A stretch of 64,000 nucleotides of DNA from Roseomonas aeriglobus (lineage in GTDB: Bacteria > Pseudomonadota > Alphaproteobacteria > Sphingomonadales > Sphingomonadaceae). The stretch spans positions 1 to 64,000 of the forward strand of contig JAFHKN010000002.1 of assembly GCA_016937575.1 (NCBI GenBank), given 5' to 3'. This document shows, piece by piece, positions 1 through 64,000 of the stretch. Under the pieces are notes generated by a model. It saw nothing but the letters and a program-made list of their open reading frames with translations. It was not told where the DNA came from and did not search any database. Made by a program: the position numbers and the translations under genes. How positions within the stretch are numbered: position 1 is the first letter of the stretch; each line of letters begins with the position of its first letter.

Positions 1-131
1 ACTTCGACCACCACCGTATTGCTACGGCCGTGGCTGAAGCTCTGCTTCACCTTGCCGGTCTCGACCGTGCGCTTCAGCCCCAAGGGTGCGCGCATTCCGA
101 GTTTCGGCTTGTCGTTGTCGGTGTCGCTCAT
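1..131 (-). CDS. infB: Translation initiation factor IF-2, N-terminal fragment
   Basis: Only the first 43 codons lie in the window; the gene runs off the left edge. The product starts [20 protein letters not shown] and continues with a Lys/Arg-rich stretch, the usual IF-2 N-terminus in sphingomonads. IF-2 is the GTPase that places fMet-tRNA on the 30S subunit; none of its GTPase domain is visible here. The start lies 8 bases after the end of the ylxR gene, and the rimP-nusA-ylxR-infB order is classical, which supports the call. Identity rests on the N-terminal signature plus context. Confidence 0.85.
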
Positions 132-139
132 GCGCTCGC

Positions 140-815
140 TCAAATTCCTGTGCTCGCCGAACCCGCGGTCGGGTCGGCCGTAATGTCGGGTGCCGATGGC
201 CCTCGCGCGTCATCGGCGCAAGGTTCAGCGGCACGTTCGGGTCCGATAAAATGCAGCCAGCGGGTCAGCGCGTCGCGCACCCGCTTGGCCGCCTGGGCGT
301 CCGTCAGGCCAGCATGTACCACGCGGCCCAATGCCACGGACAATGTGGTGCGTGTCACCGGCAAAACCAAGCCCTTGAGGGTCGAGCCTTCGCGATCCGA
401 CCCTACGCGCCACGCCTGTGCCAGCTTGGCCGCCCCATCGGGGCGCGCGTCGTGCGCGTGGAGCAGGAGGTGCAGCTGGCCGCTGTGCTGCGGTTTCGAT
501 GCGTTCGGCACCGATCAGCAGATGTCCTGCCTTTGCCTCCAGCCCCAGCCGGTCCAGCGCCGCGCGTTCGAGCTGGGTCGCGATTCGCGCCGGAAGATCG
601 GTCGGGATCGACAGGGGCGCGCCCTTGAAGGCCCGCGCGCGCGAAAGCTTGCCATTGGCGATGGCCGTTTCCAGTTCGGCGCGCGTCACCCCGATCCACG
701 CGCCACGGCCGGGGGCCTTGGCACGCACGTCGGGGGACGTCACCGTCGGGGGAAAGGGCATCAGCCCCTCGCGCGGCCCGGAGTCGCGCGAGAGGATGCA
801 GGTGCGGTCGTTCAT
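140..815 (-). pseudogene. ylxR: DUF448 (YlxR)/L7Ae-like RNA-binding protein, frameshifted
   Basis: The N-terminal part has the YlxR (DUF448) pattern, with a CILSRDSGPREGL segment and the PGRGAWIGVTRAEL block. The C-terminal part (HLLLHAHDARPDGAAKLAQA onward) resembles the L7Ae-like half usual in alphaproteobacterial YlxR proteins, but it lies in another frame. Removing one base near 480-483 joins ...ERIETAAQ to GQLHLLLHA and restores a protein of about 224 residues. The family binds RNA and sits between nusA and infB, as here. The ATG at 815 was chosen because it directly precedes the conserved block. The damage is more likely a sequence error than real loss, since both halves are well conserved. 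Confidence 0.8.
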
Positions 816-982
816 GCCGCACCTCCCAATCGTAATTCGTCGTTCCCGCGAAGGGGCGCTCCGCAAAGTAGCACTTGCGGAGACCGCGAGGGCGGGCATC
901 AATTCTGGCAGACGTTGCGGCTCCTCGCCATTCAGCCAGAATTTACCCCCGCCTGCGCGGGGGCGACGACCTTTTGTGCTGG
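816..982. repeat. Palindromic intergenic repeat, family A copy 1
   Basis: The gap between nusA and ylxR holds an imperfect long palindrome at about 837-970. A left arm with CCCGCGAAGGGGC and a right arm with CCCCCGCCTGCGCGGGG flank a middle related to the elements at 29951-30082 and 62155-62250. A second hairpin is nested in the left arm (CTCCGCAAAGT ... CACTTGCGGAG, about 860-883). It would be transcribed between two genes of the operon, so it could affect mRNA stability or relative expression. Confidence 0.65.
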
Positions 983-996
983 TCAGCCGACCCGTA

Positions 997-2631
997 TCAT
1001 TGCTCGGATTCCCGCATCAGCGTCCTCCTGAGCCGGCTCTTCGTCCGCGAACCAGTGGGCGCGGGCGGCCATGATGATCTCGTTACCCTGCTCTTCCGAC
1101 AGACCGTACTGGCCAGAACGCCGCCCTTGTCGCCTTCGCGCTGCGGTGCCGGCTTGTCGGCATCGTTGCGGCGGCGCGGTTCCTGGCGCTTCTTCGCGAT
1201 CAGTTCGTCGGTCGCCAGGTCGGCAAGGTCGTCGAGCGTCTTGATCCCCGCCTTGCCGAGCGTGACCAGCATCGCTTCGGTCAGATACGGCATCTCGGCC
1301 AGCGCGTCCTCGACGCCCAGGGCGCGGCGCTCTTCGCGCTGCGCGGTCTCGCGCCGCTCGAGCGCTTCGGCGGCGCGGCTCTGGAGCTCCTGCGCCAGAT
1401 CCTCGTCGAAGCCCTCGATGCTCGCCAGTTCGTCGAGCTCGACATAAGCGACCTCTTCCAGCGCGCCGAAGCCTTCGGCGACGAGCAGCTGCGCCAGCGT
1501 CTCGTCGACGTCGAGCTCGTTCTGGAACATCTCGCTGTTGGCCACGAATTCCTGCTGCCGCTTCTCGCTCGAATCGGTCTCGGTCAGGATGTCGATCGCC
1601 TTGCCGGTCAGCTGGCTGGCCAGACGCACGTTCTGGCCGCGACGGCCGATGGCGAGGCTGAGCTGATCGTCGGGAACGACGACCTCGATGCGGTCCTCTT
1701 CCTCGTCGATGACGACGCGGGCGACGTTCGCCGGCTGCAGCGCGTTGACGACGAAGGTCGCGGTGTCGGGCGACCAGGGGATGATGTCGATCTTCTCACC
1801 CTGCATTTCCTGGACGACCGCCTGCACGCGGCTGCCCTTCATGCCGACGCAGGCGCCGACCGGATCGATGCCCGAATCATGGCTGATGACGCCGATCTTG
1901 GCGCGGCTGCCCGGGTCGCGCGCGGCGGCCTTGATCTCGATGATGCCGTCGTAGATTTCGGGCACTTCCTGCGCGAACAGCTTCTTCATGAAGTCCGGAT
2001 GCGCGCGGCTGAGGAAGATCTGCGGCCCGCGGTTCTCACGGCGGACGTTCAGGATGATCGAACGGACGCGGTCGCCGACGCGGACCAGTTCGCGCGGGAT
2101 CTGCTGGTCGCGGCGGATGACGCCTTCGGCGCGGCCCAGATCAACGACGATGTGACCGAATTCGACGCGCTTGGCGACGCCGATGATGATCTCGCCCTGG
2201 CGATCCTTGAATTCTTCATACTGGCGCTCGCGCTCGGCATCGCGGACCTTCTGGAAGATGATCTGCTTCGATGCCTGCGCCTGGATGCGGCCGAATTCGA
2301 TCGGGGGCAGCGGATCGACGATGAAGTCGCCGACCTGGGCGTCCTTCTGCAACTTCTGCGCGCCCTTCAGGTCGACCTGCTTGAAATAGTCGTCGACCTG
2401 CTCGACCACCTCGACGACGCGCCACAGACGCAGATCGCCGGTGTTCGGATCGAGCTTTGCGCGGATGTCGTTTTCCGAGCCATAGCGGTTCTTGGCCGCG
2501 CGCTGGATCGCGTCCTCCATCGCCTCGATGACGATGGCCTTGTCGATCAGCTTTTCCTTCGCAACCGAATCGGCGATCGCGATCAGTTCGGCGCGGTTTG
2601 CGGTGATGCCGCCGGACGGGGACGAGGCCAT
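997..2631 (-). CDS. nusA: Transcription termination/antitermination factor NusA (3' end frameshifted)
   Basis: NusA binds RNA polymerase and nascent RNA to modulate pausing, termination and antitermination. The 544-residue reading has the N-terminal polymerase-binding domain (residues ~1-130), S1 domain, and KH domains with IGRRGQNVRLASQL near residue 330. Two acidic C-terminal repeats follow (~370-480). The last ~40 residues as read are not NusA-like. In the next frame the RNA reads YGLSEEQGNEIIMAARAHWF, the conserved alphaproteobacterial tail, ending at 983. One missing base in the GGCCAG run near 1109-1114 explains this; the repaired protein would be about 549 residues. It starts 5 bases after rimP ends, in the same operon. 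Confidence 0.95.
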   Translation of the reverse strand: MASSPSGGITANRAELIAIADSVAKEKLIDKAIVIEAMEDAIQRAAKNRYGSENDIRAKLDPNTGDLRLWRVVEVVEQVDDYFKQVDLKGAQKLQKDAQVGDFIVDPLPPIEFGRIQAQASKQIIFQKVRDAERERQYEEFKDRQGEIIIGVAKRVEFGHIVVDLGRAEGVIRRDQQIPRELVRVGDRVRSIILNVRRENRGPQIFLSRAHPDFMKKLFAQEVPEIYDGIIEIKAAARDPGSRAKIGVISHDSGIDPVGACVGMKGSRVQAVVQEMQGEKIDIIPWSPDTATFVVNALQPANVARVVIDEEEDRIEVVVPDDQLSLAIGRRGQNVRLASQLTGKAIDILTETDSSEKRQQEFVANSEMFQNELDVDETLAQLLVAEGFGALEEVAYVELDELASIEGFDEDLAQELQSRAAEALERRETAQREERRALGVEDALAEMPYLTEAMLVTLGKAGIKTLDDLADLATDELIAKKRQEPRRRNDADKPAPQREGDKGGVLASTVCRKSRVTRSSWPPAPTGSRTKSRLRRTLMRESEQ

Positions 2632-2636
2632 TGCGC

Positions 2637-3203
2637 TTATTCCTCAGTTTCGATGATCTTGTCGGCGCCCTGCGTCGACAATGGTGCGGTTGCGGCGATC
2701 AGCTTGTCGGTGATGACGAGCTTCGCGTCGGAAATTTGGGCAAAGGGGACGGTCATCGGCTGATGGCCGCGGACGTCGACGGTGACGGTGTCGCCTTCGA
2801 TGCCGGCGAGCGTGCCGTTCAGTTGCTTGCGCCCGTCGATCTTCTCCGCAAGCGTCACGCGCGCTTCATGCCCCGCCCAGTCGGCATAGTCCTTCAGGCG
2901 GGTCAGCGGACGGTCGATGCCGGGCGACGACACTTCCAGGCGATAGGCGTAATCGATCGGATCCTTGCCCGCTTCCTCCAGCGCGTCGAACACGTCGGAG
3001 ATACGGCGCGACAGGTCGGCACAGTCGTCGATCGTCAGCTGACGCGTGTCGGGCCGTTCGGCCATGACCTGCAGCGTCGGGTCGGACTGGCCGCCGAACA
3101 TCTTCACGCGCACGAGGTCCAGCCCCAAAGCCTTCGCTTCGGGTTCGATGAGCGCGGTCAGATGCGCGATGTCGGCCAAACGCCAGTCTCCAGATACGAA
3201 CAT
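2637..3203 (-). CDS. rimP: Ribosome maturation factor RimP
   Basis: RimP assists late maturation of the 30S ribosomal subunit. The 188-residue product has the family blocks ALIEPEAKALGLDLVRVKMF, the acidic stretch around DDCADLSRRISDVFDALEE, and SSPGIDRPLTRLKDYADWAG. A C-terminal SH3-like region follows. It opens the rimP-nusA-ylxR-infB operon. The ATG at 3203 has a GAGG eight bases upstream; a TTG at 3179 giving LADIAHLTAL is an alternative, because many relatives begin at that point. Confidence 0.93.
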   Translation of the reverse strand: MFVSGDWRLADIAHLTALIEPEAKALGLDLVRVKMFGGQSDPTLQVMAERPDTRQLTIDDCADLSRRISDVFDALEEAGKDPIDYAYRLEVSSPGIDRPLTRLKDYADWAGHEARVTLAEKIDGRKQLNGTLAGIEGDTVTVDVRGHQPMTVPFAQISDAKLVITDKLIAATAPLSTQGADKIIETEE

Positions 3204-3270
3204 GCAACCTCGCTGCCGGCCCCGGTGGGACCAGCCTCGGCATGTATGACGATGTCGAGAAGGCATGCGG

Positions 3271-3299
3271 GATATAGAGCGAAGCGGGCGTGCGCGCAA
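3271..3299 (-). promoter_or_regulatory. Likely promoter of the rimP-nusA-infB operon
   Basis: Read on the minus strand, TTGCGC and TATATC are separated by exactly 17 bases. The -10 end is about 68 bases before the rimP ATG. No other good sigma-70-like match is visible in the short gap to the divergent gene at 3372. This is a by-eye match. Confidence 0.45.
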
Positions 3300-3371
3300 G
3301 CGGCGTGGACGATTAGCGCGGCTTTAACCCACTTTGTGCCAGGATCAGTCCATCCGTTGGAGAAGCGCATC

Positions 3372-3608
3372 ATGTACGAAGGCAAGATCGTCGCCGAAGC
3401 CGCCGTTGCGATGCCGCGGGACGTACGCCGTACCCTGGGCCGGCCCGACCGCGACCAAGGCAGCGCGGCGCTCGGTCTGGCGGTGCTGGTGATCGGGCTC
3501 CCGTTGCTCGCGGTGCGCATGTTTGTCTGGGCGGTGATAACCGACCTGCGCAAGCTCGGCCGCCTGGCCGGCGTCATCGGTGCGGCCGTGCGCGACGCGC
3601 GGCGATAG
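3372..3608 (+). CDS. Small membrane protein of unknown function
   Basis: The 78-residue product has a charged N-terminus (residues 1-33), one clear hydrophobic segment (about 34-57, LGLAVLVIGLPLLAVRMFVW) and a short Arg-rich tail. A strong ribosome site (GGAGAAG, 3359-3365) fixes the ATG. It is divergent from rimP and followed by an unrelated dehydrogenase gene, so context gives no function. Not recognised as a named family. Confidence 0.65.
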   Translation: MYEGKIVAEAAVAMPRDVRRTLGRPDRDQGSAALGLAVLVIGLPLLAVRMFVWAVITDLRKLGRLAGVIGAAVRDARR

Positions 3609-3673
3609 CGTAACACGCGAAACCTCGATCCGACTTGGGCGTTGCCGTGGAACATTTTCCCGGGAACATCTTC

Positions 3674-4834
3674 ATGCGTCTCACCGCCATCCTGCTTGCC
3701 ACGACTCTCATCGCCTGCACCGAAACGACCCCCGGCAATGCGCAGAATGCCGCTGCGCCGACCCCGGCAGGGCAGGGTACCGCGACCGCGGGGCTTCCGT
3801 TCGCCGTTACCGAGGTCGCCGATCTGACCTCCCCCTGGGCGATGGCCTTTCTTCCCGACGGGCGATTGCTGGTGACCGAAAAGGCCGGCGAGATGCTGCT
3901 GCTGTCGGGCGACGGCAGGCAGAAGCGCACCATCGCGACGATCCCGGTCGACAGTGCCGGCCAGGGCGGATTGATGGACGTCGTTCTTGCGCCGGGCTTC
4001 GCGCGGAACCGGCAGGTCTATTTCAGCTATTCGACCGCCGGCGCCGGCGGCAAGGGCGTGGTACTGGCGCGCGGCGTGCTGTCGGGCGCAGCCGGAGCGG
4101 AACAGTTGACCGGTATCACCGAGTTGTTCCGCGCGACGCCGTTCGTCGAGGGTAATGGCCATTATTCCGGCCGCATCGCCTTTGCCCCCGATGGCCGGCA
4201 CCTGTTCTTCACCAATGGCGAGCGGCAGAAGTTCACCCCTGCGCAAGACCCGAAGGCGACACTGGGCAAAGTGCTGCGGCTGACACTTGACGGAAAGCCC
4301 GCGGGCGATCCGGGCCTGACCGCCAAGGGCTTCCATCCGGCCGTCTGGTCCTATGGCCACCGCAATCTGCTGGGCATCGCGTTCGACCGCGCGGGCAATC
4401 TGTGGGAGCAGGAGATGGGGCCGGAGGGCGGCGACGAGGTCAATCTGATCCTGCCCGGCCGCAACTATGGCTATCCCAAGGTGTCGAACGGCCGCAACTA
4501 TGGTGCTGCGACCGACGACATCCCCGATCACGCGCCCGGCGACGGGTTCGAAGCGCCCAAGGTCTGGTGGACACCCGTCATCTCGCCGGCCGGACTGCTC
4601 GTCTATACCGGTGCGATGTTCCCCGAGTGGCAGGGCGATCTCTTCATCGGCGGTCTGTCGTCGAAGGCGCTGATCCGGGTCGATGTGAACGGGACCTCCG
4701 CGACCAAGGGTGACCAGTGGCCAATGGGCACCCGCATCCGCGATGTCGATCAGGGGCCGGACGGTGCGATCTGGCTGTTGGAGGACGGGCAGCGTGGCAG
4801 CAACGGTCGCGTCATCAAGCTTACGAAGCGATGA
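3674..4834 (+). CDS. PQQ-dependent aldose sugar dehydrogenase-like lipoprotein
   Basis: The product matches the soluble glucose/sorbosone dehydrogenase family (YliI/Asd type). This beta-propeller enzyme oxidises aldoses with PQQ and passes electrons to the respiratory chain from the periplasm. Visible marks are SPWAMAFLPDGRLLVTEKAG, the family block NGHYSGRIAFAPDGRHLFFT, a conserved GHRNLLGIAFD, and EMGPEGGDEVNLILPGRNYG. The ATG at 3674 was chosen over an upstream TTG because it gives a lipoprotein signal ending in LIAC with Cys at residue 18. Length (386 aa) fits the family. Substrate cannot be read from the sequence, and no pqq genes are nearby. Confidence 0.88.
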   Translation: MRLTAILLATTLIACTETTPGNAQNAAAPTPAGQGTATAGLPFAVTEVADLTSPWAMAFLPDGRLLVTEKAGEMLLLSGDGRQKRTIATIPVDSAGQGGLMDVVLAPGFARNRQVYFSYSTAGAGGKGVVLARGVLSGAAGAEQLTGITELFRATPFVEGNGHYSGRIAFAPDGRHLFFTNGERQKFTPAQDPKATLGKVLRLTLDGKPAGDPGLTAKGFHPAVWSYGHRNLLGIAFDRAGNLWEQEMGPEGGDEVNLILPGRNYGYPKVSNGRNYGAATDDIPDHAPGDGFEAPKVWWTPVISPAGLLVYTGAMFPEWQGDLFIGGLSSKALIRVDVNGTSATKGDQWPMGTRIRDVDQGPDGAIWLLEDGQRGSNGRVIKLTKR

Positions 4835-5154
4835 AAAGCGGCAGGGCGTTCGGGCCCATCGGCCCTCCCGCGAAGGTGGGAGCACGCAGCCACGAGCAGC
4901 CGGCCCGACACACCTAGGCTCCCGCCTTGCGGGAACACGGCGGAGTGGAGACCAATTCAATCCGTTCGTGCTGAGCTTGTCGAACCACCGTTCTTCGTGC
5001 CGCCGGCGATGCGCGGGCGTAATGTGGAACAGGGACAGTGGTTCGACTTCGCTCGGCACCCAACGACGGAAGCGTAACGGTCATGGCCCCGCCGCGGCGA
5101 AGCCGCGTCGTCGGTCGTCGCTTAGGCGACGCCGGCCGTGGGTCGGGCCGTGAC
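4835..5154. repeat. Intergenic repeat region without a gene
   Basis: No coding region is convincing here. The stretch holds an imperfect palindrome with CCCTCCCGCGAAGGTGGGAGCA and CTCCCGCCTTGCGGGA (about 4863-4936), related to the CCCGC-rich repeats elsewhere in the window. At about 4965-4985 it carries TTCGTGCTGAGCTTGTCGAA, a short dispersed sequence also present near 60995-61018 in the other orientation. The rest is GC-rich low-complexity sequence with small hairpins. Confidence 0.55.
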
Positions 5155-5177
5155 GCGGAATAGCTGCGCTATTCCGC
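5155..5177. terminator. Perfect hairpin overlapping the rlmE stop codon
   Basis: GCGGAATAGC and GCTATTCCGC form a perfect 10-bp stem with a 3-base loop. The rlmE stop codon (5169-5171) lies inside it. There is no clear U-run, so it may protect the mRNA 3' end rather than act as a classic terminator. A similar GAAATAGC/GCTATTTC hairpin is at about 54209-54227. Confidence 0.5.
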
Positions 5178-5840
5178 TGCCCTCCCCTTGAATCCCTGTG
5201 CCACGACATACCATTCGCTCGACCCCTTCCGGCTGGCCGGGGGCTTGGCATGTTTCACGCTCGTAAAATTGCGCTTCATCTCGGCCACCAGCGCCGAATC
5301 CGCGCCGCCTGCGAACACCTTCGCAACGAAGGTGCCGCCCTTCTCCAGCACGTCGATCGCGAAGGCGACCGCGGTTTCGACCAGGGCCATGGTGCGCAAT
5401 GCATCGGTCTGGGGATGGCCGACGGTGTTCGCCGCCATGTCGGAGATGACCAGGTCCGGCGCGCCGCCCAATGCCTCGATCAGCACGTCGGGCGCCTTGT
5501 CGTCCATGAAGTCCATCTGGAAGATGGTGACGCCGTCGATCGGGTCGACCGGCAACAGATCGATGCCGACGATCGCGGCCTTGGGGCAGTATTTGCGTAC
5601 GACCTGCGCCCATCCACCCGGCGCGATGCCCAGGTCGACGACCCGCTTCGCCCCGCGCAGGATCGTGAATCGCTCGTCGAGTTCGGTCAGCTTGTACGCC
5701 GCGCGGCTGCGATAGCCTTCCGCCTTCGCGCGCTTCACGTACGGGTCGTTCAGCTGCCGCTCGAGCCAGCGGGTCGATTGGGCTGTCCGTCCGCGCGCGG
5801 TCTTGACGCGGGTCCGCCCGCCGCTGCCGCCCCGGCTCAC
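5169..5840 (-). CDS. rlmE: 23S rRNA (uridine-2552-2'-O)-methyltransferase RlmE
   Basis: RlmE (FtsJ/RrmJ) methylates U2552 in the A-loop of 23S rRNA, using S-adenosylmethionine. The 223-residue product shows the SAM motif VVDLGIAPGGWAQVV and the K-D-K-E catalytic set: Lys in YRSRAAYKL, Asp in LVISDMAAN, Lys in FVAKVFAGG and Glu in SSEWYVVA. The GTG start at 5840 overlaps the stop of the upstream phosphatase gene (GTGA), so translation is probably coupled. The longer open frame upstream lies inside that gene and was rejected. Confidence 0.95.
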   Translation of the reverse strand: MSRGGSGGRTRVKTARGRTAQSTRWLERQLNDPYVKRAKAEGYRSRAAYKLTELDERFTILRGAKRVVDLGIAPGGWAQVVRKYCPKAAIVGIDLLPVDPIDGVTIFQMDFMDDKAPDVLIEALGGAPDLVISDMAANTVGHPQTDALRTMALVETAVAFAIDVLEKGGTFVAKVFAGGADSALVAEMKRNFTSVKHAKPPASRKGSSEWYVVAQGFKGRAAE

Positions 5841-6937
5841 TGGCGGGTCCCCATCAGGCGGCGCAGGATGCCTTCGCGAATGCCGCGGTCGGCGATGCCG
5901 AGTTGTTCGGCGGGCCAGATGTCCAGAATTTCCTCCAGGATGGCGCAGCCCGCGACGACCAGGTCGGCGCGTTCGGGGCCGATGCACGGCACCTTGGCGC
6001 GGCCGGCGACGTCCAGGCTGGCGATGTGTCGGCTGACGTCGCGCATCGCGCCCGCCGGCATGATGAGTCCGTCGACCGCCGAGCGGTCATAGCTGTCGAG
6101 GCCGAGGTGTACGCTGGCCAGCGTCGTCACCGTGCCCGATGTGCCCAGCAACCGCCGCCGCTCGACGTCGCGTGGCAGGCGCCCGGCGAACGGCGCGAAG
6201 CTGGCCCGCACCAGTGCGCGCATCGCGGCATAGCCGTCCTTCGCCGCGCTTTCGGTCAGCGACACCACCCCCCAGGGCGCGCTGTGCCAGTCGAGCACGG
6301 TCGGCACCGCGCTGCGCGTGTCGACCAGGACCAGCTCGGTCGACCCGCCGCCGATGTCGAAGACCAGCGCCGCCCCCTCGCCCGGCTCGATCAACGCGTG
6401 GCAGCCGAGCACCGCCAGCCGTGCCTCTTCCTCTGCCGAGATGATGTCCAGCATGATGCCCGTCTCGCGGTACGCACGCTGGATGAACTCCGGGCCGTTG
6501 GTAGCTCGGCGACACGCTTCGGTCGCGACCGAGCGGGCGAGCGCCACGTCGCGGCGCTTCAGCTTGTCGGCGCACACCCGCAAGGCAGCGATGGTCCGCT
6601 CGATCGCCTCGTCGCTCAGGCGACCGGTCGCAGCGAGGCCTTCGCCCAGCCGAACGATCCGGCTGAAGGCGTCGACGACCGCGAAGCCCTGGCCCTGCGG
6701 CCGGGCAATGAGCAGGCGACAATTGTTGGTGCCAAGATCCAGCGCGGCGTAATGCCGCGCCTGCGGCCAGCGGCCATGCGCTGGCGATCGTGGGGCCGGA
6801 CGGGGCGCGTGGGCACGCGGTCCGTACGGCCCTCGGGCGGAAACATCCCCCACGGCCGTAACTTTCTTCTTATCGTTCTCGTCCGTCACGACCGCGAACC
6901 GGTCGTTCGGTGCTTGGATGCGAAGGTAACGGTTCAT
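5837..6937 (-). CDS. Ppx/GppA family exopolyphosphatase/guanosine pentaphosphatase
   Basis: This family hydrolyses polyphosphate or pppGpp in the cytoplasm, linking it to the stringent response. Visible blocks are the ASKHA-type phosphate-binding motif YAALDLGTNNCRLLIARP, VDAFSRIVRLGEGLAATGRL, the acidic EEEARLA, and the second phosphate loop LVFDIGGGSTELVLVD. It is immediately followed by rlmE with a GTGA overlap. The start is uncertain: the ATG at 6937 or one at 6964 would give a ~60-80-residue poorly conserved N-terminal extension before the catalytic fold. Whether it prefers polyphosphate or pppGpp cannot be told. Confidence 0.9.
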   Translation of the reverse strand: MNRYLRIQAPNDRFAVVTDENDKKKVTAVGDVSARGPYGPRAHAPRPAPRSPAHGRWPQARHYAALDLGTNNCRLLIARPQGQGFAVVDAFSRIVRLGEGLAATGRLSDEAIERTIAALRVCADKLKRRDVALARSVATEACRRATNGPEFIQRAYRETGIMLDIISAEEEARLAVLGCHALIEPGEGAALVFDIGGGSTELVLVDTRSAVPTVLDWHSAPWGVVSLTESAAKDGYAAMRALVRASFAPFAGRLPRDVERRRLLGTSGTVTTLASVHLGLDSYDRSAVDGLIMPAGAMRDVSRHIASLDVAGRAKVPCIGPERADLVVAGCAILEEILDIWPAEQLGIADRGIREGILRRLMGTRQ

Positions 6938-6970
6938 CGCACGATCGACAAGAGACGTCCGCATAAGTGG

Positions 6971-7000
6971 TTGACAGCCTCGACGACTTGCGACTAGAGG
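6971..7000 (+). promoter_or_regulatory. Promoter of tRNA-Gln
   Basis: A consensus -35 TTGACA (6971-6976) is followed after 18 bases by TAGAGG (6995-7000), ending 20 bases before the tRNA. It also overlaps the upstream region of the divergent ppx/gppA gene. Confidence 0.6.
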
Positions 7001-7020
7001 CCCGCCTCCCAATGGATCGT

Positions 7021-7094
7021 TGCCCGATCCTCTAATGGTAAGAGAGCGGACTCTGACTCCGTCAATCAAGGTTCGAATCCTTGTCGGGCATCCA
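7021..7094 (+). tRNA. tRNA-Gln (anticodon CTG)
   Basis: The acceptor stem TGCCCGA pairs with TCGGGCA and is followed by T and an encoded CCA. The D stem is CTCT/AGAG. The anticodon stem GCGGA/TCCGT carries the loop CTCTGAC with anticodon CTG, reading CAG codons. The T arm is CAAGG-TTCGAAT-CCTTG. Folding was done by eye. Confidence 0.95.
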
Positions 7095-7339
7095 TCTTCG
7101 ATTGCGGTATCAGGTAGCGATCGCGCCTAGATCCGGATGGCGCTTTTGACGCCCTTTCCTGATATCAGCGAGCATCCGAACCCTCGCCATTTCCTGAAGT
7201 GGCGGCATCCCGCGCTGGCCGGACAGCATGAAGCTGCGGCGCTTCCTTCGAGCTGGAAGCGTTCGGGATTGTTCGAATGTCCCTCGAGGAACCGACGGCT
7301 TGGCGCGGCGGCTCGGGCCGGCATTCCGGTCCGGTGACG

Positions 7340-8530
7340 TCATCTTGCCGCGGAGGCCGGGGGCGTCGAGCCCGCTAACCACCCACCATAGCTTCCGATA
7401 CACGCGGCGAGGCCCAAATTGCACGCGATTAGGGCGGCTGCATACCGCCAGGAAATCGCGATCGGCCAGTCCCAGACAGAACTCGCCACGAGGGCCAGTA
7501 AATAGCCGCAGGCCACACCGAGAAACGAGCCCGCGATCGTGAGAATAAGGTTCTCGATGATGATCTGTCGCGCGACGTTATGGCGGAGCGCACCCATTGC
7601 CATCCGGATCGCGAATTCGCGCCGGCGAAGTTGGCAAGCGGCGATCGTCACGGCGCAATAGCAAATGACGCTGACGAGGATGACTATGGCCGTGATACTT
7701 GCAAGCAATCGCGCCACCATGTTCCGTTGACGTTCCTGATCACGGACGCTCGCCTCGGGATCGTCGAAGAGATAGGGCGAAAGCCGGGTCTGCGGCACAC
7801 CGTGACGCTTTCGCAGAAGCGTGTCTGCGCTCGTTCGCGCGGCCGCCATGTCTTCGCCTTCCGGAAAGAAGAGCGTAAGCCAACTCACCGCTCGCCGCGG
7901 CTCCTCCTCCTGGCCAAAATATCGTTTGACGATCTGGAAGGGCAGGATCGCCGCGTCGACGAAACGACGCGCCGGACGTGTATCCGGATATCGCAACACG
8001 CCGATGATTTCGCAGCTCACGCCTGAAAGATGCAGCGTTCGACCCACGGTCGCGCCATCGCCGAGCTGATCTGCCGCGCCACTACCGAGCAGGCAGACGC
8101 GCGCATTCTCCTCCAGTTCGGTTTCGGTAAACCACCGGCCTGATGCAAGCGGCGTATCCAGTTCGGACCGATACTGACCGAGCACGCCATAGACCGGAAT
8201 ATTGGCGGCGCCGTTTTCGAAGCGGACTGCAGCTCGGCCCGTCGTCCAAGTCGCCGCTTCCGTCGCTCGCGGCATGGCTTGGCGAAGGAATGTCAGATCA
8301 TCCAGACTCGGCGGGCCTACTCGTTCGTTCGTGATCTCGTTCGCACGAATCGTTAGCGTAAAGGCAGAGCGTCCGAAGCTCATCCGACGCAGGATGTCAT
8401 CGAAGCCTCCGATGATCGCGGTGCAGAAGAAGACCGAGCTCACAGCACACATGACCGTGATCAATATCGTCCCACTCCGCCAGCGGGCGGAGCCGATGCC
8501 CCAAAGCGCCGACTGCAGCGTGATGTTCAT
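7340..8530 (-). CDS. FtsX/MacB-type ABC transporter permease
   Basis: The 396-residue product has one transmembrane segment near residues 20-42, a large extracytoplasmic domain (~45-270), and three C-terminal membrane segments (about 278-300, 325-350, 365-385). This is the FtsX-like topology of the MacB/LolC permeases, which work mechanically from the membrane rather than import solutes. It is last in a four-gene operon and overlaps the ATPase gene by ATGA. Codon use is less GC-rich than in flanking housekeeping genes, suggesting an accessory origin. The substrate is unknown; the first gene of the operon is a candidate. Confidence 0.85.
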   Translation of the reverse strand: MNITLQSALWGIGSARWRSGTILITVMCAVSSVFFCTAIIGGFDDILRRMSFGRSAFTLTIRANEITNERVGPPSLDDLTFLRQAMPRATEAATWTTGRAAVRFENGAANIPVYGVLGQYRSELDTPLASGRWFTETELEENARVCLLGSGAADQLGDGATVGRTLHLSGVSCEIIGVLRYPDTRPARRFVDAAILPFQIVKRYFGQEEEPRRAVSWLTLFFPEGEDMAAARTSADTLLRKRHGVPQTRLSPYLFDDPEASVRDQERQRNMVARLLASITAIVILVSVICYCAVTIAACQLRRREFAIRMAMGALRHNVARQIIIENLILTIAGSFLGVACGYLLALVASSVWDWPIAISWRYAAALIACNLGLAACIGSYGGWLAGSTPPASAAR

Positions 8531-9207
8531 TCATCCGCCTCGAGACGTCCCCGATGCATAGCGAGGCGACGCGACAACCGGCCCATGACAAGCGGGTCAT
8601 GGGTGGAACACACGACCAAGGTTCCGCGGCTTGCGGATGCGGCCAGCGCGTCGATGACTGCGAGGCTGTTCGCCTCGTCTAGCGACGCCGTCGGCTCATC
8701 GCAGATGAGGATCGCTGGCTCCTTCAGAAGCGCACGCAGCAGTGCGATCCGCTGTCGCTCGCCACCCGACAGATTGTCGACCGGCCTGTCTGCGAAGCCA
8801 TGCAGATGATACTCCGCGAGCTTCATGAAGGCCTTCTCCCGGGCTCGTTTGCCGGACCAGCCCATGTAGCGCAGCGGCAGCGTCAGATTGCCGATGACCG
8901 ACATATTCGCCAGCAACCCTGCATCCTGGAAGAGAAAGCCGATCCGGTCCCGCCGTAGACGCGCGATGCGACGATCCAGCTTGCCGGGTGTCACGATTTC
9001 TTCGCCGATCCGCAGCGTACCGGCACTCGGCGCGTCGAGCAGACCGATCAGGTTGAGCAGGGTAGATTTCCCGCAGCCCGACGGCCCGATCACGCCGACG
9101 AACGAGCCTGCATGCAGATCGAAGTCGACACTATCCACCGCGGTCGTTTGGGTAGCGCCGGATCCGAACCGGCGACTGACGCCGCGCGCTTCGATAAGCG
9201 GGCTCAT
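8527..9207 (-). CDS. ABC transporter ATP-binding protein (LolD/MacB family)
   Basis: The 226-residue ATPase contains Walker A (GPSGCGKSTLLNLIG, ~40-54), Q-loop LFQDAGLLANMSV, signature LSGGERQRIALLRAL and Walker B AILICDEPTASLD. The final switch His is in VVCSTHD. It drives the FtsX-type permease encoded next, with which it shares an ATGA overlap. The spacing of the Q-loop and the context of an adaptor upstream match MacB-like tripartite systems, although here ATPase and permease are separate chains. Confidence 0.93.
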   Translation of the reverse strand: MSPLIEARGVSRRFGSGATQTTAVDSVDFDLHAGSFVGVIGPSGCGKSTLLNLIGLLDAPSAGTLRIGEEIVTPGKLDRRIARLRRDRIGFLFQDAGLLANMSVIGNLTLPLRYMGWSGKRAREKAFMKLAEYHLHGFADRPVDNLSGGERQRIALLRALLKEPAILICDEPTASLDEANSLAVIDALAASASRGTLVVCSTHDPLVMGRLSRRLAMHRGRLEADE

Positions 9208-10424
9208 GTTTCTTTCGGAGGGACCCGGCGTGCCTCGCCCAGCACGACCGTCTCGCCGGGCCGCAGGCCGCTGATCGCGGCAAAGACATCCTCTCCCTGT
9301 TCACCTACCCGGATCAGCCGTCGAACGGGCTTTCCGCCCTCCAGCACGAAGATTCGCCGCAGCCCCTTCGAAAACAGAAAGCCGAATTCATATCCTTCCC
9401 CCATAGCGATCGCCAGTCGCCGTTCCTCGGCATCTTTCGCACTCTGCAGCGCCTTCGTCATCGAGGGCGTCATCAGCGGAATATAGTCAGGGGGGCGGAA
9501 ATACAGTGCCTTCACCGGCACCTTCAGTACGTTGCGTGCATCGGCATTCACGAACTCGACATTGGCTGTCATACCGGGGCGAATGGTCGGGTTCGAACGC
9601 GTAAACGACAGCGAGATCGTATAGTAAATGAACCGACCCTCTTTGATCGGGCGGTTGCTGATGTAGGCGATGGTCGCAGGAAAAGTCTCGTTTGGAGCCG
9701 TATCGACGCTGAACCGTATGTTTTCCGCCTGCTGTGCCCGCGCAAGATCCTGTTCGGGGACCTTTACCTTGACCTGAAGCGCGTCGCCGCCGCCCGCCAG
9801 GTAGAACGCATCGGCGAGCGAGGGACCGACGATCTGACCCGGTACGATCGAAACATCCTCCACCGTGCAGGAACAGGGTGATCGAAGGATTTCCTGCTCA
9901 GCGACCCGGGTCCGCAGGCGGGATGTTCTCGACGTCAACGCCGCCAGCTTGCGCTCCGCACTGCGAACATTGAGTTGCTCGGACTCGAGATCCTTTGCTT
10001 CCGCAGCCAATCGCGCATTCGGAACGAACCCTTTTTCATGAAGCTGCTTGACGCCGGCAAAGGTCGCCGCAGCCTTCGCCTGCCGATTGTGGGCGATCTC
10101 AAGCGCAATGCGCGCCTGTTCGAGATCAATCGAAGCGTCGTTCGCAGCGTCGGATGGTTCACGCAGCGAAAGGCGCGCAAGCGGCTGTCCCTTTACGACG
10201 TGATCACCCAGTCGGGCGGAAACGGACACGACCTGCGCGTCGGCAAGAACCGGCACCATCATCTCGATGGGCTGGCGGACATCGCCGACGGCCTGGACGA
10301 TGTCTCGTAAGTCGCCGCGCTGAACGTCGATCGTTTCATAGCGCTGCTGATCTTCACGGTCCGAACAGGACAGCAAGGTAAGAAGGATCAGCGGAAGCAA
10401 CGGCCGGACGGGATTTCCAAACAT
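9204..10424 (-). CDS. MacA/HlyD-type periplasmic adaptor, probable lipoprotein
   Basis: The product begins with a signal ending in LTLLSCSD, a lipobox with Cys near residue 20, which suggests inner-membrane anchoring by lipid. A half-lipoyl segment (VSARLGDHVVKGQPLARLSL) and a coiled-coil hairpin (~95-185) follow. Beta-barrel and membrane-proximal domains complete the adaptor fold of tripartite pumps. A CSC pair in the second lipoyl half is unusual. The ATG at 10424 is preferred over a GTG at 10448 because AGACGAGG sits just before it. No TolC gene is in the window, so a shared outer-membrane channel is assumed. Confidence 0.85.
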   Translation of the reverse strand: MFGNPVRPLLPLILLTLLSCSDREDQQRYETIDVQRGDLRDIVQAVGDVRQPIEMMVPVLADAQVVSVSARLGDHVVKGQPLARLSLREPSDAANDASIDLEQARIALEIAHNRQAKAAATFAGVKQLHEKGFVPNARLAAEAKDLESEQLNVRSAERKLAALTSRTSRLRTRVAEQEILRSPCSCTVEDVSIVPGQIVGPSLADAFYLAGGGDALQVKVKVPEQDLARAQQAENIRFSVDTAPNETFPATIAYISNRPIKEGRFIYYTISLSFTRSNPTIRPGMTANVEFVNADARNVLKVPVKALYFRPPDYIPLMTPSMTKALQSAKDAEERRLAIAMGEGYEFGFLFSKGLRRIFVLEGGKPVRRLIRVGEQGEDVFAAISGLRPGETVVLGEARRVPPKET

Positions 10425-10444
10425 CACGCCTCGTCTTTGTCCGT

Positions 10445-11194
10445 TCACCGTAGGATCTGATCGATAATCGTGGCGCCACCCACTCCATCTTGACGCAGCA
10501 TGAGACCATGACGGATCGAGATGTAATATCGCAGATCCTGTATCGTGATGCTTTCCACCGCCGGTACTGATCTGACATCCCGGACCCTGACGGGACGGAC
10601 CACCCGGAACACCTTCGCAGCTTCGGTAAGCTGGCCAGTCCTTATGTCAGCGCAACCCAGGAGCTTCACCCGCATCTGGCCATTGATGGTCCGCGGCGAT
10701 CCGTTGATGTTCGAGTATTCATCAAAAGGTATGGACGTGATCTGCCCGACGGGGGCGTGCCATATACCATCCGCCGCCGCACCGTACCGCCATCGGCGAT
10801 AGATAAAGTCCCCGGGTACCCCATCCTGCAATGACAGTATGCCGAATAAAGATCGCGAATAGTCGCCCTTTTGACCGAGCATAGCGCTGCCCGGTCGGAT
10901 GAAATACTCCGACCTTGATACGGTAGTGGCGGAGGCGTTCTTCAGCTGTGTGGCAAATTTGCTCGATGATCCGTCCGAGAAGCGATAAATTACCGTCGCT
11001 CCGATGAAGGCTTTGGGGATGGCCCATTTTGCCACCGACTCCGAAGCATTGCACTGGCGGATTCGGGCAGACGACGATGCGGCCGTTGCTCCCCCTGCGG
11101 AAAGCGTAAAGGCAGTTGCTACGAGGGATAGTTTCAGCCGTATCAACGCATGTCGCCGGTTGTGCTGCGCTCGGTTGTCCAAATATGGTTGCAA
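10445..11194 (-). CDS. Secreted protein of unknown function, first gene of the exporter operon
   Basis: The 249-residue reading begins with TTG; another TTG at 11146 would give a tighter signal peptide (LIRLKLSLVATAFTLSAGG, cleaved near TAA-SS). The mature part is about 200 residues with two cysteines, RQCNASE near the N-terminus and LLGCADI in the C-terminal half, which could form a disulfide. It contains many Tyr/Trp/Arg residues. I do not recognise a family. It directly precedes and nearly touches the adaptor gene, so it may be cargo, a chaperone or a sensor for the transporter. Composition is less GC-rich than the core genome. Confidence 0.7.
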   Translation of the reverse strand: MQPYLDNRAQHNRRHALIRLKLSLVATAFTLSAGGATAASSSARIRQCNASESVAKWAIPKAFIGATVIYRFSDGSSSKFATQLKNASATTVSRSEYFIRPGSAMLGQKGDYSRSLFGILSLQDGVPGDFIYRRWRYGAAADGIWHAPVGQITSIPFDEYSNINGSPRTINGQMRVKLLGCADIRTGQLTEAAKVFRVVRPVRVRDVRSVPAVESITIQDLRYYISIRHGLMLRQDGVGGATIIDQILR

Positions 11195-11848
11195 GTTGGG
11201 GCAATCTCTTACGCGTTTAGTGGGCTATGCAGCAGCCACGAGCCTTACGATTGCCGGTGCGGCGCTTGAAGATAGGAGTATAACTTCCTTATGTTTTACC
11301 TTTTTTAGCCTGATCGTCGGGCGTCAATTATTTGAAATTGTCTGCTGAAAATATTACGCCGATTCTCTATTGATTATTTTGACGTAATGCAAATTAAATT
11401 TGTATCCAATTTTGCTCTTATGCAAATGTCATTAGTAGCATGCGATGAAGCCGATCACTCTGAAATATTAGAGCTAAATTCCTGATTAAAATGGTGCTTT
11501 GGGTACTGTTCGGCGTGTATGCCTTGTTCTCAAAGTCGGGAAGGACACCGTCCCCGACCGTAACGACGATCCGTCCCTTAGGCCGGGCGCGTCGATCTTT
11601 TTGTCGCGCCCGATCCCACGCCTGCGTCGAACACCGACACCGCCTGCTGGCGGAAGTTCCGATTGGCGATATGGGCGGGCCGGACTAAAGACGGCGCCAT
11701 CGACGGCTTGAACGCGAAGCTGTCGCTTCGACCTGTCCTGGTTCGAACCGGATTGCAGTTCCGAGAGTCCGAAAAATTTTGCATTCGATGTGGCGGTCGA
11801 CGTCACTTCGGTTGAGATCGGCGCCGGCTTGTGCGCAAAGTGCGGACG
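11195..11848. other. AT-rich intergenic region beside the exporter operon
   Basis: About 650 bases without a convincing gene. Positions 11265-11500 are strikingly AT-rich compared with the rest of the window and probably contain promoters for the left-going exporter operon. A 32-codon frame at 11387-11485 is listed separately. The right part (11500-11848) is GC-rich again, with short frames of no recognisable family. Confidence 0.6.
11387..11485 (+). CDS. Possible small lipoprotein/lipopeptide frame
   Basis: A 32-residue frame begins MQIKFVSNFALMQMSLVACD and ends ...EILELNS. The N-terminus looks like a short lipoprotein signal: Lys at position 4, then a moderately hydrophobic run, then LVAC, a lipobox that would leave a 14-residue acidic lipopeptide. 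There is no clear Shine-Dalgarno sequence, and an AT-rich stretch can produce such frames by chance. It lies divergent from the exporter operon, which is why it is noted. Treat as speculative. Confidence 0.25.
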   Translation: MQIKFVSNFALMQMSLVACDEADHSEILELNS

Positions 11849-12394
11849 ATGTCCGCTGACGATCCCCTGCGACTGACCGACCGGCAAATCGATTGCCTGC
11901 GCCTGGTCGGCCAGGGGCTGTCGTCGAAGGAGATCGCTGCCGAGCTCGGCATTTCCCACCACACCGTCGACCTGCATCTCAAGCGGGCGATCCGCACCCT
12001 TGGGGTCGCCACCCGGCGCGATGCGGCGCGCCGGTGGGATGCGATCGCGGCGCAGGAAGGGGGCGCCGGGTCGGTCGAGACGCGCGCGCTTGCACTGGAA
12101 CCGGCGACCCTGCCCGAGGAGGCGGCGGAGGCGCCGGCTGCCGGGGATACCCAGCCATTGGATACCCAGCCGGCCGGGCTTGCCGAACCGGCCCCGATTG
12201 CAGCCATAATGACCCCAGCCGGACACGACCGCCGCCCCAGGCTGCGGCTCCCGTTCCTCCGGCAAGGGAGGCAGTATAATGATCTGGAACCTGCCGCCCG
12301 TCTGGGCTGGATCGCGGCGTTGTCGCTGGCGATGCTCCTGGCGGCGGCGAATTTCCTGAACGGGCTCCGGGCTCTTCACGACCTGGTCTTCTGA
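11849..12394 (+). CDS. LuxR-type helix-turn-helix protein with C-terminal membrane anchor
   Basis: Residues ~5-70 form a GerE/LuxR DNA-binding domain (LTDRQIDCLRLVGQGLSSKE, then SHHTVDLHLKRAIRTLGV). There is no N-terminal receiver or autoinducer domain. A variable Pro/Ala-rich linker follows, and a single hydrophobic segment near the C-terminus (about 153-168, WIAALSLAMLLAAANF) could tether it to the inner membrane. An ATG at 11849 is used; an in-frame GTG lies 18 bases upstream. Membrane-tethered LuxR-like proteins of this size recur in sphingomonads, but the target is unknown. Confidence 0.8.
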   Translation: MSADDPLRLTDRQIDCLRLVGQGLSSKEIAAELGISHHTVDLHLKRAIRTLGVATRRDAARRWDAIAAQEGGAGSVETRALALEPATLPEEAAEAPAAGDTQPLDTQPAGLAEPAPIAAIMTPAGHDRRPRLRLPFLRQGRQYNDLEPAARLGWIAALSLAMLLAAANFLNGLRALHDLVF

Positions 12395-12457
12395 CCTTTC
12401 CGAACAGTGCAAACCATCGACGCGGTCGCCAAGGGGTGGCCGCGAAGGAGATCCGTC

Positions 12458-12802
12458 ATGCCTTCTCCCAAGACGATTGCGGCCGTCCGCATCGCCCGGT
12501 CGCTCCAGCCGGCCGAGCTCGCCGCCAACCAGGCCGCGCTCAAGGTCCTCGCCATGGGCACCGCCGTGCTGACCGCGCGCGCCGACGGCACCTTCCTTCC
12601 GCTCGAGGCGCAGCGCGCGGTCGACTATATCGGCGATGCGACCAGCAAGGTCTTCGCTGCGATGAAGGACATCAAGAGCGCGCATGGCGAACTGAAAGCC
12701 GCGGCGATCCGTCACGACGTGCTGGGCCAGGGCGACATCTTCGAGACGCCCGACGGCAAGGAAACCCACGGCGCCCTGCCGACGCTCGCCGCGGTCGCCT
12801 GA
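12458..12802 (+). CDS. Conserved hypothetical protein (sphingomonad-type)
   Basis: The 114-residue product (MPSPKTIAAVRIARSLQPAE...) is mostly helical by appearance, with no signal peptide or membrane segment. A good AAGGAG (12445-12450) precedes the ATG. It lies between the LuxR-like gene and a membrane protein gene in the same direction, so the three may be co-transcribed. I do not recognise a function. Confidence 0.6.
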   Translation: MPSPKTIAAVRIARSLQPAELAANQAALKVLAMGTAVLTARADGTFLPLEAQRAVDYIGDATSKVFAAMKDIKSAHGELKAAAIRHDVLGQGDIFETPDGKETHGALPTLAAVA

Positions 12803-12847
12803 TGACCGCATTGACAGTCGCTGCAGACAAAGGCTCGATCGTGCACG

Positions 12848-13300
12848 ATGAACGTCCTCTTCTATCTGGCCCTGCTCGTCTCGTGTTCCCTCTACGCGGC
12901 GATACGGGGCGGGGTGCCGGAAAGGATCGGGGTGGCCGTGCTGCTCGGCGCGGTCGTCGCCTCGCAGCTGGTCCCGACCGCCGGGGCGCAGCGGTTCAAG
13001 GTGATCGAGACCGGCATCCTGGCGGTCGATGCCGCGATGCTGGCCTGCGTCCTGATCCTGTCGGTCTATGCGCAGCGATACTGGCCGATGTGGATGGCCG
13101 CTGTCCTGGTCAACACGGTCGTCACGCACCTCCTGATGTTGTCGCCGACGCTGCGGCCCTGGTCCTATTCGGTGGCGCTTGCCGCCTGGAGCTATCCCAA
13201 TCCGATCATTCTGGCGGTGGGGGCCTGGCGGCACCGCGCACGGGTGCGGCGGTATGGCGAGGATCCGCCGTGGAACCGGGCGCTGTCGCCGGGAGGCTGA
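12848..13300 (+). CDS. Integral membrane protein of unknown function
   Basis: The 150-residue product has four to five hydrophobic segments (about 2-18, 27-44, 55-75, 80-98 and 108-125) and a charged C-terminal tail. No catalytic motif is visible. The stop codon is followed after one base by the ATG of a winged-helix gene whose ribosome site (GGGAGG) lies inside this gene, suggesting co-translation. Confidence 0.6.
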   Translation: MNVLFYLALLVSCSLYAAIRGGVPERIGVAVLLGAVVASQLVPTAGAQRFKVIETGILAVDAAMLACVLILSVYAQRYWPMWMAAVLVNTVVTHLLMLSPTLRPWSYSVALAAWSYPNPIILAVGAWRHRARVRRYGEDPPWNRALSPGG

Positions 13301-13301
13301 C

Positions 13302-13766
13302 ATGAACGCGGGGCGCCACCCCAATGTGTCGAGTGCGCAGGAAGCCCTCGGCACGATCGGCGAGATCGAGGAGATGCTGGCGAGCGCTCGGCAACGCCTG
13401 TTGCGATCCAGCTGTGCCCGCCACCCGGACCTGGCCGGCAAGCTCTATCGCCTGCGCCGCGCCCGCGACCAGATGTTCGGCGACGACGCCGATCTCTTCG
13501 GCGAACCCGCCTGGGACATATTGCTCGACCTGTACCAGGCCGAGCGCGAGGGGCGCATCCTGGCGGTGTCGAGCGTGTGCATCGGCGCCAATGCCGCGAC
13601 CTCGACGGCGCTCCGACGCATGCGCGAGCTGGAGCAGCGCGGGCTGATCGAGCGGCGGCGCGACCCGCAGGACGGCCGCCGGTCGTTCGTGCGCGCCAGC
13701 GACAAGGCGATCGTGCTGCTCGACGCCTGGCTGGACCGCGCATCGGTCTTGCTCGACGCACGGTAG
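13302..13766 (+). CDS. Winged helix-turn-helix (MarR-like) regulator
   Basis: The 154-residue protein has an N-terminal helical part, then a winged-helix region (residues ~60-140). That region contains LFGEPAWDILLDLYQAEREG, SSVCIGANAATSTALRRMRE, and a wing with RRDPQDGRRSFVRAS. Its core is clearly similar to the C-terminal half of the protein at 54416-55357, so the two are paralogues. It presumably binds DNA; no ligand domain or target can be inferred. GGGAGG upstream decides the ATG. Confidence 0.75.
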   Translation: MNAGRHPNVSSAQEALGTIGEIEEMLASARQRLLRSSCARHPDLAGKLYRLRRARDQMFGDDADLFGEPAWDILLDLYQAEREGRILAVSSVCIGANAATSTALRRMRELEQRGLIERRRDPQDGRRSFVRASDKAIVLLDAWLDRASVLLDAR

Positions 13767-13785
13767 CGGGCGCAGAACGGGCGGC

Positions 13786-14031
13786 ATGACCCCGACCGAG
13801 GCCGTGCTGACCCTGCTCGCCGCCCGCGCCGACGACGCGACGATCTGCCCCAGCGAAGCCGCCCGCGTGCTGGCGACGGCGAAGGGGCAGGCGGCGGATT
13901 GGCGGGCCGAGATGCCCGCGGTCCACGCCGCCGTCGATGCGCTGGTCGAGGGCGGCCGCGTCGCGCTGCGCTGGAAGGGGGCCGCGTCGCGGTTGCGCAG
14001 CGGGCCGTATCGGATCGGGCATCCGCACTGA
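13786..14031 (+). CDS. DUF3253 domain-containing protein
   Basis: The 81-residue product matches DUF3253 in its whole length: ICPSEAARVLATAKGQAADW, AVDALVEGGRVALRWKG, and a C-terminal GPYRIG. The fold looks like a small winged helix. The biochemical role is unknown. It follows the winged-helix regulator by 19 bases in the same direction. Confidence 0.75.
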   Translation: MTPTEAVLTLLAARADDATICPSEAARVLATAKGQAADWRAEMPAVHAAVDALVEGGRVALRWKGAASRLRSGPYRIGHPH

Positions 14032-14114
14032 CGCGCACCCCGGCCGCAGCCGAAGTTGACGAAGTTGCCGCCAATGCGCGTTTTCTCGGACGATGCGCCG
14101 CCGGCGGGACGCCC

Positions 14115-14180
14115 GGGCGACACCGGCGCAACACCGGCGCGACACTGACGCGACACCGGTGCGAGACCGACGCGACACCC
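14115..14180. repeat. Six tandem 11-bp repeats
   Basis: Six consecutive 11-base units close to GCGCGACACCG occupy exactly 66 bases, each differing by one to three bases. They lie between the 3' ends of two convergent genes. Eleven bases is about one helical turn, so any bound protein would see the units on one face of the DNA. No function is known. Confidence 0.8.
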
Positions 14181-14240
14181 CTGCGCCAGCCCGGCGCCGG
14201 TCGGGCGACGATGCCGCGCCGGTGCCGCGCCCGTTCGTTC

Positions 14241-14558
14241 TCACCCGCGGGGCCCCGGCGCGCCGCCGGCGGTCGGGCGCTGCGGCGCAGGCGGACGCGC
14301 GAAGGGATCGGCCAGCCGCCGCGCATGCTCGGTGAGCACCGCGTCCCAGTGGCGGACGAAGGGCGTGCCGGCCAGCCGCGCGCGCAGGCGATGCGCACTC
14401 GACCGCGACATCCCCGCCGCCCGCGCGGCCTGCGACACGCAGCCGCTGTCGAGCAACGCGGTCAGAAAAATCCGCTGCCGCGCCGGCGTCCAGCGGGCGC
14501 GTTCGGGGCGGGGTGGGGCGGGCGGTGGCGCTACGGGCGCGGGCGGTGTCTGGTCCAT
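14241..14558 (-). CDS. Small helix-turn-helix protein
   Basis: The 105-residue reading has a Pro-rich N-terminus, then RWTPARQRIFLTALLDSGCV and a helix-turn-helix (SQAARAAGMSRSSAHRLRAR, ~residues 45-65). The C-terminal tail is again Pro-rich. The layout resembles the homeodomain-like N-terminus of phage terminase small subunits and small sphingomonad regulators. A TTG at 14579 is an alternative start; neither has a good ribosome site. It is not adjacent to other phage genes. Confidence 0.6.
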   Translation of the reverse strand: MDQTPPAPVAPPPAPPRPERARWTPARQRIFLTALLDSGCVSQAARAAGMSRSSAHRLRARLAGTPFVRHWDAVLTEHARRLADPFARPPAPQRPTAGGAPGPRG

Positions 14559-14723
14559 CGACCAGCGTAGATCAGACAAATTCCAACATTTGAAGGGGGC
14601 AAACCGCCCGTGCCCCGGCGCCGTTGCGAGCCCTGGGGTTTCGTGGGGGTGGGGGCTTGCGCCGGCAACCCCTCCGACCAGCGCCGGAGAGCGATATGAG
14701 GCGGGTCGTCGGCTCGCGTGGGT

Positions 14724-15200
14724 TCAGCCTTCGGACAATCGCATCGCGACGTCGCACCGCGCATAGGTCGCGCCGTAGCGCGCGCGGATCTCGGCATCAT
14801 GGACGAAGCCGGCGCGCTCATAGAGGTGGATCGCCGCCGCGCAGGCGCTGTTGGTGAGCAGATAGAGCATGGTGAGATCGGGCAGCGCCCGGGCCCGCGC
14901 GATCAACGCGTCGAGCAGGACCGCCCCGGCGCCCGAGCCGCGGACGTCGGCGCGCACGCCCATCTTGGTCAGCTCATACGCACCCCCGCCGGTCGGCATC
15001 AGTGCACCCGCGCCAATGACGCCGTGATCCGGATGCGCGACGAACAGGATGACCCCGCCCCGGTCGATGATCGCCTCGCGCGGGTGCGACAGCACATGCT
15101 CGTCATGCGGTTCGAGCGTGAACATGTCGGCGATCCACGCCGTGTTGATGTCGCGGAACGCGGGCGCGAGGGCGTCGGTATAGGGCAGGATGGTGAGCAT
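14724..15200 (-). CDS. GNAT family N-acetyltransferase
   Basis: The 158-residue protein has the GNAT fold: a beta strand GVILFVAHPDHGVIGAGALM, then the acetyl-CoA loop VRADVRGSGAGAVLLDALI (R-x-x-G-x-G/A type, ~residues 83-101). A C-terminal NSACAAAIHLYERAGF follows. It would transfer an acetyl group from acetyl-CoA to an unknown amine. It reads in the same direction as the damaged VOC gene upstream. Confidence 0.85.
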   Translation of the reverse strand: MLTILPYTDALAPAFRDINTAWIADMFTLEPHDEHVLSHPREAIIDRGGVILFVAHPDHGVIGAGALMPTGGGAYELTKMGVRADVRGSGAGAVLLDALIARARALPDLTMLYLLTNSACAAAIHLYERAGFVHDAEIRARYGATYARCDVAMRLSEG

Positions 15201-15245
15201 GGGCGACGTCGTAGCGCGCTCGGCCTCGCCTGTCCCGCGCCGGCG

Positions 15246-15696
15246 TCAGCCCGCCGAAGCGCCGCCCGGCGCGGGGCCGATCAGGTCCCACAGATTGCCG
15301 TAGAGGTCCGCAAACACCGCGACGCGGCCATAGGGCTGGTCGACCGGCGGCCGGACCCACGTCACGCCCGCGGCGGTGAAACGGGCATGGTCGCGGTCGA
15401 AATCGTCGGTGGCAAGGAAGACGGCGACCCGCCCCTGTCTGATCCCCGACCCGCGCCGCCTGCTCGGGCGTCGCGGCACGGGCAAGCAGGATGGTGGTTG
15501 CGTGCGGGCCGGCGCCGGGCGGGCGGATGACGACCCAGCGTTTGTCCTGCTCGGGCTGTGCGCTGTCTTCGACGAGGTTGAAGCCGAGCTTGCCGACGTA
15601 GAAGGCGAGGGCTTCATCATAGTCGCGGACGACCAGGTTGATGTGGGCGAGGTGGGGCACGGCGCCCACATTGACGTTGGACAAGGAATTGTCCAT
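15246..15696 (-). pseudogene. VOC (glyoxalase/bleomycin-resistance) family protein, frameshifted
   Basis: The N-terminal part (VPHLAHINLVVRDYDEALAF, GFNLVEDSAQPEQDKRWVV) is in one frame. The C-terminal part (GRVAVFLATDDFDRDHARF, YGRVAVFADLYGNLWDLIGP) is in the next. Dropping one base of the run at 15432-15435 joins VGDQTG to RVAVFLATDDF and restores a typical ~149-residue VOC protein with its two beta-alpha-beta-beta-beta modules. The start may be the ATG at 15696 or a GTG at 15660; the first overlaps the yefM promoter. The intact halves argue for a sequence error rather than decay. Confidence 0.75.
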
Positions 15697-15701
15697 ATAA
15701 A
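15671..15701 (+). promoter_or_regulatory. yefM-yoeB promoter with palindromic operator
   Basis: TTGACG (15671-15676) and TATAAA (15696-15701) flank a perfect palindrome, TGGACAA-GGAA-TTGTCCA (15678-15695). The palindrome fills the spacer, so a bound repressor would block polymerase. This fits the autoregulation known for YefM-type antitoxins. The ATG lies only four bases beyond the -10 box, so the transcript may be leaderless. The 19-base spacer is long; a CATATA reading at 17 bases is possible. Confidence 0.6.
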
Positions 15702-15705
15702 GTGC

Positions 15706-15963
15706 ATGCACGCCGTCAGCTATTCCGAAGCCCGCGAGAATCTGAAGTCGATGATCGACAAGGTCGTCGCCGACCGCGCCCCCCTCGCCATCACCCGCCA
15801 GCGCGGACAGGAGGGGGCAGTGCTGATTTCGGCGAGCGAATGGGCTTCGATTGAAGAGACGCTTTATCTGCTGCGCTCGCCAAAGAATGCAGAGCGATTG
15901 CTGGAGAGCATCCGCGAGCTTGAGGCGGGCGGCGGCGAGGAGCATGAGCTGATCCGCCCGTGA
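15706..15963 (+). CDS. yefM: Antitoxin, Phd/YefM family
   Basis: The 85-residue product begins MHAVSYSEARENLKSMIDKV, a textbook Phd/YefM N-terminus that binds DNA. PLAITRQRGQEGAVLISASE and a C-terminal helical tail follow that would mask the toxin. It neutralises the YoeB ribonuclease encoded next (GTGA overlap) and with it represses the operon, probably through the palindrome just upstream. No ribosome site precedes the ATG, in line with a leaderless message. Confidence 0.92.
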   Translation: MHAVSYSEARENLKSMIDKVVADRAPLAITRQRGQEGAVLISASEWASIEETLYLLRSPKNAERLLESIRELEAGGGEEHELIRP

Positions 15964-16223
15964 ACGTCCGGTTCTCGTCGCGATCCTGGGCCGAATATCT
16001 CGACATGCAGTCTGACGCGAAGCTGTTCGCGAAGATCAATGCGTTGATCGAAGAATGCCGCAGGCATCCGTTCAAGGGCACGGGCAAGCCCGAACCGCTC
16101 GGCGGCAACCTGTCAGGCTGGTGGTCGCGCCGGATCAGCCACGAGCATCGGTTGGTGTACCGGGTGGCTGGCAGCGGAGTCGAGCAGGTGCTGCAGGTGG
16201 CGCAGTGCCGGTATCATTATTGA
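15960..16223 (+). CDS. yoeB: Toxin, YoeB family endoribonuclease
   Basis: The 87-residue product matches YoeB from end to end: SWAEYLDMQSDAKLFAKINALI, HPFKGTGKPEPLGGNLSGWW, SRRISHEHRLVYRV and the terminal CRYHY. YoeB is an RelE-fold mRNA interferase that cleaves mRNA in the ribosomal A site. The conserved Glu in GKPEPL, Arg in SRRI, and the C-terminal His-Tyr expected for catalysis are present, so it looks active. The GTG start overlaps the antitoxin stop. Confidence 0.94.
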   Translation: MNVRFSSRSWAEYLDMQSDAKLFAKINALIEECRRHPFKGTGKPEPLGGNLSGWWSRRISHEHRLVYRVAGSGVEQVLQVAQCRYHY

Positions 16224-16746
16224 TTCGAGCCTAGCCACGCATCATTGATGGTTAAGCGAATATCTGTATGGGCCCGTCACGAAGTTTGGAGTGACGACAT
16301 GCTGGCAACCATAGGCTACGAGCGATCCACGCTTCCAGATTTTATCGCGACCTTGCGGTTGGCAGGTACAACCGTACTCGTCGACATTCGGGATCGTGCG
16401 CAGTCGCGCCGGCCAGGATTTTCCAAGACTAGCTTAAGCGAAGCCCTCTCGGAAGCAGGCATCTTGTATGTGCATCTTCGCCAGCTAGGTGATCCGGCAG
16501 AAGGACGGGCTGCCGCCCGCAGTGGCCAGAGGCAGTTGTTTCAGGAAATTTTTGGCGAGGTCATGAAGACGGACGCCGCAGCCGATGCGCTAGACAAAAT
16601 TGAACAGTTGACACAGTCAAGTAGCGTATGTCTGATGTGTTTTGAGCGAGACCACCACGATTGTCATCGAAAGATCGTAGCGGAAGCTCTCGAAAATCGC
16701 CTTGGGATCAAAGCTAGGCACCTCGGCGTCAGTCTCGGAGCGGCTA

Positions 16747-19511
<2,765 letters not shown>

Positions 19512-19550
19512 GATGGCGAGGATTGTAGGCGGTTGTGGGGGGAGGTCTAG

Positions 19551-19631
19551 CGCCACGTCGTCAGACGGAGCCGGCGGTGCCGGCTCCGCTGGCCGACGTG
19601 GCGACTCCTGCGATTGCTTTGGCAATCGCAG
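19551..19631. terminator. Two strong hairpins between mipA and thiC
   Basis: A perfect 10-bp outer stem (19551-19560 with 19594-19603) encloses an inner GGAGCCGGC/GCCGGCTCC hairpin. A second perfect hairpin, CTGCGATTGC-TTTG-GCAATCGCAG, follows at 19608-19631, 12 bases beyond the end of the mipA gene. The second is placed to act as mipA's 3' terminator; neither has a long U-run. Confidence 0.5.
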
Positions 19632-19642
19632 GGCGCCCGCGA

Positions 19643-20500
19643 CTAGAACGTATACGCCAATCCCAGCGCCGCCAGCCACTGGTTCCGGCTGCCCGCGATG
19701 CGCGTCACGGGCGAATCGCCGAAGTCGTTGAGCATCCGGCGATAGTTGATCCCGCCGACCGCCTTGAAACCCTTCAGCAGGTCGCCGGTCAGCGCGTAGG
19801 TGCCCAGCGCCCCCAGGCTGTAGTTCTTCCACCCGCCGCGCGCGTTGTAGGTCGGCAGGCCGCTCGCCAGCGTCTGCGCGGGGCTGACCGAGAAATAATA
19901 GCGGGCGTAGCCGGCCTCCGCCCGCTCGGCGCTCGCGAACACGCCGACCGCGGCCTTCAGGCTGAGCGGGGTGAGGTAGTTGATCGTCGGCTGGAGGATG
20001 CCCGCCTTGTGCGCACCCGCCACGTCCTTGCGGTAGCTGATCGACAGGCTAAGGCGGTCGTAGGGGCTGGTGACGACGCCGGTCTTGCCGATGCCGACAT
20101 AGCCGCCGAGCTCAATTGCCGTGTCGAGTTCGCCCAGCGCGCGGACGCGGGGGTCTTCGATCGCCTTCAAGGAATTGCGGTTGAAGTTGACGACGCCCAG
20201 CGGCCCGGCCTGCACATCCCACGTCGGGCCGGGCCGGTTCGGAATCAGGTCGACCGACAGGCGATTGCCGGCGAGCAGGAAGGCAAAGCCCTTGTATTGG
20301 CCGATCGCGCCGGGGGCGGGGACGATGCGATAGTCGTCGGAGCCTTCGTAGTCGGGCAGCCAGGCCGCGCCCGCGCCGATCGTGATCGAATCGCCGCCGG
20401 TATCGATCGTCGGCGGGGCGGGGGGTTGCGACGCGTCCTGCGCCAGCGCGGGGGAGGCGACGGTAAGGCCGAGGAGAGCGAGCGGGGACAGGAACTTCAC
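19643..20500 (-). CDS. MipA/OmpV family outer-membrane protein
   Basis: A signal peptide (VKFLSPLALLGLTVASPALA) precedes a mature beta-barrel with the family hallmarks ITIGAGAAWLPDYEGSDDY near the N-terminus, alternating strand pattern, and a terminal aromatic residue (GLAYTF) suited to BAM recognition. MipA-type proteins form outer-membrane barrels, in some species scaffolding murein synthesis, but most members have no defined role. The GTG at 20500 is chosen because it starts the signal peptide; an upstream GTG at 20527 is possible. Confidence 0.87.
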   Translation of the reverse strand: MKFLSPLALLGLTVASPALAQDASQPPAPPTIDTGGDSITIGAGAAWLPDYEGSDDYRIVPAPGAIGQYKGFAFLLAGNRLSVDLIPNRPGPTWDVQAGPLGVVNFNRNSLKAIEDPRVRALGELDTAIELGGYVGIGKTGVVTSPYDRLSLSISYRKDVAGAHKAGILQPTINYLTPLSLKAAVGVFASAERAEAGYARYYFSVSPAQTLASGLPTYNARGGWKNYSLGALGTYALTGDLLKGFKAVGGINYRRMLNDFGDSPVTRIAGSRNQWLAALGLAYTF

Positions 20501-20563
20501 GGGCGGCAGCTTTCGAATTTGTTGCACGCGCGAAACGTCAGCCCCGCCGCCCGGTTCCTCGAT

Positions 20564-21049
20564 CTAGAGCAAGTAGCGCATTCGGATGGCTTGCTGTGTC
20601 CCGTCTGCATCAAGCGTGAAGCGCGCCGCGCCGAACTTGGGCGGGCCAAAACCGATCGCGGGGTTGCGCGAAAAGCCGAAGCCCTCGCGCGGGATGCCCA
20701 TCATCGTGTCGAGCTTCGCGTTCGAATTCTCATCATGGATGACCGCGACGGCATAGCCGCCGACCGGCAGCGCGTCGAAGCGGATCGCTTTCGCCGTCGC
20801 CGGCACCGACCGCCGCAGCGCGCGGGCATCGTCGATGCAATTCGGGAAGTTCGCCGGGTCCGACGTCAGGCAGAGCTGGATCAGCCCCTTGGCCGATCGC
20901 AGGTTGGCGACATCGACCTCAAGCGGGGCGACGGGCGTCGCCCCCGCCAGCAGCGTCCATGCCGCGGCGGCGACCGCCAGCCGGCCGGAAATCACCCACG
21001 CCTTGGTCCGTGCCACAGAGCCGGTCCCAGAAGCGGAAATAGAGTCCAT
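20564..21049 (-). CDS. DUF2141 domain-containing exported protein
   Basis: A hydrophobic segment (LAVAAAAWTLLAGATPVA) marks a signal peptide, followed by a DUF2141 domain: LRSAKGLIQLCLTSDPANFP, the middle LPVGGYAVAVIHDENSNAKL, and MGIPREGFGFSRNPAIGFGP. The domain is a small beta-sandwich of unknown function often coded near lipid or sterol-desaturase genes, as here. The N-terminus overlaps the 3' end of the desaturase gene by about 130 bases if ATG 21049 is used, or ~100 with GTG 21016. Confidence 0.85.
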   Translation of the reverse strand: MDSISASGTGSVARTKAWVISGRLAVAAAAWTLLAGATPVAPLEVDVANLRSAKGLIQLCLTSDPANFPNCIDDARALRRSVPATAKAIRFDALPVGGYAVAVIHDENSNAKLDTMMGIPREGFGFSRNPAIGFGPPKFGAARFTLDADGTQQAIRMRYLL

Positions 21050-21704
21050 AGTTACACCTGTACGCGTCGTGGTGCCGCTGATGATGGCTCGCGGTGATCA
21101 GCCACGCCCCCACACGCCCCCCCCACAGGAACCGCGGGAACATCTCCCAACCCATATGATTGGTCACCCCCATAACCGTCATGACGGCCAGGACCAATCC
21201 CAGCATCGCGATGTGGATGGGAATGACGAAGACCAGTAGCGGAATTACCACAGCCAGCGTCACCGCTTCGAAGGGGTGAAACGCCATCGCCGCCCATGCC
21301 GTCGGGGGGCGGCTGGCGTGATGGACGGCGTGGACGCGCCTGAACACGGCCGGCCGGTGCATCCAGCGATGCGTCCAGTAGAACCATGTGTCCTGCACGA
21401 AGAGATAGGCGAGCACCGATACCGGCAGCCACCATAAGGGGTAGGCGTGCCAATCGTCATAGATCCGCGTCCACCCGCGGTTCTGCCAGCCCCAGGCGAC
21501 GATGCCGGCCGGCGCGCCATAGATGATGGCCGACGCCAGGCTCCAGCCGATCTCGCGCCGGATCTGCGCATCGAGCCCACGATAGTGGCCGGGATGCTTC
21601 ACCCGCGTCGCCAGCGCAAAGCCGCCGCTGGCGATCAGGTAGCGAACGGCGACGATGACCGACATCGCAAGCGCGGACAGGATGATGGCGAGGGCGGCGG
21701 ACAT
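20919..21704 (-). CDS. Sterol desaturase/fatty acid hydroxylase superfamily membrane protein
   Basis: The 261-residue integral membrane protein carries the three His clusters that bind a di-iron centre: HRWMH, HAVHH and HHQRHH. The di-iron oxygenase would hydroxylate or desaturate a lipid; the true substrate is unknown. Four to five membrane segments are visible before and between the clusters. The C-terminal 30 residues are Gly/Arg-rich and overlap the DUF2141 gene. A second, different member of the superfamily is at 44284. Confidence 0.87.
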   Translation of the reverse strand: MSAALAIILSALAMSVIVAVRYLIASGGFALATRVKHPGHYRGLDAQIRREIGWSLASAIIYGAPAGIVAWGWQNRGWTRIYDDWHAYPLWWLPVSVLAYLFVQDTWFYWTHRWMHRPAVFRRVHAVHHASRPPTAWAAMAFHPFEAVTLAVVIPLLVFVIPIHIAMLGLVLAVMTVMGVTNHMGWEMFPRFLWGGRVGAWLITASHHQRHHDAYRCNYGLYFRFWDRLCGTDQGVGDFRPAGGRRRGMDAAGGGDARRPA

Positions 21705-21827
21705 GTGCGCACGGCCATACAGGGTACGGGCGGGTTTGCGAAGGCGGGCCGGCGCGCGGGCAGGGCGCCTGGTCCTCGACAGCGTGTCGGGGGCATGTCA
21801 CATTGCCTTGGATCAAAGGGGGCGGTG

Positions 21828-23081
21828 ATGCGATATCTGATCGGTATCGTGGGAGCGGTGTGTCTGGCAGCGACCGCCGTCGCGGAGGGCGTGGATGACG
21901 CCAAGCTTTTCGACGCCTCCCGCAAGGCGGTCCTGGACGGGCGCTATCTCGATGCGACCACCATGCTGGAGCCGGCGGCGTTCGGACCGGGCGCATCGGA
22001 CAGCGCGCCGCCGCGCCAGTTGTGGACGCAGTTCACGCCCTTCATGACCAACGAGCTCGATCCGACCGTGTTCGGATCGAAGACACCGCCGGCCGATCCG
22101 AAAGCGATGGCTGCGTTGGCACAAGCGACGCCGCACGACGCCATCGCCGAAATCGTTCGTCGGGCGAAGGACCGACAGATCGTCATCCTGAACGAGGCGC
22201 ACTACAGTCCGCGCGATCGGGCGTTCGCTCTGCAGGTCGCCCGGGCGCTGCGCCCACTCGGCTTCTCCGTCCTTGCGGCGGAGACGCTACGGAATTTTGC
22301 TGCACCGGGTCTTGCCAGGACCGGTGCCGAACAGTTCGACGCCGACGGCATCGTGCGGCGATCCACCGGATTCTATTCCGCCGATCCGGTCTTCGCCAAT
22401 TTCCTGCGGAGCGCCTACGCGCTAGGGTACCGAACCCTGTCGTACGAACAGCGCGCCGATCAGAGCACGCCCGAGGGCGGAGTGCCGGAACGCGAGGAGG
22501 CACAGGCGCAGAATCTGATGGCGTTCCTGCGCAGCGACCCCAAGGCGAAGATGCTGATCTACGTCGGGCACGGCCATCTGTCGAAGGCATCCGAAGACGC
22601 CGACAGCGCCATGATGGGCGAACGGCTGAAGCGCCTGTCCGGCATCGATCCACTGACGATCGACCAGGTGGCGCTTGCCGGATTGCGTCCGTCGCTCCGC
22701 GCCGAGCAGCTCGCGGCAAGCGCGCGGGCGGGCGATCGGCCAGTGATCTTCCTGACAGGCGCCGTCCCACTCCTGATTGGCGACCGGTACCCCGGATCGA
22801 TCGACTTGCAGGTCGTTCATCCGCTGCGAAGCTATCGTCACGGGCGGCCGAGCTGGCTGGCGAGTCTGGGCGGCCGTCCGATCACAATCCCCGTCGATTT
22901 GCTACCGAAAGCGGGCAAGCGGCTGATCCAGGCGTTCGACGCGGCCGAGCCTGTCGATGCGGTGCCGCTGGACCAGGTGCTGGCGGAGGCGGGAAAGCCT
23001 GCGCCGATGCTGATGCTGCCCCCGGCACGCCGCGTCCGCTATACGGTACAAGATCCGGCGGTCGTGCCGTTGACGCCGTAG
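21828..23081 (+). CDS. Exported protein with EreA/ChaN-like fold, function unknown
   Basis: A signal peptide (MRYLIGIVGAVCLAATAVAE) precedes a ~395-residue mature protein. The segment IVILNEAHYSPRDRAFALQV resembles the Glu-His motif of erythromycin-esterase-like, TraB and ChaN proteins. GFSVLAAETL and MLIYVGHGHL continue the same fold pattern. The second His motif supports a metal or hydrolase site, but this is inference from motif layout. It stands alone on the plus strand. Confidence 0.6.
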   Translation: MRYLIGIVGAVCLAATAVAEGVDDAKLFDASRKAVLDGRYLDATTMLEPAAFGPGASDSAPPRQLWTQFTPFMTNELDPTVFGSKTPPADPKAMAALAQATPHDAIAEIVRRAKDRQIVILNEAHYSPRDRAFALQVARALRPLGFSVLAAETLRNFAAPGLARTGAEQFDADGIVRRSTGFYSADPVFANFLRSAYALGYRTLSYEQRADQSTPEGGVPEREEAQAQNLMAFLRSDPKAKMLIYVGHGHLSKASEDADSAMMGERLKRLSGIDPLTIDQVALAGLRPSLRAEQLAASARAGDRPVIFLTGAVPLLIGDRYPGSIDLQVVHPLRSYRHGRPSWLASLGGRPITIPVDLLPKAGKRLIQAFDAAEPVDAVPLDQVLAEAGKPAPMLMLPPARRVRYTVQDPAVVPLTP

Positions 23082-23121
23082 CAGCGGGCGCCGAGCCGGA
23101 CGTCCGCTGCCACACGCCTGG

Positions 23122-23532
23122 TCAATTCCGCAGGCTGTCCGGTACGATCCCGCCGTTTTCGGCGAGCTTCGCCATCACCGCCTTGTGCAGCGCGATATTC
23201 TGTTCGGCGGTGCCGTCGTCGCCGGCGTGGACGCCCAGTTCCTGTGCCAGTTCCTTGCGCGCCGACAGGCTGGAATCGAGGTCGAGCAGCTTCAGCAGGT
23301 CGACGATCGACGTGCTGTAATTGCCGCCGCCGCCCTTCATTTCGGCCATTTCGCTCAGCACCGCGCCGACATCGACTTGCGCGGCGGGTGCGGGGGCGGG
23401 GGTCGGAGACGGGGCCGGCGCGGCGTTGGGTGCCGCGGTCGGCGCGGCGGGGGGCGGCGTTGGTGTCGTTGCGGCCGGTGCGGCTGGCTTGTGGCCGAAG
23501 ATCTTGTCCCGGATGCTGCTGAAGATGCCCAT
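23122..23532 (-). CDS. DUF3597 domain-containing protein
   Basis: The 136-residue protein starts MGIFSSIRDKIFGHK, has a Pro/Ala/Thr-rich linker (~residues 17-55), and a conserved C-terminal DUF3597 domain (STSIVDLLKLLDLDSSLSAR, RKELAQELG, GDDGTAEQNIALHKAVMAKL). The C-terminal domain resembles a small helical LysM-associated unit; no enzymatic motif exists. The ATG at 23532 matches the family N-terminus. Confidence 0.85.
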   Translation of the reverse strand: MGIFSSIRDKIFGHKPAAPAATTPTPPPAAPTAAPNAAPAPSPTPAPAPAAQVDVGAVLSEMAEMKGGGGNYSTSIVDLLKLLDLDSSLSARKELAQELGVHAGDDGTAEQNIALHKAVMAKLAENGGIVPDSLRN

Positions 23533-23682
23533 TCCCGTCTCCGATGGTCGTGTGTTGATCCCAGGCAATGCGAAACGGCGGTCGTGGGTAAAGGGTCCGT
23601 GCGCCTGCGTGGCACAAAGGCCGCGGTGAGCGGTTTATGCGTTCGATTGCCGATGGTTACGGCGATGCACGGAGAGACGGCG

Positions 23683-24270
23683 ATGACCAAGATGTTCCTG
23701 ACCACCGCAGCGGCTGTCGCTGCGCTTTCACTCGGGGCCTGCGGGCGCAGCGACGATACGACGACGACCACGAACACGACGATGTCGGGCGACATGGCGA
23801 CGTCGAATGCCACAACCGACATGGGCGCAGCGACCCCGGCCGCGAGCGCAGGCCAGACCTTTGCCAACACCGCCGCCGCCAGCGACGCCTTCGAGATCGA
23901 AAGTTCGCGCCTGGCCGAAAAGAACGCCGGATCGGCGGCAGTGAAGGCGTTCGCCGCCAAAATGATCGACGCCCATACCGAATCGACCGCCAAGCTGAAG
24001 GCGGCGGCGGCTTCGGCATCGCCGGCGATCACGCCCGATCCGACGCTGACCGCCGACCAGCAGGCGCAGCTTGCGGCGATGCGTAACGCGACCGGCGCGG
24101 CGTTCGATCGCCTGTATATCGACGCGCAAAAGGCGGCGCACACCGCGACGCTCGACACGCTGAAGAGCTATGCCGCATCGGGCGACGTGCCGAGCCTGAA
24201 GGCGTTCGCGGCCGAGCTGTCGCCGAAGGTCGCCGCGCATCTGAACATGGCGAATGGCCTGAAGGCCTGA
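23683..24270 (+). CDS. DUF4142 domain lipoprotein
   Basis: The N-terminus ends in SLGACGRS, a lipobox with Cys at residue 20, followed by a Thr/Ser-rich linker. The DUF4142 four-helix, ferritin-like domain (FEIESSRLAEKNAGSAAVKA, AAKMIDAHTESTAKLKAAA, FDRLYIDAQKAAHTATLDTL) occupies the rest. Such proteins are predicted periplasmic or outer-membrane lipoproteins, often stress-induced; the role is not known. GGAGAG precedes the ATG. A strong hairpin follows the stop codon. Confidence 0.87.
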   Translation: MTKMFLTTAAAVAALSLGACGRSDDTTTTTNTTMSGDMATSNATTDMGAATPAASAGQTFANTAAASDAFEIESSRLAEKNAGSAAVKAFAAKMIDAHTESTAKLKAAAASASPAITPDPTLTADQQAQLAAMRNATGAAFDRLYIDAQKAAHTATLDTLKSYAASGDVPSLKAFAAELSPKVAAHLNMANGLKA

Positions 24271-24279
24271 CGCGCGGCC

Positions 24280-24313
24280 CTGGCTGCTGGTCCCCACGGC
24301 GACCAGCAGCCAG
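24280..24313 (+). terminator. Hairpin terminator after the DUF4142 gene
   Basis: CTGGCTGCTGGTC and GACCAGCAGCCAG form a perfect 13-bp stem around an 8-base loop, 9 bases after the stop codon. No U-run follows, so this may be a 3' mRNA stabiliser or a bidirectional hairpin. Confidence 0.6.
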
Positions 24314-24380
24314 CCGTCCCGGATTTATAATATATATTGTATTCCGTTCTTGAATTTGCTTAGAGCCACAGCATTCGCAA

Positions 24381-24430
24381 GGACCCGGTGAAATTCCGGG
24401 TGGCTATTCCGGCCGCTGAACCGCCGGACA
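24381..24430 (+). promoter_or_regulatory. Structured leader before the membrane protein gene
   Basis: Two hairpins lie directly before the ATG at 24431: CCCGG/CCGGG (24384-24400) and TCCGGC/GCCGGA (24408-24428). An AT-rich stretch (24324-24350) upstream could hold a promoter. The first hairpin includes CCGGTGAAATTCCGG, superficially like part of a cobalamin riboswitch, but other conserved blocks are missing. Confidence 0.35.
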
Positions 24431-26008
24431 ATGACACGCACAGATCCTCCCTCGTGCCGTGACCCGGCGCGCTGTGCGCAGCTGTGGAACGCAATGCCCG
24501 TCGGTATCTCCCTCTATCGCGCTCGGGGCGGTGCCGACGGTGTCTCCGGTCTTTGGGGGGCGCTCGCCGACATCGGGCGGCGGTGGCGCGCGGCCGACTG
24601 GGTCGCCGTTCTGGCCCTAGCCTGGCTCATCCGCTCCACCACCTTGAACGGCGTGCCGTTTCAAGCGCCACCGCTGTGGATGACATGGTTCGACCAGAGC
24701 CGGTATTTCGCCTCTGCCACGGCGTTCGCCCACGGCAATCTGTCCGCTGAAGCCCATTGGTATCCCCTCGCCTATCCGTTGCTCGCGGCGCCGATCGCCT
24801 GGCTGTCGTCGACCAACCCGTTCATGCCGCTCGACCTGGTGCTGTATGTCGTGACCGGCGGTGCGGTTCGGCGTGTCGCCGCGCGTCTGGGAATCGGGAC
24901 ATGGCCGGCGGTGCTGTGTTTCGTGCTGACAACGCTGATCGACGCGTCGGTGGCGCGCGGCTGGGTCGATCCGTGGACGACGACGCTGTCCGCCGCCCTC
25001 ATCTGGACGCTTGCCGACCGCGCGCTGCAGATCATCGACGCCTCCCCCGGGGGCGTGCCGCCAGGGCAGGCGGCGGTCTTCGGGACGGTGGCGGCGGCAA
25101 TCCCGCTCGTGCGACCGGTTGATGCCATCGTCAGCCTGGCCTGCGTCGCGGTGGTGCTCATTGCCGTGATCCGGCAGCGGCGCCTGACCGCCGGCCTCGC
25201 CTGGGCCGTGATCGCGAGTGGTGCCGCGGTCGTCGCCAGCTATGCCCTGTTGCATCTTGCCATCTACGGCGCGCGGCCGACGCCCTATATGGTCGCGGCG
25301 GCGCGGACCGGGTTCATCTGGTCGGATATCGGCTGGAAGGCCTATGTCCTGCTGATCCACGCCCGACCGTGGTTCCCCGACACCCAGGCGCTGTTCGAAC
25401 GGATGCCCTGGATCCTGGTCGGCGGCGCCGGGCTGATCGTCGCCGCGATCGACGGGACTGCAGCCGAGCGCCGCGCGATCGGTCTGCTCCTGCTTATGAC
25501 GCTACCGGTCGGGGGCGTGATGCTGACCTATGCCGATCTTCAGCCACCGGGCCTCTGGCGGTTCGGCAACATCCATTATTTCAAATGGAGCCTCCCGCTG
25601 TTCGGCCTGGGCGTCGTGCTGGCGCTGCGGCAGGCTTGGGCGCCGGGGCGGCCGCGGTGGCGGGTGGTCGCGATGACCCTTGCCTGCCTGCTGCCGATGG
25701 GGCTTCGCGTCGTACCGCAGCCGGTGAGCGCGGCGACGCCGGCCCGGATGCTGACGTTCGCGGGCGACACCGGACGCGCCTGGGACGAAGCATATTTCGC
25801 GCCGGTCGTCCTCGACGACGCCGGCGGGGCGATGGCGAACATCAACGATTTTCATCAGGTCCCCGACGCGACCGGGCAGCGGATGATCGCCGTCAGTCGC
25901 CTGTTCCGAGGGGCGGCGCGCCGAAACGATCCCGGGGAGGCGATGTATCGCCAGCCGCAGGCGCCCGATGGACGCTTTGCCGGACGGTGGACGTTCGTGG
26001 GCCGATAG
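24431..26008 (+). CDS. Polytopic membrane protein, possible GT-C type glycosyltransferase
   Basis: The 525-residue protein has a soluble N-terminus and about ten hydrophobic helices between residues ~55 and ~430. FDQSRYFASATAFAHGNLS after the first helix contains acidic and Arg residues in the first outer loop, where GT-C glycosyltransferases carry their catalytic acid. The C-terminal ~100 residues are extramembranous. I do not recognise a named family, so the glycosyltransferase idea is inference from layout. A later ATG at 24494 is possible. Confidence 0.65.
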   Translation: MTRTDPPSCRDPARCAQLWNAMPVGISLYRARGGADGVSGLWGALADIGRRWRAADWVAVLALAWLIRSTTLNGVPFQAPPLWMTWFDQSRYFASATAFAHGNLSAEAHWYPLAYPLLAAPIAWLSSTNPFMPLDLVLYVVTGGAVRRVAARLGIGTWPAVLCFVLTTLIDASVARGWVDPWTTTLSAALIWTLADRALQIIDASPGGVPPGQAAVFGTVAAAIPLVRPVDAIVSLACVAVVLIAVIRQRRLTAGLAWAVIASGAAVVASYALLHLAIYGARPTPYMVAAARTGFIWSDIGWKAYVLLIHARPWFPDTQALFERMPWILVGGAGLIVAAIDGTAAERRAIGLLLLMTLPVGGVMLTYADLQPPGLWRFGNIHYFKWSLPLFGLGVVLALRQAWAPGRPRWRVVAMTLACLLPMGLRVVPQPVSAATPARMLTFAGDTGRAWDEAYFAPVVLDDAGGAMANINDFHQVPDATGQRMIAVSRLFRGAARRNDPGEAMYRQPQAPDGRFAGRWTFVGR

Positions 26009-26145
26009 AGGAACGGCCACCGCCGTCGTCACACTTTCCTGCCTCAGATCAATCCGGCGCCACTTGGTACGGTCGCGTAAAGATCGCTATGCAACGCAGC
26101 CATGGAATGCGCGTTACCGATCTGCATCAGTCCGCCGGAGATGAC

Positions 26146-26790
26146 ATGCTTGAGCACGACCAATCCTTTTGCGTGTCGAGACGCGGCCTGATGGCCGGGA
26201 CCGCCGCTACCGCTGCGCTGACCGCGGTGCCCACGGGCGACGCCGATGCCGCGGCACCTGCCGCCGAGCAGCCGGCGATGATGCCGTTGACGCTGGACGT
26301 GAACGGCAAGCGCCGGTCGCTGGACGTCGATACGCGCACGACCCTGCTCGACCTGCTGCGCGAGAGTCTGAAGCTGACCGGCACCAAGAAAGGCTGCGAC
26401 CACGGCCAGTGCGGAGCGTGCACGGTGCTGGTCAATGGCGAACGGATCAACAGCTGCCTGTCGCTGGCCGTCCAGCATGCCGGCGACAAGGTCACGACGA
26501 TCGAGGGGCTGGGGTCGCCCGACAAGCTCCACCCGATGCAGGCGGCCTTCATCAAGCATGACGGGTACCAGTGCGGCTATTGCACGCCGGGACAGATCTG
26601 TTCGGCGGTCGGCGTGCTCGACGAAATCAAGCGCGGCATCCCCAGCCATGTCGCCGGCGACATCGCGGCCAGGCCAGGTGTTACCGCCGACGAGATGCGC
26701 GAGCGGATGAGCGGCAATATCTGCCGTTGCGGGGCGTATTCGAACATCGCCGACGCGATGGCCGAGGTTGCGGGGAGCACGCGGGCATGA
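26146..26790 (+). CDS. paoA: Aldehyde oxidase/xanthine dehydrogenase family, [2Fe-2S] subunit (PaoA-like)
   Basis: This is the iron-sulfur small subunit of a periplasmic molybdenum hydroxylase. The N-terminal [10 protein letters not shown] is a Tat signal. Residues ~48-125 hold a plant-type [2Fe-2S] ferredoxin ([21 protein letters not shown]). The C-terminal helical part holds the second cluster (CGYCTPGQ ... CRCGAY). GGAG at 26136-26139 supports the ATG at 26146. ATGA overlap with the FAD subunit gene shows co-translation. By analogy to E. coli PaoABC it oxidises aromatic or aliphatic aldehydes; other substrates are possible. Confidence 0.9.
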
Positions 26791-27734
26791 AGGCCTTTAC
26801 CTATGAGCGCGCCCGAACCCCGGCGGAGGCGGCGGCAGCCGTCGCCGGCAAGCCGGGTGCGAAGTTCATCGCGGGCGGGACCAACCTGCTCGACCTGATG
26901 AAGTTGCAGATCGAGACGCCGACGCATCTGGTCGACGTGCAGGATCTGAAGCTGGACAGGATCGAGCGGGCCGGTGACGGCGTGCGGATCGGCGCGCTGG
27001 TGAGCAATACCGCGCTCGCCGCCGATGCGCGCATCCGCAAGGACTATGGTGTCCTCAGCCGCGCGATCGTTGCGGGTGCGAGCGGGCAGTTGCGCAACAA
27101 GGCGACGACGGCAGGCAATCTTCTCCAGCGGACGCGGTGCCCCTATTTCTACGACACCAACCAGGCGTGCAACAAGCGCAAGCCGGGGTCGGGCTGTGCG
27201 GCGATCGGCGGCTATTCGCGGCAGCTGGGCGTCATCGGCACGTCGGACCACTGCATCGCGACCTATCCGGGCGACATGGCGGTGGCGCTGCGCGTGCTCG
27301 ACGCGAGCGTCGAGACGGTGAAGCCCGATGGCGCGACCCGCGCGATCCCCTTCGCCGACTTCCACCGGCTGTGGGGCGACACCCCGCATATCGAGACGGT
27401 GCTGGAGCCGGGCGAGCTGATCACCGCGGTGACCTTGCCCAAGCCGCTCGGTGGGACGCACATCTATCGCAAGGTCCGCGACCGGGCGTCCTATGCCTTT
27501 GCCCTCGTCAGCGTGGCGGCGGTGATTGGCAAGGACGGCAGCGGCCGCGCGGCGTTCGGCGGCGTCGCGCCCAAGCCGTGGCGGGTCGAGGCGGCGGAAG
27601 GCTCTATGCGCAGCGGCGCGAAGGCGGTCGCGGCACAGGTCTTCGCCGACGCGCGCCCGACCAAGGACAATGAATTCAAGGTGCCGCTCGCCGAACGGAC
27701 ATTGGCGGCAGCGATCGCGGAGGCGCGGGCATGA
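26787..27734 (+). CDS. paoB: Aldehyde oxidase family, FAD subunit (PaoB-like)
   Basis: The 315-residue subunit has the FAD-binding core ([38 protein letters not shown]) and, in the middle, the Cys-rich [20 protein letters not shown]. This is the extra [4Fe-4S] cluster found in PaoB but absent in many relatives. It passes electrons from the [2Fe-2S] centres to FAD. It begins with ATGA overlap on paoA and ends with ATGA overlap on paoC. Confidence 0.92.
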
Positions 27735-29926
27735 AGTTCAACGAGCCTGCGGGCCAGAACCCGATCGACAACGGCAAGGTCGTCGGGCGGCCGACGAACC
27801 GGATCGACGGGCCGCTCAAGACCACCGGCCGCGCGCCCTATGCCTATGAACGCCACGATGTCGTGCCGAACCAGGCGTATGGCTACATCATCGGCGCGGG
27901 CATCGCGAAGGGCAGGATCACCGCAATGGACGCGGCCGACGCACGCCGCGCGCCGGGCGTGCTGAAGGTCGTGCTCGCGACCGAACATCCCCCGCTCAAG
28001 ACCGGCGCGATGAACACCGCGCGCCTGTTCGGCGGGCCGGAGATCGAGCATTACCATCAGGCGATCGGCATCGTCGTTGCCGAGACGTTCGAACAGGCCC
28101 GCGCCGCGGCGGCGCTGGTGCGGACAACGTACGACCGGGCGCCCGGCAAGTACGATCTGGCCGCCGAGGCCGAGGGCGCCGACTTCGTTCCCGGCGACGG
28201 GCCCGACAAGGCGCCGGTCAAGCGGGTCGGCGACTTTGCCAAGGCCTATGCCGACGCGCCGGTGAAGGTCGACGTCGCCTTCACCACCGCGGACGAAAGC
28301 CACGCGATGATGGAGCCGCATGCGACGATCGCGGCGTGGAACGGCGACAAGCTGACCGTGTGGACCGCCAACCAGATGATCGCCTGGGCGAAGCGCGAGC
28401 TGGCCAAGACGCTGGAGATCCCCGCCGCCAACGTCCGCGTCGATTCGCCCTATGTCGGTGGCGGTTTCGGCGGCAAGCTGTTCCCGCGCGCGGACCTGGT
28501 CCTCGCGGCGATCGGGGCGAAGGCGGCGGGGCGGCCGGTGAAGGTCGCGCTCACCCGGCCGATGATCGCCAACAACACCACGCACCGCCCGGCGACGATC
28601 CAGCGGCTGCGGCTGGCCGCGACGCGCGACGGCAAGCTGACCGCGATCGCGCACAACAGCACCAGTGGCAATCTGAAGGGCGGCGACCCCGAGACCGCGA
28701 TCGCGCAGACCAAATTATTCTACGCCGCGCCCAACCGCGAGACGTTCATGAAGCTCGCGGTGCTCGACCTGCCCGAGGGCAATGCGATGCGCGCGCCGGG
28801 CGAGGCGCCGGGGCTGATGGCGCTGGAAGTCGCGATGGACGAGATGGCGGAAAAGCTGGGCATGGACCCGGTCGAGTTCCGTATCCTGAACGACACCCAG
28901 GTCGATCCGGAGAATCCGGACAGGAAATATTCTGACCGCAATTTCGTCCAGTGCCTGCGCACCGGTGCCGAGACGTTCGGCTGGTCGCGCCGCAACGCGC
29001 AGCCGGGGCAGGTGCGCGACGGCAAGTGGCTGGTCGGGATGGGCATGGCCGGCGGCTTCCGCAACAATTTGCTGATGAAGTCGGCGGCGCGGGTGAAGCT
29101 GGATGGCGGACGCGTCACGGTCGAAACCGACATGACCGACATCGGCACCGGCACCTATACGATCATCGCCCAGACGGCGGCCGAGATGATGGGCGTTCCG
29201 CTGGAGCAGGTGCGCGTCGTGCTGGGCGATTCGGACTTTCCCGCCTCGGCCGGCTCGGGCGGGCAATGGGGCGCGGCGAATTCGACCGCGGGCGTCTATG
29301 CCGCCTGCGTGAAGCTGCGCGAGGCGGTCGCGACCAAGCTGGGGCTCGATCCGGCGACCGCGACGTTCAGCGACGGCCGCGTCATCGCCGGCAACCGCAG
29401 CGTCGCGCTGTCGGACGCGGGCGCGCTGAGTGCCGAGGACGGCATCGAATATGGCGACATCGGCAAGCGCGTCGTTCAGTCGACCTTCGCCGGACATTTC
29501 GTCGAGGTCGGGGTGGACGCCTATACCGGCGAGATCCGCGTGCGGCGGATGCTGGCGGCGTGCGACGCCGGCCGCATCCTGAACCCCAAGTCGGCGCGCA
29601 GCCAGGTGATCGGGGGCATGACGATGGCGGTCGGCGCCGCGCTGATGGAGGAACTGGCGGTCGACAAACGCTTCGGCTTTTTCGTCAACCACGACCTCGC
29701 CGGTTACGAAGTGCCGGTCCATGCCGACATCCCGCACCAGGAAGTCATCTTCCTCGACACGCTCGACCCCTATTCGCCGATGAAGGCGAAGGGCGTCGGC
29801 GAGCTCGGCATCTGCGGCGTCGGCGCGGCGGTGGCGAATGCGGTGTACAATGCGACCGGCGTCCGCGTGCGGGACTATCCGATCACGCTCGACAAGCTGA
29901 TCGACAAGCTGCCGGCGGTGGCGTGA
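27731..29926 (+). CDS. paoC: Aldehyde oxidase family, molybdenum subunit (PaoC-like)
   Basis: The 731-residue large subunit binds the molybdenum cofactor. It shows the family N-terminal [38 protein letters not shown] near residue 240, [32 protein letters not shown], and the active-site Glu in [20 protein letters not shown] near residue 690. Length fits PaoC. No XdhC/PaoD-type maturation protein is coded within the window, so cofactor insertion would need one from elsewhere. Confidence 0.95.
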
Positions 29927-29950
29927 ACGCTGCGGACAGGAAGCACTCAA

Positions 29951-30135
29951 TGTCGTCATCCCCGCGGAGGGGGCCCCACAAAGTATTACTTTGTGGGGTT
30001 CCCCGAAGGCGGGGATCAATAGTCGCTGAAAGCGGTGAGTCTCACTGCGTTCAGCCAGAATTGATCCCCGCCTTCGCGGGGATGACGGTTGAGAGCGCGG
30101 GGATGACGGCTGAGAGCGCGGGGATGACGGTGGAG
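29951..30135. repeat. Palindromic repeat family A copy 2 plus three 21-bp tandem repeats
   Basis: Outer arms GTCATCCCCGCGG (left) and CGCGGGGATGAC (right, ending near 30085) enclose a nested hairpin CCCCACAAAGTA/TACTTTGTGGGG (29971-29996). The middle has GATCAATAGTC...GCGGTGAGTCTC...CGTTCAGCC, also seen in the copy at 62155. The right arm is then repeated as almost three 21-base units (CGCGGGGATGACGGTTGAGAG type, 30075-30135). This lies between paoC and crtY. Confidence 0.8.
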
Positions 30136-30196
30136 GGGGCGGCGCCCATGAATCCTCCGCTTCCCCACCCCCACCGCATCGTCTAGGCCTTTCCCC

Positions 30197-31360
30197 GTGT
30201 CGGATATCATCACATGCGACGTCGCGATCGTCGGCGGCGGGCTTTCGGGCGGGTTGGTCGCCCTGGCGCTGGCGCGGAGCCATCCGGACGCGCGTGTCGT
30301 TCTGGTCGAGCGCGGCATGTCGCTGGGCGGCAATCACATCTGGTCGTTCTTCGGCCCCGATGTCGCGCATGGCGACCGCGATCTGGTGATACCCCTGATC
30401 GCCCATGTCTGGCAGGGCTATGACGTCGCCTTCCCCGCGCGGCGGCGCACGTTGCCGGTGAATTATTATTCGACGACCTCCGAGAAGCTCGACGCCGCCG
30501 TCCGTGCGGCGCTGCCGGCCGATCGCATCCTGACCGACCGCAAGGTGCTGGCGGTCAGCCCGAATGCGGTGGTGCTGGCCGACGGGACGCGGATCGAGGC
30601 GGGGGGCGTCATCGATTGCCGGGGGGCGGGCGACCTGTCGACGCTCGACGTCGGCTGGCAGAAGTTCATCGGTCGCGAATTCATTCTGAAGCGCCCGCAC
30701 GGCTCGGTCCGTCCGGTGGTGATGGATTCGACCGTCGAGCAGATCGACGGCTATCGCTTCGTCTATACGCTGCCGTTCGCCGAAGACCGGATGTTCATCG
30801 AGGACACCTATTACAGCGACACGCCGAAGATCGATCGCGCCGCGCTGGCCGTCCGGATCGAAACCTATGCCCAGGCCAAGGGGTGGAAGCCGAAATCGGT
30901 GGTGCGTGAAGAGGGCGGGTCGCTGCCCGTCATCATCGGCGGCGACTTCGAACGCTATTGGGCGAGCAGCGGCAAGGGGATGGCCAAGGCGGGCATCCGC
31001 GCTGGCCTGTGCCACCCGACCACCGGCTATTCGCTGCCGGACGCGGTGCGCCTGGCGAGCAGGATCGCCGCGAGCCGCGACCTGTCGAGCGCCGCGCTCG
31101 CCACGTTGACCCATGACTATGCCCGCACCGCCTGGAAGCGGCGCGGCTTTTACCGGATGCTGGATGCCATGTTGTTTCGTGCTGCCGAACCGGGGGAGCG
31201 CTACCGCGTGCTCGAACGCTTCTATGGGCTGGATGGGAAATTGATCGCGCGTTTCTATTCCGCGCGCTCGACGCTCGCCGACAAGGCGCGGGTGCTCACC
31301 GGCAAGCCGCCGGTGCCGATCGGCCGCGCGGTTCGCGCGATCATGGGGAAGAGCGCATGA
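30197..31360 (+). CDS. crtY: Lycopene beta-cyclase CrtY
   Basis: CrtY cyclises both ends of lycopene to give beta-carotene. The 387-residue flavoprotein has the N-terminal dinucleotide-binding motif VAIVGGGLSGGLVALALA, LGGNHIWSFFGPDV, QKFIGREFILKRPHGSVRPV and YRFVYTLPFAEDRMFIEDTY, all typical of bacterial CrtY. The GTG at 30197 starts the conserved N-terminus; no strong ribosome site is visible. It opens crtY-crtI-LOG-crtB and overlaps crtI by ATGA. Confidence 0.95.
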   Translation: MSDIITCDVAIVGGGLSGGLVALALARSHPDARVVLVERGMSLGGNHIWSFFGPDVAHGDRDLVIPLIAHVWQGYDVAFPARRRTLPVNYYSTTSEKLDAAVRAALPADRILTDRKVLAVSPNAVVLADGTRIEAGGVIDCRGAGDLSTLDVGWQKFIGREFILKRPHGSVRPVVMDSTVEQIDGYRFVYTLPFAEDRMFIEDTYYSDTPKIDRAALAVRIETYAQAKGWKPKSVVREEGGSLPVIIGGDFERYWASSGKGMAKAGIRAGLCHPTTGYSLPDAVRLASRIAASRDLSSAALATLTHDYARTAWKRRGFYRMLDAMLFRAAEPGERYRVLERFYGLDGKLIARFYSARSTLADKARVLTGKPPVPIGRAVRAIMGKSA

Positions 31361-32829
31361 AGACTGCCGTCGTCATCGGCGCAGGCTTCGGTGGCCTGGC
31401 GCTGGCCATCCGTTTGCAGTCGGCGGGTGTTGCGACCACCATCGTCGAGGCGCGCGACCGGCCCGGCGGGCGGGCGTACGTCTGGGAAAAGGACGGCTTC
31501 ACCTTCGACGCCGGCCCCACCGTCATCACCGCGCCCGACGTGCTGAAGGAGCTGTGGGCACTCAGCGGCCGCGACATGGCCGAGGACGTGACGCTGCTGC
31601 CTGTCAATCCCTTCTACCGGCTCAACTGGCCGGACGGGACGAATTTCGACTATACCAACGACGACAGCGTCCTGCGGGCCGAGATCGCCAAGCTCGATCC
31701 GGGCGATATCGAGGGCTATGCGAAGTTCCTCGAATATTCGGCCGGGGTGTACCGGGAGGGGTATGAGAAGCTCGGCCATGTCGCCTTCCTCGACTTCAAG
31801 TCGATGCTGACGGCGGCGCCGGCGCTTGCGAAATACCAGGCGTGGCGGTCGGTCTATTCGATGGTGTCGAGCTTCGTGAAGAACGAGAAGCTGCGCGAGG
31901 CGCTGAGCTTCCACACGTTGCTCGTCGGCGGCAATCCGATGACGACCAGCGCCATCTATGCGCTGATTCACAAGCTGGAGCGCGACGGCGGCGTGTGGTT
32001 CGCGCAAGGGGGGACCAACCGGCTGGTCGCAGGGATGGTGCGCCATTTCGAGCGGCTGGGCGGCACGGTACGCCTCAACGCACCGGTCGATACGATCGAC
32101 ACCTTGGGCGACCGCGCGACGGGCGTGACGCTGAAGAGCGGCGAGACGCTTCCCGCGGACATGGTCGCGTCGAACGGCGACCTGATGCACACCTACCGCG
32201 ACCTGCTGCGCACCTCGCGCTCGGCCAAGCGGACCGCGGCGCGGCTGGAGCGCAAGCGCTTCTCGCCGTCGCTGTTCCTCGTCCATTTCGGCATCAAGGG
32301 GACGTGGCCGGGCATCCCGCACCACATGATCCTGTTCGGGCCGCGCTATAAGGGGCTGCTGACCGACATCTACGACACGGGCATGCTGAGCGAGGACTTC
32401 TCGCTGTACCTGCATCACCCGACCGTCACCGATCCGACGATGGCGCCCGAGGGCCATTCGACCTTCTACGCGCTGGCGCCGGTGCCGCACATGGGCAAGT
32501 TCGTCGGCGATTGGGACGCGCTGAAACCGGTCATGGAAAAACGCATCCTGGACGAGGTCGGCAAGCGGCTGATCCCCGATATCCACGACCGGATCGTGAC
32601 CAAGTTCAGCTATGCGCCGACCGACTTCGGCCGCGATCTGTCGGCCCATCTGGGCAGCGCGTTCAGCCTGGAGCCGGTGCTGACGCAGAGTGCGTATTTC
32701 CGGGCGCATAATCGCGACGATGCGATCCCGAACCTGTACTTCGTCGGGGCGGGGACGCATCCGGGGGCGGGAATTCCCGGCGTCGTCGGGAGTGCTAAGG
32801 CTACCGCCAAGCTTATGCTGGAGGGGTAG
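31357..32829 (+). CDS. crtI: Phytoene desaturase CrtI
   Basis: CrtI introduces four double bonds into phytoene to form lycopene. The 490-residue enzyme has the FAD-binding N-terminus (VVIGAGFGGLALAIRLQSAG, RPGGRAYVWEKDGFTFDAGP) and the C-terminal flavin signature YFVGAGTHPGAGIPGVVGSA. The gene starts by ATGA overlap with crtY. The coding sequence is intact and of normal length. Confidence 0.97.
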   Translation: MKTAVVIGAGFGGLALAIRLQSAGVATTIVEARDRPGGRAYVWEKDGFTFDAGPTVITAPDVLKELWALSGRDMAEDVTLLPVNPFYRLNWPDGTNFDYTNDDSVLRAEIAKLDPGDIEGYAKFLEYSAGVYREGYEKLGHVAFLDFKSMLTAAPALAKYQAWRSVYSMVSSFVKNEKLREALSFHTLLVGGNPMTTSAIYALIHKLERDGGVWFAQGGTNRLVAGMVRHFERLGGTVRLNAPVDTIDTLGDRATGVTLKSGETLPADMVASNGDLMHTYRDLLRTSRSAKRTAARLERKRFSPSLFLVHFGIKGTWPGIPHHMILFGPRYKGLLTDIYDTGMLSEDFSLYLHHPTVTDPTMAPEGHSTFYALAPVPHMGKFVGDWDALKPVMEKRILDEVGKRLIPDIHDRIVTKFSYAPTDFGRDLSAHLGSAFSLEPVLTQSAYFRAHNRDDAIPNLYFVGAGTHPGAGIPGVVGSAKATAKLMLEG

Positions 32830-33075
32830 GAAGAAGGGTTTTCTCAGAGAAGGCGCGACGGCGCGAAGATAAAAGGTTTTTTGCACGCAGAGGCGCGGAG
32901 GCGCAGAGATGTCGTGCTTGCCGCGATAGCGGCCCACATTGCCTTGGGGCTCAGGTTTCGTTGACGCGAAACGGTGGATGCGAGCGGAATTCCTCCGCGC
33001 CTCTGCGCCTCTGCGTGCAAACCTTCTTCTTCGCGCCTTCGCGCCTTCTCTGAACCACCCCTTCTTCTTCCCCGA
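32830..33075. repeat. Long imperfect inverted repeat, family D copy 1
   Basis: A left arm (CAGAGAAGGCGCGACGGCGC, then CGCAGAGGCGCGGAGGCGCA) is mirrored by a right arm (CGCGCCTCTGCGCCTCTGCG, then TCGCGCCTTCGCGCCTTCTC), with a ~75-base centre. The transcript would fold into a very long stem. It separates crtI from the LOG gene. A related element is at 46043-46265. No gene was found here. Confidence 0.75.
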
Positions 33076-33097
33076 AAACCAAGATACGAGCCCGCCC

Positions 33098-33679
33098 ATG
33101 AAACGTCTCGCCATCTATTGCGGCTCGGCCACGCCGAGCGATTCCGTCTATGTCGACTCCGCCCGCGCCGTCGGCCGTGCGCTTGCCGAGCGGGGCATCG
33201 GCGTCGTCTATGGCGGCGGCAGGCTCGGGTTGATGGGGGCGGTCGCCGACGCGGCGCTCGACGCCGGGGGCGAAGTGATCGGCGTCATCCCGCAGGCGCT
33301 GGTCGATGCCGAGGTCGCGCATCGGGGCTGCACCGAACTCCACGTCGTCGACACCATGCACCAGCGCAAACAGGCGTTCACCGACCTGAGCGACGGCTTC
33401 GTCACGCTGCCCGGCGGGACGGGCACGATGGACGAACTGTGGGAAGCGATGAGCTGGGCGCAGATCGGCTATCACGCCAAACCGGTCGGACTGCTGAACG
33501 TCGCGGGTTTCTACGATGGCCTCATCACCTTCGTGAAGACGATGGGCGACGTCGGTTTCCTGCGTCCGCAGCATCAGGGGCTGCTGATCGTCGACGACAC
33601 GCTCGGCGGGCTGCTCGAAAAGATGGCGGCCTTCACGCCGGCGACGACGGTCGGCCAGATCGGCGCGAAGGACCTGTGA
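33098..33679 (+). CDS. LOG family protein (TIGR00730; cytokinin riboside 5'-monophosphate phosphoribohydrolase-like)
   Basis: The 193-residue SLOG-fold protein contains IAIYCGS-type start (MKRLAIYCGSATPSDSVYVD), GIGVVYGGGRLGLMGAVADA, and the catalytic PGGTGTMDELWEAMSWAQIG. LOG enzymes hydrolyse the N-glycosidic bond of nucleoside monophosphates, releasing the base. It lies between crtI and crtB, and its stop overlaps the crtB GTG, so it is co-translated with crtB. Its link to carotenoid synthesis is unclear. Confidence 0.93.
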   Translation: MKRLAIYCGSATPSDSVYVDSARAVGRALAERGIGVVYGGGRLGLMGAVADAALDAGGEVIGVIPQALVDAEVAHRGCTELHVVDTMHQRKQAFTDLSDGFVTLPGGTGTMDELWEAMSWAQIGYHAKPVGLLNVAGFYDGLITFVKTMGDVGFLRPQHQGLLIVDDTLGGLLEKMAAFTPATTVGQIGAKDL

Positions 33680-34620
33680 CGCCCGCATCCCGCGCGGAGC
33701 TCGTCGCCGCTGCGGGGGCGACGATCGCCCGGGGCTCGAAGAGCTTCGCGGCGGCGAGCAAGCTGTTCGATGCGCAGACCCGCGAACGCGCGTGGCTGCT
33801 CTATGCCTGGTGCCGCGCGTGCGACGACATCGCCGACGCGCAGGAGATGGGGCACGATCAGCAGAAGGTCACCGACCCGCACGCGCGGATCGCGCGGATC
33901 CGCAACTGCACCGCGATGGCGCTGGCGGGCAAGCCGACCGGCGACCCGGCGTTCGACGGGCTGGCGATCGTGGTCGCGGAAACCGGCATGCCGCGGCGGT
34001 TCATCGACGACCATATCGCAGGCTTTGCGCTCGATGCCGACGAATGGCGGCCGCGGTCGGAGAACGACTTGCTGCGCTACTGCTACCACGTTGCCGGCGT
34101 CGTCGGCTGTATGATGGCGGTGGTGATGGGGGTGTCGCCGGACGACGACGCGACGCTCGACCGCGCGTGCGACCTGGGCCTCGCCTTCCAGCTCGCCAAT
34201 ATTGCGCGCGATATCGAGGAGGATGACCGGTCGGGGCGGTGCTACCTGCCCGAGGAATGGCTGGTCGAAATGGACTTCCCGCCGGGGCAGCACATGAAGC
34301 CGCCGTTCCGCAAGCGACTGACCGTCCTCGCGCGGCGGCTGGCGGACATGGCGCAAGAGTTCGAGGACAGTGCGCGGTTCGGGACGCCGGCGCTCAGCTA
34401 TCGCTCGGCATGGGCGGTGCTGGCCGCAGCCGACATCTACGGCGGCATCGCGCGCAAGGTCGCCGCGGCCGGGGACCATGCGTGGGACCACCGCGTGACG
34501 ACGACGAAGGCGGAAAAGCTCGCCGCGATCGCGCGGGCGGGCGCGCAGGCAGCGGGCCGCGCGCGGCTCTATCCGCCGACGGCGCGCGACGCAGGGTTGT
34601 GGACGCGGCCTAAATCTTAA
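33676..34620 (+). CDS. crtB: Phytoene synthase CrtB
   Basis: CrtB condenses two GGPP molecules to phytoene, the first committed carotenoid step. The 314-residue protein contains both Asp-rich motifs, CDDIAD (~residues 50-55) and LANIARDIEEDDRSGRCYLP, which bind the diphosphates through Mg2+. The GTG start overlaps the LOG stop codon (GTGA). Together with crtI and crtY this gives beta-carotene if GGPP is supplied; crtE is not in the window. Confidence 0.96.
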   Translation: MTPASRAELVAAAGATIARGSKSFAAASKLFDAQTRERAWLLYAWCRACDDIADAQEMGHDQQKVTDPHARIARIRNCTAMALAGKPTGDPAFDGLAIVVAETGMPRRFIDDHIAGFALDADEWRPRSENDLLRYCYHVAGVVGCMMAVVMGVSPDDDATLDRACDLGLAFQLANIARDIEEDDRSGRCYLPEEWLVEMDFPPGQHMKPPFRKRLTVLARRLADMAQEFEDSARFGTPALSYRSAWAVLAAADIYGGIARKVAAAGDHAWDHRVTTTKAEKLAAIARAGAQAAGRARLYPPTARDAGLWTRPKS

Positions 34621-34645
34621 GTCCTCCCCTTCAGGGGAGGGGCTG

Positions 34646-35038
34646 TTATGAGGTCCGCCGCCCCAGTGCGTGCGCCACCAACCCGCCCAGGGCCGGCGCC
34701 AGGACCGTCGCGATCTGCATCCACAGCGGTGCCGGAATCTGCGTCGCGTTGTACACGCCGCCCAGCGCGATCAGCGCAGCGATGATCCACGCCGCGGCCG
34801 GCCAGCGCCCGATTCGCGCCGCGGTCCAGCCGCCGAGCGCCGCGCCGGCGAACCAGGCGAGCACGACCGCGAGAAGCGCGCCGGTCGGTGCCGCGGCAAT
34901 ATAGCTGGCCACGCCGTCCGGACTGCGCATGTCGAGCCCGACCTGTGGCGGATAGAGGCGGTGGCCGAGCATCTCGACGATCGCGACGGTGAGCATCGCG
35001 ACGACCGCACCAACAAGGATTCCGATCAGCTTGCGCAT
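34646..35038 (-). CDS. Four-helix membrane protein of unknown function
   Basis: The 130-residue product has four hydrophobic segments (about 4-25, 50-72, 82-98, 105-124) with small residues and Gly pairs. No motif is recognised. It converges on crtB; a CCTCCCC/GGGGAGG mini-hairpin (34622-34641) lies between their 3' ends. Confidence 0.65.
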   Translation of the reverse strand: MRKLIGILVGAVVAMLTVAIVEMLGHRLYPPQVGLDMRSPDGVASYIAAAPTGALLAVVLAWFAGAALGGWTAARIGRWPAAAWIIAALIALGGVYNATQIPAPLWMQIATVLAPALGGLVAHALGRRTS

Positions 35039-35085
35039 TGTCCCCTCCTGTCAGGCGGGGACGCTACACCGGTTTGCGCCCGAAA

Positions 35086-35313
35086 TCAGCCCCGGCGGCG
35101 ATTGCCCGAATCCGCCATCATCAGACCGCGGCGCTCGCAGGCGGCCTGCACGACCGGGAAGGACAGGTCGGTACTGCGTTGAAGGGCATTCGCCATCGCC
35201 GCCTGGCACGCCGCCGCGGATTGATAGCGGACCGGCTCCAGCCGGACCTGCTGACAGGCTGCGCCGTCATCACCGCAGCCAAGGATCGCCATGACATAAT
35301 AGAGCGGTTGCAT
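35086..35313 (-). CDS. Small conserved sphingomonad protein with four Cys
   Basis: The 75-residue product MQPLYYVMAILGCGDDGAAC... contains four cysteines (residues 13, 20, 36, 59) and begins with a hydrophobic stretch that could be a short signal peptide. Similar small proteins recur in sphingomonads, with no function known to me. It is divergent from the Atm1-type transporter gene. Confidence 0.6.
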   Translation of the reverse strand: MQPLYYVMAILGCGDDGAACQQVRLEPVRYQSAAACQAAMANALQRSTDLSFPVVQAACERRGLMMADSGNRRRG

Positions 35314-35423
35314 CGCGCTATCCCCTTCATTGCAATCAACAAAATCAGTGCGAATCGGTTCCCGGCTAGCTGTTCGCGGACGCGTGCTTGGCGATCGGCC
35401 GTGCCGCGCCTATCTGAGCGGCC

Positions 35424-37247
35424 ATGCCCCCCGTGACCTCCACTCCGGGCGCCGACCGCCCGCTGGTCGCGACGCTGCGCCGGTTCCTGCCCTATCTCTG
35501 GCCGCATGACGCACCGGCGCTGAAGGTGCGGATCGTCGGCGCGATGCTGCTCGTCGTCGCCTCCAAGCTGGTGCAGGTTTATGGCGCCCCGTTTGCCCTG
35601 CAGGGCGCGGTCGACCGGATGGCCAGCGGGGACCGGAGTCTGGCGACGCTCGTGGTGCTGCTGGTCGTCGGCTATGCGGCGGCACGGCTGGGAACGGTCG
35701 TCTTCGACAATCTGCGCAATACCGTGTTCGAACGCGTCGGACAGGACGCGACGCAACGGCTGGCCGCCGCGGTCTTTCGCCATCTTCACGATCTGTCGCT
35801 GAGCTTCCACCTCGAACGCCGCACGGGCGCCGTCACCAAGGTGGTCGAACGGGGGACGAAGAGCATCGACACGATGCTCTACTTCCTGCTGTTCAACATC
35901 GCGCCGACCGTGCTGGAACTGGGGCTGGTGCTCGGCATCTTCTGGACGCGGTTCGGGGTCGGGCTGGTCGCGGGCACCGTGGTGATGGTGGTGCTCTACA
36001 TCGTCTTCACGCGGATCGTGACCGATTGGCGCGCGGCGCTCCGGCAACGGATGAACGACCTCGACACCGGCGCGGTCGCGCATGCGGTCGATTCGCTCCT
36101 GAATTTCGAGACGGTCAAATATTTCAACGCCGAGGAGCGCGAGGCGAAACGCTATTCGGCCGCGGTCGCGAGCTACGCCGACGCCGCGGTGAAATCGGAG
36201 AATTCGCTGGCGTGGCTGAACATCGGCCAGGCGGTCATCACCAATGCGATGCTGGCCGGCGGCATGGCGCTGGTCGCGGTCGGCTGGTCGCGCGGGCAGT
36301 TCACGCCGGGCGACGTGGTGCTGGTGTCGACGCTCCTGTCGCAGCTGTTCCGCCCGCTCGACCTGCTCGGCATGGTGTACCGCACGGTGCGCCAGGGCGT
36401 GATCGACATGGGCGCGATGTTCGACCTGATCGATACCGAGGCGACCGTGAAGGACGTCGCCGACGCACCGAAGCTGGCGATCGGCCGGGGCGCGGTGCGG
36501 TTCGAGGACGTGCGCTTCGGCTATGGCGACGGGCGCGAGATCCTGAAGGGTCTCGACCTCGATATCCCCGCCGGCGCCACGGTCGCGGTGGTGGGCCCAT
36601 CGGGGGCGGGCAAGTCGACGCTGGCGCGGCTGCTCTATCGGTTCTGGGACGTGACCGGCGGGCGGATCACCATCGACGGGCAGGACATCGCCCGCGTGAC
36701 GCAGACGAGCTTGCGCGCCGCGATCGGCATCGTGCCGCAGGACACGGTGCTGTTCAACGACACGATCGGCTACAACATCGGTTACGGCCGCGAAGGCGCG
36801 AGCGCGGACGATATTGAGCGCGCGGCGCGCGGGGCGGCGATCATGCCGTTCATCGACCGGCTGCCGGACGGGTTCGACACGCGGGTCGGCGAGCGCGGGC
36901 TGAAGCTGTCGGGCGGCGAGAAGCAGCGTGTCGCCATCGCCCGGACGCTGGTGAAGGATCCGCCGATCCTGATCCTCGACGAGGCGACCAGCGCGCTCGA
37001 CAGCCGCACCGAAGCCGAGATCCTCGGCACGCTGGAGGCGATCGAGCAGGGCCGGACGACCATCGTCATCGCGCACCGCCTGTCGACGATCGTCCACGCC
37101 GACCGCATCGTCGTGCTGGACGGCGGGCGGGTCGCCGAACAGGGCACGCATGGCGAGTTGCTGGAGCTGGGCGGGCTGTACGCCGAGATGTGGGCCCGGC
37201 AACAGGCCGAGCGGCGGTCGGCGGAACAGGTCGTTTCCGACGCATAG
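35424..37247 (+). CDS. Atm1/HMT1-type ABC transporter (fused permease-ATPase)
   Basis: The 607-residue half-transporter has an N-terminal six-helix domain (~residues 35-320) with the Atm1-family block NFETVKYFNAEEREAKRY. A nucleotide-binding domain follows with Walker A GPSGAGKSTLARLLYRF, signature LSGGEKQRVAIARTL and Walker B ILILDEATSALD. Related Novosphingobium Atm1 exports glutathione-metal conjugates, so heavy-metal detoxification or sulfur-species export is the likely role. It works as a homodimer in the inner membrane. It is alone in its transcription unit. Confidence 0.92.
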   Translation: MPPVTSTPGADRPLVATLRRFLPYLWPHDAPALKVRIVGAMLLVVASKLVQVYGAPFALQGAVDRMASGDRSLATLVVLLVVGYAAARLGTVVFDNLRNTVFERVGQDATQRLAAAVFRHLHDLSLSFHLERRTGAVTKVVERGTKSIDTMLYFLLFNIAPTVLELGLVLGIFWTRFGVGLVAGTVVMVVLYIVFTRIVTDWRAALRQRMNDLDTGAVAHAVDSLLNFETVKYFNAEEREAKRYSAAVASYADAAVKSENSLAWLNIGQAVITNAMLAGGMALVAVGWSRGQFTPGDVVLVSTLLSQLFRPLDLLGMVYRTVRQGVIDMGAMFDLIDTEATVKDVADAPKLAIGRGAVRFEDVRFGYGDGREILKGLDLDIPAGATVAVVGPSGAGKSTLARLLYRFWDVTGGRITIDGQDIARVTQTSLRAAIGIVPQDTVLFNDTIGYNIGYGREGASADDIERAARGAAIMPFIDRLPDGFDTRVGERGLKLSGGEKQRVAIARTLVKDPPILILDEATSALDSRTEAEILGTLEAIEQGRTTIVIAHRLSTIVHADRIVVLDGGRVAEQGTHGELLELGGLYAEMWARQQAERRSAEQVVSDA

Positions 37248-37403
37248 TCGCGCCCCGTTCATATCCGTTTCGGAGTGAATATCAGCGACGCCACGAGGAC
37301 GACGATCGACGCAGAGCGGCATTGCCGCCGAATCCGACCCGTTGCGTTTTGACGGACACACTCCCCTTCCGAACGAGAGTCTTCCGTTTTGGGAGGACCG
37401 TCG

Positions 37404-37973
37404 ATGAAGGTGAATGTCAAACCACTGCAAGGACCGTGGACGAGCGGTTACGCTCTCGACAAGCATACGGTTTCCAGCCGATATCTGGGCGACGACGACA
37501 ACGGCCGCCCGCAGTTCGAGACCGACCGCACCGAGGTCGGCGAAGCTGTCTTCAAGTTGAAATATCGCAGCGACTGGTCGCAGATCGATCCCTTGGCCGA
37601 CGCGGCCCTCCAGCACGGCATTCCGAATGCGCGGCAGATCACGGCGGTCGTCGCGATGCCCGCCTCCACCGTCCGGGCGCGCCAACCGGTGACCGAACTG
37701 GCCGCCGCCATAGCACAGCGATTGAACGTGCCGGTGCTCGACGTTCTGAGCAAGGCCGCGACCGCGCAACTCAAGAACCTGTCGACGCGCGATGAAAAGG
37801 ATGCTGTCCTGTCGGACGCATTCCGCGTCGGTGACGTTCCCGGCGGACCGCATCATGTGCTATTGGTCGATGACCTGTTCCATACCGGTGCGTCGATGGT
37901 CGCCGGCTGTCGCGCCCTGCTGACCAGTCCGGCCATCGACAAGGTCAGCATCGCGGCGATGACCTGGAGATAG
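37404..37973 (+). CDS. ComF-like phosphoribosyltransferase, first gene of a PRTase-SLOG pair
   Basis: The 189-residue protein carries a PRPP-binding loop near its C-terminus (HHVLLVDDLFHTGASMVAG: hydrophobic strand, two Asp, TGAS). The N-terminal half has GYALDKHTVSSRYLG and FKLKYRSDWSQI, like the ComF N-terminal region without its zinc ribbon. It likely transfers phosphoribose to, or from, an unknown base. GGGAGG at 37391-37396 decides the ATG. The next gene starts two bases after its stop. GC is lower than in neighbours, and no named pathway surrounds it. Confidence 0.75.
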   Translation: MKVNVKPLQGPWTSGYALDKHTVSSRYLGDDDNGRPQFETDRTEVGEAVFKLKYRSDWSQIDPLADAALQHGIPNARQITAVVAMPASTVRARQPVTELAAAIAQRLNVPVLDVLSKAATAQLKNLSTRDEKDAVLSDAFRVGDVPGGPHHVLLVDDLFHTGASMVAGCRALLTSPAIDKVSIAAMTWR

Positions 37974-37975
37974 AG

Positions 37976-38533
37976 GTGGAAACCGTATTCGTTGCCGGAT
38001 CGATTGCGATCACACGTTTGGCGCCAGAGGTCGAACAGCGGATCGCCAATCTGCCGGGGCGAGGGCTTGCCGTTGTCGTGGGCGATGCGGACGGTGCGGA
38101 CTCCGCAATCCAGGCCGTCCTGCACGCCAGCAACGCGCAGGAGGTGACGGTGTACTGCAGTGGCGATACCCCGCGAAACAATATCGGCAACTGGCCGGTG
38201 CATCCGGTCTATCCGTCTGCGGCACGGGGCACGCGCGCGTTCTTTACGGCGAAGGACGTGGAAATGGCGCAGATCGCCGACTATGGCCTCATGATCTGGG
38301 ACGCGCGCAGTACGGGCACGCTGTCGAACGTGATCGAGCTTCTCGCACGCGGTCGGACAAGCAAGGTGTTCGTCAACAAGCTGAAGGCATTCGTGACGGT
38401 CAAGGACGTCGCATCACTGGATGCGCTCGTTGCAAACATGTCACCGACTGCGCGGAAAACAGCCGAAACCAAGATGCGGCTGAGCCAGCGGATCGATGCG
38501 CTTCGCCACGACCAGCTTGCCATGCCGATGTGA
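37976..38533 (+). CDS. SLOG/Rossmann-like nucleotide-binding protein, second gene of the pair
   Basis: The 185-residue product starts METVFVAGSIAITRLAPEVE and contains VVVGDADGADSAIQAVLHAS, the glycine/acid-rich nucleotide loop of SLOG-superfamily proteins. MIWDARSTGTLSNVIELLAR then resembles the SLOG second loop. A C-terminal helical tail follows residue ~135. SLOG proteins bind or cleave nucleotides. The GTG start follows the upstream stop by two bases with GAGG inside the junction, so expression with the PRTase is coupled. Confidence 0.7.
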   Translation: METVFVAGSIAITRLAPEVEQRIANLPGRGLAVVVGDADGADSAIQAVLHASNAQEVTVYCSGDTPRNNIGNWPVHPVYPSAARGTRAFFTAKDVEMAQIADYGLMIWDARSTGTLSNVIELLARGRTSKVFVNKLKAFVTVKDVASLDALVANMSPTARKTAETKMRLSQRIDALRHDQLAMPM

Positions 38534-38546
38534 CGGCGCCGGCGGC

Positions 38547-39443
38547 TCAGCCGCAGGTCAGGCGGATGACTTTCGCCGGCTTGTCGAAGACGATCGACGA
38601 ACAGCCGCTGAGCGCCGCGCGGCCGAGGATGACCCGGTCGCGCCGGTGGTCGCGCTTGCCCTTGGCGGTCACGACGACCTCGTCCGGGTCGGGCACCGCG
38701 CCCGTCGCGGCGATGCCTTCGGCATTGCCGAAGTCCCCCGTCCGCGCGAGCAGGGCGTTCAGCGTGACCGGACCGACCGCGAAGGGCCGGGCGAGGCGGA
38801 GCGTGCGCACCGGGCGCTTCACGCCGAACGCGATCTCGGCTTCCGCCCGGTCGTCGTCGAGCGTACCGCCATAGCCCTTGGCCAGCGTCAGCGCGGCGCC
38901 TGCGGTGGCGATGGTCTTGTCCTGATGCAGGTTGAACCGGATCTGGAGCGGCTGGCCGTCGATCATCAGCACCGCGTTGCTCGCGCCCCAATTGCCGAAC
39001 AGCCCGCCTTCGGCGTCCATCGGGATGGCCACCATACGCTCGCCGGGCTGCGCATCACGAAGCTGGAAGCGGACGACCGGGTCGGGCAGCCCGCCCGGGC
39101 CGACGACGCCGTCATAGCCGGTCACATAAGGCTTGGCGGTCCAGCCGATCCGGCGCTTCGACGGCGCGTCGCCCAGACCGATCCGCCCGACCGCGCTGCG
39201 CCCGGCGACCAGAACCGGCCCGACACGGTAGCCGATGCCGAACGGCCCTGCCTTCAGCCCGGCGCGTGCTGCGGCGTCTTCCGTCAGGATCGGCATCGCC
39301 GGGGCGCCGGGGTCGATCAATAACCGCACCTCCGCATCGTTCGCCGTGGTGACCAGCGCGGTGTCGGTGATGACGCGTTCCGCCGGGGCGGACGCCGCGA
39401 TCGTCAGCGGCAGGGCGGTTGCGAACAGCAGAGTCATGTTCAT
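38547..39443 (-). CDS. Degenerate retropepsin-like exported protein, copy 1
   Basis: The 298-residue protein has a short signal peptide (MNMTLLFATALPLTIAASAP) and then a beta-rich fold reminiscent of retroviral-type aspartyl proteases. The position of the catalytic D-T/S-G is DPGA (LLIDPGAPAMPILTEDAAAR), so activity is doubtful. The C-terminus has EVVVTAKGKRD and a final GCSSIVFDKPAKVIRLTCG with two Cys, shared with the next two genes. It is last of three tandem paralogues; function unknown. Confidence 0.65.
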   Translation of the reverse strand: MNMTLLFATALPLTIAASAPAERVITDTALVTTANDAEVRLLIDPGAPAMPILTEDAAARAGLKAGPFGIGYRVGPVLVAGRSAVGRIGLGDAPSKRRIGWTAKPYVTGYDGVVGPGGLPDPVVRFQLRDAQPGERMVAIPMDAEGGLFGNWGASNAVLMIDGQPLQIRFNLHQDKTIATAGAALTLAKGYGGTLDDDRAEAEIAFGVKRPVRTLRLARPFAVGPVTLNALLARTGDFGNAEGIAATGAVPDPDEVVVTAKGKRDHRRDRVILGRAALSGCSSIVFDKPAKVIRLTCG

Positions 39444-39466
39444 CGGCGTACCTCGGTTGCGGGAGT

Positions 39467-40399
39467 TCAGGCGCAGCGCAGGCGAATCTGATGCGCCGGC
39501 TTGTCGAAGACGATACTGCTGCAGCGACCAAGCAGATCGGCACCGATCGACAGCGTATCGCGACGAACGTCGCGCTTCTTACCCTTTGCTGTCACGACGA
39601 CCTCGTCGGGGTCGACGCGCGACGGCGGTGCCCCCGCCTCACGGATCGTCATGCCGTTGCCGTCATCGGAAACGCGCGCGCCCAGCGTACCGATCGCCAG
39701 GGACCCGAGCATCAGCGGGCGCGCAAGCGTCAGCGTGCGGACGGGGCGGGCGACGCCGAACGCGATGTCGGTCGATGCCGGATCGCCGGACAGAATACCG
39801 TCATAGGCCTTGGCCAGACGGGCGGCGGCGCCGGCGGTCGCCAGCGTGCGCGGGGCGTTGGGGGCAAAGCGGATATTCAGCGGTTGGCCGTCCAGATCGA
39901 TCTCACCGGTCGCATAGCTCCAGCCGATGCCGAATATGGTCATCGGAAAACCCGGCTGGTCGTATCGGAGCGTGACCGTCCGGTCGTTGGCGTTCGGCGC
40001 GCGCAGGGCGACCGTTACGACCGTGTCGGGCAGTGCGGCGGGCCCGATCGTCCCGTCGGCGACCGCGCTGAACGGGCGCGATGCCCAGGCGACGCGGGTC
40101 TTTACCTCGCCCTGTCCGAAGTCGGCCCTGGCGACTGCCGTCGAACTTATGACCGTCACGGGACCGACGCCATAGCCGAAGCCGATCCCCAGGCGGCGCC
40201 CGATCCGCAGATGCGCGCGTTCGGCGGCCTCCGGCGTCACCAGTGCAATGCTGGGGGCGGCGGGATCCACGCGCAACCGCATCGCCACCCCATTGATCCG
40301 CAGCGAGACGATGTGGTCGCCGTCAACGACTCGCTCGACCGGCGGCGCAGCCCCGATCAGGACAGGAACGAGGAGCGTTGCGATGGCGTAACGGACCAT
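39467..40399 (-). CDS. Degenerate retropepsin-like exported protein, copy 2
   Basis: The 310-residue paralogue has a signal peptide (MVRYAIATLLVPVLIGAAPP) and RVDPAAPSIALVTPEAAERA at the position of the protease active site: DPAA in place of D-T/S-G. The end is EVVVTAKGKKRDVRR ... CSSIVFDKPAHQIRLRCA, nearly matching copy 1. A 31-bp direct repeat lies 16 bases upstream of its ATG. The gap to copy 1 is short, so the two are probably co-transcribed. Confidence 0.65.
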   Translation of the reverse strand: MVRYAIATLLVPVLIGAAPPVERVVDGDHIVSLRINGVAMRLRVDPAAPSIALVTPEAAERAHLRIGRRLGIGFGYGVGPVTVISSTAVARADFGQGEVKTRVAWASRPFSAVADGTIGPAALPDTVVTVALRAPNANDRTVTLRYDQPGFPMTIFGIGWSYATGEIDLDGQPLNIRFAPNAPRTLATAGAAARLAKAYDGILSGDPASTDIAFGVARPVRTLTLARPLMLGSLAIGTLGARVSDDGNGMTIREAGAPPSRVDPDEVVVTAKGKKRDVRRDTLSIGADLLGRCSSIVFDKPAHQIRLRCA

Positions 40400-40414
40400 G
40401 CCACGCGCGTTGCA

Positions 40415-40445
40415 GCAGGATCGTGGCGCGATTGCGGCCGGTTGC
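40415..40445. repeat. 31-bp direct repeat, copy 1
   Basis: This sequence (begins GCAGGATCGTGGCGCGATTG) recurs exactly at 41510-41540, 1095 bases away. The two copies flank the third retropepsin-like gene, consistent with duplication of a gene-plus-leader unit or with a shared regulatory site. No terminal inverted repeats were seen. Confidence 0.85.
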
Positions 40446-40478
40446 TCCCGTCCGCTTCGGACTTTCGAGGATCAGCGG

Positions 40479-41405
40479 CTATTCGGCGCAGGTCAGGCGA
40501 ATTTCGCGGGCGCGCAGATCGACGACGATCGACGAGCAGCGCTTGAGTGCGTCGGTCCCGACCATCAGCCGCTCGAACGTATCGTCATGCTCGGCGCGCG
40601 CGACCACGTTGACCTCGTTCGGGTCGGCGGGCGCGTCAACCTCCTCGACCCGCTTGATCTGCCGGGCCGACCCCCAATCGGTAACGCGGACCTGCATCTC
40701 GTTGATCGTCACGGGTCCGATCGCCATCGGTGTGGCAAGGACCATGCGGCGAAGCAGCCGTTCACGACCGGACGCCGCTTCGGTCCGGACCGCTTCCCCG
40801 GCGTAGCGGCCCCCATAGGCCCCCGATATGCGCAACGCCGTGCGCGCGGTGACGGTGTTGCCCGGCTGCAGGAGGGTGAAGCCGACGCTGACATCACGGT
40901 CGCCGATTCGCACGGCGGTGGCGGCGGCACCGTTCCAGTCGGGCGACGATTCCCCACCGGGGTTGAGCGGCATCGCCACCGTCCGCTCGCCGCGCACCGA
41001 CGACCGCAGCACGAACCGCGCCACATCGACGCCGATCAGGCCGGGCGCGATCACGCAGTCCGCGTCCTCGACATAGTGGTTGCCCAGCCAGTACACGGGC
41101 AACTGCTGCGTGCGTCCGGCGAGACGAAGCGTCACCGTGCCGTACGATCCATAGGCATCAGCCGGGTCGGTCAGGATCACAGTGCGGCCCTTGGCGATGA
41201 TGCCGGCACGCACCGCGAAGTCCGGATTGCAGATCATGCGGGGGAGCCCCGACGGATCGACGCGGATGCGTCCCTCGACGCCGTTCACCCGCATGGCGAG
41301 CGTGCCGTCTGCGGGTATCGTCAGGGTGGTGCGATCATCGGCCGCGCCGGGCAACGTCGCCAGTACGGCGAGCAGTGGAACGATCCGCGATCCGAACTTC
41401 GTCAT
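40479..41405 (-). CDS. Degenerate retropepsin-like exported protein, copy 3
   Basis: The 308-residue paralogue is the most diverged. The signal peptide is MTKFGSRIVPLLAVLATLPG. The protease-site equivalent is RVDPSGLPRMICNPDFAVRA, so DPSG replaces D-T/S-G. It keeps the terminal CSSIVVDLRAREIRLTC and a related EVNVVARAEHD before it. AAGGAACC just upstream supports the ATG at 41405. It is first in the tandem set, divergent from recQ. Confidence 0.62.
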   Translation of the reverse strand: MTKFGSRIVPLLAVLATLPGAADDRTTLTIPADGTLAMRVNGVEGRIRVDPSGLPRMICNPDFAVRAGIIAKGRTVILTDPADAYGSYGTVTLRLAGRTQQLPVYWLGNHYVEDADCVIAPGLIGVDVARFVLRSSVRGERTVAMPLNPGGESSPDWNGAAATAVRIGDRDVSVGFTLLQPGNTVTARTALRISGAYGGRYAGEAVRTEAASGRERLLRRMVLATPMAIGPVTINEMQVRVTDWGSARQIKRVEEVDAPADPNEVNVVARAEHDDTFERLMVGTDALKRCSSIVVDLRAREIRLTCAE

Positions 41406-41509
41406 AGCTTGGTTCCTTACGATCCGTGTCGGCATTGTCCCGCCCCGGTGATCCCGACGTGCCGCGGCGAGGGGGGCAGCACGGCAAGGTCCGCGAATGC
41501 CACGCTGCC

Positions 41510-41540
41510 GCAGGATCGTGGCGCGATTGCGGCCGGTTGC
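41510..41540. repeat. 31-bp direct repeat, copy 2
   Basis: Exact copy of the element at 40415-40445. It lies 33 bases before the recQ GTG and about 105 bases upstream of the third retropepsin-like gene. Confidence 0.85.
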
Positions 41541-41572
41541 CGCGCCGGTCGACGGTCCCTAAGTGCCCCTCG

Positions 41573-43342
41573 GTGACTGCCGCGCTCGACACACTCCATC
41601 GTATCTTCGGCTTCAACGACTTCCGCGGGGTGCAGGGGCGCGTCGTCGATCGCGTGCTGGCGGGCCAGTCGACCTTGGCGGTCATGCCGACCGGCGCGGG
41701 CAAGTCGCTGACATATCAGCTGCCGGCCGTCATGCTGGAGGGGACGTGCGTCGTCGTGTCACCGCTGATCGCGTTGATGCACGACCAGCTGCGCGCGGCG
41801 GAAGCCGTGGGCATCCGCGCGGCGACGCTGACATCCGTCGACCAGAACCGGGCGGAGACGCGCGGGCGGTTCCTGGATGGCGAGCTCGACCTGCTCTACA
41901 TCGCCCCCGAACGAGCCTCGACCGGCGATTTCCGCGAACTGCTGGAGCGCGGGCGGGTGGCGCTGTTCGCGATCGACGAGGCGCATTGCGTCAGCGAATG
42001 GGGACACGACTTCCGCCCCGACTATCGGCTGCTGCGGCCGCTTCTCGACTGCCATCCGGATGTGCCGCGTCTTGCGCTCACCGCGACCGCCGACGCGCAT
42101 ACGCGCGCCGACATCCTCGACCAGCTCGGCATCCCGCAGGAGGGGCTGATCGTTGCCGGTTTCGACCGGCCGAACATCCGCTATGCCATTTCGCCGCGCG
42201 ACAACACGACACGGCAGATCGCCGACCTGATCGCCGAGACGCCGGGGCCGGGCATCGTCTATGCCCAGACCCGCGCTGGGACCGAGAAGCTCGCCGAGGC
42301 GCTGAGCAAGACCGGGCGGCCGACCCGCGCCTATCACGCCGGACTCGACCCCGAGGTGCGCGCGCGCAACCAGGCCGATTTCGTCGCGTCCGAGGACATG
42401 GTGATCTGCGCAACGGTCGCGTTCGGTATGGGGATCGACAAGCCCGACGTGCGCTTCGTGGCGCATGCGGGCCTGCCGAAATCGATCGAGGCCTATTATC
42501 AGGAAACCGGCCGTGCCGGCCGCGACGGCGACCCGTCGGTCGCGCATCTGTTCTGGGGGGCGGAGGATTTCGCCAAGGCGCGGCAGCGGGTGGGCGAGGT
42601 CGAGCCGCAGCGCCAGGCGGGCGAGCGCCAGCGGCTGACGGCGCTTGCAGGACTCGTCGAGACGACCGGGTGCCGGCGCGCGGTGCTGCTCCGCCACTTC
42701 GGCGAACAGCCGGGCGATGCGTGCGGCAACTGCGACAATTGCCTGAACCCGCCGGTCGGCACCGAGGCGACCGAGATCGCGCGCAAGTTCCTCTCCGCGG
42801 TGTTCCGTACGGGGCAGATGTTCGGCGTCGGCTATGTCGAGGACATATTGCTTGGGCGCTCGAGCGAGCGGAGCCTGATGAACGGGCACGAAAATTTGAG
42901 CGTGTTCGGGATTGTCGCGGGGGAAGAGGCGGCGCTCATCCGTCCGGTCGCGCGCGCGCTGCAGGCCCGTGACGCGCTGCGCGCCAATCCGCATGGCGGC
43001 CTGGAGTTCGGTCCCGCGGCGCGCGCGATCCTGAAGGGCGAGGTCGACGTGACGCTCGTCCTGCCGCCCAAGCGCGAGCGGCGGCGCAAGGGCAAGGGCG
43101 GCGCGGCCGAGGCCAATCCGGTCGGCGATCCGCTGTTCGAGGCCCTGCGCGAACGCCGCCGCGCGCTCGCCAAGGAAGGCGGGGTGCCGCCCTATGTCAT
43201 CTTCCATGATTCGGTGCTGCGCGAGATGGCGAGCGTGCGGCCGGGGACGCGCGATGCATTGTCGCGAATCTCGGGCGTTGGCGCGCGCAAGCTCGATGCG
43301 TATGGAGAAGCGTTCCTGTCGACTATCCGAGAGTTCGAATGA
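41573..43342 (+). CDS. recQ: ATP-dependent DNA helicase RecQ
   Basis: RecQ unwinds DNA 3' to 5' in recombination and fork repair. The 589-residue protein shows motif 0/I (GFNDFRGVQGRVVDRVLAGQ, PTGAGKSLTYQ), DEAH box (AIDEAHCVSEWGHDF), motif VI (QETGRAGRDGDPS) and the zinc-binding cysteines in CGNCDNC. The RQC region follows, then a C-terminal HRDC domain (REMASVRPGTRDALSRISGV). A GTG at 41573 starts the conserved part. The stop overlaps the next gene by ATGA. Confidence 0.95.
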   Translation: MTAALDTLHRIFGFNDFRGVQGRVVDRVLAGQSTLAVMPTGAGKSLTYQLPAVMLEGTCVVVSPLIALMHDQLRAAEAVGIRAATLTSVDQNRAETRGRFLDGELDLLYIAPERASTGDFRELLERGRVALFAIDEAHCVSEWGHDFRPDYRLLRPLLDCHPDVPRLALTATADAHTRADILDQLGIPQEGLIVAGFDRPNIRYAISPRDNTTRQIADLIAETPGPGIVYAQTRAGTEKLAEALSKTGRPTRAYHAGLDPEVRARNQADFVASEDMVICATVAFGMGIDKPDVRFVAHAGLPKSIEAYYQETGRAGRDGDPSVAHLFWGAEDFAKARQRVGEVEPQRQAGERQRLTALAGLVETTGCRRAVLLRHFGEQPGDACGNCDNCLNPPVGTEATEIARKFLSAVFRTGQMFGVGYVEDILLGRSSERSLMNGHENLSVFGIVAGEEAALIRPVARALQARDALRANPHGGLEFGPAARAILKGEVDVTLVLPPKRERRRKGKGGAAEANPVGDPLFEALRERRRALAKEGGVPPYVIFHDSVLREMASVRPGTRDALSRISGVGARKLDAYGEAFLSTIREFE

Positions 43343-43770
43343 TCCGCCAAATCGACGATCACATCAGCGTTGCCCCCCAGATCACCCCGGCCGAAGTCGA
43401 TGCGATCGCCGCGGCGGGCTTTACCGAGATCGTCAACAATCGCCCCGATGACGAAGAGGGCGGCCAGCCCTCGGGCGCCGAGATCGCGGCGGCGGCACGC
43501 GAGGCGGGTATCGCCTATCGTGAGATCCCGGTCGGCCACGCCGGCTTCTCGAGCAACCAGGTCGAGGCGATGGCGCAGGCACTGACCGCGGCGGCCGGGC
43601 CGGTGCTCGCCTATTGCCGCTCGGGCACGCGATCGACGCATCTGTGGGCGCTGGCGCGCGCGCGGATGGGCGACGATCCGGGCACCTTGGTCGCGAAGGC
43701 GGCGGCGGCCGGCTATGATATCTCCGGCATCCGCGCGATGCTCGACACCCTCGTCGCAGAGGCGCGCTAG
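43339..43770 (+). CDS. TIGR01244 family phosphatase/sulfurtransferase-like protein
   Basis: The 143-residue product matches the DUF442/TIGR01244 family: IAAAGFTEIVNNRPDDEEGG, IPVGHAGFSSNQVEAMAQAL, and the catalytic-type loop LAYCRSGTRSTHLWALARA. The CX5R loop suggests protein-tyrosine-phosphatase chemistry; related proteins act in sulfide metabolism (Blh). It is translationally coupled to recQ by ATGA, with no obvious functional link. A strong hairpin follows. Confidence 0.88.
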   Translation: MIRQIDDHISVAPQITPAEVDAIAAAGFTEIVNNRPDDEEGGQPSGAEIAAAAREAGIAYREIPVGHAGFSSNQVEAMAQALTAAAGPVLAYCRSGTRSTHLWALARARMGDDPGTLVAKAAAAGYDISGIRAMLDTLVAEAR

Positions 43771-43807
43771 AGCCTGTCTATGCCTTCACCCAGCATAGAC
43801 AGGCTCT
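43769..43807 (+). terminator. Perfect 15-bp hairpin terminator
   Basis: AGAGCCTGTCTATGC (43769-43783) and GCATAGACAGGCTCT (43793-43807) form a perfect stem with a 9-base loop. It begins inside the stop codon of the phosphatase gene and ends seven bases before the next ATG. Confidence 0.7.
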
Positions 43808-43813
43808 AAGGTC

Positions 43814-44221
43814 ATGACGCTGACGCAGCTCGGCGGATCGCTGGTCGCCGTGCTGCTGCTCGCGTGGATCGCGCGGTGGCTTCGGCTGGGCGAGAGCAAG
43901 ATCACCGACGCGACGACCGCGGCCAAGTTTGCGCAGAACGCGCTGGCGGGGTTCCATGCCGGGCGGGCGGTGGTCGGCACCGATGGCGCCGCGGCGCTGG
44001 TCGCGGGTGATACGGGAATCGCGGTGGTGAAACGCCACGGCGCGAAGGTCGCGGTGCGGCGCCTGATTCCGCCGCTGCACCTGCGGGTGTCGGTCGAGGG
44101 CGTCACGGTCGAGACGGGCGAGCGATTGTTCGGGGCGGTGACGCTGTTCGGGGTGACCGAAATCGAGGTGCGCGCGCTGGAGGCCGAGGCCGGGCGGACT
44201 ACGGTGGTGACGCTGCACTGA
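43814..44221 (+). CDS. Membrane-anchored protein of unknown function
   Basis: The 135-residue protein has one N-terminal transmembrane segment (about 7-22, GGSLVAVLLLAWIARW) followed by a soluble beta-rich domain. The domain contains FAQNALAGFHAGRAVVGTDG and VAVRRLIPPLHLRVSVEGV. I do not recognise a family; similar single-anchor proteins occur in sphingomonads. It precedes a sterol-desaturase-like gene. Confidence 0.6.
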   Translation: MTLTQLGGSLVAVLLLAWIARWLRLGESKITDATTAAKFAQNALAGFHAGRAVVGTDGAAALVAGDTGIAVVKRHGAKVAVRRLIPPLHLRVSVEGVTVETGERLFGAVTLFGVTEIEVRALEAEAGRTTVVTLH

Positions 44222-44283
44222 GGCTATTCCTCCCCTTGCAGGGGAGGATGTTCGTTGACTGACATTCGTGTTAATAAGCGGCC

Positions 44284-45219
44284 GTGCCCAACCTGCCCAA
44301 CCCCGTGACGCTCGCGATTCCCGCCTTCGTTCTGCTGGTGCTGGCGGAGATGCTTGTCGCGCGGGTCCGCGATCGCACGCGCTACTGCCCCGACGACACC
44401 CGCACCTCGATGCTGCTGGGCCTGGGCAGCACGGTCGCGGGCGTGCTCTCCGCCGGCTTCGTCTTCGCGCTGGCGACGTGGGTGTGGCAGTTCCGACTGT
44501 TCGATATCGGCTATGCCTGGTGGGCGTTCGTCATCGCGTTCGTGCTCGATGACCTGGCCTATTACTGGTTCCACCGCACCGCGCACCGCGTCCGCTGGTT
44601 CTGGGCGAGCCATGTCGTCCATCATTCGAGCCAGCACTACAACCTGTCGACCGCGCTGCGGCAGACATGGACGGGGTTTGTCAGCCTGGCGTTCCTGTTC
44701 CGCCTGCCGCTATTCCTGATCGGCTTTCCGCCGGCGATGGTGTTCTTCGTCGCCGGGCTGAACCTCGTCTATCAGTTCTGGATCCACACCGAGGCGATCC
44801 AGCGGATGCCGAAATGGTTCGAGGCGGTGATGAATACCCCCAGCCATCACCGCGTCCATCACGCGACCAACCCGCGCTATCTCGACCGCAACTATGCCGG
44901 CGTGTTCATCGTGTGGGACAAGCTGTTCGGCACCTATACGCCGGAGGTCGACGCCGATCGCCCGCGCTATGGCATCGTGCGTGATCTCGGCAGCTTCAAC
45001 CTGCTGTGGGCGGCGTTTCACGAATGGGTCGGGATCGCGAAGGACGTCTGGCATGCGCCGTGGGGGGCGAAGCTCGGTTATCTGCTGCGCGCGCCCGGGT
45101 GGAGCCATGACGGGAGTCGCGAGACGTCGGACACCATTCGCGCGAGGTGGGAGGCGTCTCAAACCCCCGACGCTCCCGCGCAGGCGGGAGCCCAGAGCCC
45201 GGAGCGACGTCCTTTATAA
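44284..45219 (+). CDS. Sterol desaturase/fatty acid hydroxylase superfamily protein, repeat-derived C-terminus
   Basis: The 311-residue membrane protein holds three His clusters (YYWFHRTAHR, HVVHHSSQHY, HHRVHH) for a di-iron site, with hydrophobic helices between. It could hydroxylate or desaturate a lipid; the substrate is unknown. The last ~15 residues (APAQAGAQSPERRPL) come from a palindromic repeat that begins at 45164, so the repeat appears to have replaced or extended the original C-terminus. The GTG at 44284 is the likely start. Confidence 0.87.
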   Translation: MPNLPNPVTLAIPAFVLLVLAEMLVARVRDRTRYCPDDTRTSMLLGLGSTVAGVLSAGFVFALATWVWQFRLFDIGYAWWAFVIAFVLDDLAYYWFHRTAHRVRWFWASHVVHHSSQHYNLSTALRQTWTGFVSLAFLFRLPLFLIGFPPAMVFFVAGLNLVYQFWIHTEAIQRMPKWFEAVMNTPSHHRVHHATNPRYLDRNYAGVFIVWDKLFGTYTPEVDADRPRYGIVRDLGSFNLLWAAFHEWVGIAKDVWHAPWGAKLGYLLRAPGWSHDGSRETSDTIRARWEASQTPDAPAQAGAQSPERRPL

Positions 45220-45285
45220 CCCTGGGCTCCCGCCTTCGGGTCCCCACAAAGTATGACTTTGGGGGTGCCCCTTCGCGGGAGCACG
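45164..45285. repeat. Palindromic repeat with nested hairpin, family A/B
   Basis: The outer arms carry GCTCCCGCGCAGGCGGGAGC and CCCTTCGCGGGAGCAC. Near the right end a nested hairpin CCCCACAAAGTATGACTTTGGGG (45243-45265) is inserted in an arm, much like that at 29971-29996. It encodes the end of the upstream desaturase and separates it from the convergent PHA-system gene. Confidence 0.75.
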
Positions 45286-45290
45286 GTAGT

Positions 45291-45593
45291 TTACTTGAGA
45301 AGCTTCGGCCCCTCGCGCCCCAGCACGTCGCGGATCTTGTTCGCGAACATCGCCAGAAACGGGGGCAGCTCGACCTTCAGATGGACCTTGTCCTCAAGCA
45401 CGTCGACCGTCGCGGCGGCGCGCTGACCCATGGCGGCGACGTTGAACGTCAGTCGGTCGCCGTCCCAATGATGCTCGGTCACCTTGCCGCCGGGGATATA
45501 CCCCTCCAGCTTGGCGATGCCGCCGGCGATGCGCGCCTTGGCAGCGTCACGGCCCAGGCTGTGGGCGATGTCGAGTTCGACGGGGTCGCTCAT
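45291..45593 (-). CDS. Polyhydroxyalkanoic acid system family protein
   Basis: The 100-residue protein matches the family often labelled PHA_gran_rgn: DIAHSLGRDAAKARIAGGIA, VTEHHWDGDRLTFNVAAMGQ, and DKVHLKVELPPFLAMFANKI. These proteins are seen with PHA granules in some bacteria, but no phaC/phaP is near here. The exact role is not settled. It is in the same direction as a VOC gene starting upstream. Confidence 0.85.
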   Translation of the reverse strand: MSDPVELDIAHSLGRDAAKARIAGGIAKLEGYIPGGKVTEHHWDGDRLTFNVAAMGQRAAATVDVLEDKVHLKVELPPFLAMFANKIRDVLGREGPKLLK

Positions 45594-45609
45594 GGTCGGA
45601 GTCCTCGGG

Positions 45610-46032
45610 TCAGGCGGTGGCGAAGAGCATGGAGTCGTCGGCGAACGCCTTGAACTCCAGCGCGTTCCCGGAGGGATCGCGGAAGAACATCGTCGCCTGT
45701 TCGCCCGGCTGGCCCTGAAAACGGATGTGCGGTTCGATCCCGAACACCGTGCCGGCAGCGCGAAGGCGATCGGCGAGCGCCTGCCAGTCGGACATGGTCA
45801 GGACGATGCCGAAATGGGGGACGGGCACGTGGTGGCCGTCGACTTCGTTGGCGACCGCGACCGGTTTCGCCGCAGGGTCGAGGTGGGCGACAATCTGGTG
45901 ACCGTAGAAGTCGAAATCGATCCACTGGTCGGACGACCGCCCCTCGGTGCAGCCCATCGTGTCGCCGTAAAAGGCACGCGCGGCGGCGAGGTCGTGGACG
46001 GGAAAAGCGAGGTGGAAGGGGCGTAGGGTCAT
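45610..46032 (-). CDS. VOC family protein (glyoxalase/dioxygenase superfamily)
   Basis: The 140-residue protein begins [20 protein letters not shown] and ends with [20 protein letters not shown], the paired beta-alpha-beta modules of VOC proteins. Possible metal ligands are His in FHLAFPV, His in PVPHFGIVL and Glu in NALEFK. It could be a lactoylglutathione lyase-like or dioxygenase-like enzyme; the substrate cannot be told. The PHA-family gene follows 16 bases downstream. Confidence 0.85.
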
Positions 46033-46042
46033 GTCGGCGGTT

Positions 46043-46265
46043 TAGAAGAAGAAGGGGGTTCAGAGAAGGCGCGAAGGTGCGAAGAAGGGCTGATTCACGC
46101 GGAGGCGCGAAGGTGCGGCGTTACGTGGCCTGGGGCAACCGTCTCGCGTCCGCGAGACCTTCGTTCTTGAGGACGAGATAGAAACCCGCTGTCGCGGCAG
46201 GCGGGACACCTCCGTGTCTCCGCGTGCACATCAAACTTCTCGTCTTTGCGCCTTCTCTGAACCAA
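46043..46265. repeat. Long imperfect inverted repeat, family D copy 2
   Basis: A left arm with TTCAGAGAAGGCGCGAAGGT and CACGCGGAGGCGCGAAGGTG is answered by a right arm with CTCCGTGTCTCCGCGTGCAC and TTTGCGCCTTCTCTGAACCA. The layout repeats that of the crtI-LOG gap (32830-33075). It lies between a VOC gene and lnt, and no gene is visible in the gap. Confidence 0.75.
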
Positions 46266-46302
46266 TTCCTTCTTCCTCCCGACCCCGCTAGAGCCGACCG
46301 CA

Positions 46303-47850
46303 ATGCGTTTCCTGATCCCGATCCTGCTCGGAGCCATTGCCGCCACCGGGTTCGCGCCGCTCGAGCTGGTGCCGCTCACCGTCGTCGCCATCGCGCTCTG
46401 GCTACGCGTCGTCCATGATGCGCCGACGCTGAAGCGCGCGATGCTGAGCGGGTGGCTGTTCGGCGTCGGCCATTTCACGGTCAACAACAACTGGATCCAG
46501 CACGCGTTCGATTACCAGGACAAGATGCCGCCGGTGCTGGGCTATGGCGCCGCGGTCGGCCTTGCGCTCTACCTCGCGGTCTATCCGATGATCACCGCAG
46601 GGCTGTTGTGGCGGCTGGCGTCGCCGCGCAGCCGGGGTGATACCGGCACGCCGCCGGGCGTCGCCTTTGCACTCGTCGCGGGCGCGGCGTGGATTGCCGG
46701 CGAGTGGCTTCGCTCGACCCTGTTCACCGGCTATGCCTGGGATCCGCTGGCGGTCGCCTGGGTCCCGGTCCAGCCGGTCGCCTGGGTAACGACGCTGATC
46801 GGCACCTATGCGCTGTCGGGGCTGACCGTCACCGCCGCTGCGCTGCTGCTGATGGTGCCGCGCAAGCCTTTGGCGCTGGTCCTCGCGAGCCTGGTCGTCC
46901 TCCTGCCCGTGCCGCTCGCCGCGCTCAGCTACCGCGATGCCCCCACGCCGCAGCCGCCGACCGCACCGCGGCTGCGCGTCGTCCAACCGAACATCGACCA
47001 GCAGATCCACATCTCCCGCGACGACTGGCGCGACGCCTCGGCGCGGCTGTCCGCGCTGTCGGGCAAGCCCGGCCCCGCGCCGCGACTGGTGCTGTGGCCC
47101 GAAGGGATCGTCCAGCCCTATCTGGAGGACGGCTATCCGTACGAATGGTATCTGAAGTTCGGATCGCCCTGGGTCGCGCGGCGCGGGATCGCGCGGCTGC
47201 TGGGGCCGAACGACCGCGCGCTGGTCGGCGGCACCGCGCTGTTCTTCGACGCGAACGGCGAGATTACCGAGGCGGGCAATTCGGTGTTCGCCGTGACGCC
47301 GACCGCGCGCCTCGCCGGACGATACGACAAGGCGCACCTCGTCCCCTATGGCGAGTATTTGCCGATGCGCCCGTTGCTCGAGCCGCTCGGCGCTGCCCGG
47401 CTGGTGGCAGGAGACATAGACTTCGCCGACGGACCGGGACCGCGGTCGATCGACGTGGGTGTGTTCGGCCCGATCGGGCTGCAGGTCTGTTACGAGATCA
47501 TCTTTTCCGGCGAAGTGGTCGATCCGGCGAAGCGCCCGCGATTGATCTTCAACCCATCCAATGATTCCTGGTTTGGTAGCTGGGGGTCGCCGCAGTTCCT
47601 GGCTCAAGCCCGTATGCGGGCGATTGAGGAGGGCCTGCCCGTCGTGCGGTCGACGCCCAACGGCATCTCTGCGGTGATCGGCGCGGATGGCGCGGTCATC
47701 GGCACCGTGCCCCGGTTCGTGGCAGGGGCGATCGACGTGGCCGTCCCGCCCGCCCATGCACCCACGCTCTTCTCGCGCATCGGCAACTGGGCCGCGCTGG
47801 CGGTCGCGCTTCTGCTGCTGGCCGCGGCGCGCGTCCTGCGCCGCCGTTGA
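46303..47850 (+). CDS. lnt: Apolipoprotein N-acyltransferase Lnt
   Basis: Lnt adds the third acyl chain to lipoproteins at the periplasmic face of the inner membrane. The 515-residue protein has about seven N-terminal membrane helices (residues ~1-210), a nitrilase-like domain and a C-terminal helix. The Glu-Lys-Cys triad is visible in LVLWPEGIVQ, YDKAHLVPYGEYLP and GLQVCYEIIFSGEV. NPSNDSWFG and QFLAQARMRAIEEGLPVVRS also fit. It precedes metK on the same strand. Confidence 0.96.
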   Translation: MRFLIPILLGAIAATGFAPLELVPLTVVAIALWLRVVHDAPTLKRAMLSGWLFGVGHFTVNNNWIQHAFDYQDKMPPVLGYGAAVGLALYLAVYPMITAGLLWRLASPRSRGDTGTPPGVAFALVAGAAWIAGEWLRSTLFTGYAWDPLAVAWVPVQPVAWVTTLIGTYALSGLTVTAAALLLMVPRKPLALVLASLVVLLPVPLAALSYRDAPTPQPPTAPRLRVVQPNIDQQIHISRDDWRDASARLSALSGKPGPAPRLVLWPEGIVQPYLEDGYPYEWYLKFGSPWVARRGIARLLGPNDRALVGGTALFFDANGEITEAGNSVFAVTPTARLAGRYDKAHLVPYGEYLPMRPLLEPLGAARLVAGDIDFADGPGPRSIDVGVFGPIGLQVCYEIIFSGEVVDPAKRPRLIFNPSNDSWFGSWGSPQFLAQARMRAIEEGLPVVRSTPNGISAVIGADGAVIGTVPRFVAGAIDVAVPPAHAPTLFSRIGNWAALAVALLLLAAARVLRRR

Positions 47851-47886
47851 CGCTCGGCCGGCGGCAGTCTAGGGCACATATAAGGA

Positions 47887-47952
47887 AAGCTTTATATCCC
47901 GGGCATGGCAACGGCCCTATGGCTTTCCCTCGGTTTCATTTCGAGGATTCCC
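47887..47952 (+). promoter_or_regulatory. metK leader with ribosome-site hairpin
   Basis: CCTCG (47928-47932) can pair with CGAGG (47942-47946), hiding the GAGGA ribosome site that precedes the metK ATG by seven bases. Upstream, GGCATGGCAACGGCCCTATG contains AACGGC, reminiscent of the short SAM/SAH riboswitches that precede metK in some alphaproteobacteria. The full consensus is not matched by eye. A frame beginning at 47905 is in phase with metK and could be misread as an N-terminal extension. Confidence 0.4.
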
Positions 47953-49164
47953 ATGCGTTCCAGCTATCTCTTCACGTCCGAATCGGTTTCGGAAGGCCAT
48001 CCCGATAAGGTCGCCGACCAGATTTCCGACGCCATCGTCGACCTGTTCCTGTCCAAGGACCCCGAAGCCCGCATCGCCTGCGAGACGCTGACCACGACCC
48101 AGCTGGTCGTGCTGGCCGGCGAAATCCGCGGCAAGGGCATCATGGACGAAGCCGGCAATTGGGCCGAAGGCGTGCGCGAAGAGGTCGAAAAGACCGTCCG
48201 CGATACGGTAAAGCGCATCGGTTACGAGCAGGACGGCTTCCACTGGGAGACGCTGCGGTTCGAGAACAACCTGCACCCGCAGTCGGCGCACATCGCGCAG
48301 GGCGTGGACGCCAGCGGCAACAAGGACGAAGGCGCGGGCGATCAGGGCATCATGTTCGGCTATGCCGCCGACGACACGCCCGAACTGATGCCGGCGACGC
48401 TGCAATACAGCCACCAGATCCTCGAGCGCATGGCGGCCGACCGCCATTCGAAGACGGCCCCGTTCCTGGAGCCCGACGCCAAGAGCCAGGTGACGCTGCG
48501 CTACGAAGGCAGCCGCCCGGTCGCCTGCACCGCAATCGTCGTGTCGACCCAGCATGCCAAGGGCTATGACCAGGGCGAGCAGGAAGCCGAGCTCCACGCG
48601 TACGTGAAGTCGGTCGTCGCCGACATCATCCCGGCCGAGCTGCTGTCGGACGAAACCGTCTATCACATCAACCCGACCGGCAGCTTCGAAATCGGCGGGC
48701 CCGACGGCGACGCCGGGCTGACCGGCCGCAAGATCATCGTCGACACCTACGGCGGTGCCGCACCCCACGGCGGCGGTGCCTTCTCGGGCAAGGACCCGAC
48801 GAAGGTCGACCGGTCGGCGGCGTACATCACCCGCTATCTCGCCAAGAACATCGTCGCCGCCGGGCTTGCCCAGCGCTGCACGATCCAGCTGGCCTATGCG
48901 ATCGGCGTGTCGAAGCCGCTGTCGCTGTATGTCGACACCCACGGTACCGGCACGGTCGCCGACGACGCGATCGAAGCCGCGATCGGCAGAATCGAAAAGC
49001 TCGGCAACCTGACCCCGCGCGGCATCCGCACGCACCTGGGTCTCAACAAGCCGATCTATTCGAAGACCGCGGCTTATGGCCACTTCGGCCGCAAGGCGGA
49101 GGGCGATCTGTTCCCGTGGGAGCGGACCGACCTGGTCGACGATCTGAAGGCGGCGCTGGCGTAA
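47953..49164 (+). CDS. metK: S-adenosylmethionine synthetase MetK
   Basis: MetK makes SAM from methionine and ATP in the cytoplasm. The 403-residue protein has the hallmark [32 protein letters not shown] (ATP-binding), and [20 protein letters not shown]. The ATG at 47953 gives the typical [14 protein letters not shown] start and has a CGAGGA ribosome site; the in-frame ATG at 47905 was rejected. SAM feeds rlmE, trmB, thiC and ccrM in this window among many others. Confidence 0.97.
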
Positions 49165-49208
49165 GTAATCGCTCGACAGGTTAAGCTTTCTGCGGGAGGT
49201 TCGTCGCC

Positions 49209-50033
49209 ATGACGAGCCTCCCGTTTCGTATCGGCGCCGCGGCGCTCCTCTGCACCGCTACCGCTGCGACGGCACAGGCGCCCGATCCGTCGGCCCGCCT
49301 GGCGGAGACATCCGCGCGCGGCGCGCTGATCGCTGCCTATGATCGCGCGGCGTGGATCGGCACCGACGACATGCTGAAGCGCCTGCCGGACGCCAAGGCG
49401 CGCGTCGGTGGGTGGATCGTCGATGGTCCGATCAGCGACGCGACGATCGTCTTCTACGACCGCAGCTCGACACCGCGTGCCCTATATGTCGCGCATATGG
49501 CCGGCGGAAAGCTCGTCGATCCGGTTGTGCCCGAGAGCGATGCGGCGGCGCTGTCACCCGAACGACGCGCGATGATCGCCGCGCGCACCGCCGCCAGTGC
49601 TGCACTGACGGCGGCGAAGATCGCGCCGTGCACGACCAGCTTCAATACCGTCGTCCTGCCGCCCGACACGCCGGGGGCGCCGATCCGCGTCTATTTCCTG
49701 TCGGCCCAGCCCGCCGCGGACAAGGTCGTGATCGGCGGCCATTACCGCGTCGACGTCGACGCGACGGGGCGTGCCGGTACGCCCTTTGCGTTCAGCAAGG
49801 GCTGCATGACGCAGGATCGCCCACCGAAAGACGCCAAGTCGGCGATGCTGTTCACGACGACGCTGACCGACACGATCCCGAACGAAGCCCATGTCTTCAC
49901 CGCCTGGTCGTCCGGCCTGCCGCTGATCATCGGCGTGCCGGGGCCGGACAAGGCGATGACGATGTATGCCGCGACGCCCGGCCGGCCGCTGCGCCGGATC
50001 GAGCTGCCGGCGACCAAGGGAGATGCGAAGTGA
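49209..50033 (+). CDS. Exported protein of unknown function, first of a coupled pair
   Basis: The 274-residue protein has a signal peptide (IGAAALLCTATAATAQA) and a mature domain with two Cys (APCTTSF, SKGCMTQD). Its beta-strand-rich pattern includes VYFLSAQPAADKVVIGGHYR and AHVFTAWSSGLPLIIGVPGP. GGGAGG is well placed before the ATG. The family is not recognised. The next exported protein gene begins inside its stop codon, so the two are co-translated. Confidence 0.65.
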   Translation: MTSLPFRIGAAALLCTATAATAQAPDPSARLAETSARGALIAAYDRAAWIGTDDMLKRLPDAKARVGGWIVDGPISDATIVFYDRSSTPRALYVAHMAGGKLVDPVVPESDAAALSPERRAMIAARTAASAALTAAKIAPCTTSFNTVVLPPDTPGAPIRVYFLSAQPAADKVVIGGHYRVDVDATGRAGTPFAFSKGCMTQDRPPKDAKSAMLFTTTLTDTIPNEAHVFTAWSSGLPLIIGVPGPDKAMTMYAATPGRPLRRIELPATKGDAK

Positions 50034-51079
50034 TCCGAACGATCTGCCTCGGCCTGCTCGCGGCGGCCGTCACCGTTCCGGCGACCGCGCAGGTCAAGCC
50101 GCGCGTGCTGCCGGTGTCGGCGGATGCGCCGTTCGTCCATGCGAACAGCGGCGCGACGCTGCCGGTGCGCCTGATCGATCTGCCGCGCACGCAGGTGCGC
50201 GAATTCGAAGGCCCCGAACTCGATGTCGTCGCGACCTACACCGACGATCGCAGCGAACTGACGGTCTATGTCTATCGCACTCTGTCGGGCGCGGTGCCGG
50301 TGTGGTTCGATCGCGCGACATCGGCGATCGAATCGCGCGACGGCTGGGGCACGCTGACGCCGGTCGCCGTCGCCCCGATCGCGGTCGCCCCGCCCGGGCG
50401 CAGCATCGCGAGCGGGCTGGCGCAGGGCTGGGGGATTACCGATGGCCCGTATCGCGGCACCGCGATCGCCATGGTGCCGCTGGGCGAATGGCTGGTGAAG
50501 CTGCGCTATTCGAGCAAGACCGCCGACGGGCCACAGGCGTTCGCGGCGGTTCGCGCGGCACTGGCGGCTCTCGCCTGGCCCGCGAGCGCGAAGGACGCCG
50601 CGCCGGCGGCACCCGTCGCGGCATGCCCGAAGGCGCTGCAATTCCAGGGGCAGGCGAAGGCGCTGGCCCCCGACCTGAACGCGACGATGATGGGGGCTTT
50701 GCTGGCCATGCCGGTCGAGACCGCGAAACGCGAGGGGCCAGCGCCGGTCTGGTGTCGGGACGCAGCACGGGTGCAGATGGGCGCTCTTTATCGACCCGAT
50801 GCGCAGGACAATGGCTATCTGCTCGCCCTGTCCGATGCCGGTCGGGGGATCTGGGTCGGCCCGTCTCTCGATGGACTGTTCGACAATCGCAAGAAAACGG
50901 CTTGGAGCGTCGATTTCATCACGCCCGGCCGGACGATCATCTTTCCGCAGCAGGACCGCCTGCCGTCGCCGGAGCGGGTGATCGGCGTCGCGAGCGGCAC
51001 GCCCGCCAGTGTCGTCACGACCTGGGGCCAGAAGCGCGACATCAGCATTACCCCGGACGCACTCAAATCGAAAAAATGA
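50030..51079 (+). CDS. Exported protein of unknown function, second of the pair
   Basis: The 349-residue protein has a signal peptide (VIRTICLGLLAAAVTVPATA, GTG start) and a mature region with VVATYTDDRSELTVYVYRTL and YRGTAIAMVPLGEWLVKLRY in the first half. The second half contains two Cys (AACPKALQF, PVWCRDAAR). No known motif was recognised. GTGA overlap with the previous gene indicates a coupled exported pair. Its 3' end overlaps the convergent nuclease gene by 17 bases. Confidence 0.65.
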   Translation: MIRTICLGLLAAAVTVPATAQVKPRVLPVSADAPFVHANSGATLPVRLIDLPRTQVREFEGPELDVVATYTDDRSELTVYVYRTLSGAVPVWFDRATSAIESRDGWGTLTPVAVAPIAVAPPGRSIASGLAQGWGITDGPYRGTAIAMVPLGEWLVKLRYSSKTADGPQAFAAVRAALAALAWPASAKDAAPAAPVAACPKALQFQGQAKALAPDLNATMMGALLAMPVETAKREGPAPVWCRDAARVQMGALYRPDAQDNGYLLALSDAGRGIWVGPSLDGLFDNRKKTAWSVDFITPGRTIIFPQQDRLPSPERVIGVASGTPASVVTTWGQKRDISITPDALKSKK

Positions 51080-52445
51080 TGCGCCGCGTCGCCGGATCGG
51101 CGGCGGTCAGGGTGACGGTCAGCGGATCGCCGGGTGCGATGCCGGTCGCATCGACGCGGGCGAGGATCGGCAGGTCGCAGAGCTGGATGCGCACGCCGCG
51201 GTCATCGACGTCGGTGGCGACGGCGGCGAAGGTTGCGCCCTCGCGGCCCTGGAGCATCACCGCTTCGGCCAGGTCGACGACGGCGCGGTCGATGCGACCG
51301 GCGCGGGCGTCGGCGATGGCCATGACCTTGGGCAGGCGGGCGAAGGCGTTTGTCGTCGCCGCGGGAACCGGCCGACCGTTGGCAATGGCCAGCGCTGCCG
51401 ACAGGACATAGCGGTCGGCAAGCCGCCTAAGCGGGGCGGTGGCATGGGCGTAGCGGGCGGCGACCGCGGCGTGCCAGGGCGCGACGTCGGCACGATAGGC
51501 TTCGTAGCGCGCGCCGCCCCCGGCGCGGCGGATGGCGAGCATCATCGTCGCCTGCGCAGCATCGCGCGCGACCAGCGTTCGCTCGAAATCAGCCAGCGAC
51601 ATCGCCGCGGGCCAACCCAGCCCCAGCGCCGCCGCTTCGCGCCGCAGCCGGGCGACCGCGCCGTCGTCGGGGGCGTCCATCACCCGGAACAGCCCGGTCG
51701 CGTGGGCGTGGAGCAGGTCGGCGACGGCCATGTTGGTCGCCAGCGACAGCGCGGCATTGTCGCGCTCGCTCTCGAGCAGCGGACGAAACGCGAGCGTCAG
51801 CCGGCCATCGGCGCCGCGGGTGACTTCCTGATCGGGCGGATCGACCCGCGTCGCGCCGCGCGCGGCCTCGGCAGCGCGGATGCGACGCGCAATCTCGGCA
51901 AAGCCCGGCGGCAGGTCGGCAGGCGACACCGCGTCATAGGCGAGCTTCGCGCGGCTACGAATCAGCGCACGCTCGACACTCTCGATCTGCCCGCTGCCAT
52001 CGGGCGCGATCCGCGTCGTCAGCACGATCGCCGGGCGCGGGCCGTCGGGCAGCAGGCTGGCGGCGCCCTCCGCCAGCACCGGCGGATAGAGCCCCGCCTT
52101 GCCATCGGGGAGGTAGAGCGTCTCGCCACGCTTCCACGCTTCGTGGTCGACCGCGTCGCCGTCGGCCACGAACCAGCCGATGTCGGCGATGGCATAATGG
52201 AGCAGCAGATCGCCGCCCGCCGCCTCGATCGCGAAGGCCTGGTCGAGATCGGTCGCGGTTGCGGGATCCAGCGTCACGAAGGGGATGGCGGTGCGATCGC
52301 GGTGGGCGTCGGGCGGGCGCCGCGCCGCCGTCTCGGCCGCTGCACGGACCTCGGGCGGGAAGCCTGCCGGGACGCTGAACTCCACTCGGATCGCGGCCAG
52401 TCCTTCGGCCAGGGCGGCATCGCGGTCGAGCAGTGCGCGGGTCAT
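51063..52445 (-). CDS. RNB domain ribonuclease (RNase II/R family)
   Basis: The 460-residue protein is a short RNase II-type exonuclease. The catalytic RNB core is visible: TLDPATATDLDQAFAIE with the Asp residues that bind Mg2+, LLLHYAIADIGWFVADGDAV, and ATAPLRRLADRYVL at the RNA-binding end. A C-terminal beta-rich tail replaces a full S1 domain. It starts by ATGA overlap on the PAP2 gene. It likely degrades RNA 3' to 5'. Its smaller size separates it from RNase R. Confidence 0.9.
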   Translation of the reverse strand: MTRALLDRDAALAEGLAAIRVEFSVPAGFPPEVRAAAETAARRPPDAHRDRTAIPFVTLDPATATDLDQAFAIEAAGGDLLLHYAIADIGWFVADGDAVDHEAWKRGETLYLPDGKAGLYPPVLAEGAASLLPDGPRPAIVLTTRIAPDGSGQIESVERALIRSRAKLAYDAVSPADLPPGFAEIARRIRAAEAARGATRVDPPDQEVTRGADGRLTLAFRPLLESERDNAALSLATNMAVADLLHAHATGLFRVMDAPDDGAVARLRREAAALGLGWPAAMSLADFERTLVARDAAQATMMLAIRRAGGGARYEAYRADVAPWHAAVAARYAHATAPLRRLADRYVLSAALAIANGRPVPAATTNAFARLPKVMAIADARAGRIDRAVVDLAEAVMLQGREGATFAAVATDVDDRGVRIQLCDLPILARVDATGIAPGDPLTVTLTAADPATRRIIFSI

Positions 52446-53023
52446 GCGGTGTCCGGCGTGGCCGCGCGCACGACCGCGTCGACCACCCATTCGCTCGCCA
52501 GCCCGATCGCCGCCCCCGCCAGCACATCCCCGGCATAATGTTTCGCGATCGGCAACTGGATACCGCCTGCCGCCGCCGCGGCGAGCGATAGCGAAGGCGT
52601 CCGTTCGGGCCAGACCCGCGCCGCCGCCCGCGCGACGGCCACGGCGCCCGCGGTATGGCCGGAGGGAAAGCTGCTGTAATGGTGCGAGCGGTCACCGCCG
52701 GGCTCCAGCTTGTACGCATGCCCCTTCTTGACCGAATGCGGACGCGTCCGGTCGATGCTGCGCTTGACCACTTCCTTCGCCGCGGTTGCGAGCAGGTGGC
52801 TGGCGAGCATCCGCGCGCCAGCCTCCACCACCGGCCGGCGGCGCAGGATCAGCCCGATCGCCAGCGTCGCGGCGCTGAGGGCGATCAGCGGCGGCTGGTC
52901 GGCGAGCTCGCCCACCTTTGCCGCCACCCGCATCGCCGGCGTGTCGTGCTTCGCCGCCGCCGTGTGCGTCACCTTGCGATCGGCCTTTTCCAGCCGCTTG
53001 GCCGCTTTCGTCACCTTGGTCAT
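52442..53023 (-). CDS. PAP2-family membrane phosphatase
   Basis: The 193-residue protein carries the three-part acid-phosphatase motif: KEVVKRSIDRTRPHS, SSFPSGHTAGAVA and AKHYAGDVLAGAAIG. Two or more hydrophobic helices bracket these. It probably dephosphorylates a lipid phosphate such as undecaprenyl diphosphate or phosphatidic acid; the substrate is not readable. The ATG at 53023 avoids overlap with the divergent trmB. The stop overlaps the RNB gene. Confidence 0.88.
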   Translation of the reverse strand: MTKVTKAAKRLEKADRKVTHTAAAKHDTPAMRVAAKVGELADQPPLIALSAATLAIGLILRRRPVVEAGARMLASHLLATAAKEVVKRSIDRTRPHSVKKGHAYKLEPGGDRSHHYSSFPSGHTAGAVAVARAAARVWPERTPSLSLAAAAAGGIQLPIAKHYAGDVLAGAAIGLASEWVVDAVVRAATPDTA

Positions 53024-53089
53024 GACTGTCCAATCGCTCGAGGACGCCCGCGGTTGCGGTTCGCGCGTGCGGCCCCTATCGGCACGACC

Positions 53090-53770
53090 ATGGTCGATCC
53101 CGCCACTCACCGCCAGCTTTATGGACGCCGCGCCGGGCACAAGCTACGCAGCGGCCAGGCCGCGCTCGTCGAGGAACTGCTGCCGCAGGTCGCGGTGCCC
53201 GAAAGCGGGCCGCTCGATGCCGCGGCGCTGTTCGGCGACGACCGCCCGCTCGAATTCGAGATCGGCTTCGGCGCGGGCGAGCATCTGGCAGGCCAGGCGG
53301 CGATGCGGCCCGGTCACGGATTCATCGGGTGCGAGCCGTTCCTGAACGGCGTCGTCGGCGCGCTCAATCACATCCGCGACGACCATCTCGACAACGTCCG
53401 CCTGCACATGGGCAATGCGATCGAAGTGCTCGACCGGCTGCCCGACGCGAGCCTGGAGCGGCTGTATCTGCTCCACCCCGATCCCTGGCCCAAGCCGCGC
53501 CACGCCAAGCGCCGGATGGTCAACGACGGCCCGCTCGACCTGATCGCGGCGAAGCTGAAACCCGGATGCGAGTTTCGCCTCGGCACCGACGACCCGACCT
53601 ATTGCCGTCACGCGATGATGGTGATGAACCGCCGCCGCGACTTCGTCTGGCAGGCGAAGAACGCAGCCGACTTCCTGACCCGCCCCGCCGACTGGCCCGA
53701 GACGCGCTACGAACGCAAGGCGCGGCGGCAGGGGCATGAGGTGTGGTATTTCCGCTACGTCCGCGTCTGA
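53090..53770 (+). CDS. trmB: tRNA (guanine-N7-)-methyltransferase TrmB
   Basis: TrmB methylates G46 in tRNA variable loops using SAM. The 226-residue protein contains the SAM motif LEFEIGFGAGEHLAGQAAMR, LLHPDPWPKPRHAKRRMVN and ETRYERKARRQGHEVWYFRY, which are diagnostic for TrmB. The ATG at 53090 gives a typical length. It stands divergent from the PAP2-RNB pair. Confidence 0.96.
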   Translation: MVDPATHRQLYGRRAGHKLRSGQAALVEELLPQVAVPESGPLDAAALFGDDRPLEFEIGFGAGEHLAGQAAMRPGHGFIGCEPFLNGVVGALNHIRDDHLDNVRLHMGNAIEVLDRLPDASLERLYLLHPDPWPKPRHAKRRMVNDGPLDLIAAKLKPGCEFRLGTDDPTYCRHAMMVMNRRRDFVWQAKNAADFLTRPADWPETRYERKARRQGHEVWYFRYVRV

Positions 53771-53789
53771 CCGCGCACGGTAACGGTCG

Positions 53790-54044
53790 GTGGCGAAGCG
53801 CAAGCGCCTGCTGATCGCGACGATGGCCGATGGCTATGTGAAGACCATCGGGCCGACGTCGGCGCCGTTCACGCATTACTGGCGGATCGTCGCGCATCTG
53901 GGTGGCGGGCGGACCGAGGTGTTCTGGGGTCATGCCAAGTCGCTACGCGAGGCGAATGCGAAGCGGGTGCCGCTGGCGGATGCCGCAAAGACGCGCGGGT
54001 GGGAGCGGTACGACTTCGAAGTGGTGGAAGTGGTGGAGGGGTAG
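53790..54044 (+). CDS. Small hypothetical protein
   Basis: The 84-residue product (MAKRKRLLIATMADGYVKTI...) has a basic N-terminus and a compact alpha/beta pattern. No motif is recognised. The GTG start is 20 bases after trmB. The open frame uses high-GC third positions like its neighbours, which supports coding, but the function is unknown. Confidence 0.5.
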   Translation: MAKRKRLLIATMADGYVKTIGPTSAPFTHYWRIVAHLGGGRTEVFWGHAKSLREANAKRVPLADAAKTRGWERYDFEVVEVVEG

Positions 54045-54243
54045 CAAATCCTCCCCCAAGCCTGTCTGGGCGCGGTGGTGGACGGTTTGGAGCGGAGGTC
54101 GGGAGCCCTTTCCCGATCCGAAACACTGGCGCCCGCTGCGCCGCCGGTCGCGCCGAAGCCGCGCCCTCTGGCCCGCGCCTCCCGCGCCGATCGCTGGCCA
54201 CGCGATGCGAAATAGCGCGGCTATTTCGTCTTCGCTGCGGCCA

Positions 54244-54319
54244 TGGTGGGCGCTGACGGGCTCGAACCGCCGACCCTCTCGGTGTAAACGAGATGCTCTA
54301 CCAACTGAGCTAAGCGCCC
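54244..54319 (-). tRNA. tRNA-Val (anticodon TAC)
   Basis: On the minus strand the sequence starts GGGCGCTTAGCTCAGTTGGT and ends with AGCGCCC ACCA, with an encoded CCA. The anticodon loop TTTACAC gives TAC, reading GTA codons. The D stem GCTC/GAGC, anticodon stem TCTCG/CGAGA and T arm GGCGG-TTCGAGC-CCGTC all fold by eye. Length is 76 bases. Confidence 0.95.
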
Positions 54320-54415
54320 GCGCAGGCGCCTTGGCGCCGAGCACGGCCGGCGGGGAACGCCCCTCCGACGACGCGGCTTTGCCGTGTCGTGGCCGCGACT
54401 GCAAGCCCCTACGTC

Positions 54416-55357
54416 CTAAGCCGGCATCACTCCGGCCCGACGGATCGCGTCGAAATACGCCTCCATCCCGGCACGCGCCGTGTCCGACAGCGAGATGAAC
54501 GCCCTGCGCCGATCCGCCGGATCGTCGTAGCGTTCGAACAGTCCGGCATCGACCATCGACCCGATCCAGCGCAGGGCCGTCGTCCCCGGCACCGCCGCGG
54601 CGATGCACAGGCTGGAGACGGACACGCGACGCCCCTCCAGCTCGGCAGCGAACAGGTCGAGCAGCATGTCCCAGGCGGGGTCGGCGAACAGCTCGGCGGC
54701 AAAGTGCGCCGCGCGCATCCGCCGGCCGCGGATGGTATCGCGGACCAGCCCGGCGTCGACCGCGGAACCGGCGGCGAAGCGCTCGCTGCGGAAACCGGGC
54801 GACGGATCGCGGACCTGACCGGCGAAACGCGGGCGGTCGCTTTCGCCGGCGAGGCGCGCGAGCGTGTCGGCAAAGCGCGCCACCTCGGCATTCAACTGAC
54901 GCAGCCGGTCATCGGCGTCACGGCTGTTGTCATGCAGCCGCAGTGCCCGCACGCCGCGCACGGTGCCGAGCGCACCGGTACGGTCCGCCGCGGTCGGGTC
55001 GCACAGGTGGCGCACGTGGGGGCCGAACAGGACCGCGGTGACGGCGTCCATGTCGTCGCCGCAGCCGGTGCTGACCACCGCGTCGATCCCGCGTTCGCGC
55101 ACCAGCGTGTCGATGGGGGCCAGCCAGTGTGCGGCGGCGGCCGGATCGATGCCGGTCGCCTCGATCATGACGACGTCGGGGCCGCTGCGGATCGCGAGTG
55201 CCGAGGCAGCCTGGGCGAGGGAAACGGTTCCGACCGTGCGATAGCCGACATGCGCGATCGCCTGCTGTGCCGACGCCAGATCGCCGGCGCGGTCACCGAC
55301 GAGCAGGACGGTTGCCGCGGCGTCGTAGAGCAGGTCGGCAGTCGCGTCGGCGGTCAT
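54416..55357 (-). CDS. Winged-helix regulator with degenerate receiver-like N-terminus
   Basis: The 313-residue protein has an N-terminal alpha/beta region (VLLVGDRAGDLASAQQAIAH, GPDVVMIEATGIDP) that looks like a receiver domain lacking the phospho-acceptor pattern. A coiled segment (residues ~165-195) and a winged helix (DPAWDMLLDLFAAELEGRRV, SSLCIAAAVPGTTALRWIGS, RYDDPADRRRAFISL) follow. The winged helix is a paralogue of the protein at 13302-13766. GGAAACG supports the ATG at 55357. The target is unknown. Confidence 0.75.
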   Translation of the reverse strand: MTADATADLLYDAAATVLLVGDRAGDLASAQQAIAHVGYRTVGTVSLAQAASALAIRSGPDVVMIEATGIDPAAAAHWLAPIDTLVRERGIDAVVSTGCGDDMDAVTAVLFGPHVRHLCDPTAADRTGALGTVRGVRALRLHDNSRDADDRLRQLNAEVARFADTLARLAGESDRPRFAGQVRDPSPGFRSERFAAGSAVDAGLVRDTIRGRRMRAAHFAAELFADPAWDMLLDLFAAELEGRRVSVSSLCIAAAVPGTTALRWIGSMVDAGLFERYDDPADRRRAFISLSDTARAGMEAYFDAIRRAGVMPA

Positions 55358-55572
55358 CAAGGCGTTTCCTCGTCCGTTCGCACCCGTTGATGGGGAAGCG
55401 AGACGGCCGGTTCGAGCCATGACGGCACCGGAACGGACTGATTCGGATCAGGTGGAAGCGAATGCCGGCGAAATGACTCCATTTCGGAGACATCGCGCGA
55501 TTTTCGTGCGATTGCAGGCAGATACCATTCAGAATGGTTCCATTTGCCTGCCGCCGGACGACCGCCGCGTCG

Positions 55573-57078
55573 CTAATCGAGGCTTTTTACAATCTCTTCG
55601 ACCATCTTCTTCGCATCGGCCAACAGCATCATCGTATTGTCCATGTAGAAGACGTCATTATCGACGCCAGCATAGCCGACCCCGCCCATGCTGCGCTTCA
55701 CGAACAGCACCGTCTTGGCCTTTTCGACGTCGAGGACGGGCATGCCGTAGATGGGGGAGGTCTTGTCGGTCTTCGCCGCCGGATTGGTCACGTCGTTCGC
55801 GCCGATAACGAAGGCGACGTCGGTCTGCGCGAACTCGCTGTTGATGTCCTCCAGCTCGAACACTTCGTCATAGGGGACGTTCGCTTCGGCCAGCAGCACG
55901 TTCATATGCCCGGGCATGCGGCCGGCGACCGGGTGGATCGCATATTTCACGCGGACGCCGTGTTCCTTCAGCTTGTCGGCCATTTCGCGCAGCACATGCT
56001 GCGCCTGCGCGACGGCCATGCCGTAGCCGGGGACGATGATGACCTGTTCGGCCTGGCTCATCAGGAACGCGGCGTCCTCGGCCGACCCGCGCTTCCACGG
56101 GCGATCGGTCTTGGCAGCACCCGCGCCGCCACCGCCGCTCTCCGCGCCGAAGCCGCCGGCGATGACGCTGATGAAGCTGCGGTTCATCGCGCGGCACATG
56201 ATGTAGCTGAGGATCGCGCCCGAGCTGCCGACCAGCGCGCCGGTGATGATCATCGCCGAATTGTGCAGTGTGAAGCCCATCGCGGCGGCCGCCCAGCCAG
56301 AATAGCTGTTCAGCATGCTGACCACGACCGGCATGTCCGCGCCACCGATCGGAATGATCAGCAGGAAGCCGATGACGAAGCTTAAGGCCGTGATCGTCCA
56401 GAACACCCACGGGCTCTGATCCTGCGTGAAATAGACGACCAGCAGCAGGATGGCGGCGAGCGTGCCGAGGTTGATCAGGTGGCGGCCCGGCAGCAGGATC
56501 GGCGCGCCGCCCATGTTGCCGTTCAGTTTGAGGAAGGCGATGACCGAGCCCGAAAAGGTGATCGCGCCGATTGCGACGCCCAGGCCCATCTCGATCCGGC
56601 TGACCGGCGCGATGTAGGCGAAGGGTTCGCCGATCATCGGAATGACCAGCTTGGCGATGCCGAACGCCATCGGATTGAGGAAGGCGGCGGCGGCGACGAG
56701 CACGGCGGCCAGCCCGACAAGGCTGTGGAAGGCGGCGACCAGCTGCGGCATGGCCGTCATCGCGATGCGGCGGGCGGTGACCAGGCCGATGACCGCACCG
56801 ATGCCGATCGCGGCAAGGATTTGCGCGATGGTCAGCCAGTCCGGTCCGATGACATTGCTGCAAAAGCTTAGAGCAGGCGCGTCGGCACAGGAGTCGCTAA
56901 TCGGTATGTGCGTAACGAGCGTCGTCACCACCGCGATCGTCATGCCGATCATGCCGAAGCGATTGCCGCGCTGGCTCGACGTCGGCGACGACAGGCCGCG
57001 CAGCGCGAGGATGAAGCACACCCCGGCGACAAGGTACGCGAGTGCGGCGAACGAACTGCCTGCGGTTACGTGTTCCAT
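55573..57078 (-). CDS. pntB: NAD(P) transhydrogenase subunit beta PntB
   Basis: PntB is the membrane and NADP(H)-binding subunit of the proton-translocating transhydrogenase, which uses the proton gradient to make NADPH from NADH. The 501-residue protein has eight or nine helices, then domain III with VIIVPGYGMAVAQAQHVLRE, HPVAGRMPGHMNVLLAEANV and IGANDVTNPAAKTD. The ribosome site GGGGAGG is the end of the palindromic repeat in the gap before it. It is the last gene of the operon. Confidence 0.96.
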   Translation of the reverse strand: MEHVTAGSSFAALAYLVAGVCFILALRGLSSPTSSQRGNRFGMIGMTIAVVTTLVTHIPISDSCADAPALSFCSNVIGPDWLTIAQILAAIGIGAVIGLVTARRIAMTAMPQLVAAFHSLVGLAAVLVAAAAFLNPMAFGIAKLVIPMIGEPFAYIAPVSRIEMGLGVAIGAITFSGSVIAFLKLNGNMGGAPILLPGRHLINLGTLAAILLLVVYFTQDQSPWVFWTITALSFVIGFLLIIPIGGADMPVVVSMLNSYSGWAAAAMGFTLHNSAMIITGALVGSSGAILSYIMCRAMNRSFISVIAGGFGAESGGGGAGAAKTDRPWKRGSAEDAAFLMSQAEQVIIVPGYGMAVAQAQHVLREMADKLKEHGVRVKYAIHPVAGRMPGHMNVLLAEANVPYDEVFELEDINSEFAQTDVAFVIGANDVTNPAAKTDKTSPIYGMPVLDVEKAKTVLFVKRSMGGVGYAGVDNDVFYMDNTMMLLADAKKMVEEIVKSLD

Positions 57079-57082
57079 CATG

Positions 57083-57231
57083 TCCTCCCCGGCACGGGGA
57101 GGGGGACCGCGTGCCGCAGGCGCGTGTTGGAGGGGACTCGCCCCTCGCACTGCACGCGCCGGCGGCGCCCCATGCGGCACGCCCCCTCCACCATGCGTCG
57201 CATGGTCCCCCTCCCCGTACCGGGGAGGAAC
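57083..57231. repeat. Palindromic CCTCCCC/GGGGAGG repeat, family C
   Basis: Positions 57083-57108 (CCTCCCCGGCACGGGGAGGG) and 57207-57229 (CCCTCCCCGTACCGGGGAGG) bound a ~150-bp imperfect palindrome. Inner GTGCCGCA and TGCGGCAC segments add to the stem. It lies between pntAb and pntB. Its end supplies the ribosome site for pntB. Confidence 0.8.
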
Positions 57232-57232
57232 G

Positions 57233-57532
57233 TCACTTCGCGACCGGCGCCGGCCGGTCCTTTTTCTTGTACATCGCCAGCATGCGGCTGGTGACCGCGA
57301 AGCCGCCGAAGATGTTGATGCTGGCCAGCACGACGCCCAGCAGCCCCAGCCATTTCGACGACGCACTCCCCGCCGCTGCCGCTGCGATCAGCGCGCCGAC
57401 GATGATGACCGAGGAAATCGCGTTGGTGACCGCCATCAGCGGCGTGTGCAGCGCCGGCGTCACCGACCAGACGACGTAATAGCCGACGAAACAGGCGAGG
57501 ACGAAGATCGAGAGGATCGCGATGAAGTCCAT
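57233..57532 (-). CDS. pntAb: NAD(P) transhydrogenase subunit alpha part 2 PntAb
   Basis: The 99-residue membrane subunit has three helices: MDFIAILSIFVLACFVGYYV, AISSVIIVGALIAAAAA and LGLLGVVLASINIFGGFAV. In alphaproteobacteria the E. coli PntA membrane tail is encoded separately in this way. It forms the proton channel with PntB. The ATG at 57532 follows the DUF559 stop by two bases, and GGAATAA at that junction is its ribosome site. Confidence 0.95.
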   Translation of the reverse strand: MDFIAILSIFVLACFVGYYVVWSVTPALHTPLMAVTNAISSVIIVGALIAAAAAGSASSKWLGLLGVVLASINIFGGFAVTSRMLAMYKKKDRPAPVAK

Positions 57533-57534
57533 GG

Positions 57535-57903
57535 TTATTCCCAATCCTGAAGGCGGGCGGTCGCTGTAGCTGTGATTCCGGTTACCGCAGCGTCGCAGTC
57601 GCGCAAGACGTCAGACGCGGCGATGCGCATTACGGCTAGTCCGCGCGCCCTGAACCAGTCATCTCGCGCGGAGTCGCGGTAGGGGCGATCCCCGAAGTCG
57701 TGAGCGACACCGTCGATCTCCACAACCAAGCGCGCGGCGTGACAGTAGAAGTCTGCGGTATAGGGGCCCGCGGGATGTTGCTTCCGGAACTTGAGGCCTG
57801 CAGGTCGCCCCTTGAGTGCCATCCAAAGCTTGATCTCCGGCGGCGACATCTGCTGACGTAGGACCTTCGATCGCGCCTGCGTATCGCCGCTTCCTTGGAG
57901 CAT
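57535..57903 (-). CDS. DUF559 family (Vsr-like) endonuclease domain protein
   Basis: The 122-residue protein has the DUF559 pattern: LRQQMSPPEIKLWMALKGRP, LKFRKQHPAGPYTADFYCHA, ARLVVEIDGVAHD and RIAASDVLRD. The Asp and Glu residues in TADFYC and VVEIDG are the likely metal ligands of a PD-(D/E)XK nuclease fold. It splits pntAa from pntAb. Its ribosome site GGGGAGGATG is the arm of the CCTCCCC repeat at 57913-58029. Its stop overlaps the ribosome site of pntAb. Confidence 0.87.
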   Translation of the reverse strand: MLQGSGDTQARSKVLRQQMSPPEIKLWMALKGRPAGLKFRKQHPAGPYTADFYCHAARLVVEIDGVAHDFGDRPYRDSARDDWFRARGLAVMRIAASDVLRDCDAAVTGITATATARLQDWE

Positions 57904-57912
57904 CTCACATCC

Positions 57913-58029
57913 TCCCCTGCAAGGGGAGGTGGCGGGCCGAAGGCCCGACGGAGGGGTGTCGCGCTATCGAGAGGGGTGACACCCCTCCGTCAGTGCTACG
58001 CACTGCCACCTCCCCTTGCAGGGGAGGAT
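57913..58029. repeat. Palindromic CCTCCCC/GGGGAGG repeat, family C
   Basis: CCTCCCCTGCAAGGGGAGGT at 57913 and CCTCCCCTTGCAGGGGAGGA at the end form each a small palindrome. Together they border a longer one with GACGGAGGGGTGTC and GACACCCCTCCGTC near its centre. It lies between pntAa and the DUF559 gene. Short relatives are at 34622-34641 and 44227-44250. Confidence 0.85.
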
Positions 58030-58032
58030 TGG

Positions 58033-59154
58033 TCATGACAGCAACCGTGGGTTCACGACCTGGCCGCCCTGGGTCAGCCGCACCGCGTCGCCGATCTCCG
58101 CGTCGAGTACCGGACGCCCCGCGTCCTTGTCCCAGAAGGCCGACAGGAAATTGAACAGGTTGCGGCTGAACAGCGCGCTGGCGTCTGCTGCCAGGCGGGA
58201 GGGGACATTGCGATGGCCGACGATCTTCACGCCGTGGCGCTCGACAACCTCTCCGGCGACCGCACCCTCGACATTGCCGCCGGCTTCGACCGCGAGGTCG
58301 ACGATCACGCTGCCGGGGCGCATCGTCGCGATCTGCGCGTCGCTGATCAGGCGCGGGGCGGGGCGGCCGGGGATCAGCGCGGTCGTGATGACGATGTCCT
58401 GCTTGGCGATGTGCGACGACACCAGGTCCGCCTGCGCGGCCTTGTATTCGTCGGACATTTCGGTCGCGTAGCCGCCCGAGCCTTCGCCTTCGATACCGGC
58501 GACATTCTCGACGAAGATCGGCTTGGCGCCCAGGGACAGGATCTGTTCCTTCGTCGCCGACCGCACGTCGGTCGCCGACACCTGTGCGCCCAACCGCCGC
58601 GCGGTCGCGATCGCCTGCAAGCCGGCGACGCCGACCCCCATCACGAACACCTTGGCGGCGCTGACCGTGCCGGCGGCGGTCATCATCATCGGAAAGGCGC
58701 GGCCATATTCCGCGGCGGCGTCGAGCACCGCCTTGTAGCCGCTGAGGTTCGATTGCGAGGATAGGATATCCATCGACTGCGCACGCGTGATGCGCGGCAT
58801 GAATTCCATCGCCAGCGCCTCGATCCCGAGCGCGGCATAGGCATCGACGCGCGGACGGTCACCAAACGGGTTCAACCCCGCTGCGAGCCAGGCGCCGGGT
58901 TTGATGCCGGCCAGGCTGGCGGGGTCGGGGCCGGCGACGCCGAGCACGATGTCGGCGTCGGCCAGCACCTCGGCGCGCGATCCGACGGTCGCACCGGCGG
59001 CGGCATAGGCATCGTCGGCGATCGACGCGTTCGCACCAGCACCGCTTTCGACCGCCATCGTGGCCCCCAGGCCGATGAATTTCTTCACCGTTTCCGGGGT
59101 CGCCGCGACGCGACGTTCACCCGATGCCGTTTCCGCCAAGACCGCGATCTTCAT
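58033..59154 (-). CDS. pntAa: NAD(P) transhydrogenase subunit alpha part 1 PntAa
   Basis: This soluble NAD(H)-binding domain I hands hydride to PntB. The 373-residue protein has RRVAATPETVKKFIGLGA, MEFMPRITRAQSMDILSSQS and the Rossmann motif KVFVMGVGVAGLQAIATARR. Residues near 250-275 (ITTALIPGRPAPRLIS) also fit. The ATG is 19 bases after the coxIV gene, so all of coxIV-pntAa-DUF559-pntAb-pntB could be one transcript. Confidence 0.95.
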   Translation of the reverse strand: MKIAVLAETASGERRVAATPETVKKFIGLGATMAVESGAGANASIADDAYAAAGATVGSRAEVLADADIVLGVAGPDPASLAGIKPGAWLAAGLNPFGDRPRVDAYAALGIEALAMEFMPRITRAQSMDILSSQSNLSGYKAVLDAAAEYGRAFPMMMTAAGTVSAAKVFVMGVGVAGLQAIATARRLGAQVSATDVRSATKEQILSLGAKPIFVENVAGIEGEGSGGYATEMSDEYKAAQADLVSSHIAKQDIVITTALIPGRPAPRLISDAQIATMRPGSVIVDLAVEAGGNVEGAVAGEVVERHGVKIVGHRNVPSRLAADASALFSRNLFNFLSAFWDKDAGRPVLDAEIGDAVRLTQGGQVVNPRLLS

Positions 59155-59173
59155 GCCCCCGCCCCCTGAATCG

Positions 59174-59299
59174 TCAGCCCGCGATCAACCAGACCACTCC
59201 TGCCGCGATGACGAAGCAGACGACCGTGCCCCACTTCAGGAAATTCATGACCCCGTTGTAGGTCGACACATGCGCCTTCATGTCGCTCTGTTCGGCCAT
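59174..59299 (-). CDS. aa3-type cytochrome c oxidase subunit IV
   Basis: A 41-residue frame begins MAEQSDMKAHVSTYNGVMNF and contains one helix (VVCFVIAAGVVWLIAG). This is the form of the bacterial aa3-type oxidase subunit IV, a single-helix accessory of the oxidase. It is often coded beside pntAa in sphingomonads. AAGAGGGA sits before the ATG. The frame is short, but the match over its whole length makes it credible. Confidence 0.85.
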   Translation of the reverse strand: MAEQSDMKAHVSTYNGVMNFLKWGTVVCFVIAAGVVWLIAG

Positions 59300-59447
59300 A
59301 TTCAGTCCCTCTTGATTGCGAATTTGAAACAACCTTAGCCACCCCCCGCCTGTCCCTCAAGTCCCGAGCGGGGACGAGACTTAAGCCCGTCTTTACCGGT
59401 CCACGGCTAAGGCCTTGCCCCGAACAGGGACGACGGGGACACGTTGC

Positions 59448-60869
59448 ATGAACCGAAACGGCCAGCGCCTGCTGATGCTGATCGACGACGAACCCGCGCA
59501 GCGCCGGCTGATTGCGGCGATCGCGGGGCGCCGGGGCTGGCGCACGATCTTCGCCGGGGATGCCGAGGTCGCGGTGGCGCAGCTGGGTACGCCCGACGGC
59601 ATGGCGCTCGACGCGATCCTCCTCGACAGCTGGTCGCCGCAGGCCGACACTGCGGCGTTGATCGGTGAGCTGCGGGCGCGACGCCCGGCGCTCCCCATCC
59701 TGATGCTGACCGCGAACAACTCGGTGGCCGCCGCCGTCGATGCGATGCGCGCGGGGGCGACCGATTTCCTGGTGAAGCCGCTGGGGCCCGAGCGGCTGCT
59801 CGCCGCGCTCGATGCCGCGATCGGTGGGGCGGCAGCGGGCGAGCTGCGACCGCTGACCGAGAAGCTGCCGGCGAGCCTCGCGTTCGAAGACATCGTCGGC
59901 GCCGCCCCGCAGTTCCGCGCCGCGCTCGCCATCGCCGCCAAGTCGGCGCGGGCGCGGGTGCCGGTGCTGATCGAGGGCGAAAGCGGCGTCGGCAAGGAAG
60001 TGGTCGCCGATGCGATCCACGCCGCCTCCCCACGGTCCAAAAAGCCGATGATCCGCGTCAATTGCGGCGCGATCCCCGCCAACCTCGTCGAAAGCGAACT
60101 GTTCGGGCACGAGAAGGGCGCCTTCACCGGCGCGTTCGAGCGCAAGATCGGGCGGTTCCAGGATGCCGATGGCGGCACCATCTTCCTCGACGAAATCGGC
60201 GAAATGCCGCTGGAGGCGCAGGTCAAGCTGCTGCGCGTGCTGCAATCGGGCGAGGTGCAGGCGATCGGCGCGCGTCACCCGCGTGAGGTCGACGTCCGCG
60301 TGGTCGCCGCGACCAACAAGACGCTGGCCGACGAAGTCGCCGCGGGCCGCTTCCGCGAAGACCTCTATTACCGCCTGAACGTGGTTCAGGTGACGATCCC
60401 GCCGTTGCGCGACCGCCCGGATGACATCGCCCCGCTCGCGCGCCATCTGCTGACCCGTATCGCGACCCAGCCGGGCTTGCGCCCGCTCGGTATCACCGAC
60501 GACGCCTTGTCGCTGCTGATCCAGTACGACTGGCCGGGCAACGTCCGCCAGCTACAGAACGCGCTCTTCCGCGCCGCCGTGCTGTGCGACGGCGATGCGC
60601 TGACCAAGGCCGACTTCCCGCAGATCGCAACGCTGGCGGGGGCGCGGTCGATGCCGGGGACGGGCAATCTGACCGGCGCGAGCGGGGTCACGCTGTTCCG
60701 CGCCGACGGCAATCTGCGCGCGCTCGAGGAGATCGAAGCGGACGTGATCCGTCTGGCGATCGGGCATTATCGCGGGCGGATGACCGAGGTCGCGCGACGG
60801 TTGGGGATTGGGCGGTCGACCTTGTATCGTAAGCTGGGCGAGCTCGGGATTGACCAGTCGGCAGCGTGA
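59448..60869 (+). CDS. Sigma-54 dependent response regulator (NtrC/AtoC type)
   Basis: The 473-residue protein has a receiver domain (residues ~1-125: LIDDEPAQRRLI; phospho-acceptor in AILLDSW), an AAA+ domain (~145-375) and a Fis-type DNA-binding end (IRLAIGHYRGRMTEVARRLG). The AAA+ domain has Walker A GESGVGKE, the sigma-54 contact loop GAFTGA and Walker B IFLDEIGEMP. The C-terminal helix-turn-helix binds enhancers. No partner kinase is in the window, so the signal is unknown. Confidence 0.93.
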   Translation: MNRNGQRLLMLIDDEPAQRRLIAAIAGRRGWRTIFAGDAEVAVAQLGTPDGMALDAILLDSWSPQADTAALIGELRARRPALPILMLTANNSVAAAVDAMRAGATDFLVKPLGPERLLAALDAAIGGAAAGELRPLTEKLPASLAFEDIVGAAPQFRAALAIAAKSARARVPVLIEGESGVGKEVVADAIHAASPRSKKPMIRVNCGAIPANLVESELFGHEKGAFTGAFERKIGRFQDADGGTIFLDEIGEMPLEAQVKLLRVLQSGEVQAIGARHPREVDVRVVAATNKTLADEVAAGRFREDLYYRLNVVQVTIPPLRDRPDDIAPLARHLLTRIATQPGLRPLGITDDALSLLIQYDWPGNVRQLQNALFRAAVLCDGDALTKADFPQIATLAGARSMPGTGNLTGASGVTLFRADGNLRALEEIEADVIRLAIGHYRGRMTEVARRLGIGRSTLYRKLGELGIDQSAA

Positions 60870-60994
60870 TCGTGCCTCAATTCGCGTGAGCAAATTGAAG
60901 ACTCGGCACGCTCGGCCAGCGGAGCGGCGAAGCCGTTCCGTCTGACGAGTGTGGCGGCCCGCACTCGCCGCATCGCTCCCGGACCGAAGTGCGG

Positions 60995-61018
60995 TGCTTC
61001 GACAAGCTCGGCACGAAC
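60995..61018. repeat. Short dispersed repeat (CTTCGACAAGCTCGGCACGAAC type)
   Basis: This short sequence upstream of the SDR gene recurs, inverted and with slight change, at about 4965-4985. Both are intergenic. It looks like the arm of another dispersed palindrome family; the other arm is not clear here. Confidence 0.45.
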
Positions 61019-61035
61019 GGGGTAGGGTGTTCGGC

Positions 61036-61788
61036 ATGACCGACTTCACCAACCGCACCTACCTCGTCACCGGCGCCGCTTCGGGGATCGGACTTGCCGC
61101 CGCGCAGCACCTCGCGGCGAACGGCGCCCAGCGCCTGATCCTCACCGATATCGCCGCGGATGCCCTGAATGTGGTCGACCTGCCCTGTACCGTCGATCGC
61201 CTGACCGGCGACGTCGCCGACGAATCCTTCTGGACCGCCGCCGCGCCGACCCTCGAGGGCCTCGACGGCGCGGTCATCAACGCCGGGGTTGCCGGCGCCG
61301 GCCCGATCGCGACGCTCGACTTCGCCGAGTGGCGGCGCATCCTGTCGGTCAATCTCGACGGCGCGTTCCTGACGCTGCGCGCCGCGATGCGCGCGATAGG
61401 CAAGCGCGGTGGGGCGATCGTCGCGGTGTCTTCCGCAGCCGGCATCAAGGCCGAACCGGGCATCGCCGCCTATGCCGCGTCGAAGGCCGCGCTGATCCAC
61501 CTCGTCCGCGTGGCGGCGAAGGAAGGCGCCGGGTGCCGCATCCGCGTCAACGCCATCGCGCCCGCGGGCGTCGAGACACCGGTGTGGGATGCCGTGCCGA
61601 TGTTCGCGGACCGTGCCGCCGAGATCGGCCGCGACGCTGCCTTTGCCGAAATGGCGGCGATGGCGACGCCGCTCGGCCGCTATGCGAAGCCGGCGGAAAT
61701 CGCGGCGCAGATCGCGTTCCTGCTGTCCGACGCGGCAGCGCTCGTCACCGGCACGACGCTGGTCAGCGACGGCGGTTACACCCTATAG
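61036..61788 (+). CDS. Short-chain dehydrogenase/reductase (SDR)
   Basis: The 250-residue classical SDR shows the cofactor loop TYLVTGAASGIGLAAAQHLA, NAG motif (AVINAGVAG), the Ser (VAVSSAAG), and the catalytic YAASKAA. LILTDIA at the end of the second strand suggests preference for NAD(H). Substrate is unknown. The ATG at 61036 starts the conserved fold. Confidence 0.9.
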   Translation: MTDFTNRTYLVTGAASGIGLAAAQHLAANGAQRLILTDIAADALNVVDLPCTVDRLTGDVADESFWTAAAPTLEGLDGAVINAGVAGAGPIATLDFAEWRRILSVNLDGAFLTLRAAMRAIGKRGGAIVAVSSAAGIKAEPGIAAYAASKAALIHLVRVAAKEGAGCRIRVNAIAPAGVETPVWDAVPMFADRAAEIGRDAAFAEMAAMATPLGRYAKPAEIAAQIAFLLSDAAALVTGTTLVSDGGYTL

Positions 61789-61814
61789 TCGGCGACACAC
61801 AGGAGACGCCTGCC

Positions 61815-62144
61815 ATGCTGCCCATGCTTACCCTGCTGCTCGCAATCGGTTTCGTCGGAATCGCGCTCTACCGCTTTTCCCCGTCCGCTCCGCCGCGACT
61901 GAAGAATGCGCAACTCGCCGCAGCCCTGGCAAGCGGCCTGCTCGGCATCGCGACGTTCAAGATGCTGGGGGATTCGCGCTGGCTGGTCGGCGGCATCCTG
62001 CTGTTCGGCGCCGGGGTGCCGGGGTTCCTGGCGGGCAATCGCAAGACACTCAGGACGGTCGCGCTGATTTGCGGGCTGTTGGGTCTGGCGCTCTACGGCA
62101 TCGCGACGTCGCGGCCGATGATGCCGGTGGTGGTGGCGAACTAA
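61815..62144 (+). CDS. Small membrane protein of unknown function
   Basis: The 109-residue product has four hydrophobic segments (about 2-20, 33-50, 57-72 and 80-97). AGGAGA is placed just before the ATG. It is 26 bases after the SDR gene and probably co-transcribed with it. No family is recognised. Confidence 0.65.
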   Translation: MLPMLTLLLAIGFVGIALYRFSPSAPPRLKNAQLAAALASGLLGIATFKMLGDSRWLVGGILLFGAGVPGFLAGNRKTLRTVALICGLLGLALYGIATSRPMMPVVVAN

Positions 62145-62154
62145 CCTATCCATC

Positions 62155-62250
62155 GCCATTCCCGCGAATGCGGGGATCGATAGTCACCGAAGACCGTGAG
62201 TCTCCGGACGTTCAGCGCCAGTTGATCCTCGCCTACGCGGGGCGACGATA
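62155..62250. repeat. Palindromic repeat family A copy 3
   Basis: CCATTCCCGCGAATGCGGGGATCGATAGTC at the left and GTTGATCCTCGCCTACGCGGGGCGAC-type sequence at the right frame a GTGAGTCTC...GTTCAGC middle shared with 29951-30082. This copy lacks the nested CAAAGT hairpin. It lies between the convergent small membrane gene and folP. Confidence 0.65.
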
Positions 62251-62255
62251 GTCTT

Positions 62256-63389
62256 CTAATCGCGCCGGCTGGTCAGCCCGGCGTCCTTCAGTCCGCGCCA
62301 GACGCGGAGTGCCTGCACCGTTTCCGGCACGTCATGGACCCGCAGGATCTGCGCACCGCGATCGGCACCATGAAGCGCCAGCGTCACGCTGCCGCCCAGC
62401 CGTTCGGCGACCGGCGCCTCGTTCGACAGCGCCCCGATCAACCGCTTGCGGCTGGCGCCCAGCACGATGCCGCAACCGAGTCCGTGAAACATGGCGAGGC
62501 CGTTGAGCAGCGCAAGATTGTCGGCCAGAGACTTGGCGAAACCGATGCCCGGATCGATCAGGATGTTCGCGCGGTCCACGCCGCCCGCGACGACCGCCGC
62601 GATCCGCGCCTCCAGCCAGTCGTATACCTCGATCAGCACATCGTCGTAGGTCGGGCGGGCATGCGGCCCCGCGGACGGATCGGGCGTGTGCATCAGCACT
62701 ACCGGGCAACCGGCCGCCGCGACGACGCCGAGTGCGCGGTCGTCCCAGGCGAGCGCGGCGACGTCGTTGACGATGCCGGCGCCCGCGGCCAGCGCGGCTT
62801 CCATGACGCCCGCCTTGCGCGTGTCGATCGACACCGCAGTGCCCGACGCAGCAAGCCGTTCGATGACGGGCCGGACGCGCGCGGTCTCGTCGCCCTCCCA
62901 CACGGTCGCCGCGCCCGGCCGGGTCGATTCGCCGCCGACGTCGATGATCGCCGCCCCGGCCGCCGCCATGTCGAACCCGGCCCGCGCCGCGGCGTCGTCA
63001 TCGGCGTTCGCGCCGCCATCGGAAAAGCTGTCGGGCGTGCGGTTGAGGATCCCCATCACCTGCGGCTGGTCGAGCCGGATCGTGCGGCCGGGCAGCATGA
63101 TTGGTGCGCGCGGGGCGGAGATGGCGACCGCGAGGGTGCGGAGCCGCTCGGCCTGCGGGGGCGACACGTTGGCGATGACCGCGGGCAGGGCGGCGACGGG
63201 GACGCTTGCCTGCGCCACACGGGTCGTGCCGACGACGGCGATCAGTTCGTAGGCGGCGAACCACAGCAGCCCGCCGGCCAGCCGCGCGACCGTGCCGTCA
63301 CGGCCGACGGGGGTGTCGACGAAGGCTTCGGGGCGGAGGTACAGCCGGGCGTCGGCGGGAATCGTTTGCGGATCAATCACTACACCCAC
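62256..63389 (-). CDS. folP: Dihydropteroate synthase FolP, with N-terminal extension
   Basis: FolP joins p-aminobenzoate with hydroxymethyl-dihydropterin diphosphate in folate synthesis and is the target of sulfonamides. The catalytic TIM barrel is clear from VMGILNRTPDSFSDGG through IDVGGESTRPGA, VSIDTRKAGVMEAALAAGAG and ILIDPGIGFAKS to GASRKRLIG. About 105 residues precede the barrel; this extension recurs in sphingomonad FolP and its role is unknown to me. The start is GTG at 63389 or 63380. Confidence 0.94.
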   Translation of the reverse strand: MGVVIDPQTIPADARLYLRPEAFVDTPVGRDGTVARLAGGLLWFAAYELIAVVGTTRVAQASVPVAALPAVIANVSPPQAERLRTLAVAISAPRAPIMLPGRTIRLDQPQVMGILNRTPDSFSDGGANADDDAAARAGFDMAAAGAAIIDVGGESTRPGAATVWEGDETARVRPVIERLAASGTAVSIDTRKAGVMEAALAAGAGIVNDVAALAWDDRALGVVAAAGCPVVLMHTPDPSAGPHARPTYDDVLIEVYDWLEARIAAVVAGGVDRANILIDPGIGFAKSLADNLALLNGLAMFHGLGCGIVLGASRKRLIGALSNEAPVAERLGGSVTLALHGADRGAQILRVHDVPETVQALRVWRGLKDAGLTSRRD

Positions 63390-63507
63390 CGTCCTTCAAG
63401 CCAAGGCATCGCGCCGCGGCAAAGCCGCGACGTCGGTCGGCACGCAGTGCCGCCGGCCGCAGCGCCGGCCGAGACGGCAAATCGGCTCAGCAATTCGCCT
63501 GCCGGCG

Positions 63508-64000
63508 CTACGGCTGTGTCGCCAACAAATACGTCTGCCGGATCGTATCGATCGGCTTGAGCGCACCGTCGTCCTCATGATGCCAGAAGGTCCAGCCGTT
63601 ACACGCCGGCGCGCCCTGCAGCGTCGAGCCGAGCTTGTGGATCGACCCCGCCTGCCCGCAATCGCTCAGCAGCGAGCCATCGGCGCGGACGGTCGCGCGC
63701 CAGCGACGCTTGGTGTCGGTCAGCACCGCGCCGGGCACCAGATAGCCGGTTTCGATCAAAGTCCCGAACGCGACCTTCGGTGCGGCCTTGGGGCTCTGCA
63801 TCGTGGTCAGCGCCGATTCGTCGAGCGGCAGCGCGGCGGCGATGCGTTCTTCGGCCGCCGCGATGTAGGAATCCTCGCGCTCGATGCCGATCCAGTGGCG
63901 TCCCAGCCGTTTGGCGACCGCGCCGGTCGTGCCGGTGCCGAAGAACGGGTCGAGAATGACGTCGCCCGGTTTCGAGCAAGCCAGCAGGATGCGATACAGC
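63508..64000 (-). CDS. ccrM: Cell-cycle DNA methyltransferase CcrM, C-terminal part
   Basis: The visible part begins [20 protein letters not shown] and contains the SAM-binding [20 protein letters not shown]. The alphaproteobacterial CcrM C-terminal domain follows ([58 protein letters not shown]). CcrM methylates adenine in GANTC during the cell cycle. The N-terminal catalytic DPPY region lies beyond the right edge. Divergence from the folP gene is not involved; both read leftward with a ~120-base gap. Confidence 0.93.

What the first reader, a model, noticed from the sequence alone, without database searches (positions are those of the whole stretch)
37404..38533. Coupled phosphoribosyltransferase-SLOG pair of unknown pathway
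A ComF-like PRTase with intact PRPP loop is coupled to a SLOG-fold protein with GDADGADSA and STGTLSN loops. SLOG enzymes can release bases from nucleotides and PRTases can attach them, so together they could swap a base or make a signalling nucleotide. No standard pathway genes flank them.
Basis: inference. Interest (0 to 1): 0.7.

Follow-up and report, generated by a model that had tools for sequence, protein, structure and literature searches.

The report
Minimal PRTase-SLOG toxin-antitoxin-like pair
Two small neighbouring genes, an enzyme resembling the DNA-uptake protein ComF and a DprA-like nucleotide-binding partner, travel together on plasmids, prophage-like contigs and chromosomes and look like a stripped-down toxin-antitoxin or phage-defence module related to known ones; no function has been tested.

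Summary
In detail: a 189-aa PRTase (37404-37973) is followed after 2 nt by a 185-aa SLOG protein (37976-38533), quoted loops intact. The base-swap idea is not supported: the SLOG resembles DprA/ShosA and has Asn where LOG enzymes have the catalytic Glu. Best reading: a toxin-antitoxin or abortive-defence module, a PRPP-using PRTase effector restrained by a DprA-like SLOG. In 299 Pseudomonadota genomes (window's included) both genes occur in the same 6, adjacent. In plasmids, 51 of 51 records with a near-full PRTase also carry SLOG, whereas SLOG often occurs without an intact PRTase. The pair sits on conjugative plasmids, on viral contigs beside integrases, and in a variable gap between two core genes; SLOG is fused to antidote-type HTH domains in several lineages. 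It is not ShosTA, PsyrTA/RqlHI or ComF: half-size SLOG, no helicase, no zinc finger, own PRTase clade. Against: the PRTase is nearest to ComF, the window PRTase shows no direct sequence similarity to one ShosT, lone SLOGs exist, and toxicity is untested. I judge it an undescribed variant of the PRTase + DprA/SLOG kind; 'undescribed' rests on eight searches of an open-access library.

The parts
37404..37973 (+). PRTase gene, 189 aa, ComF-like, proposed toxin/effector
37653..37691 (+). PRTase residues 84-96 (AMPASTVRARQPV), putative pyrophosphate loop; R91, Q94, P95, V96 invariant in 38 rows
   Evidence: loop assignment inferred by analogy with ComFC (PMC9005727 passages)
37869..37895 (+). PRPP loop DDLFHTGAS, residues 156-164
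37976..38533 (+). SLOG gene, 185 aa, DprA/ShosA-like, proposed antitoxin/sensor
38081..38107 (+). SLOG glycine loop GDADGADSA, residues 36-44
38309..38329 (+). SLOG loop STGTLSN, residues 112-118; N118 stands where LOG enzymes have the catalytic Glu
   Evidence: motif recalled
35424..37247 (+). ABC-transporter gene, upstream border of the variable site (not part of the module)
41546..43342 (+). recQ with RQC and HRDC domains, downstream border of the variable site (not part of the module)

Best explanation
A two-gene toxin-antitoxin or abortive-defence module. The PRTase (shown: fold, intact PRPP site) is the effector; when free it consumes PRPP or makes or breaks nucleotides and so disturbs the nucleotide pool (inferred from ShosT and from the toxic PRTase domain of RqlH). 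The DprA-like SLOG protein (shown: fold, sequence similarity to a ShosA) holds it in check, by binding the PRTase and/or DNA or a nucleotide, and releases it when phage or other foreign DNA disturbs that binding (inferred). Some lineages add an antidote-type HTH to SLOG, presumably for autoregulation (fusion shown, role inferred). On plasmids and prophages this would stabilise the element or block rivals (inferred).
Against: No toxicity, neutralisation or defence was measured. SLOG without PRTase exists: 9 against 3 of 249 family genomes, Rhizobiales plasmids; dN/dS of SLOG is as low where the PRTase is broken as where it is intact, so SLOG may have a role of its own. The Pseudomonas loci were found through SLOG, so the opposite decay could not appear among them. 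ShosT is tied in Z with ordinary PRTases (10.3 and 10.0) and is not among the 50 Foldseek rows shown; direct alignment of the window PRTase to the ShosT of L142 is at chance (z -0.16). The PRTase is closest to ComF. Annotated phage records have neither protein.
Confidence: 0.72

Rival explanations
1. A plasmid/phage ssDNA-handling module: the ComF-like PRTase and DprA-like SLOG protect or process incoming single-stranded DNA during conjugation, infection or recombination, without toxicity.
For: PRTase nearest to ComF, SLOG near DprA; H. pylori ComFC binds ssDNA and PRPP, and ComFC of other species interacts with DprA (PMC9005727 passages); PRTases of mobile elements were proposed to make or sense a nucleotide during DNA entry (PMC5512222 section); many copies on conjugative plasmids.
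Against: It does not explain why the PRTase is lost while SLOG stays or the antidote-type HTH fusions; no competence or transfer gene is a constant neighbour in the 12 pair-bearing plasmid stretches read; the ComFC zinc-finger cysteines are absent.
Confidence: 0.12
2. One reading: a metabolic or signalling couple in which SLOG releases a base and the PRTase attaches another, swapping a base or making a signal nucleotide.
Against: LOG catalytic Glu position is Asn in 49 of 50 rows; no sequence match to the window's own LOG protein; sporadic mobile distribution and SLOG without PRTase fit salvage poorly; no pathway genes nearby.
Confidence: 0.07
3. A split PsyrTA/RqlHI: the neighbouring recQ supplies the helicase missing from the PRTase.
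For: recQ follows the pair in the window and in L001, L003, L004, L005; it matches the helicase part of the PsyrT model at 9.4e-91.
Against: This recQ has ordinary RQC and HRDC domains and follows the same ABC-transporter gene in all 5 pair-free genus genomes fetched; no RecQ is annotated in the 12 pair-bearing plasmid stretches read; L002, L006 and L046 have the pair with no recQ in the DNA held.
Confidence: 0.03

Closest known systems
ShosTA (PRTase toxin ShosT, DprA-like antitoxin ShosA)
   Different: SLOG 185 aa against 295; order PRTase-SLOG against ShosA-ShosT in the one ShosTA locus read (L142); PADLOC ShosT only 0.011 for the window PRTase and 4.2e-6 to 4.5e-10 for three relatives; ShosT no closer in Z than ordinary PRTases.
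PsyrTA / RqlHI (RecQ-like helicase with PRTase domain, DprA-like partner)
   Same: PRTase related to the C-terminal domain of PsyrT (8.4e-13; hhalign 3.9e-9); toxin-first order, two genes; HTH on some partners as in RqlI.
   Different: No helicase part; PsyrT PRPP loops read DDxVxSRWT instead of DDLFHTG; PsyrA is 426-438 aa.
ComF/ComFC and DprA of natural competence
   Different: No zinc-finger cysteines; 189 aa; separate clade; sporadic and mobile; SLOG lacks the further DprA regions.
LOG phosphoribohydrolases
   Different: Catalytic Glu position is Asn; no sequence signal.

Membership tests
Toxin-antitoxin module (generic) | Two small adjacent co-oriented genes | tested here: met
   -10 to +10 nt apart in 36 of 42 intact pairs
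Toxin-antitoxin module (generic) | Toxin not found intact without antitoxin | tested here: met
   51 of 51 near-full PRTase plasmid records hold SLOG; 6 of 6 genomes; one further PRTase record, CP077786 (67% of the PRTase), unresolved
Toxin-antitoxin module (generic) | Toxicity of one protein, neutralised by the other | not testable with these tools
   needs expression assays
ShosTA | ShosT-family PRTase | tested here: inconclusive
   window 0.011; relatives 4.2e-6 to 4.5e-10; window against ShosT of L142 at chance; ShosT joins the pair clade with support 0.77
ShosTA | ShosA: DprA-like protein of about 300 aa | tested here: not met
   185 aa, no ShosA model hit at E<=1, though sequence and fold similar in the SLOG part
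PsyrTA/RqlHI | RecQ-like helicase fused to the PRTase | tested here: not met
   189-aa protein, matches model positions 536-680 of 689 only
PsyrTA/RqlHI | Full-length DprA-like partner | tested here: not met
   185 aa against 426-438
ComF/ComFC | N-terminal four-cysteine zinc finger | tested here: not met
   0 Cys in the first 60 residues of the window protein, at most 2 in 38 rows
ComF/ComFC | PRPP-binding PRTase domain | tested here: met
LOG phosphoribohydrolase | Catalytic Glu of the PGGxGTxxE motif (recalled) | tested here: not met
   Asn in 49 of 50 rows, by motif register
DprA | SLOG/Rossmann core | tested here: met
DprA | ssDNA binding and RecA loading | not testable with these tools
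   needs binding assays

The most novel reading that the evidence does not exclude
The pair is the minimal core of a whole class: a ComF-DprA couple from DNA uptake turned into an addiction/defence switch, in which the half-size SLOG itself senses a nucleotide or foreign ssDNA and gates a PRPP-burning PRTase. ShosTA and PsyrTA/RqlHI would be elaborations by a longer DprA or a helicase, and free-standing SLOGs on plasmids would act as anti-addiction or anti-defence proteins.
Probability: 0.22. Interest if true: 0.75.

Novelty: new variant of a known kind. Interest (0 to 1): 0.52.

Why it matters
It would add an unnamed, mobile member (annotated 'ComF family protein' + 'hypothetical protein' in most plasmid records seen) to the few PRTase-based defence toxins, seen here from Pseudomonadota to a Listeria innocua plasmid. 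At under 400 residues in total it is a simple test bed for how a PRTase could kill a cell and how a DprA-like protein restrains it, and it ties competence-type proteins to defence.

Tried and rejected
Known family by model search: Pfam, NCBIfam, PADLOC and PHROGs give only partial or weak hits for the PRTase and nothing meaningful for the window SLOG. PDB sequence searches were uninformative for both single sequences (the antibody light-chain rows are chance) and for the SLOG profile; the PRTase profile finds ordinary PRTases, mainly through the PRPP loop.

Split PsyrTA with the neighbouring recQ: rejected, recQ is ordinary and present without the pair.

LOG-type base release: disfavoured by N118 and by lack of sequence signal.

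Selection after PRTase loss: median dN/dS of SLOG is 0.037 (28 pairs of loci, PRTase broken) and 0.043 (56 pairs, PRTase intact), PRTase 0.054 (90 pairs). The three RloAB-disrupted loci share a near-identical insert (RloB 99.1-99.5% against SLOG 94.3-95.3%), so time after loss cannot be isolated and these three may be one event; I do not use this as support and list it against a pure antidote role.

Promoter/terminator scan: nothing found. Annotated phage records: no match for either protein; IMG/VR contigs do carry the pair. Profile-profile comparison of SLOG with PsyrA gave no significant match. The VIA-align second look lists only Foldseek's own candidates, so families absent from it are not excluded.

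Rows dropped or relabelled before counts: one search counts PRTase matches spanning over 140 query residues (48 of 66; of the 18 others L048 is a contig edge, L028 lies in two pieces, L054 has a frameshifted SLOG too, L062-L064 are a diverged lone-SLOG group). The script labelled two pair members (L139, L140) and one short PsyrT (L096) as 'COMF' and one ComF-like ORF (L122) as 'PSYRT'; I read them by sequence. 'Pair-type' means E<=1e-49 (weakest 2.6e-50; the next match is 8.1e-18). In one search the 60 best of 98 SLOG rows were shown and an even sample of 45; I checked the 51 PRTase records against these by reading. The E. coli count used the Klebsiella copy as a near-identity query, so other subtypes would be missed.

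Papers: PMC4670107, PMC9122126, PMC9503650, PMC7824862, PMC9005727 and PMC12593503 seen as passages; PMC5512222 as passages plus one section; others as search listings. Pu et al. 2025, Kimelman et al. 2012 and Sberro et al. 2013 are only cited in passages seen. 'Undescribed' rests on searches of an open-access library that lacks most subscription papers and preprints.

Full report
What is there. The window encodes a 189-aa PRTase (37404-37973) and, 2 nt later on the same strand, a 185-aa SLOG protein (37976-38533). Library searches barely see them: PF00156 below cut-off, TIGR00201 comF far below cut-off, PADLOC PsyrT at 8.4e-13 and ShosT at 0.011 for the PRTase and nothing for SLOG. AlphaFold models are confident: SLOG pLDDT 95.7, pTM 0.91; PRTase pLDDT 92.7, pTM 0.87.

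Family and conservation. 1284 SLOG homologues reach E<=1e-3. Of 66 SLOG loci in other genomes, 48 have a full-length PRTase match, just upstream. In the 38-row PRTase alignment W12, K53, Y54, R91, Q94-V96, K124, D156, D157, G162 and L172 are invariant; in the 50-row SLOG alignment so are G36, A38, G40, D42, Q46, R67, N69, W73, D94, W108 and D109. The window copy departs at residue 84 (Ala where 35 of 38 rows have Pro).

What the folds resemble. PRTase: by Z, H. pylori ComF stands out (7p0h, 14.2, rmsd 3.4, 162 aligned); then ordinary PRTases at 11.1 and below, among them ShosT (8zvd 10.3, rmsd 3.4, 156 aligned; 8zvc with PRPP-Mg 10.0, rmsd 3.6, 160 aligned), which is therefore not a specific match and is not in the 50 Foldseek rows shown. 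SLOG: by Foldseek E-value DprA and ShosA lead; by Z a near-tie of a MoCo carrier (14.8), YpsA (13.5), DprA and ShosA (8zva 13.0, rmsd 3.3, 144 aligned) and LOG (5zbk 12.6). Sequence helps for SLOG: the window protein matches the ShosA of locus L142 (z 7.06, 0 of 500 shuffles), not the LOG protein of this window (z 1.1) nor clearly three PsyrA (z 0.5 to 2.2). L142 is ShosTA by PADLOC. For the PRTase, direct alignment favours ComF (z 6.2 to 11.7) and PsyrT (7.3, 8.1) and is at chance for the ShosT of L142 (-0.16), although the family profile finds that ShosT weakly and three relatives hit the ShosT model at 4.2e-6 to 4.5e-10. A tree of 76 PRTases puts the pair members in one clade (support 0.96, 44 rows) apart from ComF and PsyrT; ShosT joins it with 0.77.

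Co-occurrence. In 299 Pseudomonadota genomes SLOG occurs in 6 (one is the window's own) and pair-type PRTase (E<=1e-49) in the same 6, adjacent; the other PRTase-profile hits are 8.1e-18 or weaker, and the 24 of them that I aligned look like ComF by motif. In 249 genomes of the window's family SLOG occurs in 9 and PRTase (E<=1e-25) in 3, one of them a fragment. In plasmids 98 records hold SLOG and 57 the PRTase. All 51 with at least 80% of the PRTase also hold SLOG at 84% or more of its length (the Listeria innocua pLI100 copy by profile). Of the other six, three have a near-full SLOG (AP018832, AP018835, CP074549), one a SLOG fragment (LR606149), one a PRTase cut at an IS1 with no SLOG annotated beside it (CP126331), and one is unresolved (CP077786). 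Since 87 records hold at least 80% of SLOG, about 36 hold SLOG without a near-full PRTase; part of these are diverged lone SLOGs of Rhizobiales.

Decay is lopsided. Of 25 Pseudomonas loci, 15 have both genes, 9 an open SLOG beside a deleted or truncated PRTase, and 1 (L054) a frameshifted SLOG and no PRTase. The broken ones are scattered on the SLOG tree, although three share an RloA/RloB insertion. Similar cases: transposase genes inside the PRTase of G321, an IS3 beside a shortened PRTase on an Enterobacter plasmid, and a stop plus a frame change in A. ampelinum S4 beside an intact antidote gene. The Pseudomonas loci were found through SLOG, so the opposite decay could not appear among them; the PRTase-led plasmid list is the fair check.

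Antidote-type fusions. SLOG is fused to HTH_37 (P0023, P0096, L012) or to PF21716/TIGR02684 'addiction module antidote protein' (L084). In A. vitis T60/94 a separate HTH_37 gene follows. RqlI, the partner of the toxic RqlH, likewise has a C-terminal HTH. The window SLOG has none.

Mobility and site. 55 of 98 SLOG plasmid records are typed conjugative. Five of 5426 E. coli genomes hold the Klebsiella-type pair, all on plasmids. In IMG/VR 15 of 21 SLOG loci have a full PRTase, some next to integrases (L188, L192, L196) or a terminase (L194). Named defence genes lie near 4 of the 12 pair-bearing plasmid stretches read: restriction genes, CBASS-type genes, a nucleotidyltransferase/HNH/SIR2 run; none in the others. 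Around the window's position the pair lies between an ABC-transporter gene and recQ: present there in L001, L003, L004, L005 and the window, absent in the 5 pair-free genus genomes fetched, where the gap varies from about 0.4 to 4.9 kb. The transporter gene is core, in 24 of 26 genus genomes.

Mechanism. Shown: paired PRTase and SLOG folds, intact PRPP site, dependence of the PRTase on SLOG in the genomes searched, mobility, antidote fusions. Inferred: the PRTase is toxic through PRPP or nucleotide chemistry, SLOG restrains it, DNA or a nucleotide is the trigger. Precedents: PRPP-site mutants of RqlH lose most toxicity and RqlI restrains RqlH (PMC4670107 passages); DprA homologues act as antitoxins in shosTA, syrTA and rqlHI and a DprA-PRTase pair protects against T7 and lambda (PMC9122126 passages); ShosT disturbs purine metabolism while ShosA binds DNA (PMC12593503 citing Pu et al. 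2025).

Against. No function was measured. Lone SLOGs exist and SLOG stays conserved beside broken PRTases, so SLOG may do more than neutralise. The PRTase is closest to ComF, which leaves an ssDNA-handling role open. The pair fails defining features of ShosTA (SLOG length), PsyrTA/RqlHI (helicase) and ComF (zinc finger), so I file it as a new variant of the PRTase + DprA/SLOG module kind, not as a member of any of these.

Noticed in passing
window 33095-33679 (+): A separate LOG-type protein (PF03641, 1.7e-42) lies about 3.7 kb upstream; unrelated in sequence to the SLOG of the pair.
   Followed up: partly
window 38547-41435 (-): Three similar-looking genes of 298-318 aa in tandem between SLOG and recQ; the one tested has no Pfam hit and none of the three was found in the relatives compared. 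Aspartyl-protease-like by eye only.
   Followed up: partly
L082, L083, L087 (Rhizobiales plasmids): Diverged SLOG without an annotated PRTase, always downstream of a DUF2493 gene and upstream of a DUF736 gene, other toxin-antitoxin genes nearby in two.
   Followed up: no
L019, L033, L035 (Pseudomonas): An AAA_21 ATPase + RloB pair, nearly identical in the three loci, has replaced most of the PRTase: swap of one defence-like pair for another.
   Followed up: partly
L025 6001-7299 (Hyphomicrobiales MAG): SLOG with a long C-terminal extension (432 aa in all), only a sub-threshold DUF5677 hit.
   Followed up: no
window PRTase residue 84 (37653-37655): Ala where 35 of 38 relatives have Pro in the putative pyrophosphate loop.
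   Followed up: no
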